The notes below the pieces were generated by a model. The model did no database searches, had not been told where the DNA came from, and worked only from the letters and a program-made list of their open reading frames with translations. Both the position numbers and the translations under genes were made by a program. From positions 1-42,714 of IMG/VR virus record IMGVR_UViG_3300031999_000060: a DNA stretch of 42,714 nucleotides. One strand, given 5' to 3'. Of this stretch, positions 1 to 42,714 are shown in pieces (positions within the stretch are counted from its first letter, which is position 1; every line of letters starts with the position of its first letter). The DNA comes from a virus.

Positions 1-132
1 TATAGATGCAAATTAGATATTTCATTGAACATATCTCCACTGCGGGGGATTACATCGAAAATTGCGGTCATTCCCATTTTTGATATGCCCCCGGGTCTCA
101 TGCCGAATACTAATCTTCCGGGAACGAATTAA
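1..132 (+). CDS. C-terminal end of an upstream phage gene (partial)
   Basis: The first reading frame is open from base 1 to a TAA at 130-132 and gives 43 residues, ending in a Pro/Asn-rich tail (PGLMPNTNLPGTN). It lies 15 bases before the connector gene, in the same direction. It is therefore probably the last gene of the head or portal block that lies outside the window. The fragment is too short for me to recognise a family. Confidence 0.55.
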   Translation, partial: YRCKLDISLNISPLRGITSKIAVIPIFDMPPGLMPNTNLPGTN

Positions 133-147
133 GAAGAAGGTGTCAAA

Positions 148-819
148 ATGACCTTTCAACAAATTCTTGATGAAATCAGGAGTGCCCTGGACGATACCGA
201 AGTTCCTTATCTCTGGCCGGATACGGATCTCTTACACTATACGAACAAGGCCATCGAAATCCTTACCGAAAAGGGATTACTGATTTCCGACGCGAGCACG
301 GCCGCGGTCTGTACGATGTCTCTTAGCCTCCTGGGAGGGCGGAGTTACACCAAGCATCCCAAGATCATCCAGGTCCGGGAGATCTATTTTGCTGGATATA
401 CTTTGCCGATCCACAAAGTGACTCTCTCTTACCTTGCGGCCCATTGGCCGACCTGGAGATCTGCGACCGCTGGAAAGCCCTTGGTATTCACCGAAGACTA
501 CGAATCCGGGAAGGTAACTTTCATTCCTGCGCCCGGTGTGAGTTACACGGCCAATCTTTCAGTCTTCCGGTACGCTTTGACGGATCTTTCTCTTTCTGTC
601 CTGGGTGCCTCCCCGGAGATTCACACCCGTTGGCACAAGTACATCAAAAAAGGTGTACTTTACCAGGCTTATTCCAAGGATGATTCCGAGGGTTACGATC
701 TGGAGCGGGCCATTAAATACGAAAAAGAATTCCTGGCCGATTGCTCCCAGGCCGCATTCGAGGCATATAAATCATCCTATTCATCCCAAACCGCAAGTCC
801 ACATTTAGGGTTTATGTAA
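148..819 (+). CDS. Phage head-tail connector/adaptor-like protein
   Basis: This 223-residue protein begins at an ATG preceded by an AAGAAGG ribosome binding site. Its N-terminal helices read FQQILDEIRSALDD then LLHYTNKAIEIL. That is the usual start of podovirus and siphovirus connector (gp6/gp4-like, DUF6682-type) proteins, which form the ring below the portal. The middle is beta-rich, and the C-terminal half is helical (residues 160-205), as expected of a ring subunit. It stands directly before a P22 gp10-like stabilisation protein, one base apart, which supports a neck role. Identification is by fold-like pattern and position, so the exact family is uncertain. Confidence 0.6.
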   Translation: MTFQQILDEIRSALDDTEVPYLWPDTDLLHYTNKAIEILTEKGLLISDASTAAVCTMSLSLLGGRSYTKHPKIIQVREIYFAGYTLPIHKVTLSYLAAHWPTWRSATAGKPLVFTEDYESGKVTFIPAPGVSYTANLSVFRYALTDLSLSVLGASPEIHTRWHKYIKKGVLYQAYSKDDSEGYDLERAIKYEKEFLADCSQAAFEAYKSSYSSQTASPHLGFM

Positions 820-820
820 A

Positions 821-1798
821 ATGAACACCGCCAAAATCTTAGAGATCAAAGCCTTTAGGGGAATTAAAAACGTCGGCGATTGGGTGAGAATGCCTCCCAA
901 GAATGGAATGGCTTATCTGACCGAAGGTGTGAACCTCGACATAGACAACGATCTCATGCCCCATCGCCGGGATGGATATGGAGCGAAGATCTACGGCGGC
1001 TCCCGCATTCATTCGTTCTGGTCCGATGGGGAAAAGGGCCTCTTCGTCCAGGATCAGGATCTGCGCGAACTGACAAAATATTTTACATCGGTAATTCTCC
1101 ATGAAGACGTGGGCGATTCCCGGATGAACTACACCAAGATCAAGAAGGAAATCGTTTACACGAACGGAAGCGTGATTGCCTATCTTGATGACGAGGGGTT
1201 TCCTCGGACTTTCCCGACCCCGACACAGACCTTCAAGACCGCCATGAAAGCCGGCCACTTGATTGAATATTTCGGCGGCAGACTCTATGTCGCTCGGGGA
1301 GATCAGGTATGGTTTTCCGATCCCATGGCCTGGAGGCAGACCGACGAACGGAAAAACTTCAAACAGTTCAGGGGCTATGTCAACCTCCTCCGGAAAGTCA
1401 AAGACGGCCTCTTTATCTCTGATTCCGAGGCCACTTATTTTATGGGCGGACTCAATCCCCAGGATTCAAACTTGGTCAAGAAGGCAAATTACCCGGCCAT
1501 CCTGGGGACGGATGCGGTGATCGACGGGAATTTTGTTGGCCAAGGGGATACCCAAGGGATCGTGGTGATCTGGCTCTCGAAGTTTGGGTTCTGCGTAGGG
1601 GCTGATGGTGGACAGTTCAGCAATGCCACCCCGGATTTCTACCAGGCGCGAATTACGCACCCGGGCGCGGCCATAGTTCGCAAAAACAATGGCTACTTTC
1701 AATACCTGGTATCCCAAAAGGATTCACCGGATGTTACTCTTAATTTCACTTCCACGCCCTTGACCTCTACGGGATCGATGAGCTTTGCGATTTCATGA
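821..1798 (+). CDS. P22 gp10-like packaged-DNA stabilisation / tail-neck protein
   Basis: The protein has 325 residues. Its N-terminus carries the pattern FRGIKNVGDW followed by EGVNLDIDNDLMPHRRDGY. This is the typical opening of P22 gp10-type head-completion proteins and related podovirus neck/tail proteins: a GI.N segment, then VN.DID followed by RRDGY. The rest is a succession of short beta segments (YFGGRLYVARG, GLFISDSEATYF), consistent with a beta-propeller. It follows the connector gene and precedes tail genes, so it probably plugs the portal-connector channel after packaging. It overlaps the next gene by four bases (ATGA). It is shorter than P22 gp10 (about 470 residues) but has no visible break. 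Confidence 0.72.
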   Translation: MNTAKILEIKAFRGIKNVGDWVRMPPKNGMAYLTEGVNLDIDNDLMPHRRDGYGAKIYGGSRIHSFWSDGEKGLFVQDQDLRELTKYFTSVILHEDVGDSRMNYTKIKKEIVYTNGSVIAYLDDEGFPRTFPTPTQTFKTAMKAGHLIEYFGGRLYVARGDQVWFSDPMAWRQTDERKNFKQFRGYVNLLRKVKDGLFISDSEATYFMGGLNPQDSNLVKKANYPAILGTDAVIDGNFVGQGDTQGIVVIWLSKFGFCVGADGGQFSNATPDFYQARITHPGAAIVRKNNGYFQYLVSQKDSPDVTLNFTSTPLTSTGSMSFAIS

Positions 1799-2163
1799 GT
1801 TATTGCCCAGAACATAAGAAAATTGGCCTATGTACGAATTGTCATCGAAAAACTGTCGAAGGATTTACCAGATGCACAAAATGTGCAAAATCTCATCTCT
1901 TCCATCAAAAACGGAGAGATCTGAAAATCAGACCGATCAAAAGGAAGTTGGGACTATGTTGGGATTGTGATGAACCGGAGATCCCAGGAAGAGGAAGATG
2001 TCAACGGCACCTTGGATTACATCACAAAGCACTTAGAAGACGCAGGGAAAAAATGATGAAAATGGGGAGATGTCGGAGTTGCTGGGCACCATTGGAATTG
2101 ACCGACATGGACAAGGGAAAAAAGAAGTGCATCTTCTGTAGGGAGAGGTTATGGAAATTTTAA
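1795..2163 (+). CDS. Cys-rich zinc-finger-like protein, 122 aa
   Basis: This small basic protein contains three successive Cys clusters. Residues about 13-32 hold CTNC and CTKC, residues about 55-73 hold CWDC and C.RH, and residues about 93-116 hold CRSC and CIFC. Each looks like one zinc knuckle, and Lys/Arg-rich linkers separate them. It starts in a four-base overlap with the stabilisation protein and ends 13 bases inside the metallophosphoesterase gene, so it is co-translated with them. A nucleic-acid-binding role is reasonable for such a protein but is inferred. It belongs to a four-gene non-structural cassette within the virion operon. I do not recognise a named family. Confidence 0.6.
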   Translation: MSYCPEHKKIGLCTNCHRKTVEGFTRCTKCAKSHLFHQKRRDLKIRPIKRKLGLCWDCDEPEIPGRGRCQRHLGLHHKALRRRREKMMKMGRCRSCWAPLELTDMDKGKKKCIFCRERLWKF

Positions 2164-2993
2164 AGTCTTCACTTCCGTATGATCACGATCTGGTTCTCTT
2201 TTCAGATTTTCATTACGGAACGAAACTTCTGGAGGAAACAGCGGTTGATCGAGTAAGAGAGACATTGGAGACTAAGAATACTTTCGGGATATTTGGTGGA
2301 GATGTATGCGAAGCTATCACCGTTATCGACAAACGGTGGAATCCGGAATCGGATCGCAGATTATTGCCACTCCAGCAATACAAAGATACGAAGGAAGAAT
2401 TCTTCCGTCCCCTTCGTAAGAAGATTATCGCAGCCATGATTGGCAATCACGACTGGCGGCTTGCGGCTATTTTTGGAAATTATCTCAAAGACGAAATCTG
2501 TGCGGATCTTAATATTCCATATGGCGGATACACACAGAAAATGGCGATCACCGATCCTAAAGGCAAAATGCTTTATAAGATTTTTTATACCCATGGCTTT
2601 GGGCGTGTTTATTCCTATGCCGATGACCCGATCCGTAGGGAAGCCAACATGAAACTCCAGTTGAAACGCAAACTCCAGGATAAAGCCGGGGACTGCGAGA
2701 TCATGGCCATCGGGCATTCCCATAAACTCATTGTGGTGGAACCCACGGCGCGACTCTATCTTTATGATGACGGTCATAAGATCAAGGCTGCATACACAAC
2801 GGGCATGAGCGGTGAGAAATTCATTCCTGCCGATCATCGCTGGTATGTCAACACCGGATCTTTTATGAGACTTTACCGGGAAGGCGTAATTGGATATGGA
2901 GAATTGATGGGATATGACCCGGTCGATCTTGGGTTCGCAGTCATCGAATGCCGGTCAGGTAAAATAGTCGGTATCAGGAAGAAGGCTATCTAA
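2151..2993 (+). CDS. Calcineurin-like metallophosphoesterase
   Basis: This 280-residue protein has the metallophosphoesterase signature in order: D-x-H at residues 19-21 (FSDFHYG), GGD at 49-51, GNHD at 98-101, a single His in YTHG at 148, and GHSH at 188-191. These residues bind two metal ions in enzymes that cleave phosphomono- or diesters, including Mre11-like nucleases, cyclic-nucleotide phosphodiesterases and protein phosphatases. All key residues are present, so it should be active. The substrate cannot be read from the sequence. It sits among tail genes, between a zinc-finger gene and small genes, rather than in the replication region. A role in nucleic-acid or nucleotide processing is inference. 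Confidence 0.85.
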   Translation: MEILKSSLPYDHDLVLFSDFHYGTKLLEETAVDRVRETLETKNTFGIFGGDVCEAITVIDKRWNPESDRRLLPLQQYKDTKEEFFRPLRKKIIAAMIGNHDWRLAAIFGNYLKDEICADLNIPYGGYTQKMAITDPKGKMLYKIFYTHGFGRVYSYADDPIRREANMKLQLKRKLQDKAGDCEIMAIGHSHKLIVVEPTARLYLYDDGHKIKAAYTTGMSGEKFIPADHRWYVNTGSFMRLYREGVIGYGELMGYDPVDLGFAVIECRSGKIVGIRKKAI

Positions 2994-3226
2994 TGAAGTG
3001 GGAGGAAGTCAAAAATTTAGGTTCGGCGCATTATAAATCCGGTCTGGTCGAACCCCTTGATCTTTATAAATCCGGAAACATGCTCCAGGATTGGGTGATC
3101 GGCGAAATTATGCAGCATGCCTATCGCAATCGGACGCAACTTTGTAAAAAGATCTCCATCCAGGATATGGAGAAAATCAAACATTTTGCGGAAATCTTAA
3201 TTTCCTTCGCTGAGGAGAATATCTAA
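2993..3226 (+). CDS. Small phage protein, DUF3310-like pattern
   Basis: The 77-residue product starts in a TAATG overlap with the phosphoesterase stop. Its N-terminal half reads HYKSG..EPLDLYKSGNMLQDW then IMQHAYRNR. This resembles the HY...EPiD.i...g.l..Fa...IikYa.R layout of DUF3310-type phage proteins found near nucleotide metabolism genes, although the usual Lys-rich ending differs. It is mostly helical, with no membrane segment. It is translationally coupled to its neighbours on both sides by single-base overlaps. The function is unknown. Confidence 0.55.
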   Translation: MKWEEVKNLGSAHYKSGLVEPLDLYKSGNMLQDWVIGEIMQHAYRNRTQLCKKISIQDMEKIKHFAEILISFAEENI

Positions 3227-3417
3227 TGCCAGGACAAAAACAGGGTAAAAGGGGTTCCCGGAAGATTGGGCGCAATAAGACCAAATGCGGTCGATATAAG
3301 TTAGAAGGCCGACGCGAGAAGAATAAAAAGCGCCGGATCGCAACCCAAAAACGCAAAGAAGAAAAGAAACGCAAGAAATTAGAACTTAGAAAAGGAGACG
3401 ACAATGCTCAGATTTAG
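3226..3417 (+). CDS. Very basic small phage protein (KGSRKIGRN type)
   Basis: This 63-residue protein is about half Lys and Arg. It opens with KQGKRGSRKIGRNKTKCGRY, a motif seen in small proteins between tail genes of many environmental phages. The C-terminal half is a Lys/Glu/Arg-rich helix. The start is in a TAATG overlap with the preceding gene, and the end overlaps the next gene by 14 bases. The charge suggests nucleic-acid or ribosome binding, but that is inferred from composition only. I know of no assigned function. Confidence 0.55.
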   Translation: MPGQKQGKRGSRKIGRNKTKCGRYKLEGRREKNKKRRIATQKRKEEKKRKKLELRKGDDNAQI

Positions 3418-4168
3418 TACAGGTTTAAGACAATATCTACAAGGCGGAGGCTGCATGCGTAAAGCCTTCTGCGATTCGATCCTGAAGATCTATTCAGGAG
3501 TGGCCCCAGCCACGGCGGATCTCGCTGCCCCGAGTGGAGATCTACTTGTGGAAATAACGAAGGCATCTGGATCTTATTCTCATGATGCGGTTTCCACGGC
3601 CAAGCAGTCCTTAGTCACCATCACTGCTTACGCCCAAGGTAATAAGAATATCATTGTAATCGACGGAGTAACATTTTCGTACACTGCTCTCGGATCGTCC
3701 TCAGTCACCATAATTGCCACGGCATTAGTGGCATTAATAGACGCAGACTTAACGATCTCAGTTTGTGCCTCGTCCCAAGCGGGTTTGATCCATATCAAAT
3801 CCAAATTCCCCGGGGAAGAATATACTATTACGGTAAGTGCGGGGGATGGGGGCGGTGCAGCGCCGGGACTAAGCGAAAATTCTCCGGCAAAATCGCGCAT
3901 CGATGCTCTTCATTTGGGTGTTCCGGCTGCGGGCGTGATCGCCAAAGAAACAGGGTATGCTTGGTCCGGTGAAATAACACAGACGGGAACGGCTGGTTAT
4001 TTCCGTTTAGTCCAGACCACGGATGATGGTGATGAAAACGATGATGATATTCGTCTCCAGGGCAATATCTCGACTTCGGGGGCCGAATTGAATCTGAGTA
4101 ATCTAAACCTGGTTGATGGTGCCACACTCACTATCGATACGTTCCAGTTGACCGAACCGGCTGCATAA
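3404..4168 (+). CDS. Phage tail/virion structural protein, 254 aa
   Basis: The ATG at 3404 follows an AAAGGAGACGACA ribosome binding site. The protein begins MLRFSTGLRQYLQGGGCM and then ILKIYSGVAPATAD. This pattern (RFSTGLR...G...., then IYSG..P..AD, then a G-L-L-EIT-like strand) recurs in small structural proteins encoded after the connector in environmental podoviruses. The rest is beta-rich with Thr, Ser and Ala and no Cys after residue 124, as expected of a virion surface or tail decoration protein. The 4980 gene has a comparable architecture. The role within the tail is not defined. Confidence 0.55.
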   Translation: MLRFSTGLRQYLQGGGCMRKAFCDSILKIYSGVAPATADLAAPSGDLLVEITKASGSYSHDAVSTAKQSLVTITAYAQGNKNIIVIDGVTFSYTALGSSSVTIIATALVALIDADLTISVCASSQAGLIHIKSKFPGEEYTITVSAGDGGGAAPGLSENSPAKSRIDALHLGVPAAGVIAKETGYAWSGEITQTGTAGYFRLVQTTDDGDENDDDIRLQGNISTSGAELNLSNLNLVDGATLTIDTFQLTEPAA

Positions 4169-4175
4169 ATATTAT

Positions 4176-4249
4176 AGCAGGATAGTTCAGTGGTAGAACA
4201 CAGGGCCCATACCCCTGAGTCAGGAGTTCGATTCTCCTTCCTGCATCCA
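4176..4249 (+). tRNA. tRNA with CAT anticodon and initiator-tRNA features
   Basis: A complete 74-base cloverleaf can be folded. The acceptor (4176-4182 with 4239-4245) has an A1xA72 mismatch followed by G2:C71 and C3:G70. The D stem is GTTC/GAAC, and the anticodon stem is CAGGG/CCCTG around loop CCCATAC, with the anticodon CAT at 4208-4210. The T arm is AGGAG/CTCCT with loop TTCGATT, and the gene-encoded CCA is at 4247-4249. Three consecutive G:C pairs in the anticodon stem and an unpaired 1:72 position are hallmarks of bacterial initiator tRNA. Odd points are C33 in place of the near-universal U33, T73 as discriminator and a T11:A24 pair as in elongators. Elongator Met or lysidine-type Ile remain possible. 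Confidence 0.8.
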
Positions 4250-4276
4250 TCCCTCTCTTAAAGGAGAAATACCAAG

Positions 4277-5005
4277 GTGCCAGCAAAAGGGCAGAAACTT
4301 TCTGCTGAAACCAGACTAAAAATTAGTTTGGGAAATAAAGGAAAATCCAGAAAAGGCCATCCGTTTTCCAAGGAAGTTGCTATTCGTTTCGGGATAGAAC
4401 GCAAAGGGTCTGGTAACCCCATGTTTGGAAAACATCATTCAGAAGAGACTGGGAAAAAGATGTCGGCCAGTCACATAGGAATGAAATGTCCTTGGATTAC
4501 CGAAATGCTTCTTGGTAAACCGAATGTTAATTTAGGAAGAAAACGGACAGAGGAACAGAAGAAAAAACTTCGTGGGCGTATTCCATGGAATAAAGGCAAA
4601 CCTAATCCTTTATTTTGTGGAAAAAATAATCCCAAGTGGAAAGATGGTATTTCATTAGACAAAAAACGATATATGAAAATCTGCCGAGATAAACGGCGGG
4701 CCAAAAAGAAAGGTAATGGTGGAGATTATAGACCGGCGGATTGGGAAGTCCTCAAAAAACGCTATGGCAATACATGTCCTATCTGTCTAAAATCAGAACC
4801 GGAGATTCAATTAACACCTGATCACATAGTGCCGATTTCTCTTGGTGGATCAAATTTTATCGAGAATATTCAACCTCTTTGTATGAAATGCAATTTAAAA
4901 AAACATCAAAAAGTTTTTAAAATTAATTCGGGGGGACAATTTGAAATAGTCTTTTCTGTTCCTCCAAAGGAGATCTTCGATGGCCGTAAGTTCTGTCTTA
5001 AGTAA
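4277..5005 (+). CDS. NUMOD3-HNH homing endonuclease
   Basis: This 242-residue protein has a GTG start 9 bases after an AAAGGAG site. NUMOD3-like DNA-binding segments occupy the N-terminal half (residues about 5-25 and 38-60, the latter containing GNPMFGKHHSEETGKKMS, and again near 85-115). An HNH nuclease follows at about 165-205: CPIC, then LTPDHIVPISLGGSNFIENI, then QPLCMKCN. These are features of free-standing homing endonucleases that nick DNA and copy themselves into phage genomes. It lies directly after the tRNA and overlaps the next structural gene by 26 bases, and that gene's ribosome binding site lies inside its last codons. The pattern suggests insertion of a tRNA-endonuclease unit between two tail genes. 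Confidence 0.85.
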   Translation: MPAKGQKLSAETRLKISLGNKGKSRKGHPFSKEVAIRFGIERKGSGNPMFGKHHSEETGKKMSASHIGMKCPWITEMLLGKPNVNLGRKRTEEQKKKLRGRIPWNKGKPNPLFCGKNNPKWKDGISLDKKRYMKICRDKRRAKKKGNGGDYRPADWEVLKKRYGNTCPICLKSEPEIQLTPDHIVPISLGGSNFIENIQPLCMKCNLKKHQKVFKINSGGQFEIVFSVPPKEIFDGRKFCLK

Positions 5006-5663
5006 TCATTTTAAGTATCAGCGGGACAAAGGACTGATCAATCTTTTAACGGACAGCATAAAAGTCCTACTCATGCGCACACTCTTTACTTTTAACAAAG
5101 ATTCCCATGCCGCGCTGATCAATGTCAAGACGACGAGTGGGGTCATTTCCTCGCTGACCTTCGCTAATACTGGAAATACTCTCACCCGGGGGGCCGGCAA
5201 TTTCATCACCAATGGCTTTGTGGTCGGGATGCGGATCACGACCAATTCCGCCAATCCAAACAATCAAGGACCGTTCTTGATTTCTGTTTTAGCCCAGAGT
5301 GTTCTTACGGTCACAGATATGGCTGGCGCAGACCCCACGCTAACGACCGGGACCGCAAGCAATGTCACCGTGACCGGGAATGATGAATTGCCCACGAGTG
5401 GAGGATATACAGCCGATGATATGGTCTTAACTGGCCAGACCTTGACCGAAGACAATAGTGCCGATGTTAGTGTCATGCTCTGCGATGATGTGTCTTGGAC
5501 GGGAACGCCTGGCGGCTTTGGCCCGGCAGCCGGCGCCATCCTATACGATGATGAATCCACATCCGGTTATACCATTATCGGCTATCTCAACTTTGGCACC
5601 GATCAGACTGTAGCCGAAGGCGCGAGCCTTATTCTCGAAGGATTAGGCATTCAATCGGCTTAG
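4980..5663 (+). CDS. Phage virion structural protein, 227 aa
   Basis: The start follows an AAAGGAGATCTTCG site that lies inside the homing-endonuclease gene. The opening, LSNHFKYQRDKGLINLLTDS then IKVLLMRTLFTFNKDSHA, matches a widespread family of small phage structural proteins (NHFKyql.kg.Idf..Dt.kv.LM...F.F.kd.Ha). The middle is Thr- and Gly-rich beta sequence (residues 55-120), and the C-terminus is again conserved (YTIIGYLNFGTDQT, then a G..L...gI end). It probably forms part of the tail tube or a tail accessory. The intact RBS shows that the upstream insertion did not disturb its expression. Confidence 0.6.
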   Translation: MAVSSVLSNHFKYQRDKGLINLLTDSIKVLLMRTLFTFNKDSHAALINVKTTSGVISSLTFANTGNTLTRGAGNFITNGFVVGMRITTNSANPNNQGPFLISVLAQSVLTVTDMAGADPTLTTGTASNVTVTGNDELPTSGGYTADDMVLTGQTLTEDNSADVSVMLCDDVSWTGTPGGFGPAAGAILYDDESTSGYTIIGYLNFGTDQTVAEGASLILEGLGIQSA

Positions 5664-5698
5664 ATTTTCACTGTGCTGATTTTTGAGGGAGTTTCCTG

Positions 5699-7225
5699 AT
5701 GGCCTACGACCCATATACCAAATCCCTGTTGCACTTTAACGGGGTCAATCAAAGTCAGGTCTTTACTGACGAATTGGGAAGCGTGTGGACTGCCACCGGG
5801 ACTTCGCAGTTAGACACTGCGGTAAAAGTCTTCGGAAGTGCCTCCATGCACAATACCGGGAACGGGAATTATATTTCCGCTCCTTTTAATGCTGCGTTGA
5901 ATCCGGGGACGGGAAACTTTACTTTAGATTTCAGATTTAAGTGGAATGGAAACCCGGCGTCCGCCGCATTCTTCCAGATGGGTCCATCTAATAGCGACGG
6001 TTGTAAATTAATTTGGGTTAGCAACACCTTAAATTTTACCATTAATAATACAGGTTACAATTTCGCTTGGACCCCATCAGCATCTACCTGGTATCATATT
6101 GCCATAACAAGACAGGCGGGAACTTTACGGGCATGGGTAGATGGCGCCCAAAAGGGAGCGGATACGACCGGTGCGGGGGATATAAGCCCTGCCAGCGGTA
6201 CTATGTATATCGGCCATTATATCGGCGTCGGTTATGAACCAAATGCTTGGTTCGATGAACTCCGTTGGAGCAATGGAATAGCCCGCTGGTCCACCACCTT
6301 CGATCCACCATTTTATGAGTATGGCGGATCGCTATTCGTTTCTGACTCCAGTATCGTCATTCCGACAGTAACCAATCAAATGACGATAACGGCAGAGAAG
6401 TTTTGGGCCCTTGGCTCCCTGGTTATCCCCACTCTTTATAATGAGGCCTGGACGGGAGATGCCGATAATGATCTACCCGTTTTAACGTGCGTAGCAACTG
6501 GGCATGACGGAACGGCGGAATTATCCGTTACTCTTCCAAATATCACGATCTCCGCCACTGGATTAACCGGCGGAATCGGAAGTCTCTCGCAAACTTTGCA
6601 TGGTTTAACTATACAATCGCATGGTTTAACCGGTCAAATCGGACAACTGATTGCGACTCTTCCAACCCTAATTATTGCGGCAACCGGTTCCATCGAAAGA
6701 CATGGAACTCTGGCCATAACCCTGCCCCTCTTCTATATCAATGCCCACGGGGAATACACTCCGCTGGGTCCGATATATCGCGTGACGGTTTTAAATCCCA
6801 AAAATATGGCGGTGACTGAATATGACCTCTTCGATTTCAATTCCTTCGGATTTTTCAATGGCATACTTCTTGGGGCAAAGTCAGACGGAATTTATCCGCT
6901 GGCTGGAGAAAATGATGAAGGAACGGCCATCGATGCCTCCTGGATGCTCGGCCAATTCCTTCTCGACATCCTTCGCCCAAGGGATCTCTATATCTTCGGA
7001 CGAGGAGGCGGAAGCTATAAGACAATCATCGTAGGAGATGAGGATACCGAAAACGAAGTGACAGTGAGTTATCTCCTATCCAATCTAAACGAGGAACGGG
7101 TGAAACTGCCCAGGGGCCTGGAGCCCACTTACATGCAGATCGGATTCGAGAACGTGGATGGCGCGGACTTCGAGATCGACTCCATCCAGGTCTATGCACA
7201 GAAGATGAGGACTGCGAGAAAATAA
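5699..7225 (+). CDS. Tail fibre-like protein with LamG domain and tandem repeats
   Basis: Residues about 1-205 form a concanavalin/laminin-G type jellyroll. The signs are LHFNG at the start, then FTLDFRFKWNG, TWYHIAITRQ, LRAWVDG and WFDELRWSNGIARW. Such domains bind sugars or glycoproteins, so a receptor- or surface-binding role is likely. Residues about 270-355 hold four tandem 21-residue beta repeats (G.L..TLP.L.I.A.G). The C-terminal 150 residues (YRVTVLNPKNMAVTEYDLFD onwards) form a separate domain, perhaps for attachment to the tail. It starts after a GAGGGAG site and overlaps the next gene in TAATG. Its position after small tail proteins agrees with a fibre or tail-tip protein. Confidence 0.7.
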   Translation: MAYDPYTKSLLHFNGVNQSQVFTDELGSVWTATGTSQLDTAVKVFGSASMHNTGNGNYISAPFNAALNPGTGNFTLDFRFKWNGNPASAAFFQMGPSNSDGCKLIWVSNTLNFTINNTGYNFAWTPSASTWYHIAITRQAGTLRAWVDGAQKGADTTGAGDISPASGTMYIGHYIGVGYEPNAWFDELRWSNGIARWSTTFDPPFYEYGGSLFVSDSSIVIPTVTNQMTITAEKFWALGSLVIPTLYNEAWTGDADNDLPVLTCVATGHDGTAELSVTLPNITISATGLTGGIGSLSQTLHGLTIQSHGLTGQIGQLIATLPTLIIAATGSIERHGTLAITLPLFYINAHGEYTPLGPIYRVTVLNPKNMAVTEYDLFDFNSFGFFNGILLGAKSDGIYPLAGENDEGTAIDASWMLGQFLLDILRPRDLYIFGRGGGSYKTIIVGDEDTENEVTVSYLLSNLNEERVKLPRGLEPTYMQIGFENVDGADFEIDSIQVYAQKMRTARK

Positions 7226-9633
7226 TGATCCGCTGGCATCTGACAGAAAATAGAGATCTGGCCGCCGAGTACCGGGGGGAAGCCATGCGCGTGCTCTTCC
7301 AGCTTAAGAATATTCTGGGCACGGGCGGTATCTCTACGGGTGCGCTCAATCGTACCTATCCAGACGGTACTTTTATCCACGCCAAGGTGATGGATGGTAT
7401 GGAAATGCTTTGGATCAATTCGCCGTTTCTCAAGGGTGGCTTGGAGCGAATCATTAAGCAGATTTTGGTTTTTCTGTACGCTAATAGCGAAGACAAAAGA
7501 TTTTATGGTCTCAATTTTCCGCAATCTCTCAGCGAAGCGGAAACTCCGGATGATTTTCAGTCTACGGATGAAAATTCCAATATCAATCTTGGAGCCATAG
7601 CATATGCGATAAACAAACCCGAACGCAAGGAACATATCATCACGATCGGAACACCCTATGAAAATTGGGATCTTGTCCAGAATAATCTCTCTGATGACGC
7701 AATCGGCAAATTTCCCATTACGCCTTTCTGGAATATTCCCTCCACTTGTACGCATGCGCATATCCGTGGCGGCTCGGAAGAGGCAAAGTGGGGAACTTGC
7801 GGATATGAAGGCGATGCGATCGTTCCGCCGGAACATTATATGTTTTGGATTTTTCGTTCGACTTTGCCATTCTCTTGCAGTTCTAAAAAGAGAATCTTAA
7901 ACCCGATTTATGGCTGTTGGATTCCAATTCGCACGGGAGAACTCATTACCTGGCAGGAAGATCCGCAGTACACCGGACTTGATTGGGGAATCCCGGGCAA
8001 GAGGAATTTTAAACTGAATGCCGCGGGAGATGAAGCATTAATATGGCGGGATACCCTTCAGGTATCTGGCGTCGGCACGACTAACTCAACGGGATATTTT
8101 ACGACTGACGGTACACCAGCCGGGGGATATCTGGTTGTGACCTATGGATGGTATCCATATCCCAGCCCGGGTTTTTTCTGGAAGCCCTGGTATGCTTGGT
8201 TGCACGAAATACCCACTTTTGACTACTTTGATGCAGATTCCTATGCGGATGCGGTTGCGCATATTTCTGATCAATGGGATCTTCAGCCGCGATCTCCATA
8301 TAAATATCGGAGAAAATATCGCACTCCATCGGGAGAAGTTATTGAGAATGATATTTTTACTGAAATCTTGAGTCATGTTTATAATCCGGTCAGTTCATGG
8401 AATTCAAACGATGCCGGTAGTGATGGAAGATGTATTCCGGACTATGGAGTGGGTTCAGAGCATTCGTATGCAATAGCAGGTGGAGGCTATGGGGCTTCCT
8501 CATCTGGCACGGTTTATACCCCGATCGCTTCCCTGGGAGACGGGAAATATCTCTATATTAAAAACACCTTTGCGGCCTCCATGAGCCACGAAGGGGACGA
8601 AAAGACAGGAACGAACCACGAAGACAACTTCCCCTGTAACTATATTCCATGCAATCAGAACTTTCAATTAGACTGTGCCTGCAACGATGCCTATTATGGT
8701 CTTCCCCCAGGTTGGAGTCATCATGACTTAGTTTCCGAAACTTGGACGGGAGTATGGGGAATTCACGGCACCACAAATAATATAAATCTGACACAGAAAC
8801 TTCTTTTTGATTCTTTCATGATCGAGCAATGCTCCAATAATCTGATATATGAACTCGCGATTACTACTTATACCGGAAGTTATGAATGGTATTTTGCCCA
8901 TGCCGATCCGGAATATCTAATGGGAGGATGGGTTTGCCCCGTGGTGGTAGATAGTCAAGGATCGGAATCACAGAACACTCGGAACGATACGGAAGGTTGG
9001 ACGCGAATCCAGGCATTCATCGAGGTATTGGATTATGATAATATCGGCGTGGATACGGCGATTGTCATTTATAAGAAAGTCACTATTGCCCATTCTGCGA
9101 CTTTTTCCTATGAAGGATTTGGCGTGGACGTTTCGGCGAATGATTTCCCTTATCCTATTGAAACATCGAATTATGATTGGACCGGAACTCGGACTGTGAC
9201 TTATTGGATCTGGCTCAAAATAGGAAATCATATTGAAAAGTTTCAGATTCCCGAAACTTTTGTCGCCTCATGCTTAGGACAATATGGCAATTCCGGAAAT
9301 GCCGAATCGCAGACCGGATCAGGTAAGAGAATTTATGGAGTTTCTTGTCAGATCAACGATGATTTTATCGTTTATTCTTATTCCGTCGAGGATTTTATTT
9401 CCGGACCCCTGGGTAATTATAACTATTACAGTTCGCCCATTAATTGGGAAGATCGGGATAAGATCGGCCTAAATATGAATGGTGCCCGGGCCTGGAATAA
9501 AAAGAAAATGGTCTTGGGGGTGGTTAAGATGGATACCCATGAACGGGCCGCTTTTGATATTACTGAGTTTACCGACCGTAAAGTGTATTCCGTGGGCATT
9601 CATGAAAGTGAGCGAGTGGAGATAGAAAATTGA
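7225..9633 (+). CDS. Large phage tail protein of unknown family, 802 aa
   Basis: The gene starts in a TAATG overlap with the LamG gene and ends in a TTGA overlap with the next, so it is an integral member of the virion operon. The protein is rich in Tyr, Trp, Gly, Asn and Asp, and looks mostly beta-structured. It has Cys-containing patches such as CNYIPCNQNFQLDCACNDAY near residues 472-491, which could hold metal or disulfides. There is no signal peptide or membrane segment. The C-terminus (KKMVLGVVKMDTHERAAFDI, then RKVYSVGIHESERVEI) looks like a compact domain. Position and composition suggest a tail or adhesin subunit working with the LamG protein. I do not recognise a family. Confidence 0.55.
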   Translation: MIRWHLTENRDLAAEYRGEAMRVLFQLKNILGTGGISTGALNRTYPDGTFIHAKVMDGMEMLWINSPFLKGGLERIIKQILVFLYANSEDKRFYGLNFPQSLSEAETPDDFQSTDENSNINLGAIAYAINKPERKEHIITIGTPYENWDLVQNNLSDDAIGKFPITPFWNIPSTCTHAHIRGGSEEAKWGTCGYEGDAIVPPEHYMFWIFRSTLPFSCSSKKRILNPIYGCWIPIRTGELITWQEDPQYTGLDWGIPGKRNFKLNAAGDEALIWRDTLQVSGVGTTNSTGYFTTDGTPAGGYLVVTYGWYPYPSPGFFWKPWYAWLHEIPTFDYFDADSYADAVAHISDQWDLQPRSPYKYRRKYRTPSGEVIENDIFTEILSHVYNPVSSWNSNDAGSDGRCIPDYGVGSEHSYAIAGGGYGASSSGTVYTPIASLGDGKYLYIKNTFAASMSHEGDEKTGTNHEDNFPCNYIPCNQNFQLDCACNDAYYGLPPGWSHHDLVSETWTGVWGIHGTTNNINLTQKLLFDSFMIEQCSNNLIYELAITTYTGSYEWYFAHADPEYLMGGWVCPVVVDSQGSESQNTRNDTEGWTRIQAFIEVLDYDNIGVDTAIVIYKKVTIAHSATFSYEGFGVDVSANDFPYPIETSNYDWTGTRTVTYWIWLKIGNHIEKFQIPETFVASCLGQYGNSGNAESQTGSGKRIYGVSCQINDDFIVYSYSVEDFISGPLGNYNYYSSPINWEDRDKIGLNMNGARAWNKKKMVLGVVKMDTHERAAFDITEFTDRKVYSVGIHESERVEIEN

Positions 9634-9815
9634 AAACCTTGGACCGATGGGATGATGTAAGAAAAGTGCAAACTACGGTCACCCTGAATGATGAAGGAAA
9701 CATAGAAATAGTAGAAATTTATTTTTATTCCCCAATTCCCATAGCAGATTTTTCGATGGAAAAGTTACTTTTGGGCAAATGTGGAGGATGCGGTGAGAGA
9801 AATAAGAAGATCTGA
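9630..9815 (+). CDS. Small phage protein, paralogue A (61 aa)
   Basis: The TTG start lies in a four-base TTGA overlap with the preceding stop, in a context typical of this operon. The core VTLNDEGNIEIVEIYF then SPIPIADFSMEKLLL closely matches the next gene (VTIILNDDGDVVGIKF then KPIPIIDFNLDRLLI), so the two are tandem duplicates. It ends in a Cys pair (CGGCGER) that the second copy lacks. The ending overlaps the second copy by 23 bases. The function is unknown. An accessory tail or chaperone role would be guesswork. Confidence 0.5.
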   Translation: MKTLDRWDDVRKVQTTVTLNDEGNIEIVEIYFYSPIPIADFSMEKLLLGKCGGCGERNKKI

Positions 9816-9978
9816 TGAGAATAGGCAAGCAGCGGTAACGATCATTTTAAATGACGATGGCGATGTGGTCGGGATCAAATTTGAGCCATTCAAGCCCATT
9901 CCGATCATCGATTTCAATCTGGACCGCCTTCTCATCCCGATAATGCGGATGAAACCCCCTGGATTTCCATCCCGATAG
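9793..9978 (+). CDS. Small phage protein, paralogue B (61 aa)
   Basis: I chose the GTG at 9793 because a GGAGG site at 9783-9787 is correctly placed before it. The in-frame GTG at 9781 would sit upstream of that site. The product VREIRRSDENRQAAV... shares the core LNDDGDVVGIKF and PIPIIDFNLDRLL with the preceding small protein, showing an intragenomic duplication. The end is 10 bases before the next gene, whose ribosome binding site overlaps the stop region. No known domain is visible. Confidence 0.5.
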   Translation: MREIRRSDENRQAAVTIILNDDGDVVGIKFEPFKPIPIIDFNLDRLLIPIMRMKPPGFPSR

Positions 9979-9988
9979 GAGAACTTAA

Positions 9989-11086
9989 ATGGGACAATAC
10001 GTAAAACCTCAAAATACCACGAGCGAAGTTGCGGATATTGTTGATCAGACCAAAGAAACAGTAGTCCAACGGTTTGAGCAAGTTACTCAAGCCGCCGATG
10101 GTGCATTGCAAGATGCCATGGGATTTCTGAATCAATTACAAAATGCTGCTGGTGGCGGCGGTTTCTTTGTTCCAAATATTGGTTCATTTTTCCCGCCTCC
10201 GATTTCTCCGAAATTCAACATTGGTGATCCTCCGGTCGCTCCGGGAATCGAATTATACCTTCCGGAGTTTCCCGATTCTCCAATTCTACAAACTATCACC
10301 TTACTTACAAATATTCAAACAAGGCTGGTATCAGATCTTGCTAATGGGGTAACGGGGTTGGCTGCGGGAGTTGAAAACGACATCTGGAATCGGGAAGCAG
10401 AAAGGGCCCTGCTCGCTCATCAAGAAGAACTTGAAACGATTACCGCCCAATGGTCAACCCGGGGCTACGAACTGCCCGACGGTACTTTGGTCGCACTCAT
10501 CAACCAGAGCGAAATCGACTACCGGAATAAGAGACTCGACCGATCGCGGGATATTTCCATCAAACAGGCGGAGATGGCCTTCCAGAATACTCAATTTATC
10601 ATTCAGCAAATTCTGGCCATGGAAACCTTGGTCATCAATGCCGTATCCGAAGGAAACAAGAGCGCGATCGAAGGGTATAAGGCCAATATGGACGGATATC
10701 GGGCCCAAGTCCAGGCTGCCATCGATAAATTAGGCGCATATCTTAAGGCCTATGATACGTCCGGAAATGTTTATAAAGCCAAAGCAGATGCCCAGGCTGC
10801 CATTGCCGGAGTGGACATAAAAGCCGCCGAAGCATCCATTAACGCAACCATCGCCCAGATGCAGTTATTCTTAAAAGAAGCCGAATTGCAGATCACTCAG
10901 ATAGATGCACAGGCAAGAATTAGAGTGGCCGCAGCTGATGCAGGCGGAAGAATTACCGCTCAATTAGCCGCCGGGCTTTTCTCCGGTATTTCCGTGCAGG
11001 CTCATCTCGGCGCGGCAGCAAGTGTCGGGAAATCCTACAGCGGTCAGGAAGCCGTTTCCGAACATTATCCGCACAAGCTGATCTAA
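9989..11086 (+). CDS. Helical internal virion / ejection-type protein, 365 aa
   Basis: The ATG follows a TAGGAGAACTTAA site. The protein has three parts. First is an N-terminal helix (VADIVDQTKETVVQRFEQV). Next is a Gly/Pro/Phe-rich loop at residues about 50-90 (GGGGFFVPNIGSFFPPP). Then comes a long Ala/Gln/Glu-rich helical stretch from about 130 to 330, with heptad-like spacing and a weakly hydrophobic end (AAGLFSGISVQAHLGAAAS). Helical Ala/Gln-rich proteins next to a giant internal protein are typical of podovirus ejection proteins or tape-measure chaperones. There is no signal peptide. Assignment rests on composition and position only. Confidence 0.5.
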   Translation: MGQYVKPQNTTSEVADIVDQTKETVVQRFEQVTQAADGALQDAMGFLNQLQNAAGGGGFFVPNIGSFFPPPISPKFNIGDPPVAPGIELYLPEFPDSPILQTITLLTNIQTRLVSDLANGVTGLAAGVENDIWNREAERALLAHQEELETITAQWSTRGYELPDGTLVALINQSEIDYRNKRLDRSRDISIKQAEMAFQNTQFIIQQILAMETLVINAVSEGNKSAIEGYKANMDGYRAQVQAAIDKLGAYLKAYDTSGNVYKAKADAQAAIAGVDIKAAEASINATIAQMQLFLKEAELQITQIDAQARIRVAAADAGGRITAQLAAGLFSGISVQAHLGAAASVGKSYSGQEAVSEHYPHKLI

Positions 11087-11103
11087 TATAAAGGAGAACT
11101 TCA

Positions 11104-12291
11104 ATGGCAGATTATCTTCTTGGTGGACCAAAGATCCCTTACCCATGGGAGATGTTTCCGGGAGTCATGAGTGCAATCGGAAAGTTATTCCCTTCTATGC
11201 CATCACCAGCCCCTGCTTCTAGAGGTCAGACGGTTGAAAGCTATGAATATCCGTTCAGCCAATTACCCTCCGAATCCATGAAGCTCGGGAAGAACGCTCC
11301 TCCGGTCGAAAAGCCACTTATTCCCCCTCCAACTCCCGGAGTGAACTGGACTCCTCCTCCGGCTGTTGCTCCTACTAAAACTGCTCTTCAATTGGCGCAA
11401 GAAGATGCAATGAAAGAATGGGAGGCTTATCAAAAAGCGATTTCGGCACCTGGGGCAAAAATAGCCAAAGTAGGAGAACCGGGATTATCTCCCGGATTTA
11501 CTTTAGGTTGGGATTTTTTTCAAAAACATCCCGAGATCAGCGGTGGAACATATACTCCCGCCGGAGGTCCACCTAAATTCCTATTCCACGAAAATAAACC
11601 CCAGACCATAACGGATACGCTCATGCCGGTTATCCAGCGGTATGCGGAGCAAATGGCCAAGATCCAAGCGGGCAATATGAATCCCGAAGAGGCCGGTAAA
11701 ATGTTTGCAACCATGCCGAATGCGGAACAACTTGGCGCTTTTGCCACTCTCATGGGACAGCAAACTACGGCTGGGAAAGCACCTGCTGAAATTGCCCATC
11801 TTTATTCTCAGGCATATAGACCGCAAATCCATGAGGTTTCTGCCGGTGGTCCTGGAGAAAGGGCTACTTTATTATTTCCTCCATTCGGCGGGGCCCCCAA
11901 AACGGTAGCTACCGGGGCGCAATTAGAGCATGGTGCGGGTTTGTCTGCACAAGTTCAACAGATCATGCACGATACCAATCTCATGAAGGCAAATTTTATA
12001 AAAGAGATGTTGCCATTAGATCCCGATTATGCGAAAGATCCAACGAAAATGCCGCCTAAAATGCAAATGATGTTGGATTATTTTGATGAATTGGGAAGGA
12101 ATAGAATTAATGCTACTCAGACGATGCTCGGAGCGAACCGGACTCCTGGTGCCCCTGCCGGACAAGGAATAAAAATGGGTAGAGATGCTTACATGAAATC
12201 GATCTTTACTAAAAACCCGAATATCACGCCACAACAGGCCGAAGCACAATACTGGCAAGATAAAAAAGCTTATCCGAATCTTGTCGAATAG
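11104..12291 (+). CDS. Pro-rich phage virion protein, 395 aa
   Basis: A strong AAAGGAGAACTTCA site precedes the ATG. Residues about 30-115 are Pro/Ala-rich and probably unstructured (PPTPGVNWTPPPAVAP). The remainder is helical and polar, ending in QAEAQYWQDKKAYPNLVE. Its genomic place between a helical ejection-type protein and the giant LPD protein suggests a partner in the set of proteins ejected with DNA. I see no enzymatic motif and no membrane segment. It ends nine bases before the start of the giant gene. The function is not assigned. Confidence 0.5.
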   Translation: MADYLLGGPKIPYPWEMFPGVMSAIGKLFPSMPSPAPASRGQTVESYEYPFSQLPSESMKLGKNAPPVEKPLIPPPTPGVNWTPPPAVAPTKTALQLAQEDAMKEWEAYQKAISAPGAKIAKVGEPGLSPGFTLGWDFFQKHPEISGGTYTPAGGPPKFLFHENKPQTITDTLMPVIQRYAEQMAKIQAGNMNPEEAGKMFATMPNAEQLGAFATLMGQQTTAGKAPAEIAHLYSQAYRPQIHEVSAGGPGERATLLFPPFGGAPKTVATGAQLEHGAGLSAQVQQIMHDTNLMKANFIKEMLPLDPDYAKDPTKMPPKMQMMLDYFDELGRNRINATQTMLGANRTPGAPAGQGIKMGRDAYMKSIFTKNPNITPQQAEAQYWQDKKAYPNLVE

Positions 12292-12299
12292 GAATGATC

Positions 12300-15200
12300 A
12301 TGAACGGAGAAACAAGGATTATTTCACCGCTTGAGGATATTCTTAAAACTCCTTCGGCCAATTTTCTCGCTCCAAATGTTCCGATACCGGATACCGGTAC
12401 GGCGAGACCTGAAATTGGAGGACAAATTAGATCTCCTTTAGAAGACCTGATGCCTAAACCTTCAGGTACTTCAATAATTTCTCCCCTCGCCACAACCCAA
12501 AACCAAAATCTCGGAGAACTTTTACTTCCCCGGGCGCCCGCGGTCCCGGCCCCGGAAGTTCCCAAACCTAAACCGTCTTTGATCGGTCAGTTAGGAAAAG
12601 GAATTGCTACTGGATTGTATCAACTCAAAGAGATGGGCGGTGGTCTTACTGCTCTGGCTGCCGAAGCTATCAAGATGGCCGTCCCAGTCCTGGAACCATT
12701 AACTGAACCAGTAAAAGAATTCGGAATCGAAACGATTGGAGCGGCCCGGAAAGGAATGGAACCGTATCAAGCCGAAGTCCCTTCTTACAAAAATATAGAG
12801 AATGTCAATACTGCACTCCAATATCTATCCTTTGGCGTAGGAACATTGTTCCCAATGGTAGCCATGAGTGCCCTAACGGGCGGCGTAGGTGCCGCTACTG
12901 GCAAAACTCTCGCTCGCAATTATCTAAATACTCTCGTTCCTGCATTGAAGGCCCGGGGAATTTCAAAAGAAGTCATCAACCAGACGATCAAAAATGGCCT
13001 CATAAAAGGTCTTGAACGAGGTGCCATGTTGGGCGGTTTTGGCTCCTCTCTCGGAATGGAAGCCGGATCTATTACTGCACAAAAAGTTGAGGAAGGACAA
13101 AATATCGAACCCTTCCGGGTCATGCTTGGAGCGGTCCCTGCTGCCCTTCTGGATGTCCTACCTCAATTCTCTCTTGTGCAACGGACTGGAATTCTCAAGA
13201 GATTGGGATTATCCCAGGCCGAAATCAATTTAGCGCAAGAGACGGCCAAAACTTCCAAGGCCGGGTTGATAGGCCGTATTGCCAAAGAATCCGGTAAACA
13301 GTTTATGATGGAGGCGCCCACGGAAGCCCTACAATCAGTTTTTGAAAATTGGGCGGCTCATAAAGATCTTACATCCGCAGAATCCATCGACGACTATATC
13401 GATTCTTTCCTCATCGGAGGTGCCGGCGGAGCATTCTTCGGTGCTTTCGGCGGCGCTTTCGAGAAGGCTGGGGGAAAGATCGAAAAGAGAGAACAACCCA
13501 TGACGCCTGCCTCGGGGGAACAACCCCCCACGCCTGGCGCTGCTACCCTACCAGTGAAACCTCCTCTACTGGAAACCCCCACAGCGCCGGGGGCGCCCAC
13601 TCTCCCGGGACAGGCACTTACTACGGAACAAGAATATCTTCAAAATATTCAAAAGGGGAGATGGTTGGATTTTCTGGCCGAAAAATTCAATCCCCCCGCA
13701 TTATCTTATCTTGAAGAAATTCAACGTAATCTTGGCCTTATTATTCATGGGAATAAGGTTTTTAAACTTGATGAAAAAGGAGATGCTACACCGTTAATTC
13801 CGGAAGAAGAAAATAAAGCAAAACTTGAAATCACCAAAAGACTTGAACAGTTTGCTAGTCCAGGGGAAGTAGCAAAAGCTCAAAATATTTTTAAATTTAT
13901 AGGACAACCGATACCTGCCGAAGCAAAATTATTGCCTATTGCAGAACGTGAAGGTCTTCCGGGGACTTCTACGCCTGCTCCCACTCCAGAGGGTGCGGCC
14001 CTCTGGCTCGGGATCGGCAAGAAAGTTTCCTTTGAAGGAAAAGGTGGTGCTTCCCAAACCGGTACGGTCAAAGATGTCGTCTATGGCCCTCCGGACGGCA
14101 AGACCCCTATGGGTGTAACCGTGGAAACTGCCGCCGGTAAAACTCTGGAATTAAAGCCTGATCAAGTATGGGAGCCGAGAAGATTAGGTCGTCAGAGGGA
14201 ATACCGTGGAGAAATCGCAACATTGCCTCTCGAACAAAGAAGGCAGACAATCAAAGATTCTAAGGAATTTGATAGATTGATTGTCCAAAATGCTGATCTA
14301 TTTGAAGAGCAGGGCATGATCGACATGATGGATACCCGGGAACTTCTGGACCAACTGCGCCATGATGTAGGCCAGAGATTCGGTATCGATAATCCATATT
14401 CCCCGGTTCAACGGGCAAACTCTCTTCCCGATTTACAGGATTTTATGGAAAAGGCCAGGCCCGGGAGCACGGAGAAAATCGAAGTACCAAAAGTGAAGTC
14501 TTTCTTGACCCAGACGCAGCCAAAGGCCCCAGGACCGACGATGCCACCCGCCCCAATAGAAAGACCGGCACCTGCGCCGGTTATCCCTGCGGTCGCCCCG
14601 GCTGTTGCGCCAGTGGTCGAGAAAATAGCGGCACCGGTATCCATACCAGTCCCATCGGAGAAACAAAGCAAAGAAGAAAAAACCCGCGCTTATTTACATA
14701 GAATGATTGGGCAACGAATTAAATTAAGTATGGCAGAAGCCCAAGGATACGATATCCTGGCAACAATGGAGGATCAAGGACGATCCCCAATAGATGTATC
14801 AAAGGAATTTTGGAAAACGACATATTGGAAACTTGATGCCGAAGATCAAGAGAAATTTAAAAGACAAGCTAGGGCAATGACTGGCTTAGAAAATAATAAA
14901 GATGTAGATTCTGTAAAACTTGCAGAGGAATATACGGAAGCACTACCATCAAAAGTTGAACACCTGGAAGATATAGAACGAGGTTATGTGTCTCTTATGG
15001 AGTGGGCAAATCTGAAGTTATCCGATTTGACTGCCAAAGTTCCCGTGATTCCGGCGATTCCGGCAGCGGTTCCTCCAGTTGCTCCTACGGTGATTGCTCC
15101 CGAAATCAAGGGAGCTCCAGTTGAAGAGAATCAAAAAGTAAAACTGCAAAACGAATTCCTTCGCATCGGAGATATGGGCGCAGTTGCAGCCAAAGATCAT

Positions 15201-18200
15201 TTTGCTGCTCTTAGTGATGAAGATTTACGGACTATGGCCGTGGCCAATGCTCAACCGGAGAATATTCCTCGTCCAGATCTTGAAAAGAGAATGGTGAAAT
15301 ATTCCACCCGGGCTGCATTGAATATCTTACATCGAGCCGCGATCCCCGAAGCCCCGGCGAAGATTATTCCTCCAGGTCTTCCCGAAGAGCATCAAAAGAT
15401 TCTTTTAAGACCCGGAGAATCTTATCCGGCTACCATAGCTCTTCGCCACATCAATAATAGCCCTGACATTTCGCCGGAAGATAAGATGCTCGGAAGAGAA
15501 ATCCTCCGCAACTATCGCCCGGAAACTCAAAATATTCCTATTAAAACCTTACGACCGGACATGATTTCAAGGGTTCCCGGGAGTGCCGCCTATTATAATA
15601 CGGTTACTGGAGATATTTGGTTGGACCCGGAATTAATGAAAAAGAAGACTCCGGCCCAGGCCGCCCGTACTATTTTTCATGAAACGATCCATGGAATCAT
15701 CGAACGGAATATGACTCCCGCAGATCGGGCAGAACTTTTAGAAATGATGCGGTTAGCCAAAAATGCTTTATCGGAAACAGAAAGAAAGATTTTAGAAGAT
15801 CCAAACACGGATATTACCGGACGATTCAAAACTTATCTGGACCAAGGATTGGTTGAACAAAGTCCTCAAGTATATTATGGTCTTAGTCATCCAAGTGAAT
15901 TTTTTGCTCAATTATCTCGTCCAGAATTCAGAGATTTTCTACGGGCAATTCCCGGAATAGAAAAGCCAGTTAAACGAAATCTCTTGGAGCGAATTATCGA
16001 TTGGGCCAATCGCATTCTTTTCGGTCCTAAAGATAATCACACCCTCCTATCCAATCTTTTTGAAAAGATGGGCGAAATTGGGGAACGCATAAGCCCGGAG
16101 GAACTACAAAAATGGAATGATCGGAATCAGATGGCGCAGCAGACTTCCGATCTTAAAACTCTTTTACCGGAAACGAGAAGTATTCTCCCGGAAATCGCCG
16201 CCGCAAACCTGGAGAATACCGATCAGTATATCAGTCATCGGGCAGCAAGCAACCCAGATTTCATGCGGTGGGTCAAAAACAAAGTGGGATATGGGTATAT
16301 CACCAATAAAGACTTGAACGTCTGGGAACAGAATCTTTCCCTACCATGGCATATTCGGAAGAGATTCCCTCTCTATGGTCTCATGGTAGATGATCAACTT
16401 AAACGTGAGCAAAATAGATCGAATGGAGTTGTCGAATTCAAAGAGGCCACAAATCCATTCCTGAATCTACAGGATGGCCAGGAATTGCTGAAAGTCGAAA
16501 GGGCACTGTCTCAAGGCGACAAAGATAATGTCGTTTATGATAATGATCAATTGACCAATCGATTCGGTCTTTCGGATGCCGGCCTGGAAGCCTACCATTC
16601 CGTCCGAAACACACTCAATATACTTTTACAACGCAAAGTAGATCATGTTGAAACCATGCTCTTACGGCCATACGAACGCACTTTATCCGATGTAGAATTT
16701 GCCCAACTCCAGGAGAACTATGAGAAAGATCTTACCGCAGAAGAGAAGGCTGCACTGGAACCCACGGTTGTCAAGATCATCGATAAACTTCAAAAACCCA
16801 TAAATCTTCTTCGTAAAATCCGATCGGATATTCAAGCATTCAAAGGATATTTCCCGAGAGAAAGGGAGAAAGGCGCCTTCTATGTTTCCGTTTGGGTAAC
16901 TGAAAATGATGCCCAAGGGAATCCCCATGAGGTCCCAGCTTATTTCGGATTCAAAAATAGCCAACGCGAAACGATGGATTTAGTCAAAGAACTTAAAGCA
17001 AAATATCCCGACGCCAAAGTTAATTATGGCCGATGGACACAGGAACCCGAGAGTGCCTTCTTTGGACTGTCTGATATGAATCTCATGCGCTTCATAGATA
17101 ATGCCATTGAGAAACTTAAATCGGGACGACAGATTGATGAAGCGACACAGGAAGGTTTACGGAATGCCTTAGCTCAAGGCGTAGGCGAAATGCTTCTGGC
17201 CCGGGGTGCCGGGGCCCATCAGATTCACCGGAATCCCCGATTAATCGAAGGTTATAAAACCACCGGACTCAAAGAAGTCCTGATGAACTACATCACGGGA
17301 TATATGGGGGCCGAGACCAAGCAAGAGGCCGCCTTTGACTTCATGGATTCCTTGCAGACGGTCCCTAAAGATCAACCCAACTTATTTGAAGATATGGCTC
17401 ACTACGCCAGCAGCATGCTTCGTAATTTTGAGTCCATGGATCGATCCATGGCCAAGGCCCGGGCATTCGCCGCTATCTGGTATCTGGGCGGATCTGCCCG
17501 GTCAGCCGTTCTGAACTTTACTCAGAACTTCGTCCAGGGAATTCCCTTCCTGGCCCGGATTATGAAACCTCTCGGTAAGGGTCCATTGGCCGCCGAACGA
17601 ATCTATATTAAGGCCATGTGGGATGTTGCTATGGGTCATGGAACCGATGAAGAAAAATTAATGGTTCATGGGATGGTAACATCGGGAATCGCCAATGATC
17701 AACAAATCCGGCAGATCTCTCGGGAAATGCGCGGAGGAACACCCGGAGTCATCGGCAATGTCATGGATATTCTGATGGCCCCCTTCTCCCTGGTCGAAAA
17801 GTTCAACCGTAAAAGTGCGGCCCTGGCTGCCTATCGAGCCTATCAGGAATTAGGATTGAACGGCGAAGAGCTTTTCCAAAAGACGCGGGATTACGTCTAT
17901 GATGTCCATAACCTTATGACCCGGGCAAATCTGCCCCATGCCATGAGGGGCGGAGACCTCGCCTCGCAACTCCTAGGAACGGCCTATACATTCCGCAGAT
18001 TCAATCATAACTACATCCTGGCCATGATCTATTCTCTACGGGGACCGGATGGTAAAATCAGTCTCAAAAATTCGGATGTTCTAATTCGATCTCTTGCTTG
18101 GTTTGCGGTCCTTGGCGGGATGACGGCGCTTCCATTTCTAGATGATATTCTCGATGAATTGGAAAAGTTCTTTGGTCGCCCATTCCGGACGGAGATGCGC

Positions 18201-18884
18201 AATACTCTGCGCCAAATCGGTGGAGAACCCCTGGAGCAACTTGGAGTGGCCGGCATCCCGGCCATGCTTGGTCAGGTTCTTCCTGTAGGCGTGGATATGA
18301 GCGGATCTCTCAAGATCGGTCTTCCCTCACTCAGCGAACCACTCAAGGGAGTCGAAGAGACCGTAACGGGTGTATGGGGGGGTCTCGGGAAAAAAACCAC
18401 ACAGGCATATACTCAAATCGGTTTAGGACAATATCTCCGGGCTTTTGAAAATGCTTCCCCGATCTTCATAGAAAATATTCTCAAGGCGGTCCGTATGTCC
18501 ACCGAAGGGGCCACAACCCCAACCGGGAAACCTTTATTTGATGTCACCGGGAAGCCAATCATGGAAACCGGAGCGGAAGCTGCGGTCCAGACGTTAGGAT
18601 TTAGGCCGGAAAGAATTTCCTTGATGGCCAGGACTCACCGTGAATTTGGAAACGTGGAATTGAACTTTTCTAATAGACGTAATGAACTCTATGCCAGTTT
18701 TAGACTGGCAAAAAATGCCGAGGAAAGACAAAGTGTGATCCAGGACGTGCAGAAATATAACCTGGATGCGGCAAAATTTAAGGGCGTGATCCCGATGATC
18801 AACGCCCAGGCTTTGAGACAGGCGATACTTGTGAGACCGGAAAAGAAATACCTTCTGTATGGTCATCAATTCGTCGGTCAATAA
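12300..18884 (+). CDS. Giant internal virion protein with HETIH zincin motif (LPD/PLxRFG-like)
   Basis: The ATG at 12300 fits an AGGA site at 12290-12293. The in-frame ATG at 12294 abuts that site. The product has 2,194 residues. In order it shows a Gly/Ala-rich hydrophobic stretch (about 180-215), Pro/Ala linkers (400-437, 738-784, 914-937), an SH3-like basic segment (574-624), a metallopeptidase-like segment with HETIH at about 1127-1131, long helical regions, and a C-terminal part (about 1700-2000: NRKSAALAAYRAYQ, RANLPHAMRGG, LLGTAYTFRRFNH) resembling LPD38/PLxRFG domains of phage polyvalent proteins. Such proteins are packed in virions and enter the cell with DNA. I saw no RNA-polymerase motif of the N4 kind. 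The protease could act on capsid proteins, on itself, or on the host. Confidence 0.75.
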   Translation: MNGETRIISPLEDILKTPSANFLAPNVPIPDTGTARPEIGGQIRSPLEDLMPKPSGTSIISPLATTQNQNLGELLLPRAPAVPAPEVPKPKPSLIGQLGKGIATGLYQLKEMGGGLTALAAEAIKMAVPVLEPLTEPVKEFGIETIGAARKGMEPYQAEVPSYKNIENVNTALQYLSFGVGTLFPMVAMSALTGGVGAATGKTLARNYLNTLVPALKARGISKEVINQTIKNGLIKGLERGAMLGGFGSSLGMEAGSITAQKVEEGQNIEPFRVMLGAVPAALLDVLPQFSLVQRTGILKRLGLSQAEINLAQETAKTSKAGLIGRIAKESGKQFMMEAPTEALQSVFENWAAHKDLTSAESIDDYIDSFLIGGAGGAFFGAFGGAFEKAGGKIEKREQPMTPASGEQPPTPGAATLPVKPPLLETPTAPGAPTLPGQALTTEQEYLQNIQKGRWLDFLAEKFNPPALSYLEEIQRNLGLIIHGNKVFKLDEKGDATPLIPEEENKAKLEITKRLEQFASPGEVAKAQNIFKFIGQPIPAEAKLLPIAEREGLPGTSTPAPTPEGAALWLGIGKKVSFEGKGGASQTGTVKDVVYGPPDGKTPMGVTVETAAGKTLELKPDQVWEPRRLGRQREYRGEIATLPLEQRRQTIKDSKEFDRLIVQNADLFEEQGMIDMMDTRELLDQLRHDVGQRFGIDNPYSPVQRANSLPDLQDFMEKARPGSTEKIEVPKVKSFLTQTQPKAPGPTMPPAPIERPAPAPVIPAVAPAVAPVVEKIAAPVSIPVPSEKQSKEEKTRAYLHRMIGQRIKLSMAEAQGYDILATMEDQGRSPIDVSKEFWKTTYWKLDAEDQEKFKRQARAMTGLENNKDVDSVKLAEEYTEALPSKVEHLEDIERGYVSLMEWANLKLSDLTAKVPVIPAIPAAVPPVAPTVIAPEIKGAPVEENQKVKLQNEFLRIGDMGAVAAKDHFAALSDEDLRTMAVANAQPENIPRPDLEKRMVKYSTRAALNILHRAAIPEAPAKIIPPGLPEEHQKILLRPGESYPATIALRHINNSPDISPEDKMLGREILRNYRPETQNIPIKTLRPDMISRVPGSAAYYNTVTGDIWLDPELMKKKTPAQAARTIFHETIHGIIERNMTPADRAELLEMMRLAKNALSETERKILEDPNTDITGRFKTYLDQGLVEQSPQVYYGLSHPSEFFAQLSRPEFRDFLRAIPGIEKPVKRNLLERIIDWANRILFGPKDNHTLLSNLFEKMGEIGERISPEELQKWNDRNQMAQQTSDLKTLLPETRSILPEIAAANLENTDQYISHRAASNPDFMRWVKNKVGYGYITNKDLNVWEQNLSLPWHIRKRFPLYGLMVDDQLKREQNRSNGVVEFKEATNPFLNLQDGQELLKVERALSQGDKDNVVYDNDQLTNRFGLSDAGLEAYHSVRNTLNILLQRKVDHVETMLLRPYERTLSDVEFAQLQENYEKDLTAEEKAALEPTVVKIIDKLQKPINLLRKIRSDIQAFKGYFPREREKGAFYVSVWVTENDAQGNPHEVPAYFGFKNSQRETMDLVKELKAKYPDAKVNYGRWTQEPESAFFGLSDMNLMRFIDNAIEKLKSGRQIDEATQEGLRNALAQGVGEMLLARGAGAHQIHRNPRLIEGYKTTGLKEVLMNYITGYMGAETKQEAAFDFMDSLQTVPKDQPNLFEDMAHYASSMLRNFESMDRSMAKARAFAAIWYLGGSARSAVLNFTQNFVQGIPFLARIMKPLGKGPLAAERIYIKAMWDVAMGHGTDEEKLMVHGMVTSGIANDQQIRQISREMRGGTPGVIGNVMDILMAPFSLVEKFNRKSAALAAYRAYQELGLNGEELFQKTRDYVYDVHNLMTRANLPHAMRGGDLASQLLGTAYTFRRFNHNYILAMIYSLRGPDGKISLKNSDVLIRSLAWFAVLGGMTALPFLDDILDELEKFFGRPFRTEMRNTLRQIGGEPLEQLGVAGIPAMLGQVLPVGVDMSGSLKIGLPSLSEPLKGVEETVTGVWGGLGKKTTQAYTQIGLGQYLRAFENASPIFIENILKAVRMSTEGATTPTGKPLFDVTGKPIMETGAEAAVQTLGFRPERISLMARTHREFGNVELNFSNRRNELYASFRLAKNAEERQSVIQDVQKYNLDAAKFKGVIPMINAQALRQAILVRPEKKYLLYGHQFVGQ

Positions 18885-19053
18885 CTTTATACTCATCCTT
18901 GCTCATCAGGATCTTCTTGGTCTCCTTGATGGCCTTTTCGGAAGTCGCTACAGCCAAGACTTTAAACCCCGAGTGTTCCAGGGGGCAGGCCATAATATCA
19001 CCTGCAAATACTTCCTGGATCTCACTATTTTCTAAGAGCAGAAAGAACCTCAT
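18799..19053 (-). CDS. Small phage protein, 84 aa, convergent with the giant gene
   Basis: The gene starts with ATG after a CTGGAGGTCTGG site and in a four-base overlap with the stop of its upstream neighbour, so expression as the last gene of the early operon is credible. Its last 86 bases lie on the opposite strand of the 3' end of the giant virion gene. The protein opens MRFFLLLENSEIQEVFAGDI and has a mixed alpha/beta pattern with a Lys/Asp-rich end. No family is recognised. The last 28 codons, read from the overlap, may be poorly constrained. Confidence 0.55.
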   Translation of the reverse strand: MRFFLLLENSEIQEVFAGDIMACPLEHSGFKVLAVATSEKAIKETKKILMSKDEYKVIDRRIDDHTEGISFPVSQVSPVSKPGR

Positions 19054-19562
19054 TCCAGACCTCCAGGTGAAGGGAATCCAAACATCTTCCCGAAAGGGTT
19101 TTGCTGCTCCGGCAATTCTACCAGAACATAATTTTCATCTCCCATCTTGCGTATTCCGATAGACTTTCCCCATGTCTCTTTGTGATTAAGCTTAAGGGCT
19201 GCCCAAAATAGTATTCCAAGAGCCTTCGCGGTAGAGCTGAATTCCTCTACCTGTTGAGATGGCAGGAAACAACCGTTCTTTCTGACATAGACTGCGATCG
19301 AATCGGCTAACCGGAAGAGATATTTTTCCCATTGCGTAATCTTTATAGAGATCGGTGTTTCATTTGATCCTATTTCCCCGAAATTCGGTTTGTGTGTCAA
19401 AAAATGATCATAGATTTCCTGACCCAATACCTCCACGGTGTTAAAACTTAAAACTGCCTGCCATTCCACAAACGTAATCTCTTCTTGTTCCTTCTGCTCC
19501 TTCCGATCTTCTTCCTCTTCGCCCATCTTCTCAAACGGATTTGAATTGATTTGCTTCTCCAT
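19050..19562 (-). CDS. Phage protein of unknown function, 170 aa
   Basis: I chose the ATG at 19562 because AAAGGAGGTCAAA stands directly before it. An upstream in-frame ATG at 19592 has no such site. The N-terminal 30 residues are Glu/Lys-rich (EKMGEEEEDRKEQKEQEE), and the rest is helical with Trp and Phe residues (WQAVLSFNTVEVLGQEIYDH; ALGILFWAALKLNHK), so it is probably soluble with a hydrophobic core. It overlaps the next gene by four bases. No motif assigns a function. Confidence 0.55.
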   Translation of the reverse strand: MEKQINSNPFEKMGEEEEDRKEQKEQEEITFVEWQAVLSFNTVEVLGQEIYDHFLTHKPNFGEIGSNETPISIKITQWEKYLFRLADSIAVYVRKNGCFLPSQQVEEFSSTAKALGILFWAALKLNHKETWGKSIGIRKMGDENYVLVELPEQQNPFGKMFGFPSPGGLE

Positions 19563-19588
19563 TTTGACCTCCTTTAAAGATCTATGTG

Positions 19589-19825
19589 TCATCCATCCCC
19601 TAAATCTAAAAGCCTCATAGTCTTATTTTGATCAAGAGGTTTAGGATCTTGCATTATAGAAGGATTAGATACCATGAGTTGAATCTGTCGATCGAGAGCA
19701 CTCATTAACTTATCAACCTTCTGGGCCCCATGTCTATTTCTGAGTCTCATGAAATTATCGACCATGAGACCATAAAGGATCTGTAGAAAATCAAGCGTCT
19801 CCTGATTACTTATCTGATTACTCAA
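19589..19825 (-). CDS. Small helical phage protein, 78 aa (TTG start)
   Basis: The reading frame begins with TTG eight bases inside the upstream gene and ends in the region that carries the next gene's ribosome binding site. The protein is helical (ETLDFLQILYGLMVDNFMRL then QKVDKLMSALDRQIQLM), with no Cys and a polar tail. The start could instead be the ATG of MVDNF about 20 codons in. No clear ribosome binding site settles this. The function is unknown. Confidence 0.45.
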   Translation of the reverse strand: MSNQISNQETLDFLQILYGLMVDNFMRLRNRHGAQKVDKLMSALDRQIQLMVSNPSIMQDPKPLDQNKTMRLLDLGDG

Positions 19826-20081
19826 TTCGCCAGACCTTCACCCCGCCGTGGAATTTCCGGACCGTGTACTTTTTGGAATTCTTCCTCCCGTAGTATCCCA
19901 GGTGTTGGCTAATCGCTTTCCGGGCATTCTTGGTCATGTCGAATCCCGCATCGATAAGTTGGAGATCGGTAAAGACCTCATGATCTCCGGGATTCAGGGC
20001 ATATAAATTCTCCCAAAATGGATTTTGGTCTTTTTTTTCCGTAATCCCCATCAACTTTTTAATTCTTTCCAGCCATCTCAT
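19818..20081 (-). CDS. Small basic phage protein, 87 aa
   Basis: The ATG is preceded by AGAGGAGCAAAA, a good ribosome binding site. The N-terminal helix MRWLERIKKLMGI is amphipathic and basic. The C-terminal part (ARKAISQHLGYYGRKNSKKY, then a short beta hairpin ending KVWRIE) resembles a small winged-helix or DNA-binding fold, though I cannot assign it. The gene stands 22 bases from its neighbour and overlaps the next by eight bases. Confidence 0.5.
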   Translation of the reverse strand: MRWLERIKKLMGITEKKDQNPFWENLYALNPGDHEVFTDLQLIDAGFDMTKNARKAISQHLGYYGRKNSKKYTVRKFHGGVKVWRIE

Positions 20082-20103
20082 TTTTGCTCCTCTTCTTTCA
20101 AGA

Positions 20104-20304
20104 TTATTTTACTTCGTGTAATTTATATATTTCTTCTTGACTCTTCCCATGCGCAAACCACTCTTTTTCAGAATATTGCATTGACCAGTTATTGCCGAAT
20201 TTTTTAAACATTTCTTCCCTGGCTTCATCATATGTTTTTGATTCGATAACATGAAATCCATTTTCATGGGGTTGTCCAAACCCGAAAGTAAAATAAAATC
20301 TCAT
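20104..20304 (-). CDS. Small phage protein, 66 aa (MRFYFTFGFGQPHENG type)
   Basis: I chose the ATG at 20304 because AAGGAGAAAAG lies directly before it. The frame extends further upstream only into the GC-rich intergenic segment. The protein begins MRFYFTFGFGQPHENGFHVI and then has a helix (KTYDEAREEMFKKFGNNWS) and the end YSEKEWFAHGKSQEEIYKL. This layout is familiar from small early proteins of many environmental phages, none with known function. It is soluble. Confidence 0.6.
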   Translation of the reverse strand: MRFYFTFGFGQPHENGFHVIESKTYDEAREEMFKKFGNNWSMQYSEKEWFAHGKSQEEIYKLHEVK

Positions 20305-20474
20305 CTTTTCTCCTTGATTGGGCAGACGGGTTGCTCGGCGCCTTCCACCCACAATTCACCGCTTTTCAGACGGCTGCCTCTGCCCTGGTTGCCCCCGTGC
20401 CCAGCCGCGCAATCGGCGGTTCTGGCAAGCGGCCTACCCCGACATCCTTGCGGTATGCCGACGGGAGCAAGTAT
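20305..20474. other. GC-rich structured intergenic segment (about 170 bases)
   Basis: No gene with a ribosome binding site is visible here, and the base composition is clearly more GC-rich than the AT-leaning genes on both sides. Read on the minus strand, it forms several possible hairpins. One has a GNRA-type loop (CGGCATACC-GCAA-GGATGTCG, with one bulge). Another is CCGC/GCGG. The frame that continues past the stop of the 20475-20738 gene stays open to a TGA at 20303-20305. The stretch could be a structured RNA, a dispersed repeat picked up from the host, or a decayed coding fragment. Confidence 0.4.
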
Positions 20475-20738
20475 TTATCCCATAAATCTATGATGAATTT
20501 TTTTATGGCAGATCACTTTCTTGGCTAGGGCTTTCAGGGCCCGCCCCGAGGCAATGGCCTGTCCTGTGTTGTCATTCGGTTCATCGAGATGAGATCTCCG
20601 GGCAATTCCTTCCGCACAAAAGAGTTGATCTTTGATCTTGATCTCTGCCCTGGCTACCGTGAACCATCCCCCCTGATAAACGATGGTCGGGGCCAATTCC
20701 GGATTCAGTTTCAGAAGTCTCTCTACTGACTTTTGCAT
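20475..20738 (-). CDS. Small phage protein, 87 aa (VERLLKLNPELAPT type)
   Basis: The ATG follows GAGGAGGAAAGCACT. The N-terminal region MQKSVERLLKLNPELAPTIV, then a beta segment GGWFTVARAEIKI and CAEGIARRSHLDEPNDNTGQ, is a pattern seen in small early proteins of environmental phages. The central part (ARAEIKI... EGIARRS....D) could bind single-stranded nucleic acid, but this is inference. The tail KVICHKKIHHRFMG is basic and reads like an altered C-terminus just before the GC-rich segment, as if the end of the gene had been replaced. Confidence 0.55.
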   Translation of the reverse strand: MQKSVERLLKLNPELAPTIVYQGGWFTVARAEIKIKDQLFCAEGIARRSHLDEPNDNTGQAIASGRALKALAKKVICHKKIHHRFMG

Positions 20739-20756
20739 AGTGCTTTCCTCCTCGGT

Positions 20757-21341
20757 TTAATCTCGGTATAATTCCTTTTTTAATTGCCCCGGGAAATAGA
20801 TATAAGCCTCTTCAAAGTTGGACAAATATCTTCCAATCCGCATTATCCAATCACGATTACGAATGAAATTCTCAAACCTTCCGATTTCTACATTGCACTT
20901 GTAACAAAGGAGACCACGTACCTTACCCGCTTTATGGTCATGGTCAACATGCAATTCTGTTCTTCTGGTATTCCGGTCCTGTTGACCGCACAGATCACAG
21001 CAACCATTTGATGAAATTTGTAGCACATTCAATTCTTCCCGAGTGAGACCATAAAATTTAAGATATCTTCTGGTCGCCAATGTACGGCGGCTTTTTGGAT
21101 TTATAGATCTTAGCCGATTTAAGCGTCTTGCCTTTTCTGGGTTAGCTGCACGTCGAAGACGTTGCCTTTCGTTTATTCTTGATCTATTGTTTTTAGCCCA
21201 AAGACTTGCCATTTCATTAAGTCTTTCTCGATTTTTATCTCGCCATCTATTCTGTCTTGCTTGAAAGGCCTCCTTATGTTTGGCGCGATATCGGCGCACT
21301 GTTTCTTTACGCCGTTCTTTTCTTTCTTCGGTAGTCATCAT
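20757..21341 (-). CDS. Endonuclease VII-type HNH nuclease
   Basis: This 194-residue protein has two parts. Residues 1-90 are Arg/Lys/Asn-rich, with repeated R...N..W..KN motifs, and probably bind DNA. Residues about 92-165 carry the recombination endonuclease VII family pattern: YGLTREELNVL, CDLCG, LHVDHDHKAGKVRGLLC, YKCNVEIG. The VDHDH residues are the beta-beta-alpha-metal site, and four Cys hold the structural zinc. T4 endonuclease VII resolves branched DNA before packaging, but many members are mobile HNH nucleases, so this may be a homing-type gene instead. The ATG overlaps the previous stop by four bases. Confidence 0.85.
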   Translation of the reverse strand: MMTTEERKERRKETVRRYRAKHKEAFQARQNRWRDKNRERLNEMASLWAKNNRSRINERQRLRRAANPEKARRLNRLRSINPKSRRTLATRRYLKFYGLTREELNVLQISSNGCCDLCGQQDRNTRRTELHVDHDHKAGKVRGLLCYKCNVEIGRFENFIRNRDWIMRIGRYLSNFEEAYIYFPGQLKKELYRD

Positions 21342-21559
21342 ATGCGGTAACGATCTTCCTCGATCGATGGGAAATGAACCTTTGCCTCAATGAATCCCAA
21401 CTTATCCCCACGTCTTGCTATCCATTCTGGAGAACCATGACCCACATAGGCCGCATAATCGCCGATTTCGCCTTCAACCAAAACCACGGTTATTTTAAAC
21501 GGAGGGACACCTTCATATTCATTCGGATAACATCTTGTGTTTATGCCGAGTATTTTCAT
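21338..21559 (-). CDS. Small phage protein, 73 aa
   Basis: The ATG overlaps the stop of the membrane protein gene by four bases, and the stop overlaps the endonuclease start in the same way. The protein has alternating beta strands (MKILGINTR; FKITVVLVEGEIGDYAAYVG; KLGFIEAKVHF) and looks soluble. No known family is visible. The tight coupling and the absence of alternative starts favour a real gene. Confidence 0.5.
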   Translation of the reverse strand: MKILGINTRCYPNEYEGVPPFKITVVLVEGEIGDYAAYVGHGSPEWIARRGDKLGFIEAKVHFPSIEEDRYRI

Positions 21560-21705
21560 GGTTTACTATATACCCAAATTTCTAAAAACCAAAGGGCAAC
21601 CCCCCCCACGATAAACCAACCCCAATCCCCAATTCCTAAAAGATACCCGGCGCATCCGGTACAGATGCAGACCAAACCCATCACGTCCAGCAGATTCCAT
21701 CTCAT
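21556..21705 (-). CDS. Small two-TM membrane protein, 49 aa
   Basis: I set the start at the ATG that overlaps the preceding stop (ATGA at 21702-21705). Longer in-frame extensions would read through most of the neighbouring gene. The protein is almost entirely hydrophobic, with two probable membrane helices (MGLVCICTGCAGYLLGI and WGWFIVGGVALWFLEIW) and a two-residue turn of Gly/Asp between them. It could be a holin-like or membrane-anchoring peptide. A small size and two helices alone do not prove a lysis role. Confidence 0.55.
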   Translation of the reverse strand: MRWNLLDVMGLVCICTGCAGYLLGIGDWGWFIVGGVALWFLEIWVYSKP

Positions 21706-22046
21706 TTTAAAAGCCAATCCTTCCTTAAGCATTCTGCTTCGTACTGCCTCATAAAATTGGCGATTATCTTTGGCTCGATGTAGGCCAATCGAATAGACTT
21801 GCGCAAGGCAAAAGCCATACAGAAATCCCCAAAGGCTCCCGGGCTTCTCTGGTCCCAAACAAAATAGATCACGTCAGCCCATTCGATTTTCGCCCGATTT
21901 GCTGCCATGATCATAAGTTCAGTAACCTTGGAAGTATGATTATCCAAAACTGGCAATACTACGTCATGCCCCTCCTCCTCCAAAGAGCATCTAAGTGTAA
22001 GCATTTTTTCTAAAAACTGCGTACTGCCCATGATTGCAATTTTCAT
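21702..22046 (-). CDS. Nucleoside 2-deoxyribosyltransferase-like protein
   Basis: This 114-residue protein opens with a beta-alpha unit (MKIAIMGSTQF). It then shows DVVLPVLDNHT, and near residues 56-85 ADVIYFVWDQRSPGAFGDFCMAFALRKSI, here read as two pieces ADVIYFVWDQ and GAFGDFCMAFAL. That is the ...aD.v......s.G...E...A...gK layout of nucleoside 2-deoxyribosyltransferases and their DUF4406 relatives, but with Asp in place of the nucleophilic Glu. Members swap bases on deoxynucleosides or act on NAD-related molecules. The substituted residue makes catalysis uncertain. It is coupled to the RNA ligase gene by four bases. Confidence 0.6.
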   Translation of the reverse strand: MKIAIMGSTQFLEKMLTLRCSLEEEGHDVVLPVLDNHTSKVTELMIMAANRAKIEWADVIYFVWDQRSPGAFGDFCMAFALRKSIRLAYIEPKIIANFMRQYEAECLRKDWLLK

Positions 22047-22618
22047 TCTTCTTTTACTCCCTTCGGTAATTCATCCTTTTCTAAAGTTTTTTTAAACATA
22101 AGATTCCCTGCCGTATGATAGATCACGATGCCTTCCGGTTTCATAAATCCTGGGGCTGCATGACTACCCAGGGCCCTTAAGGTCTCTAGACCTTGATGCA
22201 CAGTTGTGGTGCAGAATTCACCGCGAATAATCTCCGGTACAACATAACAGCAAGTTGGACGGACAAAAGGATCACCCCACCTTTTGAGATTGAACAGGGA
22301 GAATCTTTTCTCCTTGAGTCCATACCCACGCTGAATGCCCTGTCCCCACCACTCACCGAAGTGGAAACCGGGACCAAGACGCATCAGTTCTAAGACATTC
22401 CCATATGCCCATTTTGCAAATCCGTGGTTGTCATCCTCTGGACTGATCCATCGGGAGCGAGAACCGCAGAGAAACGGAACGATTCTACCCGAGTCAGGAG
22501 TAATGGCATCAAAGTTATCGGCAATATAAATACACCCATTCGTCCCGTCGATCTTCTCCGTGATGATGCACTCCCGAGAATATCTTGGAATTTTAGAGAA
22601 TCCCACAAATTCAATCAT
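22043..22618 (-). CDS. RNA ligase (Rnl2/DRB0094-like nucleotidyltransferase)
   Basis: The 191-residue protein contains the covalent nucleotidyltransferase motifs in order. Motif I is TEKIDGTN with the AMP-accepting Lys at residue 22. FHFGEWWG is at 85-92, RFSLFNLKRW at 105-114 (motif III), PEGIVIY at 161-167 (motif IV) and MFKKTL at 174-179 (motif V, Lys 176/177). These build the core of RNA ligases that seal nicks in RNA, so it should be catalytically competent. There is no OB or C-terminal partner domain, and it is short. The two tRNAs and a metallophosphoesterase in the same element make tRNA or RNA repair a reasonable role. It starts in an eight-base overlap after GGGAGAACTCAA. Confidence 0.85.
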   Translation of the reverse strand: MIEFVGFSKIPRYSRECIITEKIDGTNGCIYIADNFDAITPDSGRIVPFLCGSRSRWISPEDDNHGFAKWAYGNVLELMRLGPGFHFGEWWGQGIQRGYGLKEKRFSLFNLKRWGDPFVRPTCCYVVPEIIRGEFCTTTVHQGLETLRALGSHAAPGFMKPEGIVIYHTAGNLMFKKTLEKDELPKGVKEE

Positions 22619-22751
22619 TTGAGTTCTCCCTCTTTGGAGGCCATTTGCCTTTTATCCAAAAAATGACGACAAAGATTAATCTTAGCTGCCTGAGTCTTCC
22701 GATTCTCTTAAACCGAAGTATGTTAGGCCAAACGAATCTTATGCGGATCAT
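22611..22751 (-). CDS. Small one-TM basic protein, 46 aa
   Basis: The ATG lies in a four-base overlap with the preceding stop and follows TGAGGAGTCAGATGA, a usable ribosome binding site. The product (MIRIRFVWPNILRFKRIGRL, then a hydrophobic helix LRLIFVVIFWI, then KGKWPPKRENSND) is a basic membrane-anchored peptide. The stop overlaps the RNA ligase start by eight bases, so it is coupled to that gene. The function is unknown. It is assigned on overlap geometry and RBS rather than homology. Confidence 0.5.
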   Translation of the reverse strand: MIRIRFVWPNILRFKRIGRLRQLRLIFVVIFWIKGKWPPKRENSND

Positions 22752-22912
22752 TCATCTGACTCCTCAATAGTGATCTTCAATTCCTTTAGGATCTTCCATG
22801 GCGAGCCAGAAAATTGACCGGACTTCACTGCCGCAAGAGCGGCTTCTGAAGTCTCGTATTCTTCCAGCCGCCAACCTTCATAGCATCCATAATCAATCGC
22901 CAAATAAACCAT
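22748..22912 (-). CDS. Small phage protein, 54 aa
   Basis: The reading frame starts at ATG immediately after the TAG of the upstream gene and runs to TGA at 22748. The product begins MVYLAIDYGCYEGWRLEEYE and continues with a helix (TSEAALAAVKSGQFSG) and a strand (PWKILKELKITIEESDE). That is a balanced soluble alpha/beta composition, unlike a random frame. It fills what would otherwise be a 300-base gap. No family is recognised. Confidence 0.55.
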   Translation of the reverse strand: MVYLAIDYGCYEGWRLEEYETSEAALAAVKSGQFSGSPWKILKELKITIEESDE

Positions 22913-23146
22913 CTATTTATTCTCCCATCCGATCAGTTTGCTGATCTCCGGCGTGAACCCGCCAAACTCTTTCAGACGTTCCGCAATGCGATCCATAATA
23001 GGTATTTGCTTTGCTAAAAGTCTTCTAAAATTCAATCCCGGATTACCTATTGCGGAAGATCCAGGACTCGGCAAAAATCTATACCATCGGCAAAGTTGAA
23101 TCCGATCGGCCTTCTCTACTTCTTCCATAGTGGGATAGTTCACCAT
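22913..23146 (-). CDS. Small phage protein, 77 aa (EEVEKADRIQLCRWYRFLPSPG type)
   Basis: The gene has an ATG after a weak site and overlaps its upstream neighbour by seven bases. The protein reads PTMEEVEKADRIQLCRWYRF then LPSPGSSAIG, followed by RRLLAKQIPIMDRIAERLKE and GGFTPEISKLIGW. This pattern recurs, nearly unchanged, in small early proteins of environmental phages and prophages, where it has no known function. The Trp-Tyr-Arg-Phe and Pro-Ser-Pro-Gly elements suggest a conserved binding surface. Confidence 0.6.
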   Translation of the reverse strand: MVNYPTMEEVEKADRIQLCRWYRFLPSPGSSAIGNPGLNFRRLLAKQIPIMDRIAERLKEFGGFTPEISKLIGWENK

Positions 23147-23340
23147 CTCTCCCCTGATGGAGTGCTGACTACTTCCGAAATATCCGATGCGGGATAGGCG
23201 TATTGTTTATCCCAACAATCGGTCACGATGACGAAACCACCCTCAAACCTGACTTTGTTGGTGTAGCTTCCCCCTGGCCTTCCCTTATCTGGAAAGGATT
23301 TAACCGTTCCGTCTTTCATCTTGATGGAAATATCAGCCAA
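23140..23340 (-). CDS. Small phage protein, 66 aa
   Basis: The start is an ATG 14 bases downstream of the tRNA-His 3' end, following AAGGAGAATAGATTGGCTG-like sequence. The product (MADISIKMKDGTVKSFPD, then GSYTNKVRFEGGFVIVTDCW and YAYPASDISEVV) is made of short beta strands, like small SH3 or beta-barrel modules. It ends in an overlap with the next gene. I do not know a function for it. It is co-transcribed with the tRNA. Confidence 0.55.
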   Translation of the reverse strand: MADISIKMKDGTVKSFPDKGRPGGSYTNKVRFEGGFVIVTDCWDKQYAYPASDISEVVSTPSGERW

Positions 23341-23353
23341 TCTATTCTCCTTG

Positions 23354-23427
23354 TGGGGTGCCCCATGGGACTCGAACCCACCTTTGCAGGGCCACAGCCT
23401 ACCGTCCTACCGCTGAACGAGGGGCAC
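23354..23427 (-). tRNA. tRNA-His (GTG)
   Basis: The minus strand folds into a full cloverleaf. Acceptor GTGCCCC/GGGGCAC is followed by C73 and an encoded CCA. The D stem is GTTC/GGAC, and the anticodon stem is GTAGG/CCTGC with loop CTGTGGC, so the anticodon is GTG (His). The T arm is GTGGG/CCCAT with loop TTCGAGT. C73 is the His identity base, but the base before G1 is A in DNA, so the usual G-1 that pairs with C73 would have to be added or is absent. It lies inside the early operon between a 30-codon gene and a small gene. Confidence 0.9.
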
Positions 23428-23519
23428 TAAATCGCTATTTGATATTTCTTCTCGGGCACCAGACCCACTATTACGACCGCGACTACGCATGCAGCCAGGA
23501 CGATCAATAACTTTTTCAT
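23427..23519 (-). CDS. Tiny membrane or lipoprotein-like peptide, 30 aa
   Basis: The ATG overlaps the preceding stop by four bases and follows AAAGGAGATTTACGG. The product MKKLLIVLAACVVAVVIVGL then VPEKKYQIAI has a positively charged start and a long hydrophobic stretch. The LAAC at residues 8-11 fits a lipobox, though the peptide could equally be a plain membrane anchor. Its stop codon shares one base with the 5' end of the tRNA-His gene. No function is known. Confidence 0.45.
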   Translation of the reverse strand: MKKLLIVLAACVVAVVIVGLVPEKKYQIAI

Positions 23520-23701
23520 CCGTAAATCTCCTTTGCGAATTTACCGAAGTTCGTCACTCTTAGACTGAGTTTTGCAAGAACCTCATAATCAACCCTAAAC
23601 TCCCAAGCGATGTGCATAGTATCCATTGGAGAAAGCCTCATTCCCTTCTCTAAACGATACTCGATGACCTTATCTAAGGCCACTCTCCATTTGAATCTCA
23701 A
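23516..23701 (-). CDS. Small helical phage protein, 61 aa (TTG start)
   Basis: The TTG at 23701 sits in a four-base overlap with the previous stop, after AAGGAGGTAGAACA. Longer extensions would read through the neighbour gene. The product is helical: RFKWRVALDKVIEYRLEKGM, then SPMDTMHIAWEFRVDYEVLA and a final basic helix. Such size and charge suit a small DNA-binding or regulatory protein. No family is recognised. Confidence 0.5.
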   Translation of the reverse strand: MRFKWRVALDKVIEYRLEKGMRLSPMDTMHIAWEFRVDYEVLAKLSLRVTNFGKFAKEIYG

Positions 23702-23883
23702 TGTTCTACCTCCTTGGCCTCGGCCTCGATGATTCGATCTGGCTCTGCCGGATCTGGAATTTCGACCTGGATGAGGTATCTCTTGCATCCGGAACGTTTT
23801 GACCCCGGGAAATTACTGGCGAGGATCTGCATCGAAGGGTTTTTCATATATGGATAAATATCCATGTAAAGATCGACCTTCAT
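23698..23883 (-). CDS. Small phage protein, 61 aa
   Basis: The ATG at 23883 overlaps the transglycosylase stop by four bases and follows GGGAGAAAAGTCA. The product is MKVDLYMDIYPYMKNPSMQI..., then beta strands (KRYLIQVEIPDPAEPDRIIE), with an acidic tail. The composition is that of a small soluble alpha/beta protein. No assigned function. Confidence 0.5.
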   Translation of the reverse strand: MKVDLYMDIYPYMKNPSMQILASNFPGSKRSGCKRYLIQVEIPDPAEPDRIIEAEAKEVEH

Positions 23884-24470
23884 TGACTTTTCTCCCATTT
23901 CTTGATTAAGGATAACGCGAGATGATTGCGCGTGATCTGATCGACGTAACCCTTTTGTTTCCCGCCAACATATGCTTCCAAGGCCCTGACTGGATCTCCT
24001 CCGTACTGATTGAGTAAATCCATCAAAATCAAATTCCCGGCCCGGATGCTCTTGTCCACATCAAATAGATCTCTGGCATTAGTACAAATCCCCGCCTTGA
24101 CCAGAGCTTTTCCGTGAACAGAATACCTTACTTGAGTCAATCCCCATGCCTGGGCTGAAGAGATCGCCGTGGGCGTGAATTCGCTTTCGGCTCGGATCAG
24201 GGAGAGAATCAGTAAGGGATAATCGCACTTCATGGCCTCGGCCACGATCTGGCGACTCATATTCATTGAGATTTTATTGGATCTACCGAATACCCATTGC
24301 GCCAAATTCTCCTGATAGGCTTGATCGACTTTGGCCGGAGCCTTCAGTCTCATGAGAAGAAAATCTCTTTCCTCTTGGATACTTTTATAATCTGCCTTGG
24401 AAGTAAAAACCAAAAATGCAAAGATTAAACAACACAAAATTAAAAACGAAATGGGTATTATTTTTTTCAT
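23880..24470 (-). CDS. Membrane-anchored SLT-type lytic transglycosylase
   Basis: The ATG at 24470 overlaps the preceding stop by four bases and is preceded by AGAGGAAGG. Residues 5-23 are a signal-anchor helix. The SLT goose-type lysozyme-like fold follows: the catalytic Glu at residue 95 in SLIRAESEF, then AISSAQAWGLTQV with the AxGLxQ signature at 107-113. It also has NLILMDLLNQYGGDPVRALEAYVGG with the second conserved Ala-Tyr-Asn/Val-G element. Such enzymes cut the glycan strand of peptidoglycan to give 1,6-anhydro-MurNAc. The anchor, presumably uncleaved, resembles SAR-endolysins, so a lysis or cell-wall entry role is plausible. A normal endolysin gene is not otherwise visible in the window. 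Confidence 0.82.
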   Translation of the reverse strand: MKKIIPISFLILCCLIFAFLVFTSKADYKSIQEERDFLLMRLKAPAKVDQAYQENLAQWVFGRSNKISMNMSRQIVAEAMKCDYPLLILSLIRAESEFTPTAISSAQAWGLTQVRYSVHGKALVKAGICTNARDLFDVDKSIRAGNLILMDLLNQYGGDPVRALEAYVGGKQKGYVDQITRNHLALSLIKKWEKSQ

Positions 24471-24892
24471 CCTTCCTCTTTTGGGGGTCTTACCCCTCTT
24501 TTCTTGTAATACCAAGCCAAATTATTGATCCGGATGTTTTTTGTCCGGCACTCAGAACCGCATATCTCCTGTTTAGGAAAACATAAAAGAGTGAATTCTT
24601 TCTTACAGACCTTACAGATGAAAAACCGGATCTTCTTCTTAGGCTTTGGCATTTGTCGATTCTTGGTACAGTAAACCTTTTGAAAGATTTCGATTGGAAC
24701 ATCATCCAGACGACTCGGGACTTTAAAATAATATTCATTGGAGAACCCACAAATGCAGGCCACCCGACCACTTCCAAGATTCAGGCGTTCCTGAAATAGT
24801 TTCCTGCCACACTTTGGACAAATCATCGTCTCCAATAGATCGAGCCTGAGAGGGGGAATGATCGGATTTTCTGGTTCTGGAATTACTTGCAT
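24467..24892 (-). CDS. Zinc-ribbon protein, 141 aa
   Basis: The ATG overlaps the preceding stop region by 10 bases. The protein has a CPKC (residue 25 region) with CICGFSNEYY, then CKVCKKEFTLLCF and CGSECRTKN, which is two or three zinc-binding Cys pairs. A Lys-rich middle and a Tyr-Lys-rich end (NNLAWYYKKRGVRPPKEEG) suggest nucleic-acid binding. The second part looks like the C..C....C..C of HNH-adjacent or small-subunit zinc ribbons. It is translationally coupled to the DUF5131 gene, so the two products may act together. The function is unknown. Confidence 0.6.
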   Translation of the reverse strand: MQVIPEPENPIIPPLRLDLLETMICPKCGRKLFQERLNLGSGRVACICGFSNEYYFKVPSRLDDVPIEIFQKVYCTKNRQMPKPKKKIRFFICKVCKKEFTLLCFPKQEICGSECRTKNIRINNLAWYYKKRGVRPPKEEG

Positions 24893-25782
24893 ATCGGTAA
24901 CTCGCTACACTCTTTTCCATCGAGAAGACGGCCAGCGGTTTTTTTGCCGATGCGATAAACCTCTTGGTAATCACCAAATGGTTGTGTTCCCCTTCCTTCC
25001 CATGTGGCAGCATCAAAAATTCTTGCCTGTGATGCGCCTACCCATTCCCCCCATTGTTTAAAGTAAAATGGCACCCCCGCCTCCTGGCATTGATCCCTGA
25101 CCGATCTTGCCCAATCCGGGTGCATCGGCCTTGCGCCTGGGCCGGACTCTCCGCCGAGGACTACCCACTTAATCAATCGTTTTAATTTCCATGAACCCCA
25201 TAGGCAATTTATGTATTCGTTAAGTTTGAGATCGATAGGGCCTAACATCGGCTCAATAGAGAGCCACCTAACCGTTGCCGGTATCTTCACTAATTCGCGG
25301 ATTTTCCTATCTGCCTCTCCCTGGTTTACGATCGTCACCCCGGGCCAAACATTTGGGATATAGTCTCCTCCGCCCAATTTTATTCCATAAAGTTTTCCCT
25401 TTATCAGAGTTGCCCTTTTTGTGAGCAATAGAAAAATATGTTGAGGGCAGACCTCCATCACATCAAGGGCCTGGTCGATAAAGCTATTCGGCACTTGCTT
25501 ATGAAAAAGATCATTAAGGATCAGCCAGGACTGTGGTTTTTTGGTGCGGAGGGGAAGGTCAAGATTACTTTCTCTCAGACGAATTTCCCCTGTCCATCCG
25601 ATCCTTGACATCGTTGTTAATTGAGCCACCGGAAGATGAATTTTTGGATTTGGATTAAAGGCCATTCTCGTTGATTCTCTTGCACTCCAGCAATGTTCAC
25701 AACCAGGAGAACACGGGGTACAACCGTCCACCAGGCGCCATAGTCGATCCCAATAAATCCCTTGACCGATTCGATCAAACAT
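24883..25782 (-). CDS. DUF5131 (Gp37/Gp68) radical-SAM-like protein
   Basis: I chose the ATG at 25782 because AAGGTGGTAAAA precedes it. A GTG at 25791 overlaps that site. The 299-residue protein has a Cys cluster at residues 21-31 (GCTPCSPGCEHCW) that fits the iron-sulphur ligands of this family, which was first noted in mycobacteriophage Gp37/Gp68. Further blocks are RMAFNPNPKIHL, WTGEIRLRESNLDL, FLLLTKRATLIK, RWLSIEPMLGPIDL and WVVLGGESGPGARPM, with the typical GWxE-like signature region (YFKQWGEW). The family is radical-SAM related, but its reaction is not known to me. It stands between an ASCH gene and a zinc-ribbon gene. Confidence 0.85.
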   Translation of the reverse strand: MFDRIGQGIYWDRLWRLVDGCTPCSPGCEHCWSARESTRMAFNPNPKIHLPVAQLTTMSRIGWTGEIRLRESNLDLPLRTKKPQSWLILNDLFHKQVPNSFIDQALDVMEVCPQHIFLLLTKRATLIKGKLYGIKLGGGDYIPNVWPGVTIVNQGEADRKIRELVKIPATVRWLSIEPMLGPIDLKLNEYINCLWGSWKLKRLIKWVVLGGESGPGARPMHPDWARSVRDQCQEAGVPFYFKQWGEWVGASQARIFDAATWEGRGTQPFGDYQEVYRIGKKTAGRLLDGKECSELPICK

Positions 25783-25784
25783 TT

Positions 25785-26135
25785 TTACCACCTTATTAAG
25801 AGGCCGCAGAATGGAAGTCTGCCTTTAAAGAAATCAAACATCTCGGCCCAAGTGCTGAACCCATCCGCATGAGCCAAGGATTCACGTTCATCTGGATCAA
25901 GATAAATGCCCCGGTACTGAACTAAACTCGAACTCCATATCTCGATTCCCTCAACGGAATAACATGTTCTTCCACCCAAACTACGAACGGCTTTAGTTCT
26001 AAGTCCTACGTATAGGTATAGAAGATCTCCCATTTTTGGATCTCTACCATCTTTTCGTTTTGCGCGAATGGTCTGTCTTTTAAGGTCTAATTCTATGGCC
26101 CGAACAAATCTTGGTTGAAAATTAAGGGCTGGCAT
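25785..26135 (-). CDS. ASCH-domain protein, 116 aa
   Basis: The N-terminal ALNFQPRFVRAIELDLKRQT then IRAKRKDGRDPKMGDLLYLY has the ASCH pattern: F...f...I..G.K.qTIR.kR....GD.l.ly. ASCH domains are small beta-barrels that bind RNA or modified nucleotides. Several ASCH proteins are nucleotide- or nucleoside-processing enzymes. It overlaps the resolvase gene by 14 bases and abuts the DUF5131 gene. Its genomic neighbours suggest RNA or nucleotide modification, but the substrate is unknown. Confidence 0.72.
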   Translation of the reverse strand: MPALNFQPRFVRAIELDLKRQTIRAKRKDGRDPKMGDLLYLYVGLRTKAVRSLGGRTCYSVEGIEIWSSSLVQYRGIYLDPDERESLAHADGFSTWAEMFDFFKGRLPFCGLLIRW

Positions 26136-26613
26136 TTCCTACCCCCTTTAAAAACTTTTCTCGATTATCAGCAAAGTATATACTGACTGCTAAAGCACTC
26201 CATTCATGACCATGGATCTGATATAATTTGCCTGGTTCTTTCTTGGTCCCGATCGCGCCGAATCGATCAATCAGAACTTGTTTAATATTGGTATCCTGGG
26301 CCCTGGCAGTTCCGCAGAAATGGCATTTGATCTCTCCCCGGTAAACTACATAGATCTTAGCTGTGTAATCCAAAAGTCTTTCCTGGAGATGCCCGATGAA
26401 ATTTTCGGTCATCAGAACACTCTTGCCGATCGGCATTCCCATGTGTTGGATACCTTCTATGACCGGGATGCCCTCGAACTCTTCGGCTACCCTGAGATCG
26501 GCCAGAATCTTTTCATTCAAGTCGGTAAAATTCTTGATCACGGTTTCTGTTGCCGTATCCCAAAGCACAAAAGCTGTCTTGTCCGTACCTGGGTCAAAAC
26601 CTGCTATCCTCAT
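26122..26613 (-). CDS. RuvC-like Holliday junction resolvase (RNase H fold)
   Basis: The protein begins MRIAGFDPGTDKTAFVLWD, with the first catalytic Asp at residue 7 in the DPG motif. The second acidic residue, Glu 53, is in IPVIEGIQHMGM. The end has YQIHGHEWSALAVSIYF (His 136), the place where RuvC-type enzymes have H..DA. Here Ser replaces that Asp, and Glu 137 may take its part. A TARAQDTNIKQVLIDRFG helix is where RuvC has its metal-binding and dimer helices. Such enzymes resolve branched DNA made during recombination. The operon also holds the exonuclease and RecT, which fits. Size is normal (163 residues). Confidence 0.78.
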   Translation of the reverse strand: MRIAGFDPGTDKTAFVLWDTATETVIKNFTDLNEKILADLRVAEEFEGIPVIEGIQHMGMPIGKSVLMTENFIGHLQERLLDYTAKIYVVYRGEIKCHFCGTARAQDTNIKQVLIDRFGAIGTKKEPGKLYQIHGHEWSALAVSIYFADNREKFLKGVGNASP

Positions 26614-26945
26614 CCGTTACTCCAATCCATTTGAATTTGACGACCTGTTTTGCGAAGACTTTCCAAATATTTTTGTTCTTTGCGAATTAACTCTTCCATA
26701 GATGATGTTGCTTCTTCCGGATATAGATTATGATGTATTTTACATAAGACTTCTCTGAGAGCCTTCTTGTGATCTTCCATCAACCCTTCCGCCATGGCCT
26801 GTAGGTCTTTGATAATCTTTATCCCGTCTTCACCGTCCTCTGTGGGCACGGCTTTAATTTGCAGACTTGGCCGGAAATTAGAAAACTGCTCGTATGGATG
26901 ATTAAAAGTGCGACCTGCTGATATAGTGATCTCGGTGATCTTCAT
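26610..26945 (-). CDS. Small phage protein, 111 aa
   Basis: An AAAGGAGAAT ribosome binding site precedes the ATG, just downstream of the 26960-26993 hairpin. The opening MKITEITISAGRTFNHPYEQ then FSNFRPSLQIKAV is a beta-hairpin pattern seen in small phage proteins of unknown function. The rest is helical (EGLMEDHKKALREVLCKI... IRKEQKYLESLRKTG). It overlaps the RuvC gene by four bases. No catalytic motif is visible. Confidence 0.55.
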   Translation of the reverse strand: MKITEITISAGRTFNHPYEQFSNFRPSLQIKAVPTEDGEDGIKIIKDLQAMAEGLMEDHKKALREVLCKIHHNLYPEEATSSMEELIRKEQKYLESLRKTGRQIQMDWSNG

Positions 26946-26959
26946 ATTCTCCTTTCATT

Positions 26960-26993
26960 GCGCCCCCACCTGACTCCACTCAAGAGGGGGCGC
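26960..26993. other. Perfect 8-bp intergenic stem
   Basis: GCGCCCCC (26960-26967) pairs with GGGGGCGC (26986-26993) around an 18-base loop. It lies between two minus-strand genes, 4 bases upstream of the AAAGGAG site for the 26610 gene. On the minus strand no U-run follows, so it is not a standard terminator. It may slow or protect the mRNA, hold the RBS, or be a processing site. Confidence 0.55.
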
Positions 26994-27012
26994 TTCGGTA
27001 TCGAGTTACCGT

Positions 27013-27297
27013 TTATTCTAATTGCTCATCTGAGGACTCTATCGCATTCTTGGGCATCTCCTTTCGTTTCTGAATTTCCGAAGACTTCTCCTGCGGAGGC
27101 TTCGGATTCGGTTTCGGTAAAATGCTTATATCAAGTTCCGCCTCAGTCCCGATCGCCTGGATCTGGACCCGATCGCCACTATCGAGCGTTAGGATAACCG
27201 CATCACTTCCGTTCTTGTCCGCATACTTCAGGTCCACGCTCATGATGACTCGGGCGGGCATCTTCCTGGTTATGTCGAGAATGAAATCGGGTATCAT
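27013..27297 (-). CDS. Small phage protein, 94 aa
   Basis: The ATG follows GAAGGAGAAGAAAAT. Residues 1-60 form beta strands (RVIMSVDLKYADKNGSDAVI; RVQIQAIGTEAELDISI), like a small OB or barrel. A Pro/Lys/Glu-rich tail follows (PKPNPKPPQEKSSEIQK... SSDEQLE). The acidic tail on an OB-like core recalls single-strand binding proteins, but I cannot show this. Translation is coupled to the preceding small gene. Confidence 0.5.
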   Translation of the reverse strand: MIPDFILDITRKMPARVIMSVDLKYADKNGSDAVILTLDSGDRVQIQAIGTEAELDISILPKPNPKPPQEKSSEIQKRKEMPKNAIESSDEQLE

Positions 27298-27464
27298 ATT
27301 TTCTTCTCCTTCACGTCAGTTGGATAAGACAGGGCCAGGAATAGGGCCCTTCGTTCTTCCTTCCCCTCGGCCACTTGCTGATCGAAGATTTTCTTCTGGA
27401 ATCCGGTAAGGGCCGCGATCTTTTCTCTTATCCATTCATTGGATCTGGCCGGGAAATACTTCAT
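27294..27464 (-). CDS. Small phage protein, 56 aa
   Basis: I set the start at the ATG in the TAATG overlap with the replication gene (27464) after a GGAGATC site. The longer frame upstream lies inside the replication gene. The product is MKYFPARSNEWIREKIAALT, then GFQKKIFDQQVAEGKEERRA and LFLALSYPTDVKEKKI, which is one or two helices. The function is unknown. Confidence 0.5.
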   Translation of the reverse strand: MKYFPARSNEWIREKIAALTGFQKKIFDQQVAEGKEERRALFLALSYPTDVKEKKI

Positions 27465-28483
27465 TACTTGATCTCCTTCCCGATCTTCGATAGCAAATCT
27501 TTTATCTGATCTGGATTCATGGGTTTGAAGCAGGCCGGGCAGCATTCAAATTTCTTCAGATCTTCCAGGAGCGTTTCCTTCTTGCATTTTGGACAGGTGC
27601 CCCAAAGATCCTTGGCGACAACTTGTAGTTTCGGTCTTGCCTTGGACTGTCTGATATTGTCGTATTTCCCCTCCAGTACGCCTAGCGCATTCTCCTGGTT
27701 GGCCACAACCCAATCGTAAGTAGCTCGCCATCCCCGATCATTTTCTCCCATCAGAAAAGGTGTTTTGATGATCTTCTGGAAGACCTGGACCCAATAGGTA
27801 TGTATATCCGGATTCTCGCGTAGTCTGATCTTTGCCTTCTGGATTCTTGACGGTAGAGCTTCACGGACTTCCGGCAGGCCGGCATCGGCGCAAATGGCAT
27901 TCCACGCCTGAATCAGTTGGTGCGCATCCTGAAGTAATTTTTGATCTCTCACTTCTTCCTCCTCTGTCCTTTCCTGCTCGGGTGGATTCTCTGGTTCTTC
28001 TTCCTCTTCAATCTCCGGCTCCAAAGCCTTATTCAGGCGCTTACTACTCAAGACTTTTTCGACCATAGAAATCAATTCTTCGTTATGACTTACTCTTCTA
28101 ATTTCAGACTCCTGAATCCAATATCGAAACAGTTCTACCAATTTACTTTTTGGCAGTTTCGTGAGATTTGTCGCTATGCCCTTTGCATGTTTCTGGTTGG
28201 TGGCTGGATTGTATTTGAGAAAATTTTTGATGAAGATCACTGAATTTTCCTCATCAAAAGCTATCATCTTCTTTTCGATTAATTCCTGTCTGGCCGCGTT
28301 GTAATCCTCTTCCGTGAATTTTTTCAGATGTAGGAAAGTATATCCATTCCTAATGACGTAAAGGCCGATTCCGTTGGACTGAGGAGAAGTCATTAGATAG
28401 ATAAAGAGGATCATCGCGTCTTTACTCAAATACGGAAATGTTTGATCTTCCCATATTTTTACAAAGATCTTCCGGTAGTTCAT
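27464..28483 (-). CDS. Phage replication protein, winged-helix plus zinc ribbon
   Basis: The 339-residue protein opens MNYRKIFVKIWEDQTFPYLS then an N-terminal helix-turn-helix-like part (residues about 10-100, with AILFIYLMTSPQSNGIGLYV). This is the usual N-terminus of phage replisome organiser and DnaD-like proteins. Residues about 195-275 (AWNAICADAGLPEVREAL... FLMGENDRGWRATYDWVVAN) resemble the DnaD-like C-terminal region that binds single-stranded DNA. The end has a zinc ribbon, CPKC/CCPAC. An acidic linker (EIEEEEEPENPP) joins them. It probably loads the helicase or primes at the phage origin, but I see no origin repeats in the window. Its start lacks a strong ribosome site and is near the RecT stop. 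Confidence 0.7.
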   Translation of the reverse strand: MNYRKIFVKIWEDQTFPYLSKDAMILFIYLMTSPQSNGIGLYVIRNGYTFLHLKKFTEEDYNAARQELIEKKMIAFDEENSVIFIKNFLKYNPATNQKHAKGIATNLTKLPKSKLVELFRYWIQESEIRRVSHNEELISMVEKVLSSKRLNKALEPEIEEEEEPENPPEQERTEEEEVRDQKLLQDAHQLIQAWNAICADAGLPEVREALPSRIQKAKIRLRENPDIHTYWVQVFQKIIKTPFLMGENDRGWRATYDWVVANQENALGVLEGKYDNIRQSKARPKLQVVAKDLWGTCPKCKKETLLEDLKKFECCPACFKPMNPDQIKDLLSKIGKEIK

Positions 28484-28495
28484 CGATTCGCCGTT

Positions 28496-29758
28496 CTATT
28501 TGCTGTGGAGAAAACAAGCGTTCTGTTTGTAAAAAGTGCATAGGTTGACACAGTAGATAGTGGCTACCCGGCAATTCTGCTTCTCTCCCCCTGGAGGACA
28601 TTTAACCTCATCGTTCGGAAAGATGAAATCATTTCTACTCATTCCTTTGGGCAACATCAATTTGGGCATCAGTTTTTCTTTCCCCGGTTTGATCACGGCA
28701 TTTCTATCGTGGAATGATTGTGGCCCCGACGATTCAAACATGGGAATATCTTCGTCATCTTCTCCGGGTTCCCGGGAAGGTCTTGCCGGTTCCTGAAGCG
28801 GGGGCTCGGGCGGTAGTGCGGGAGGAGGGGAAGGTTCAGGCTTACAAGGAGGCGCCGGCTGTGCCAAGGCAGCCGGACTTGTCTTTATGCTCTGACCTTC
28901 CCCTGAGAGCTTTTCGGTTAGCTTATTTTCTTTATCCGCGGTCTTCTGCTCGACCGTCTTGGATGATTCCGGAAGTTGGGCGAGATCCAATCCTACATCC
29001 GGATCAATTACCTGAATGCCCGCTTCCTGATACTCATCGATGATTGCTGCCTTCTGCCATTCAGGAGAGAGGGGTAGCCATTTTGCCAATCGGCGCATCG
29101 GAGTTTTCTTCTCCATCTCTTCAGGAAACTTATTCCATGGACTATCGGAAACATTTTTCTTGTTGGCCAGGGCTTGTTTTTTCGTTTCCTCGATTTCCTC
29201 AGCCCACATCCATTCCCACTTAGGCGTTCCATCTTTCATGATCGCCATGGAATAAACTCCGAGCATTGCCTTACCCCGTTTAGAGGGCGGTAAAGGTTTA
29301 TGAATCATTTTATGATCGCTGCCCTCATCGAGAACGAATACCTCGTTCACATAGACAATCCGGGAATAGCAATCCTTTACTTGATTGCTTCGATAAGCGA
29401 GTTCAACATACCCCCGATAGCCGATGATCAGTTGGCAATCATATCTATTGAACTGAGAATTCCAGAACGGGACCAGGTTTGCATGGCCAAGATGCTGGCC
29501 GATCTCCAGGCCAAGATTCGCGGCCTGCATGATCGATCCTAAGAAGCTCTTCTGGTCACACTCCAGGAGTTTGGGGTTTATCCTCACAGCATTAACTACC
29601 AGACTAATAAGCCTGTCGGCCTTCAGGTGCTTGGGAAGGGCATGTTCAAGCCGAGCCTTATTTTTGGTCAATAGATCTAAAACTGTGCCCGCTGTTCCCT
29701 GGACTGCCGGGAGTCCTCCGGTTTCTGGTTTCTCACTTGGATTGATTTTGGTTGCCAT
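28496..29758 (-). CDS. recT: RecT family single-strand annealing recombinase
   Basis: I chose the ATG at 29758 because AAAGGAGCAAGAAC precedes it. Longer frames lack such a site. The first ~250 residues have the RecT pattern: LPKHLKADRLISLVVNAVRI, then GSIMQAANLGLEIGQHLGHA, and YRGYVELAYRSNQV. RecT anneals complementary strands made by the partner exonuclease encoded just upstream. The C-terminal 170 residues are unusual: a Pro-rich linker (PPPALPPEPPLQEPARPSRE), an acidic patch, then a Cys-rich end with seven Cys (residues 384-417). That tail is not part of typical RecT and could bind zinc. Confidence 0.85.
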   Translation of the reverse strand: MATKINPSEKPETGGLPAVQGTAGTVLDLLTKNKARLEHALPKHLKADRLISLVVNAVRINPKLLECDQKSFLGSIMQAANLGLEIGQHLGHANLVPFWNSQFNRYDCQLIIGYRGYVELAYRSNQVKDCYSRIVYVNEVFVLDEGSDHKMIHKPLPPSKRGKAMLGVYSMAIMKDGTPKWEWMWAEEIEETKKQALANKKNVSDSPWNKFPEEMEKKTPMRRLAKWLPLSPEWQKAAIIDEYQEAGIQVIDPDVGLDLAQLPESSKTVEQKTADKENKLTEKLSGEGQSIKTSPAALAQPAPPCKPEPSPPPALPPEPPLQEPARPSREPGEDDEDIPMFESSGPQSFHDRNAVIKPGKEKLMPKLMLPKGMSRNDFIFPNDEVKCPPGGEKQNCRVATIYCVNLCTFYKQNACFLHSK

Positions 29759-29864
29759 GTTCTTGCTCCTTTGTTTATTTTTATCCGATTCGCTGTCCTG
29801 CGGGATTTTTCTTGATTTCCGGTGGCTCGGGTTTATCAAGATTATATGGAATCCATTAATTCTC

Positions 29865-30833
29865 CTATTCAATCAAAATTGGCTTTATGATATAGGGTCT
29901 AAAAACTTTCATGGGCTTCCCGGTTTTCATGTAGGATTCCATGATCTCATAAGCCGGAGGATTCCCTTTAGCAAAACCCTTCTTATCTAAACTTTGTCTT
30001 CCTGCCTGCTCTTTGAAATACACGCGCATTCCAGAACCCTCAGCGATAGAGGCACTTGCCGAATCCATCATGGACTTTATGGAATTTTCAGCGATCTCAA
30101 GAAGACCCTCTGCATTCTCTCTCAGATTTTTGGCAACCTGATATTGCTTGACAGCTTCGGCCCATTCGTTGGGATTGATTTTCTCCATGTTCACCAGTTC
30201 ACCACGGAGAACTTCCGGCATTTCGATTTGGACTGTTTCTTCCTCGGGTGCAATCCCATTTAAGACGCCTTGCCAAAACTCATTGTCCTTTTGAAAGATG
30301 ATCTCTATAAGCCGCTCATTGCGCTGTACGTCAAAATGGATGAGTTTCCATTTTTCTGCGGAGAAGATGGCAAAAGATCCCCACTTTTTTCCCGTCACAC
30401 CCAAGTAATGGGCCAACTGGACGAGATAATATTCGGGCAATCCTTCACGTTCACACTTTCCGAAAACTCCCAATCCCGGACATTTAATCTCTAAGATTCC
30501 TTCACCAAGTTTAGGATCTACAAGTTTGCGATCGATGTGCGCCCACAGATGCTTGTGAATTGGATGAAGGATTTTCTGTTTGACGATTTCAACCTGACGG
30601 CCAGTGATCTCGCCATATAGATCCGCGACAATCGATTCAAGGCGCTTCCCCCGCATGGCAGCCGGGCCAGTGGGTTCTTGTTCCTTCAATCCAACTTTCT
30701 CCAGGAAAAGATCTCTTTTGGTCTTGAAGGGCGATATGCCTAATATGATGGCCGAATCGCTCCCACCGACCCCACCCTTTCGCTGGGAGACATCATCTTC
30801 ATCAATTTGAAGTTGCCTAAGTTGCTGTTCCAT
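29865..30833 (-). CDS. Lambda-exonuclease / YqaJ-type viral recombinase
   Basis: This 322-residue protein has the YqaJ/lambda-exo nuclease core: GGSDSAIILGISPF near residues 23-36, the acidic RLE in GKRLESIVADLYGE (64-66), a D in AHIDRKL (101), the EIK catalytic pair in GILEIKCPG (115-117), and YYLVQLAHYLGVTG (135-148) with the Gln common to lambda exonuclease relatives. These enzymes degrade one strand of double-stranded DNA 5'-to-3' and pair with RecT or Bet. The C-terminal helices are probably oligomerisation elements. The neighbouring gene is RecT, so this is a complete Red-type recombination pair. Confidence 0.85.
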   Translation of the reverse strand: MEQQLRQLQIDEDDVSQRKGGVGGSDSAIILGISPFKTKRDLFLEKVGLKEQEPTGPAAMRGKRLESIVADLYGEITGRQVEIVKQKILHPIHKHLWAHIDRKLVDPKLGEGILEIKCPGLGVFGKCEREGLPEYYLVQLAHYLGVTGKKWGSFAIFSAEKWKLIHFDVQRNERLIEIIFQKDNEFWQGVLNGIAPEEETVQIEMPEVLRGELVNMEKINPNEWAEAVKQYQVAKNLRENAEGLLEIAENSIKSMMDSASASIAEGSGMRVYFKEQAGRQSLDKKGFAKGNPPAYEIMESYMKTGKPMKVFRPYIIKPILIE

Positions 30834-30838
30834 GAAGA

Positions 30839-31723
30839 TTAATATCTGAAGAGATCTTTGACTTCTCTGATCGTGCTCATTTGCCGGTTGGCAAAATATT
30901 CATATCCGAATCTACCATCTGACAAGGTTTTTCGTTCCCGATTCAAAAGGAGATTCATGAGCGCATTCAGAGTAACAATACTTACTTTGTAACCATTCTG
31001 TCTTTTCTTTTCATCCATGGCTCTTCCCGACAACATATAATCACGCAATAAAAGCATAGGATGGGCGCGGGGAAGATTTTCTCCTTTTAGATAAGCCTCT
31101 TCATATTGCATGATCTTTTCAAAAGAAACTTTTGCTGCAAAAGCGAAACACGCCAAAACAGCGCTCATCTTTAAATTTTTAAGATGAGCACTTTTTGAAT
31201 GTACGATTACTTCATCAACCTCTTTTTTGTAGATTTGATAAATTTTGTTGGCCAAAGATGAAGTAATTTGGTGATGTCTATTGGTACATAAACTACAAAG
31301 TGCCCCCAGTATCGAAGCCATCAAGGTTCCTTGTTTCCATCCATAAACAAGCATGCCCGTGTCTCCCACTCCTCTTTTGCGTCCTATGTCACACTTTCCG
31401 ACCGCAGTTTTTGGAAGACCCTTGATAGCAGAAAAGATTTGATTCGTACCAGATAGAATAATGGCCTCTATGCGATGTTGACCATCAATCAGATGTCCAT
31501 CAAAAGCGAATCTGATTGGATCACCGACAAATTCCCAATCCCCATGTTTCATTGCAATCGTATAATTTTCAGCCGTCTTTGGGTAAAGCGGCCTATTATG
31601 GCCATTCCTCGTCGTCTTGATTTTAAGGGCCAACTCCGGCGTCATTTGGATACGCCTCATTTCTTCCTCCGGTGAATCGATCCACTTTTCCACTTGATTG
31701 GCTGACATAATTACTTTGTCCAT
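30839..31723 (-). CDS. ParB-like / DGQHR-motif phage protein
   Basis: The protein of 294 residues contains NRPLYPKTAENYTIAMKHGD and then DGHLIDGQHRIEAIILSG (residues 75-92). This is the DGQHR motif found in DndB-type and ParB-like nuclease-fold proteins. The rest is helical (LLLRDYMLSGRAMDEKKRQN). In the dnd phosphorothioation system DndB has this motif, but a single such gene without dndACDE is not a DNA modification system. It is next to a second ParB-like gene, so both may control transcription, DNA partition or DNA nicking. The role remains open. Confidence 0.65.
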   Translation of the reverse strand: MDKVIMSANQVEKWIDSPEEEMRRIQMTPELALKIKTTRNGHNRPLYPKTAENYTIAMKHGDWEFVGDPIRFAFDGHLIDGQHRIEAIILSGTNQIFSAIKGLPKTAVGKCDIGRKRGVGDTGMLVYGWKQGTLMASILGALCSLCTNRHHQITSSLANKIYQIYKKEVDEVIVHSKSAHLKNLKMSAVLACFAFAAKVSFEKIMQYEEAYLKGENLPRAHPMLLLRDYMLSGRAMDEKKRQNGYKVSIVTLNALMNLLLNRERKTLSDGRFGYEYFANRQMSTIREVKDLFRY

Positions 31724-31724
31724 A

Positions 31725-32423
31725 CTATTCCTCCTCTTTTTTTGATTCTTGGTTCTCTTTAATCCAAGATAAAAATCTTTTCCGGTCTGCCTTACTTGCT
31801 ATAGTCCAATAGCGTTTTAATGAGCGAAGCGTTTCTGTGCCTTCTGCCTTCTCCTCCGCAGTCTTTGGTTTCCTTGTAGGTCTTTTCTTCGGTTCTCCCT
31901 TCAATATTCTCGTTTGCTCTTCCGGAGAAAGATTATCTACCCATTTTGCTGCACGCTTCACCGTGGCCGGACTGACATGGTGCTGTTCGGCTATTTTCTC
32001 GGCCGTAGAAAACGATGGTTCATTTTGATCTATCGTTTTTCCCCTTCCCGGACCAGCCTTCTGGAATACTTGTGCTTCCTTCTTCTCCAAATTATATTGA
32101 GTCCCAATGAGAACCCTTCTTTGGAGTGGTGTCAGATTCCGGCGGGCAAGTTGATTCCCGATGATCCATATTTTCGCCGCATCCCGATCATCAAAGGTCT
32201 TGGAGTGCGTCTTGAATTCGATCTCATGTCTCTTGCAAATCTCATATCTGGAATGGCCATCCAGCAACTTCCCATCCCAAAGAACGAGAGCATCCCGGCA
32301 TCCTTCTTTTAATAATGATGCCTCCAGCGCTTCCTTCTCGTCGGCTGTTAGGACTGGAATAAGATCTCTAAATTCAGGATCGATCTCTACGACGGGTATA
32401 TCGATCATTCTTGGGGTATTCAT
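31725..32423 (-). CDS. ParB-like protein with HTH, 232 aa
   Basis: It has the ParB N-terminal pattern: DIPVVEIDPEFRDLIPVL, GKLLDGHSRYEICKRHEIEF (DGHSR at 55-59) and IIGNQLARRNLTPLQRRVL. This is the CTP-binding/ParB-fold region. A helix-turn-helix follows at about 140-162 (TAEKIAEQHHVSPATVKRAA), and the C-terminus is Lys/Arg-rich. Phage ParB-like proteins with HTH act in partition or in transcription control. No parA-like gene is visible in the window, which weakens a classic partition role. Confidence 0.75.
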   Translation of the reverse strand: MNTPRMIDIPVVEIDPEFRDLIPVLTADEKEALEASLLKEGCRDALVLWDGKLLDGHSRYEICKRHEIEFKTHSKTFDDRDAAKIWIIGNQLARRNLTPLQRRVLIGTQYNLEKKEAQVFQKAGPGRGKTIDQNEPSFSTAEKIAEQHHVSPATVKRAAKWVDNLSPEEQTRILKGEPKKRPTRKPKTAEEKAEGTETLRSLKRYWTIASKADRKRFLSWIKENQESKKEEE

Positions 32424-32684
32424 TTATTCCTCCACCACTACCGAGCCGATGACCATGCAGATAATCCGCTCGCGCCTCGGCCCAATCTTTTCGTTGATTA
32501 CAACCCAATCGCTGGAGGCGTGGAATAGGTATTCCTCGCCATTGGATGCACGCCAGACTGGAGAAGTGACGGGCAACTTGGCCAGCTTGATAAGCTCTTG
32601 CAGGGGGCCCTTTAATTCCAATTCTCCAACTTTAGAAGACTTCGTTTCGGCTCGAAGTTTAGAAATAGTATTCTCTTCAGCCAC
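32424..32684 (-). CDS. Small phage protein, 86 aa (GTG start)
   Basis: I chose the GTG at 32684, which follows AAGAGAGGCATCC and lies in an eight-base overlap with the stop of the preceding 52-residue gene. A longer frame to 32753 would run through that gene. The product (VAEENTISKLRAETKSSKVG, then SPVWRASNGEEYLFHASSDW and ERIICMVIGSVVVEE) is alpha/beta and soluble. The stop abuts the next start. No family is recognised. Confidence 0.5.
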   Translation of the reverse strand: MAEENTISKLRAETKSSKVGELELKGPLQELIKLAKLPVTSPVWRASNGEEYLFHASSDWVVINEKIGPRRERIICMVIGSVVVEE

Positions 32685-32835
32685 GGATGCCTCTCTTTCT
32701 CCGGTTGCGGGCCCGGCGCCTTTCCATTTCCTCTGTGCCCCAGGGAAGTTCATCCCAGGACGTTAGTCCTTCTTCCGGGAAAGATTTGCGGGCGAATTCG
32801 TATATTCGCTTCTTAGCCTTGAGTGCGCGTTTCAT
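32677..32835 (-). CDS. Small basic phage protein, 52 aa
   Basis: The ATG is in a four-base overlap with the preceding stop. The product (MKRALKAKKRIYEFARKSFP, EEGLTSWDELPWGTEEMERR, then RARNRRKRGIRG) has a Lys/Arg-rich start and end around a Trp-containing acidic centre. It looks like a nucleic-acid-binding peptide, and its good composition supports a real gene. Confidence 0.5.
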   Translation of the reverse strand: MKRALKAKKRIYEFARKSFPEEGLTSWDELPWGTEEMERRRARNRRKRGIRG

Positions 32836-33263
32836 TCCTCTTCCTCCACTACTGGCTCTTCCTCGTCGATCCCCATGCGCATGAGGGCCAACCTTTCTTT
32901 CTTTATGGCCTGCCGTTTCATGAGCAAGGATTCACCCAATTCCAGTAAGTTCATCTGTTTGCCGAAAATAACTTTAGCGCCCAGGGGTTGGATCAGGGCC
33001 CGGATGGGTTCAAGACTTTGGGTGACATGGCAGAAGATAGGAAGAAGGTCGAGGGAGGGAATTCTATTTTCCTCGTTTTTGGTCCAGGAATTGATCACCA
33101 CGGTTGTGATCTCCTTAGACCGCCCCTCGACCCCCAGGATTTCGTTCATCCGGTCTGCTATTTGATCTCTGGAAAGGTTTGAATCTTTAATGGCTTGGCG
33201 TAAGGCGCGTTTAAGGTGGGGAACCACTTCAAGGAATGATGGCGTCTTGGCGTTGTCTATCAT
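32832..33263 (-). CDS. Phage HTH regulator-like protein, 143 aa
   Basis: The ATG follows ACAGGAGGCTAA, the strongest site of the operon. Residues 20-75 form a helix-turn-helix-like unit: LKRALRQAIKDSNLSRDQIA, then ITTVVINSWTKNEENRIPSL. This type (LSRdqIadrmn... T...i..Wt....R.Ps.dllP.fc..t) is common as the first gene of phage early operons. The C-terminal half is helical with a Glu-rich end. It lies divergent from the repressor gene, as cro or CII-type regulators do, so it probably controls the lytic operon. Confidence 0.65.
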   Translation of the reverse strand: MIDNAKTPSFLEVVPHLKRALRQAIKDSNLSRDQIADRMNEILGVEGRSKEITTVVINSWTKNEENRIPSLDLLPIFCHVTQSLEPIRALIQPLGAKVIFGKQMNLLELGESLLMKRQAIKKERLALMRMGIDEEEPVVEEEE

Positions 33264-33275
33264 TTAGCCTCCTGT

Positions 33276-33289
33276 GGTCATTTCTGACC
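33276..33289. promoter_or_regulatory. Perfect inverted repeat, candidate operator
   Basis: GGTCA (33276-33280) and TGACC (33285-33289) are exact inverted copies with a TTTC spacer. The palindrome sits in the leader between the divergent repressor and early-operon genes, three bases upstream of the AGGAGG site of the 33263 gene. It could be a repressor or Cro-like operator, or an mRNA hairpin. Confidence 0.5.
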
Positions 33290-33416
33290 CTAAATTAGAC
33301 ATTGCTTTTTAAGGCAAAAAAATATAGACTGATTAACAGAATCCCCGACACGATGTTAAAAGTTTTGCCCATTAAATTTTGCATTGGATGATTCTTTATA
33401 CACCAGGAGTTATCAA

Positions 33417-34124
33417 ATGTCAAGTAAAAAATACGCCTATGATGTAAAATTTTCAGAAATAATTCCACGTCTGATGAATTTGGTCAAGATTACAAAATAT
33501 AAAGACCTTGCCCCGTTCTTCGATATTTCATCCCAAAGTCTTGGAAATTATAAAAAGAAAGACAAAATCGCCCCGGAGTGGATTTTTAGATTCGCCGAGA
33601 ATGCCAAGATTTCGATAGATTCTTTATTGAAAAAACATGAACCTGATTTGGCGAACAGCCAACTATTGAGGAAAATAGATATGGGGAATAATACTGAGCA
33701 CAACCGCAGAGTTGAGGATATTCATTATTGCCAGGTTCAAAACCTGATCCGAGAGACAGGGACGGGCCTTCCCGAGATCGTCGCCGGCCATCCGATCGTA
33801 AAATTATTTCTTCATAAGGATTCCTTTCAGCGGGATTGCAACATCTCCAGCCTTAAGTATATCGTGTTGAGCGAATCGAACATGGCCCCCACGGTCCCCG
33901 CCGGCAGCATCCTTGTTGTAGATCAAGAAGAAAAAGGGATAACCGAATCCTTATACATTCTCAAGATCAACGATGTCTATCTCCTAAAAAGAATTCAGCC
34001 GTTGAATAATAATAAGGTGAGGGTAATTTCAGACAATCCCAAATACGAGACCTTCACTATAGATCTGGATGAGATCGCGCCCATGATCTTTGGCCGGGTG
34101 ATATGGATCGTCTTAAAGATCTGA
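33417..34124 (+). CDS. CI-type repressor with S24 domain, active Ser replaced by Asn
   Basis: I chose the ATG at 33417 because CAGGAGTTATCAA precedes it. Upstream in-frame TTG at 33384 lacks one. The 235-residue protein has a CI-type helix-turn-helix at about 24-66 (TKYKDLAPFFDISSQSLGNY). A C-terminal S24 peptidase-like domain spans 145-232 (SNMAPTVPAGSILVVDQ, VYLLKRIQPL, GRVIWIVLKI). The residue in front of Met-x-Pro-Thr is usually the catalytic Ser, but here it is Asn 155. The catalytic Lys (191) seems to be kept. It probably represses both flanking transcription units and may be resistant to RecA-stimulated self-cleavage. Confidence 0.85.
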   Translation: MSSKKYAYDVKFSEIIPRLMNLVKITKYKDLAPFFDISSQSLGNYKKKDKIAPEWIFRFAENAKISIDSLLKKHEPDLANSQLLRKIDMGNNTEHNRRVEDIHYCQVQNLIRETGTGLPEIVAGHPIVKLFLHKDSFQRDCNISSLKYIVLSESNMAPTVPAGSILVVDQEEKGITESLYILKINDVYLLKRIQPLNNNKVRVISDNPKYETFTIDLDEIAPMIFGRVIWIVLKI

Positions 34125-34136
34125 TACACTTTTCGC

Positions 34137-34165
34137 TTGACAAAACTACATTTCTGATGTATATC
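34137..34165 (+). promoter_or_regulatory. Promoter for the HTH-integrase pair
   Basis: A perfect -35 hexamer TTGACA (34137-34142) is separated by 17 bases from TATATC (34160-34165), with TG next to it. The predicted transcription start is about 34171-34173, which is at the ATG of the HTH gene. The mRNA would then be leaderless or nearly so. Confidence 0.6.
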
Positions 34166-34172
34166 TTTGCCC

Positions 34173-34508
34173 ATGATCCAAGAAAATTTGGGCAAAAGGC
34201 TTACCAGGCAAGAACTCTCATCTGTTCTCGGGCTGAATTACAGAACAATCTGTGACCACTATGAAGACCTAGGCGGAATTCGGATAGGTAATCGATACCT
34301 TTTCTTTGAAAAGAATGTAATCCATGCCATACAAAAGGGGATCAATGTGGGTGGGCGAGGTCCGGCGGGGACGGCAGAGGATTCAGAAGTTATTCGGGTC
34401 CAAGAGGAAGGCGCTGGATTGGGAGAAAGACCAAAAAGACATTCCCGCCGAAAACTGGAAGATCGCCACGGAATCTTCCTTGGGCGAAATGGCTCTCGAC
34501 TATCTTGA
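34173..34508 (+). CDS. Small HTH (excisionase-like) protein overlapping the integrase
   Basis: The ATG at 34173 is eight bases after the -10 region and has no ribosome binding site. A TTG six bases earlier is possible. Residues 1-60 carry a helix-turn-helix: GKRLTRQELSSVLGLNYRTI, then HYEDLGGIRIGNRYLFFEKN, as in MerR/excisionase-like phage proteins. Residues 62-111 are Gly/Arg/Glu-rich, and their DNA lies inside the integrase gene in another frame, over 185 bases. An excisionase or integrase regulator is the likely role. Expression of the whole 111 residues is not certain. Confidence 0.55.
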   Translation: MIQENLGKRLTRQELSSVLGLNYRTICDHYEDLGGIRIGNRYLFFEKNVIHAIQKGINVGGRGPAGTAEDSEVIRVQEEGAGLGERPKRHSRRKLEDRHGIFLGRNGSRLS

Positions 34509-35313
34509 TTATTCCAAATCAAAACATTCAGCAAAAACGTACCAGACTAAAAAATCAGTCTTTGGACGATTCTTCGTATATTCTGATCCGGATATTCCCC
34601 CAGATAAACTCCGCGCCGATCAAGTTTTCTTTTACTTACAGGATCAGTTTAAAAAACGCTCGGGATATGCAGCAAACAAGGACCGTAAAAACCTACTTGC
34701 TTTTACCTCATGGCTCTGGCGATACAAAGAAATACGATCTACCGCTGTTTCCTCTTGCGAAAGATTCCCCGAAGAACGCAGCCCCCGTTATATCCCCCCG
34801 GAAGAAGATTTCTGGAAAGTCTACGGAGAGGCGCCAACTCAAGATCAAGTAATGCTCCTCGCCTATCTGCATCTCGCGGCCAGGAGATCCGAACTCTTCC
34901 GGCTGAAGTGGGAGGATGTGGATTTTTCCCGCTCTCAAATCCGTCTGACCACCAGGAAAACCAAGGATGGCTCATGGAAGGCTCATTGGCTTCCCATGAC
35001 CCCAAGACTCTCCAGCGCCCTCTTAGATCATCGGCAGGGCCAAGACGAAAAGAATGAGCTGGTCTTTTTAGATCCTCGCACAAACCTCCCTTATGTGAAC
35101 CGATTACACCGGATGCACGATCTCTGCCAAAAAGCCGGAGTAAAGTTTTTCGGATTTCACGCGATAAGACATTTAACGGCTTCGCTCTTGGCCAAGGCAG
35201 GGGTGCCCATGATCACCATACAGCAAATCCTTCGCCACGAATCATTGGCGACGACGGAGCGATACCTGCACAGCTTGGGGGATCTACGGCGAGCCTTGGA
35301 AAGTGTCTTTTGA
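34324..35313 (+). CDS. int: Tyrosine recombinase integrase
   Basis: This 329-residue integrase starts at MPYKRGSMWVGEVRRGRQRI, the usual arm-binding N-terminus of phage integrases. A core-binding helix bundle covers 50-140. The catalytic domain has Arg 187 (LAARRSEL), Lys 212 (TTRKTK), His 279 and Arg 282 (FHAIRHL), His 305 (LRHES) and the nucleophile Tyr 314 (TERYLHS). All five are present, so it should be active. It would recombine attP with the host attB. Five GAAGGCT repeats downstream, in a two-plus-one and two arrangement, are candidate arm sites. An alternative start at 34345 has an AGGGG site but would drop the first seven residues. Confidence 0.92.
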   Translation: MPYKRGSMWVGEVRRGRQRIQKLFGSKRKALDWEKDQKDIPAENWKIATESSLGEMALDYLDYSKSKHSAKTYQTKKSVFGRFFVYSDPDIPPDKLRADQVFFYLQDQFKKRSGYAANKDRKNLLAFTSWLWRYKEIRSTAVSSCERFPEERSPRYIPPEEDFWKVYGEAPTQDQVMLLAYLHLAARRSELFRLKWEDVDFSRSQIRLTTRKTKDGSWKAHWLPMTPRLSSALLDHRQGQDEKNELVFLDPRTNLPYVNRLHRMHDLCQKAGVKFFGFHAIRHLTASLLAKAGVPMITIQQILRHESLATTERYLHSLGDLRRALESVF

Positions 35314-35329
35314 GAAGGAGGTAGGAATT

Positions 35330-35659
35330 ATGAAAAGATCATTTTTGGTCTTGATTTTTATTCTAATCACTGCTGGCGTTGCCTCAGCTGAAGCTTTTGT
35401 TTTTATTTACAATGCCGAGACAGGCGATGGTTTCGTTTATACAAGCACAAGCCAACAGGGAAATGTTTTACTCGTATTTTACCCAACTTTTAATAAGGTA
35501 TTCTCCTATTCGGTCAGAGGTCAAGAATTGTATTTCGCCGACGATATGCTTAAATTCTTTTTGCAATACGGCATTGAGATTGATGCCTCGACTAGAAGTT
35601 ATATCAAACGTTATCCTGGACGCACTATTATCAGTCCACTTGATCCGCGTTTTAAATGA
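35330..35659 (+). CDS. Small secreted protein, 109 aa, integrase-linked moron
   Basis: The ATG at 35330 follows GAAGGAGGTAGGAATT. An earlier in-frame start at 35303 lies within the integrase. Residues 1-20 are a textbook signal peptide: MKRSFLVLIFILITAGVASA, with a likely cut before EAF. The mature part is beta-rich (AFVFIYNAETGDGFVYTSTS; NVLLVFYPTFNKVFSYSVRG) with no Cys. Exported proteins placed after the integrase are often lysogenic-conversion genes, for example superinfection exclusion, but this is inferred from position. Confidence 0.65.
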   Translation: MKRSFLVLIFILITAGVASAEAFVFIYNAETGDGFVYTSTSQQGNVLLVFYPTFNKVFSYSVRGQELYFADDMLKFFLQYGIEIDASTRSYIKRYPGRTIISPLDPRFK

Positions 35660-35858
35660 AGGCTCATTTGAAGGCTTTTTCCTACCGAAGGCTGCACTAA
35701 AGACCATAATTTAGGGCAAAATCATTAAGGCATTTTGCTTTAACTGACCTATTGGGGCGGCAGCTACATGCCAACTACTCTTCATCACCCTAATAAATTC
35801 AATATCTTACAGATTGGATATGATAACCGGAAAGATTTTGAAGGCTCCCCTGAAGGCT
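35658..35858. repeat. Five GAAGGCT repeats (candidate integrase arm sites)
   Basis: GAAGGCT occurs at 35658, 35670, 35687, 35840 and 35852. The first two and the last two are both 12 bases apart, and the two clusters are about 180 bases apart. Between them is a noncoding stretch with an inverted repeat GCAAAAT/ATTTTGC (35716-35722, 35732-35738). A pair of spaced repeat clusters flanking a core, next to the integrase, is the layout of attP arm sites. If the phage is integrated, this may be one of the attachment-site halves. Confidence 0.5.
35716..35738. other. AT-rich inverted repeat downstream of the integrase region
   Basis: GCAAAAT (35716-35722) and ATTTTGC (35732-35738) form a 7-bp stem with a 9-base loop, followed by CTTT. 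The weak stem would make only a poor terminator. It lies between two clusters of GAAGGCT, so it is also a candidate for the core crossover site with inverted integrase-binding halves. Confidence 0.4.
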
Positions 35859-35907
35859 TTAATTTCCAGGTTCGTATGCGCGCCGCGATTTTCCTATTTG
35901 ATTAGTC

Positions 35908-36504
35908 TTATATTTCATCGAATAATTTTGGCTGACGCAATTTCCCTTTTTCACCTATCACTTTTCCCTGCAAAAGCCTGAGATCAACAACTGCCCCATA
36001 TTCAATGAACACATCACGGAATCTATCAATATCCTTGTTCCAATAGATCATGGCGCATGACATTGGTGCACCCTTACCTTCGTCCTTCCCCTCAACGAGA
36101 AAACGGAGTCTCGTATCGTACAGAAAGCATACAGCGCTTGCCCGTCCCCACACATATTCCTTCCAATGGCTGGTGTTGGTTGCAACAGGCACTAAAGCAA
36201 GAACTTGCGATCCATAATTCTTGTGGGCATGGGCACACTTATAAAGCCAATGTTTTATTGTCGTTCTATTCTCTTTGTCAGAGCCATAAGGTGGATTCAC
36301 ATAGATCGTAGGATAATTCCATGATTCCTTGAGTCCATTTTTTTCTGGTAGGCGGTATTCTGTCTTAGCATGGACAACAGACCACTCATTCGAGCATGGG
36401 TCAAGAAATATTTTACCGCCAAAGACTCTTCTGACTGCGTTCACATACTTAGGAGGCGTACACCAGTTGACACTCTGCGAATTAACTGTCCTTCCCGCCG
36501 TCAT
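35908..36504 (-). CDS. DNA N6-adenine methyltransferase (phage Dam type)
   Basis: This 198-residue protein has the phage DNA N-6-adenine-methyltransferase pattern: NWCTPPKYVNAVRRVFGG, the SAM-binding FLDPCSNEW (Asp 35), HAKTEYRL, then SWNYPTIYVNPPYG, with the catalytic NPPY at residues 70-73. The C-terminal part (ASAVCFLYDTRLRFLVEG; APMSCAMIYW) is typical of this family. It would transfer a methyl group from SAM to adenine. The ATG overlaps the stop of a likely restriction enzyme by four bases, so it is probably the protecting partner of that enzyme. Its recognition site cannot be read from the sequence. Confidence 0.85.
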   Translation of the reverse strand: MTAGRTVNSQSVNWCTPPKYVNAVRRVFGGKIFLDPCSNEWSVVHAKTEYRLPEKNGLKESWNYPTIYVNPPYGSDKENRTTIKHWLYKCAHAHKNYGSQVLALVPVATNTSHWKEYVWGRASAVCFLYDTRLRFLVEGKDEGKGAPMSCAMIYWNKDIDRFRDVFIEYGAVVDLRLLQGKVIGEKGKLRQPKLFDEI

Positions 36505-37643
36505 GAGTGTATCTCCTGCCAGTTCTTTCCTTTCAAAGTGTCAAGTTCTTCCTTAAGAACAGCAAGCTGTTTCCCTGCTGGGGCGATGATGTTGAACCAT
36601 CCTTCGATCACCTTCATGTGCGACTTGAAATAGGACTGGAGAGCGGCATCAGCGGCAAGGGCAATCTGAACCTTTGTGAACTGATTGACTCCCTTCTCGC
36701 CTGTGTAGCTCGCCAGAAATGCCTCTTTCGCTGCCGTCAGTTCCCTTGCTGGATGGAACAACAACTCGTCAATAAACTGTGCAATTCCCGCATCGGTCAG
36801 AAAAAGAAGCCAGTCATAGGATTGAGCGAGAACCTTCAGTTCCTTGTTGTGATTTTCGGACGTGAACCAATTGCCGTGATTACTGACAACTCCTACCGTT
36901 AGAATAAAACGCGACAGAAGTTCCGAATCATCAGATGCGATAATTTCAGCCATCAGCTTGTAGTAGTCGTCAAGTCGGAACGATCCGTCACGCTTCTGAA
37001 TCAGGCCGCCCATACTGCCATTGGTCAACCTTATCTTCTGTAACGCGGACACTGTCCGAGCAACATAGGCTCCTTGCTTCGCCTTTTCGATTGTCTGTGG
37101 ACCTTTCCGCATTCCTTCTTCGACCCCCACCCGCTTGCACTCAAAAATCGCGAATGGGCGACATCGAAGAATCACAACAGAATACTGTCCTTTGTCCTTT
37201 TCGAGTTGGTCGAGATACGCATTTATGAAGGTTGCGCCAAGATCGCAGACGGTGCATGAGTTCCGAAGAATCAAGTCCTTGCTCAACAAAGCGTGCGACT
37301 TCATCGAACCAGCGGAGATTTCAATCTCGGCAAACTGTTGATTTTTGGAAATCTTCCTTGCTGTGATGGGAAGTTCATCTCGGCCAAACTCCGCTGTCAT
37401 CAGATGGGTTGAGGGATGAAGACTGTACTCAACATTGTGGGTAATATCATCTTTACCGAACTCAGGTAGCGGTTTCTCTATCGCAATATTTTTTTCAAAC
37501 CCCCATGATTTGAGGGCGTAGAACGTGATAATCTCGACAAGGGTGCCGAGCGCACGCCCCGCAGCTTTCTTGGAGTCTTTGGCGTAGTGGAACACCTTCT
37601 CGGTGAGAACCTTCTGGAGTTGGTCAACTGATGGGTATGACAT
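36501..37643 (-). CDS. Type II restriction endonuclease-like protein (PD-(D/E)XK)
   Basis: I set the start at the ATG at 37643. An upstream in-frame ATG at 37670 lacks an RBS, while AAGGGAAAACGGAG precedes the chosen one. The 380-residue protein has an N-terminal helix pair with RALGTLVEIITFYALKSWGF (residues 30-49), where Glu 37 could help catalysis. It also has RPFAIFECKRVGVEEG (162-177), in which Glu 168-x-Lys 170 fits the last part of a PD-(D/E)XK site. It is followed by GPQTIEKAKQGAYVARTVSA. The organisation (REase then MTase with an ATGA overlap) is that of a type II restriction-modification pair. I do not recognise the exact family. Confidence 0.7.
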   Translation of the reverse strand: MSYPSVDQLQKVLTEKVFHYAKDSKKAAGRALGTLVEIITFYALKSWGFEKNIAIEKPLPEFGKDDITHNVEYSLHPSTHLMTAEFGRDELPITARKISKNQQFAEIEISAGSMKSHALLSKDLILRNSCTVCDLGATFINAYLDQLEKDKGQYSVVILRCRPFAIFECKRVGVEEGMRKGPQTIEKAKQGAYVARTVSALQKIRLTNGSMGGLIQKRDGSFRLDDYYKLMAEIIASDDSELLSRFILTVGVVSNHGNWFTSENHNKELKVLAQSYDWLLFLTDAGIAQFIDELLFHPARELTAAKEAFLASYTGEKGVNQFTKVQIALAADAALQSYFKSHMKVIEGWFNIIAPAGKQLAVLKEELDTLKGKNWQEIHS

Positions 37644-37723
37644 TCTCCGTTTTCCCTTTCTGGTCTTCATATTCTTTATTTCTTTATGGCTAAATTGGAA
37701 GGAATTGTCAAGGCTAATTTAGG

Positions 37724-37759
37724 GCTTCGTATGTGAGGCGAGCTTCGTATTTGAGACGT
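37724..37759. repeat. 18-bp tandem direct repeat
   Basis: GCTTCGTATGTGAGGCGA (37724-37741) is followed directly by GCTTCGTATTTGAGACGT (37742-37759), with 15 of 18 bases identical. It lies upstream of the restriction gene in the noncoding stretch 37671-37820. The segment then turns into GC-rich sequence with a GCCGG...CCGGC inverted repeat. It may be a regulator-binding site or part of a former insertion boundary. Confidence 0.5.
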
Positions 37760-37820
37760 GATTGCCGGGCGGGCCATCCGGCGCATCCAGGGTGTCCCGG
37801 GCGCGTTGGGTGCGGTGCGC

Positions 37821-37859
37821 AAAAAAACCCGAGGGCTGCTTTTTGGGCCTCCCCCGGGT
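37821..37859 (-). terminator. Rho-independent terminator of the AAA-DUF1257 operon
   Basis: Read on the minus strand, ACCCGGGGG and CCCTCGGGT form a nine-base stem (one mismatch) around a loop containing AAAAAG. The stem is followed by seven T (the A-tract at 37821-37827 on the plus strand). It lies 38 bases after the last gene of the right-hand operon, at 37897. The strong stem and U-run are clear. Confidence 0.85.
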
Positions 37860-37896
37860 GCGTTCCTAAGTTCTATTCGGTTGTCTGATTACCTTT

Positions 37897-38187
37897 TCAC
37901 TTCTTTGGCTTCTCCTTTCTTCCGCTCTTTATGACCTGCAAGGGGGCGTCTTCCTCAGTGTGCAGGATGATGGCGGGCTTTATTCCTCCCTTCAGGATAA
38001 GTTTACCTGGATGTTGCGGGCCTTCCTTTCCGAGAAACATAAAGTCAACTTCTTTCTGGTTTTCTCTCGGGCTGCGCTTAGTCGATATTACTATAGGTCT
38101 CATCCCCATCCTTTCCGGTTTCCCGAGTCTGATTAAACCTCTCTTTTGTTTGGCCAGGGCGATTTTTCTTAGACGCTGATAGCTCAA
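37897..38187 (-). CDS. Small basic protein, 96 aa (TTG start), last gene of the operon
   Basis: The TTG at 38187 directly follows the previous stop and has a GAGG site six bases upstream. The product opens MSYQRLRKIALAKQKRGLIR then has beta strands (RPIVISTKRSP; EVDFMFLGKEGPQHPGKLIL) and a basic end KSGRKEKPKK. It is soluble and rich in Lys/Arg. No domain is recognised. It is followed by the terminator. Confidence 0.5.
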   Translation of the reverse strand: MSYQRLRKIALAKQKRGLIRLGKPERMGMRPIVISTKRSPRENQKEVDFMFLGKEGPQHPGKLILKGGIKPAIILHTEEDAPLQVIKSGRKEKPKK

Positions 38188-38586
38188 TCAATCCTCTTCG
38201 GGTAACATAATTGTTATGACTGGCTCTTGCTCATCTCCACTATGGCACAGCGATTTGAGCCGGTGGACGTGCTTCCCAAATTTCACGCTAAAAAAGATCA
38301 GGTCAGCCGGGCCTTGCTTCCCTTTAATAGCAAAATGCATCATATTGAACATATCGCGGGCGCGGCCTTTCTCGCTCTGTCCTATGTTCCTGGAGTGGTC
38401 CGAAGGCTCCAGTAAGGCATATACGGCGGCGGTCACTGCTACCGGGTATTTAAACCCGGCTTCCCTTGCCCACTCGCTCACGTCAACCAGGCATCCGTCC
38501 TCCATAGCCTGGGCGCGGGTGTAAACGCTTATTACCTCAAAGGGTTCCCCATACAGCGTTACGGTATTACCTTCTTTCGTGGCCAT
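38188..38586 (-). CDS. DUF6573-like protein, 132 aa
   Basis: The ATG follows AAGGAGGGGAATAGAACC. Residues about 14-60 read PFEVISVYTRAQAMEDGCLV then DVSEWAREAGFKYPVAVTAA. This pattern (sYtRaqAieDG.Lvdvse...eaGfkyPVavT.avw) is found in DUF6573-type proteins of phages and plasmids. The C-terminal half has beta strands (ADLIFFSVKFGKHVHRLKSL, VITIMLPEED). It acts, if at all, together with the neighbouring conserved genes. The function is unknown. Confidence 0.65.
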   Translation of the reverse strand: MATKEGNTVTLYGEPFEVISVYTRAQAMEDGCLVDVSEWAREAGFKYPVAVTAAVYALLEPSDHSRNIGQSEKGRARDMFNMMHFAIKGKQGPADLIFFSVKFGKHVHRLKSLCHSGDEQEPVITIMLPEED

Positions 38587-38590
38587 GGTT

Positions 38591-38866
38591 CTATTCCCCT
38601 CCTTCCAGTTCTTTGGGTTCTAAGATCTGATAGGAATTCCCTATAGGGAAAGGGTCTCTTTTTTCCATCCTGTCAACACTTTCCTTTGCTTCTCGCTCGG
38701 TCTTAAACCACCCCGAAGAAAGAATAGTTTTCTCGTCTGCATGGTAAAAAGTTAAGTGCCATTTCATGTATTTATTGTACTTGGATGTTTCCCTAACGAT
38801 GCGATAAGGGGCCAGGGTTCTATATAGGGATTTGCCTAAATAGCCTTCTCTTTCTAAGTTTGGCAT
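38591..38866 (-). CDS. Small protein, 91 aa, accessory to the AAA module
   Basis: The ATG follows AAGGAGGGGAATAG. The protein is alpha/beta: RTLAPYRIVRETSKYNKYMK, then WHLTFYHADEKTILSSGWFK and a helix TEREAKESVDRMEKRDPF. It ends in an acidic LEPKELEGGE. The gene overlaps the preceding one by 13 bases. No domain is assigned. Confidence 0.5.
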   Translation of the reverse strand: MPNLEREGYLGKSLYRTLAPYRIVRETSKYNKYMKWHLTFYHADEKTILSSGWFKTEREAKESVDRMEKRDPFPIGNSYQILEPKELEGGE

Positions 38867-39084
38867 CTATTCCCCTCCTTGGTTTCGTTTCCTTCCCATG
38901 GCTCGACCTTGTAAACCGTAAGCCATAGCGTGGCGATTATATAGCCTATATATTTTGATCTCCCCCCCTTAGTATCTACATACATTTTTTGGCCGTGTTT
39001 CCTCCCCAACTGCTCCATAAGATCTTTTCGGGGGTGCTTCAGGCCATGGAAGGTCTGTCCGTATTGGTCGATGGCCATAAACAT
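38854..39084 (-). CDS. Small protein, 76 aa, accessory to the AAA module
   Basis: An AGGAGGGGAATAAA site precedes the ATG. The product (MFMAIDQYGQTFHGLKHPRK, then DLMEQLGRKHGQKMYVDTKG and a beta hairpin YIGYIIATLWLTVYKVEPWE) seems to be one compact domain with a basic, polar first half. The function is unknown. Position 37 bases after the DUF3150-like gene shows co-transcription. Confidence 0.5.
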   Translation of the reverse strand: MFMAIDQYGQTFHGLKHPRKDLMEQLGRKHGQKMYVDTKGGRSKYIGYIIATLWLTVYKVEPWEGNETKEGNRCQT

Positions 39085-39120
39085 TTTATTCCCCTCCTTC
39101 TTGCTTTTATTTTTTGGTTC

Positions 39121-40026
39121 TTAACTCAGGTCAAGGCTTCTCTTATACTGTCCGGTTACTTCGCTCACGTCATTCAGGTTCATGGCTTGCTTGGCTATCT
39201 CATGGGCAACATTCCCAAGCTCCCGTCTCAAGGTCTCATTGTCTCTTAAGTCTTTGGCAATTTCCTTCGAGTCGTGGCCGTTCATGTGTTTCCTAAGTTC
39301 GGCCAGCTTTTCGTCTATGCTATGGTCCCCGATAAAGTTCAACTCCTGGAAGTGCTCTATGGTTTCCTTTACGCTCTTGATGGTGTTGGCAGTGACTACC
39401 TCCCCATTGATAATCCGCGTTGATAATTTCTCACAGCTTTCGGCTACGGTGGCTCGCATGTCAATAACTACGTCTTCCAAGAATAAATCAAACTTCTCTT
39501 GAAGTTCTCTTTTAAAGCGCTCATAAGCTTCAATTACTTCCTGGCTTGTAGTCTCGTTCATTTTGGTATCTGTGATCTCGAAGATTGCCCAAGTAAAACT
39601 AAACTTCCTCTCAATGACATTGCGGGCCGGGTAGTATGGTTCCAGCTTGTCGGCGTAAAGCGGGTAGTTCTGAAGCATTTCCCTTTTTATTTGTTCATAG
39701 CGGTCCAGGAAACTTAAGACGGTGCTTTGAAATAATGCCTTGTACTGCTCCAAGTGGGCCGCGGTATCAACGAGCCTGTCTCGGGGAACAAAGCGGGCGC
39801 CACCTACCGGGAAAGGGAAACTCCAGCGGTCTAGGAAGTTCCTCGCATTGTTTTCAACCTGCGTGAAGCTATTCCTTTCATTCTCGGGGATAAGTAATTT
39901 CTTTCCGAGTCTCATAAAGTCCGGTATGTCCTCGGGGCTCAATCCCAAATCAGAGGGCTCCAGCTTCTTGGCTCCGCTCCATTTTGACACATTGAGTGTC
40001 AGCAAAACTCCATCCTTAAAATTCAT
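39121..40026 (-). CDS. DUF3150-like protein, 301 aa
   Basis: An AAAGGAGGTAAAAGAATT site precedes the ATG. The protein opens FKDGVLLTLNVSKWSGAKKL, followed by FMRLGKKLLIPENERNSFTQ and RWSFPFPVGGARFVPRDRLV. This fits DUF3150: an N-terminal .l...i..W.G.kkl..., then lGkk.l.p......, and G....gG...VP. The remaining 170 residues are a long helical region (FDLFLEDVVIDMRATVAESC; ELNFIGDHSIDEKLAELRKH). DUF3150 proteins are found beside MoxR/CobS-type AAA ATPases in phages and plasmids. Here it shares an operon with a Ycf46-type AAA, so it may be its substrate or adaptor. That is inference. Confidence 0.65.
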   Translation of the reverse strand: MNFKDGVLLTLNVSKWSGAKKLEPSDLGLSPEDIPDFMRLGKKLLIPENERNSFTQVENNARNFLDRWSFPFPVGGARFVPRDRLVDTAAHLEQYKALFQSTVLSFLDRYEQIKREMLQNYPLYADKLEPYYPARNVIERKFSFTWAIFEITDTKMNETTSQEVIEAYERFKRELQEKFDLFLEDVVIDMRATVAESCEKLSTRIINGEVVTANTIKSVKETIEHFQELNFIGDHSIDEKLAELRKHMNGHDSKEIAKDLRDNETLRRELGNVAHEIAKQAMNLNDVSEVTGQYKRSLDLS

Positions 40027-40033
40027 AATTCTT

Positions 40034-40213
40034 TTACCTCCTTTCGTTTTTGATGTTGTGTAGCCTATTCATAACGGCGATAGCTCCAATTTTGTAAACC
40101 GTTATGCAAATTAATTCTTCTTTTTCATATAGGGCATAGAATCTTGAATCATGAGGTTTGATTATAAAATTCCCCAAAAATTCAGTTTTTCGCATCCGCC
40201 TTTCTCCAACCAT
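40034..40213 (-). CDS. Small protein, 59 aa, newly read gene
   Basis: The frame from ATG 40213 (after AAGGGGGGAAA) to TAA 40034 gives MVGERRMRKTEFLGNFIIKP, then HDSRFYALYEKEELICITVY and KIGAIAVMNRLHNIKNERR. It has alternating beta strands and a basic end. It fits between the Cys-rich gene and the DUF3150-like gene, and its last codons contain the next gene's AAAGGAGG site. It would be missed if small frames are ignored. No family is known. Confidence 0.55.
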   Translation of the reverse strand: MVGERRMRKTEFLGNFIIKPHDSRFYALYEKEELICITVYKIGAIAVMNRLHNIKNERR

Positions 40214-40222
40214 TTTCCCCCC

Positions 40223-40402
40223 TTATCCGCACCACTGATTCCCAGCGGTACAGTCAATAGGCTTGTCTTTGCTTCTCCATCCTGGGCAGTCCTCGCACAA
40301 TGCGCAAAGTAAATCCCCCGTTTCTTCATCCCACCAGTCAGAGATTAAATGACCAGTCGGGCCAATAGAAATAATGATGGGGTGAGGGTCAGCGGCCTCC
40401 AT
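40223..40402 (-). CDS. Cys-rich small protein, 59 aa, newly read gene
   Basis: The frame from ATG 40402 overlaps the DUF2997 stop by 14 bases. It encodes MEAADPHPIIISIGPTGHLI, then SDWWDEETGDLLCALCEDCP and GWRSKDKPIDCTAGNQWCG. Five Cys in 25 residues (C33, C36, C39, C51, C58) and the CxxCxxC run suggest a metal site, perhaps zinc or an iron-sulphur cluster. It is the partner next to DUF2997 in a conserved module. No recognised domain. Confidence 0.6.
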   Translation of the reverse strand: MEAADPHPIIISIGPTGHLISDWWDEETGDLLCALCEDCPGWRSKDKPIDCTAGNQWCG

Positions 40403-40589
40403 TGGTGTTTACCCTTACCCTTTCCTCCAGGGCTTCCACATAATATTCCCCGGTTCTTTTGATCTCGGTGGTATTGCCGAGGGCCTCTTCAATGAATTTG
40501 GAAACATCCAGGCATCCTTTGCCCTTTACTCCCTTAGTCTCTACCGTCACGTTTCCGGCTTGGTCGATGTTTAAGATGATCTTTTCCAA
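40389..40589 (-). CDS. DUF2997 protein, 66 aa (TTG start)
   Basis: The TTG start follows GGAGGAGAATAAC. The product is EKIILNIDQAGNVTVETKGV, KGKGCLDVSKFIEEALGNTT, then EIKRTGEYYVEAL. This is the DUF2997 pattern (...v.I..dG.v..ev.G..G..C...t..lE..LG......k.e.y), often encoded next to DUF1257 (Ycf35). The conserved Cys (in GKGCLD) could contact a metal or partner. The function is unknown, but the gene pair is maintained across cyanobacteria, plastids and other bacteria, which suggests a real complex. Confidence 0.75.
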   Translation of the reverse strand: MEKIILNIDQAGNVTVETKGVKGKGCLDVSKFIEEALGNTTEIKRTGEYYVEALEERVRVNTNGGR

Positions 40590-40590
40590 G

Positions 40591-40980
40591 TTATTCTCCT
40601 CCCCTACTCATGGTTAGTTGGATGTTGCGTCCATCCTCCGTTACTTTCTCGTACACGCTAAAGCCTTTCCGGCGGGCCTGGATCTTGGCTTGCTCTACAG
40701 CATAGGCTTGTTTGAGAAGTCCTGCATTCTGCCCTAATTTTGAAACTAAGCCTCCGCTTGACCAGGAATCCCATTGAAGGGAGAATTCCCCCTCGCTCTC
40801 CAAGAGTCCCACTTCAAATTTAGCACCAGGGATACTGATGGCATGGGAGCACTTGTTTTCCCCATAGTAGGCGCGGAAGGTCTTTTGTCCTTCCATGAAT
40901 TTACAACCCAAGCGCTCGCACGCTGCCTTGAGTGCTTGAAGGCTTTTGATCTTCAATTCTATTTGTGACACGTGGCTCAT
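40591..40980 (-). CDS. DUF1257 (Ycf35-like) protein, 129 aa
   Basis: The ATG overlaps the preceding Zn-ribbon stop in a four-base ATGA. The protein begins MSHVSQIELKIKSLQALKAA, the characteristic start of DUF1257, whose opening MSHfs.i.t.i.d...L..aL is shared by plastid Ycf35 proteins. The rest has ISIPGAKFEVGLLESEGEFS, a Trp-containing strand, and a C-terminus ending RNIQLTMSRGGE. Its function is not known to me. In this operon it lies with DUF2997 and the AAA ATPase, the same trio as in other genomes. Confidence 0.8.
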   Translation of the reverse strand: MSHVSQIELKIKSLQALKAACERLGCKFMEGQKTFRAYYGENKCSHAISIPGAKFEVGLLESEGEFSLQWDSWSSGGLVSKLGQNAGLLKQAYAVEQAKIQARRKGFSVYEKVTEDGRNIQLTMSRGGE

Positions 40981-41147
40981 ATCTTTTTTTTCCTTTCTTT
41001 TAGGAATTTTTCAAAGGCTACCGCGTTGGTAAAAAGCGATCTTGCGCAACGAGGGCAAAAGAACTTTACCTCTTCTGCATCGGTTCTAAAGGAAAAGGCA
41101 ATATTGGATCTTGTGATTTTTTCTTGACAGTATGGGCATGACGGCAT
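40977..41147 (-). CDS. Zinc-ribbon small protein, 56 aa, newly read gene
   Basis: An ATG at 41147, after GGAGGAGAATAAACTAAA, opens MPSCPYCQEKITRSNIAFSF then RTDAEEVKFFCPRCARSLFT and a basic end KERKKKI. CPYC (residues 4-7) and CPRC (31-34) form a single zinc ribbon. The stop overlaps the DUF1257 start by four bases, so the two are coupled. It is not a random frame: the Cys pairs are spaced as in typical ribbons. Likely a nucleic-acid or protein-binding accessory. Confidence 0.65.
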   Translation of the reverse strand: MPSCPYCQEKITRSNIAFSFRTDAEEVKFFCPRCARSLFTNAVAFEKFLKERKKKI

Positions 41148-41148
41148 T

Positions 41149-42567
41149 TTAGTTTATTCTCCTCCTTCCGCTTAGATTTACTGTCTCTTGATCAAGACTC
41201 GCGGGGATGGTTCTTTGTTTTGCCCATTGCCTCAAGGCTCCAATTTTATCCGCCATGCTTTGGGATAAGGGCATAACATAGGCTTCTGCTTCCTTGATGG
41301 TGGTTTGCATCATGGCTGCGATACGGCATAGGCTCTTTATCTCCGCTCCGCTCCATCCTTCGGTGGTAGTGGGTTCCCCTTCAACATGATATTGATGTTG
41401 ATAAAGGTCTAAGATGATTTTCCGCTCGCGGCTTGTAGGCAAGTCAACAAAGAAAATAGCATCCCATCGCTCAGCGCGTAGGAATTCGGGGGGTATTTTG
41501 GTAATGTCATTGCAGGTAGCAATAACAAACACTCGGCTTTTATGATCGTTTAGCCAGGTCAAGAAAGTCCCAAATACTCGGCTTCCGGTTCCTCCGTCTG
41601 TCTGTCCGCTCGATTGAATACCGCTTAAACCTTTTTCTATCTCGTCGATAAAGAGAATGCAGGGGCTAAAGGCGTCGATTATCTTGAGTGCTTCGCGGAT
41701 TCTACTTTCGCTCTCTCCCACCAGGCTTCCAAACATACGGCCAAAGTCGAGACCCGCGGTGGGGATGCCCAGGGCTTTTCCTAATCCCTTGGCAAAATGG
41801 CTCTTGCCAGTTCCTGGAGTCCCAAGCAATAACACTCCTTTGGCTAAAGGGCTGCGGGCTATCTTAAGGCAAAATTGCTTGAGGTTGTCTAATCCTCCCA
41901 AGTTCTCTAAGGTCTCGTCGTAGTTCTCAAGCATAAGGCTCGCGTTCTTCCTGATAAGCTGTGTTTTCTGCTCGACGATTACGGCGGGGTCAAACTTCTT
42001 CTTAGTTACTAGAGATAGGGCCAGCGCGTTTTCAAACTCGAATGAGGTCAAACCTTTCGCGGCTTCTAAGATAAGGTCGGTCTCTTCTTCGGTGGGCATG
42101 GGCATCTTGGCGGAGTCTGCCATATACATGAGAGTTTTTTTCAAGGTCTCTTTATCCGGTAGATCGAAGTTTAAGACGGTGAAAACTTTTTCAAGCTCGG
42201 TGGGGATTTCGACGATGGGCGCTAATACAATGATCGTTTTTCCGTTTGCCTTGTAAAGATCCACAAGGTTTAAAACTTCTTGAATATTTTCTATTACTTT
42301 GATGTATCTATGGAAATTGTGAAGGAAAAGAATCGCCCTTCCTTCCCCTGTTGCTCCGGTGGCTAAAAAGCCAATGGCTTTCAGCGGATCCGGTTCTTCC
42401 TTCTTAAAGGGGCCTTTTACCGCTCTAAATCCTTGCTGGCAATCCCACTGAAAAGGCTTGTAGCCTGCTTGGGCTGCTTCCTCTCCCCACTCGCTCACAG
42501 TCCTTTGAGACTCGCTCGTTTGTACCCATAGGGCGGGGAAGCCCGCTCTTAAGTGTTCTATAAACAT
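41149..42567 (-). CDS. Ycf46-like AAA ATPase
   Basis: I chose the ATG at 42567, preceded by AGGAGG (11 bases away). A TTG at 42606 extends the frame. The 472-residue protein has an N-terminal degenerate AAA-like region (residues 1-190) and a canonical AAA domain: Walker A GTPGTGKS at 249-256, FGSLVGESESRIREAL at 279-294, Walker B CILFIDEIEKG at 303-313, sensor-1 Asn 353 in IATCNDI, and arginines 364/367 in EFLRAERWD. This two-part pattern is that of Ycf46 ATPases of cyanobacteria and plastids. All ATPase residues are present. It is the first complete gene of the operon that carries DUF1257 and DUF2997. Confidence 0.85.
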   Translation of the reverse strand: MFIEHLRAGFPALWVQTSESQRTVSEWGEEAAQAGYKPFQWDCQQGFRAVKGPFKKEEPDPLKAIGFLATGATGEGRAILFLHNFHRYIKVIENIQEVLNLVDLYKANGKTIIVLAPIVEIPTELEKVFTVLNFDLPDKETLKKTLMYMADSAKMPMPTEEETDLILEAAKGLTSFEFENALALSLVTKKKFDPAVIVEQKTQLIRKNASLMLENYDETLENLGGLDNLKQFCLKIARSPLAKGVLLLGTPGTGKSHFAKGLGKALGIPTAGLDFGRMFGSLVGESESRIREALKIIDAFSPCILFIDEIEKGLSGIQSSGQTDGGTGSRVFGTFLTWLNDHKSRVFVIATCNDITKIPPEFLRAERWDAIFFVDLPTSRERKIILDLYQHQYHVEGEPTTTEGWSGAEIKSLCRIAAMMQTTIKEAEAYVMPLSQSMADKIGALRQWAKQRTIPASLDQETVNLSGRRRIN

Positions 42568-42714
42568 AATCTTTACTTCCTCCTTTCTTGGCCTCTTCGC
42601 ACTCAATAGCTAATTCTCCATCAGGGCCAATTTTCTGGAGTATGCTTTTTAGGTGATCTTTCCATTTTCGATCAGTGGATACAACTTGCCCAACTTCATA
42701 CTTATCGCGAACTG
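42425..42714 (-). CDS. C-terminal part of a gene entering from the right (doubtful extent)
   Basis: The only frame open from the right edge of the window on the minus strand runs to a TAG at 42425. It reads KYEVGQVVSTDRKWKDHLKS, ILQKIGPDGELAIECEEAKK, and so on. The first 50 codons look coding. The last 47 lie in the AAA gene in another frame and look like noise, so the true end or a frameshift is uncertain. It would be the gene that precedes the AAA ATPase in the operon. Confidence 0.3.
   Translation of the reverse strand, partial: VRDKYEVGQVVSTDRKWKDHLKSILQKIGPDGELAIECEEAKKGGSKDYVYRTLKSGLPRPMGTNERVSKDCERVGRGSSPSRLQAFSVGLPARI

Follow-up and report, generated by a model that had tools for sequence, protein, structure and literature searches.

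The tRNA gene at positions 4176-4249 of the window (the whole stretch of viral DNA that was analyzed, 42,714 nucleotides) probably encodes an initiator-like tRNA, atypical in its body, which would sustain translation initiation during infection. In the proposed scheme, this tRNA and an HNH homing-type endonuclease gene would have entered a temperate phage together, within its structural operon (Table 1). The source, a 42.7 kb IMG/VR virus record, is a temperate, tailed phage with structural genes, a tyrosine integrase, a CI-like repressor and RecE/RecT.

Table 1. The tRNA-HNH cassette, its flanking genes and the phage integrase, in window coordinates.
Feature	Position	Strand	Evidence
Upstream flank, virion structural protein	3404..4168	+	PHROG 3758; ends 7 bp before the tRNA
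Inserted cassette (tRNA and HNH gene) between two structural genes	4169..4979		Missing in four related phages
CAU tRNA gene with encoded CCA; acceptor end and anticodon stem of initiator-like type	4176..4249	+	ARAGORN, Rfam, position parse, covariance models, fold
HNH endonuclease gene, NUMOD3 motif (homing-type), GTG start	4277..5005	+	Pfam HNH_5, HNH and NUMOD3 above cut-off
Downstream flank in structural region	4980..5663	+	PHROG 644; overlaps the end of the HNH ORF
Tyrosine integrase	34324..35313	+	Pfam Phage_integrase, PHROG integrase

Structure and classification of the tRNA

ARAGORN identified the gene as tRNA-Met(CAT), and the Rfam tRNA family (RF00005) matched positions 4176-4246 (59 bits, E 2.2e-10). 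Folding by minimum free energy gave the cloverleaf; of 200 shuffles, 3 folded equally well. The tRNA gene is genuine.

In the position parse, the acceptor stem (AGCAGGA/TCCTGCA) opens with an unpaired A1xA72, followed by G2:C71, C3:G70, A4:U69, G5:C68, G6:C67 and A7:U66. The D stem (GTTC/GAAC) gives U11:A24. The anticodon arm (CAGGG-CCCATAC-CCCTG) has three G:C pairs in its stem (G29:C41, G30:C40 and G31:C39) and the loop C32 C33 C34 A35 U36 A37 C38; the variable loop is four nucleotides long, and the discriminator, U73, is followed by an encoded CCA. The parse recovered every element that a sequence-only reading of this DNA had named (the CAT anticodon, A1xA72, G2:C71, C3:G70, the three G:C anticodon-stem pairs, C33 and T11:A24), and added U73, C38 and the four-base variable loop, which that reading had overlooked.

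The principal determinant of formylation is the 1:72 mismatch, with A73, G2:C71, C3:G70 and G4:C69 making minor contributions (PMC9976931). The tRNA at 4176-4249 has the CAU anticodon, no Watson-Crick pair at 1:72, G2:C71 with C3:G70, and G:C pairs at 29:41, 30:40 and 31:39, as expected of an initiator. It has U11:A24 in place of the R11:Y24 of initiators, U73 in place of A73, and A:U rather than the initiator G:C at 4:69. As R11:Y24 and A73 are both missing, it is classed as a variant and not as a canonical bacterial initiator. Both are minor features. The interpretation in the sequence-only reading was partly supported, and stood for the main bacterial initiator elements. The description of T11:A24 as non-standard was revised, as U11:A24 is the ordinary elongator type (Y11:R24) and is unusual for a bacterial initiator alone. 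U73 could weaken charging or formylation of the tRNA.

Separate covariance models were built for bacterial initiators, for elongator Met tRNAs and for Ile2 tRNAs. The tRNA scored 62.6 bits with the initiator model, 56.0 with elongator Met and 44.9 with Ile2, so that with these models the comparison suggested in the earlier reading, against elongator Met and Ile2, did not count against the initiator, which led by 6.6 and 17.7 bits, respectively. The margin over elongator Met is modest; with the same initiator model, genuine bacterial initiators score ~99-102 bits and some elongators ~62-65. A cruder, host-only profile, lightly smoothed and trained on a highly uniform set of initiators, placed elongator Met ahead by 22 bits. 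The D and T arms accounted for most of this lead; the acceptor component of the profile favored the initiator by 15 bits. Support for initiator identity is therefore moderate. In a 19-class profile that left out the anticodon arms and included phage tRNAs, the initiator class came first, narrowly above Ala, and the CAU elongators fell outside the top seven; with phage initiators in the training set, this ranking is partly circular at 1:72. Taken by part, the 19-class profile assigned the acceptor clearly to the initiator class and placed the D arm nearest to Gly.

It is unlikely that the gene encodes an elongator tRNA-Met with an atypical body, mismatched at 1:72 by chance and adding to the Met-tRNA available for elongation. 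The elongator-like D and T arms, the overall preference of the host-only profile, the missing R11:Y24 and A73, and C38, which is seen in Met elongators of Bacilli, are all in keeping with such a tRNA. The covariance models favor the initiator, however, and A1xA72 stands where an elongator tRNA-Met has a paired 1:72, a mismatch that is rare in other phage tRNAs (see below). The conjunction of a 1x72 mismatch, a GGG/CCC stem and G2:C71 with C3:G70 occurs here on a CAU tRNA and was found in 0 of 486 non-CAU tRNAs (first loci fetched), among which the three features occur singly at 1.2%, 0.6% and 7%, respectively.

A tRNA-Ile2, in which the CAU anticodon would be modified to lysidine, is highly improbable. 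The anticodon would suit it, and C33 is found in some Erysipelotrichaceae Ile2 tRNAs; however, the Ile2 model trails the initiator model by the 17.7 bits given above, the acceptor stem is different, and the G1:C72 pair and A73 of Ile2 tRNAs are both absent. Genes resembling tRNA-Ile2 with C33 for U33 were seen at eight loci (L049, L071, L090, L106, L111, L112, L123 and L125), which belong to Erysipelotrichaceae and related Bacilli, lineages whose initiators have C33.

The body of the tRNA has some likeness to tRNA-Gly. Its D arm comes nearest to that of tRNA-Gly, it has the glycine discriminator in U73, and its variable loop and T arm match those of a phage tRNA-Gly without a difference over 21 nt; with the anticodon arm left out, the closest tRNA is a phage tRNA-Gly (81%). 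Remoulding from tRNA-Gly was considered and is suggestive only, the T arm not singling out Gly.

Initiator-type CAU tRNAs in phages and the occurrence of C33

CAU tRNAs with a GGG/CCC stem were found in at least 190 IMG/VR contigs. The C33 form of the initiator pattern matched in 73 viral contigs and the U33 form in at least 120, both patterns being blind to position 1:72 and some of the contigs counted possibly holding bacterial DNA or att sites. Position 1:72 is constrained across these phage relatives: it is unpaired in 115 of 149 distinct viral GGG/CCC-stem CAU tRNAs. The corresponding figures are 10 of 34 for the remaining viral CAU tRNAs (Fisher p 2e-7) and 6 of 365 for viral tRNAs with other anticodons. 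Thirty-two of the viral GGG/CCC CAU tRNAs have a D stem like that of the tRNA at 4176-4249; in 24 of these 1:72 is unpaired and six more have U1:A72 (p 3e-26 for the 1:72 comparison with viral non-CAU tRNAs), so elongator-type D stems occur in phage initiator-type tRNAs.

The features in which the tRNA departs from bacterial initiators recur in this group. Among GGG-type CAU tRNAs, Y11:R24 is present in 55 of 149 viral and 1 of 74 host genes, A73 is missing in 15 of 149 viral and none of 74 host genes, and U73 is found in 12 of 149 and 0 of 74, respectively. Phages appear to retain an unpaired 1:72 and the G:C pairs of the anticodon stem while freely shedding R11:Y24 and sometimes A73. By its sequence, the tRNA at 4176-4249 is an extreme yet recognisable member of the phage GGG-type CAU group. 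Beyond an identical copy in a phage of 98% DNA identity, its nearest relative is a phage tRNA (L134) with 78% identity.

Among cultured phages, 345 records matched E. coli tRNA-fMet at E <1e-3, and most of the matches listed are annotated as tRNA-Met. Ten of the cultured-phage matches were parsed along with earlier hits; several have a 1:72 mismatch and some have the GGG stem too. The tRNA-Met of Escherichia phage ESCO13 (L324, 1146-1224), which has A1xC72, A11:U24 and U73 and is without the GGG stem, scored 64.4 with the initiator covariance model and 52.1 with the elongator model. A tRNA-fMet is annotated in Caulobacter phage CcrSC, and tRNA-fMet has been described in Sinorhizobium phiLM21-like prophages (PMC12429752). 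Initiator-type tRNAs in phages therefore appear to be fairly common and are often annotated merely as tRNA-Met; a phage tRNA of this type is not exceptional, contrary to the framing of the sequence-only reading. These tRNAs also bear on the statement of van den Berg et al. that, in Shigella, phages generally avoid tRNA-fMet where VapC cuts tRNA-fMet (PMC10264068).

C33, which had been regarded as odd, is likewise widespread. The C33 form of the initiator occurs in many bacterial genomes, including Weissella and Leuconostoc relatives, Erysipelotrichaceae and Phycisphaerales, as well as in the viral contigs above, and it is known from eukaryotic initiators (PMC9023262). Among initiator-pattern matches, it accounts for 12 of 13 in Omnitrophota, 1 of 48 in Planctomycetota and 1 of 33 in Pseudomonadota; in 5 of 9 genomes checked, the lone match to the pattern is the C33 form. 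Across these lineages C33 is a recurring property of initiators, and it would be consistent with initiators having no need for A-site decoding. C33 alone was dropped as a sign of decay, because it is usual in the initiators of Omnitrophota and is the sole pattern match in several other genomes.

The inserted cassette and its phage

The two genes that flank the tRNA and the HNH gene were compared with those of four related phages (L318, L319, L476 and L477). In these, homologues of the downstream gene (47-73% identical) directly follow the homologue of the upstream gene, at a distance of 15-38 bp and with neither tRNA nor HNH gene between them; the tRNA and HNH gene are therefore an insertion of ~0.8 kb. 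The closest relative (98% DNA identity) has an identical tRNA and the HNH gene, and is the sole relative found with the tRNA gene. The HNH part of the window has a GC content of 38%, against 47-50% around it, and its product belongs to the PHROG HNH/endonuclease VII annotation. The earlier observation that an endonuclease directly follows the tRNA was confirmed and can be extended, as both belong to the insertion. GTG and TTG starts, by contrast, are not a feature of the operon as had been supposed: of the main plus-strand structural-operon ORFs, 13 start with ATG, and GTG is confined to the HNH gene.

The tRNA is co-oriented with the structural operon. A match to a promoter of its own (TTGACC-16-TATTAT, 4148-4175) was not credited, because transcription would start inside the tRNA. 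A general partnership between this HNH family and initiator tRNAs was also considered and is unsupported: family members lie near 5 of 222 initiator-type tRNAs, compared with 1.7% at random positions, which is no enrichment, and tRNAs were found nearby in 1 of 12 other HNH relatives (L345). A blastn search of positions 3000-6500 against cultured phages returned no match. The downstream flanking gene had no match in 35 Omnitrophota genomes, an empty answer that shows little about the host.

The insertion raises the question of whether the tRNA is a passenger, partly decayed and carried by a homing endonuclease cassette with no role in translation. Its absence from relatives other than the one close relative would accord with this, as would the joint occurrence of U73, C33, C38 and a short variable loop, which is unusual. 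Against it, the stems are intact, CCA is encoded and the best fold is the cloverleaf; moreover, decay is an unlikely source of the initiator combination, and the same combination is found in many phages. A passenger tRNA is therefore judged decidedly improbable.

The temperate lifestyle suggests another role, tRNA-dependent lysogeny, in which integration of the phage would disrupt a host CAU tRNA gene that is not rebuilt, the loss being made good by the phage tRNA. Lysogeny of this kind is an established mechanism, for which attB sites of the Ile2-CAT and Met-CAT types have been described (PMC10865867). The phage has a tyrosine integrase, and a scan for the tRNA 3'-half motif (TTCRANTC) beside the integrase gene found none, which is also the case in phages whose core is ~10 bp; this role would also be compatible with initiator identity of the tRNA. 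However, the gene lies 30 kb from the integrase, in the structural operon and beside an HNH gene, related phages exist without it, and a second phage tRNA, tRNA-His, is an equally good candidate. This explanation is accordingly quite unlikely. An attP overlapping the tRNA was sought and rejected, as no sequence of at least 11 bp in the vicinity of the integrase is shared with the tRNA.

The tRNA-His(GTG) gene (23354-23427, minus strand) has an encoded CCA and U33; with A as the genomic base at -1, it does not itself supply the G-1 that most HisRS enzymes require. About 0.7 kb from it lies a gene for a 191-residue RNA ligase (22043-22618, minus strand; PF09414, PHROG 548) with a KIDGTNG (KxDG) motif, which may possibly serve as a tRNA-repair counter-defence. 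Elsewhere on the minus strand, PADLOC weakly matched an AAA ATPase (41149-42606), accompanied by a DUF3150 protein (39121-40026), to IetA models, and matched a DUF5131 protein (24883-25791) to the candidate defence models PDC-M41B and PDC-M30B.

Proposed function and comparison with known systems

As far as its sequence tells, the tRNA at 4176-4249 should behave as an initiator. Its CAU anticodon would lead to charging with methionine by MetRS, and the unpaired 1:72 beside G2:C71 and C3:G70 would allow formylation. A 1x72 mismatch disfavors use by EF-Tu, and here would also keep the tRNA off that factor, while the three G:C anticodon-stem pairs would admit it to the ribosomal P site. Direct entry of an initiator into the P site is the proposed reason why C33 and C38 can be tolerated; these two bases may also blunt anticodon-loop nucleases. 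If expressed during infection, the extra initiator could benefit the phage by keeping its messages initiating when the host initiator is limiting, or has fallen victim to a toxin or defence enzyme that cuts or modifies it.

The site at which VapC toxins cleave initiator tRNA lies between the anticodon stem and loop, and growth under VapC is partly rescued by extra copies of the initiator operon (PMC8522696). Anticodon-loop changes are frequent in phage tRNAs (PMC10264068). The RNA ligase gene with its KxDG motif, in the same phage, provides supporting context for the idea of a damaged host initiator. Replacement of a nuclease-damaged host initiator by this tRNA, as put forward in the sequence-only reading, is retained as a hypothesis. 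A broader and rather doubtful extension is that phages have repeatedly built initiators on elongator bodies, made toxin-resistant through C33 and C38 and spreading on endonuclease cassettes as a counter-defence; the parts retained on such elongator bodies would be the 1:72 mismatch, G2:C71/C3:G70 and the GGG/CCC stem only. Should the initiator function proposed for the tRNA at 4176-4249 be true, it would show which identity elements are sufficient for initiation in nature. It also raises the questions of whether translation initiation is captured or protected by phages, and whether they resist toxins that cut initiator tRNA.

Several known systems resemble parts of this arrangement. Fionnbharth, which exhibits tRNA-dependent lysogeny, is likewise temperate, with a tyrosine integrase, a phage tRNA and no tRNA half (at attP in Fionnbharth, by the integrase here); the Fionnbharth tRNA is of the isotype disrupted at attB. 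In T4/T6, as here, a free-standing endonuclease gene, segB, lies beside phage tRNA; there, the tRNA locus is amplified with the help of SegB (PMC13096335), an endonuclease distinct from the HNH/NUMOD3 protein.

With bacterial tRNA-fMet, the tRNA shares the CAU anticodon, unpaired 1:72, G2:C71, C3:G70 and the GGG/CCC stem, and differs in U11:A24, U73, A4:U69, C38 and the 4-nt variable loop. Other initiator-like phage CAU tRNAs are those of CcrSC, the phiLM21-like prophages, Mycobacterium phages Gizmo and Myrna, Pseudomonas phage pf16 and Prevotella phage Lak-B5. The parsed initiator-like tRNAs of cultured phages retain A11:U24, unlike the tRNA at 4176-4249, with the exception of Rhizobium phage B1VFA (C11:G24); the more elongator-like tRNA of Vibrio phage 2.275.O has U11:A24, as here. 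Most of the parsed cultured-phage tRNAs have A73, with U73 in ESCO13, avDM3 and Vibrio 2.275.O, and all have U33, in contrast to the C33 of the present tRNA. A parallel in gene arrangement is phiLM21, in which an HNH gene adjoins tRNA-fMet (PMC12429752), as one adjoins the tRNA at 4176-4249.
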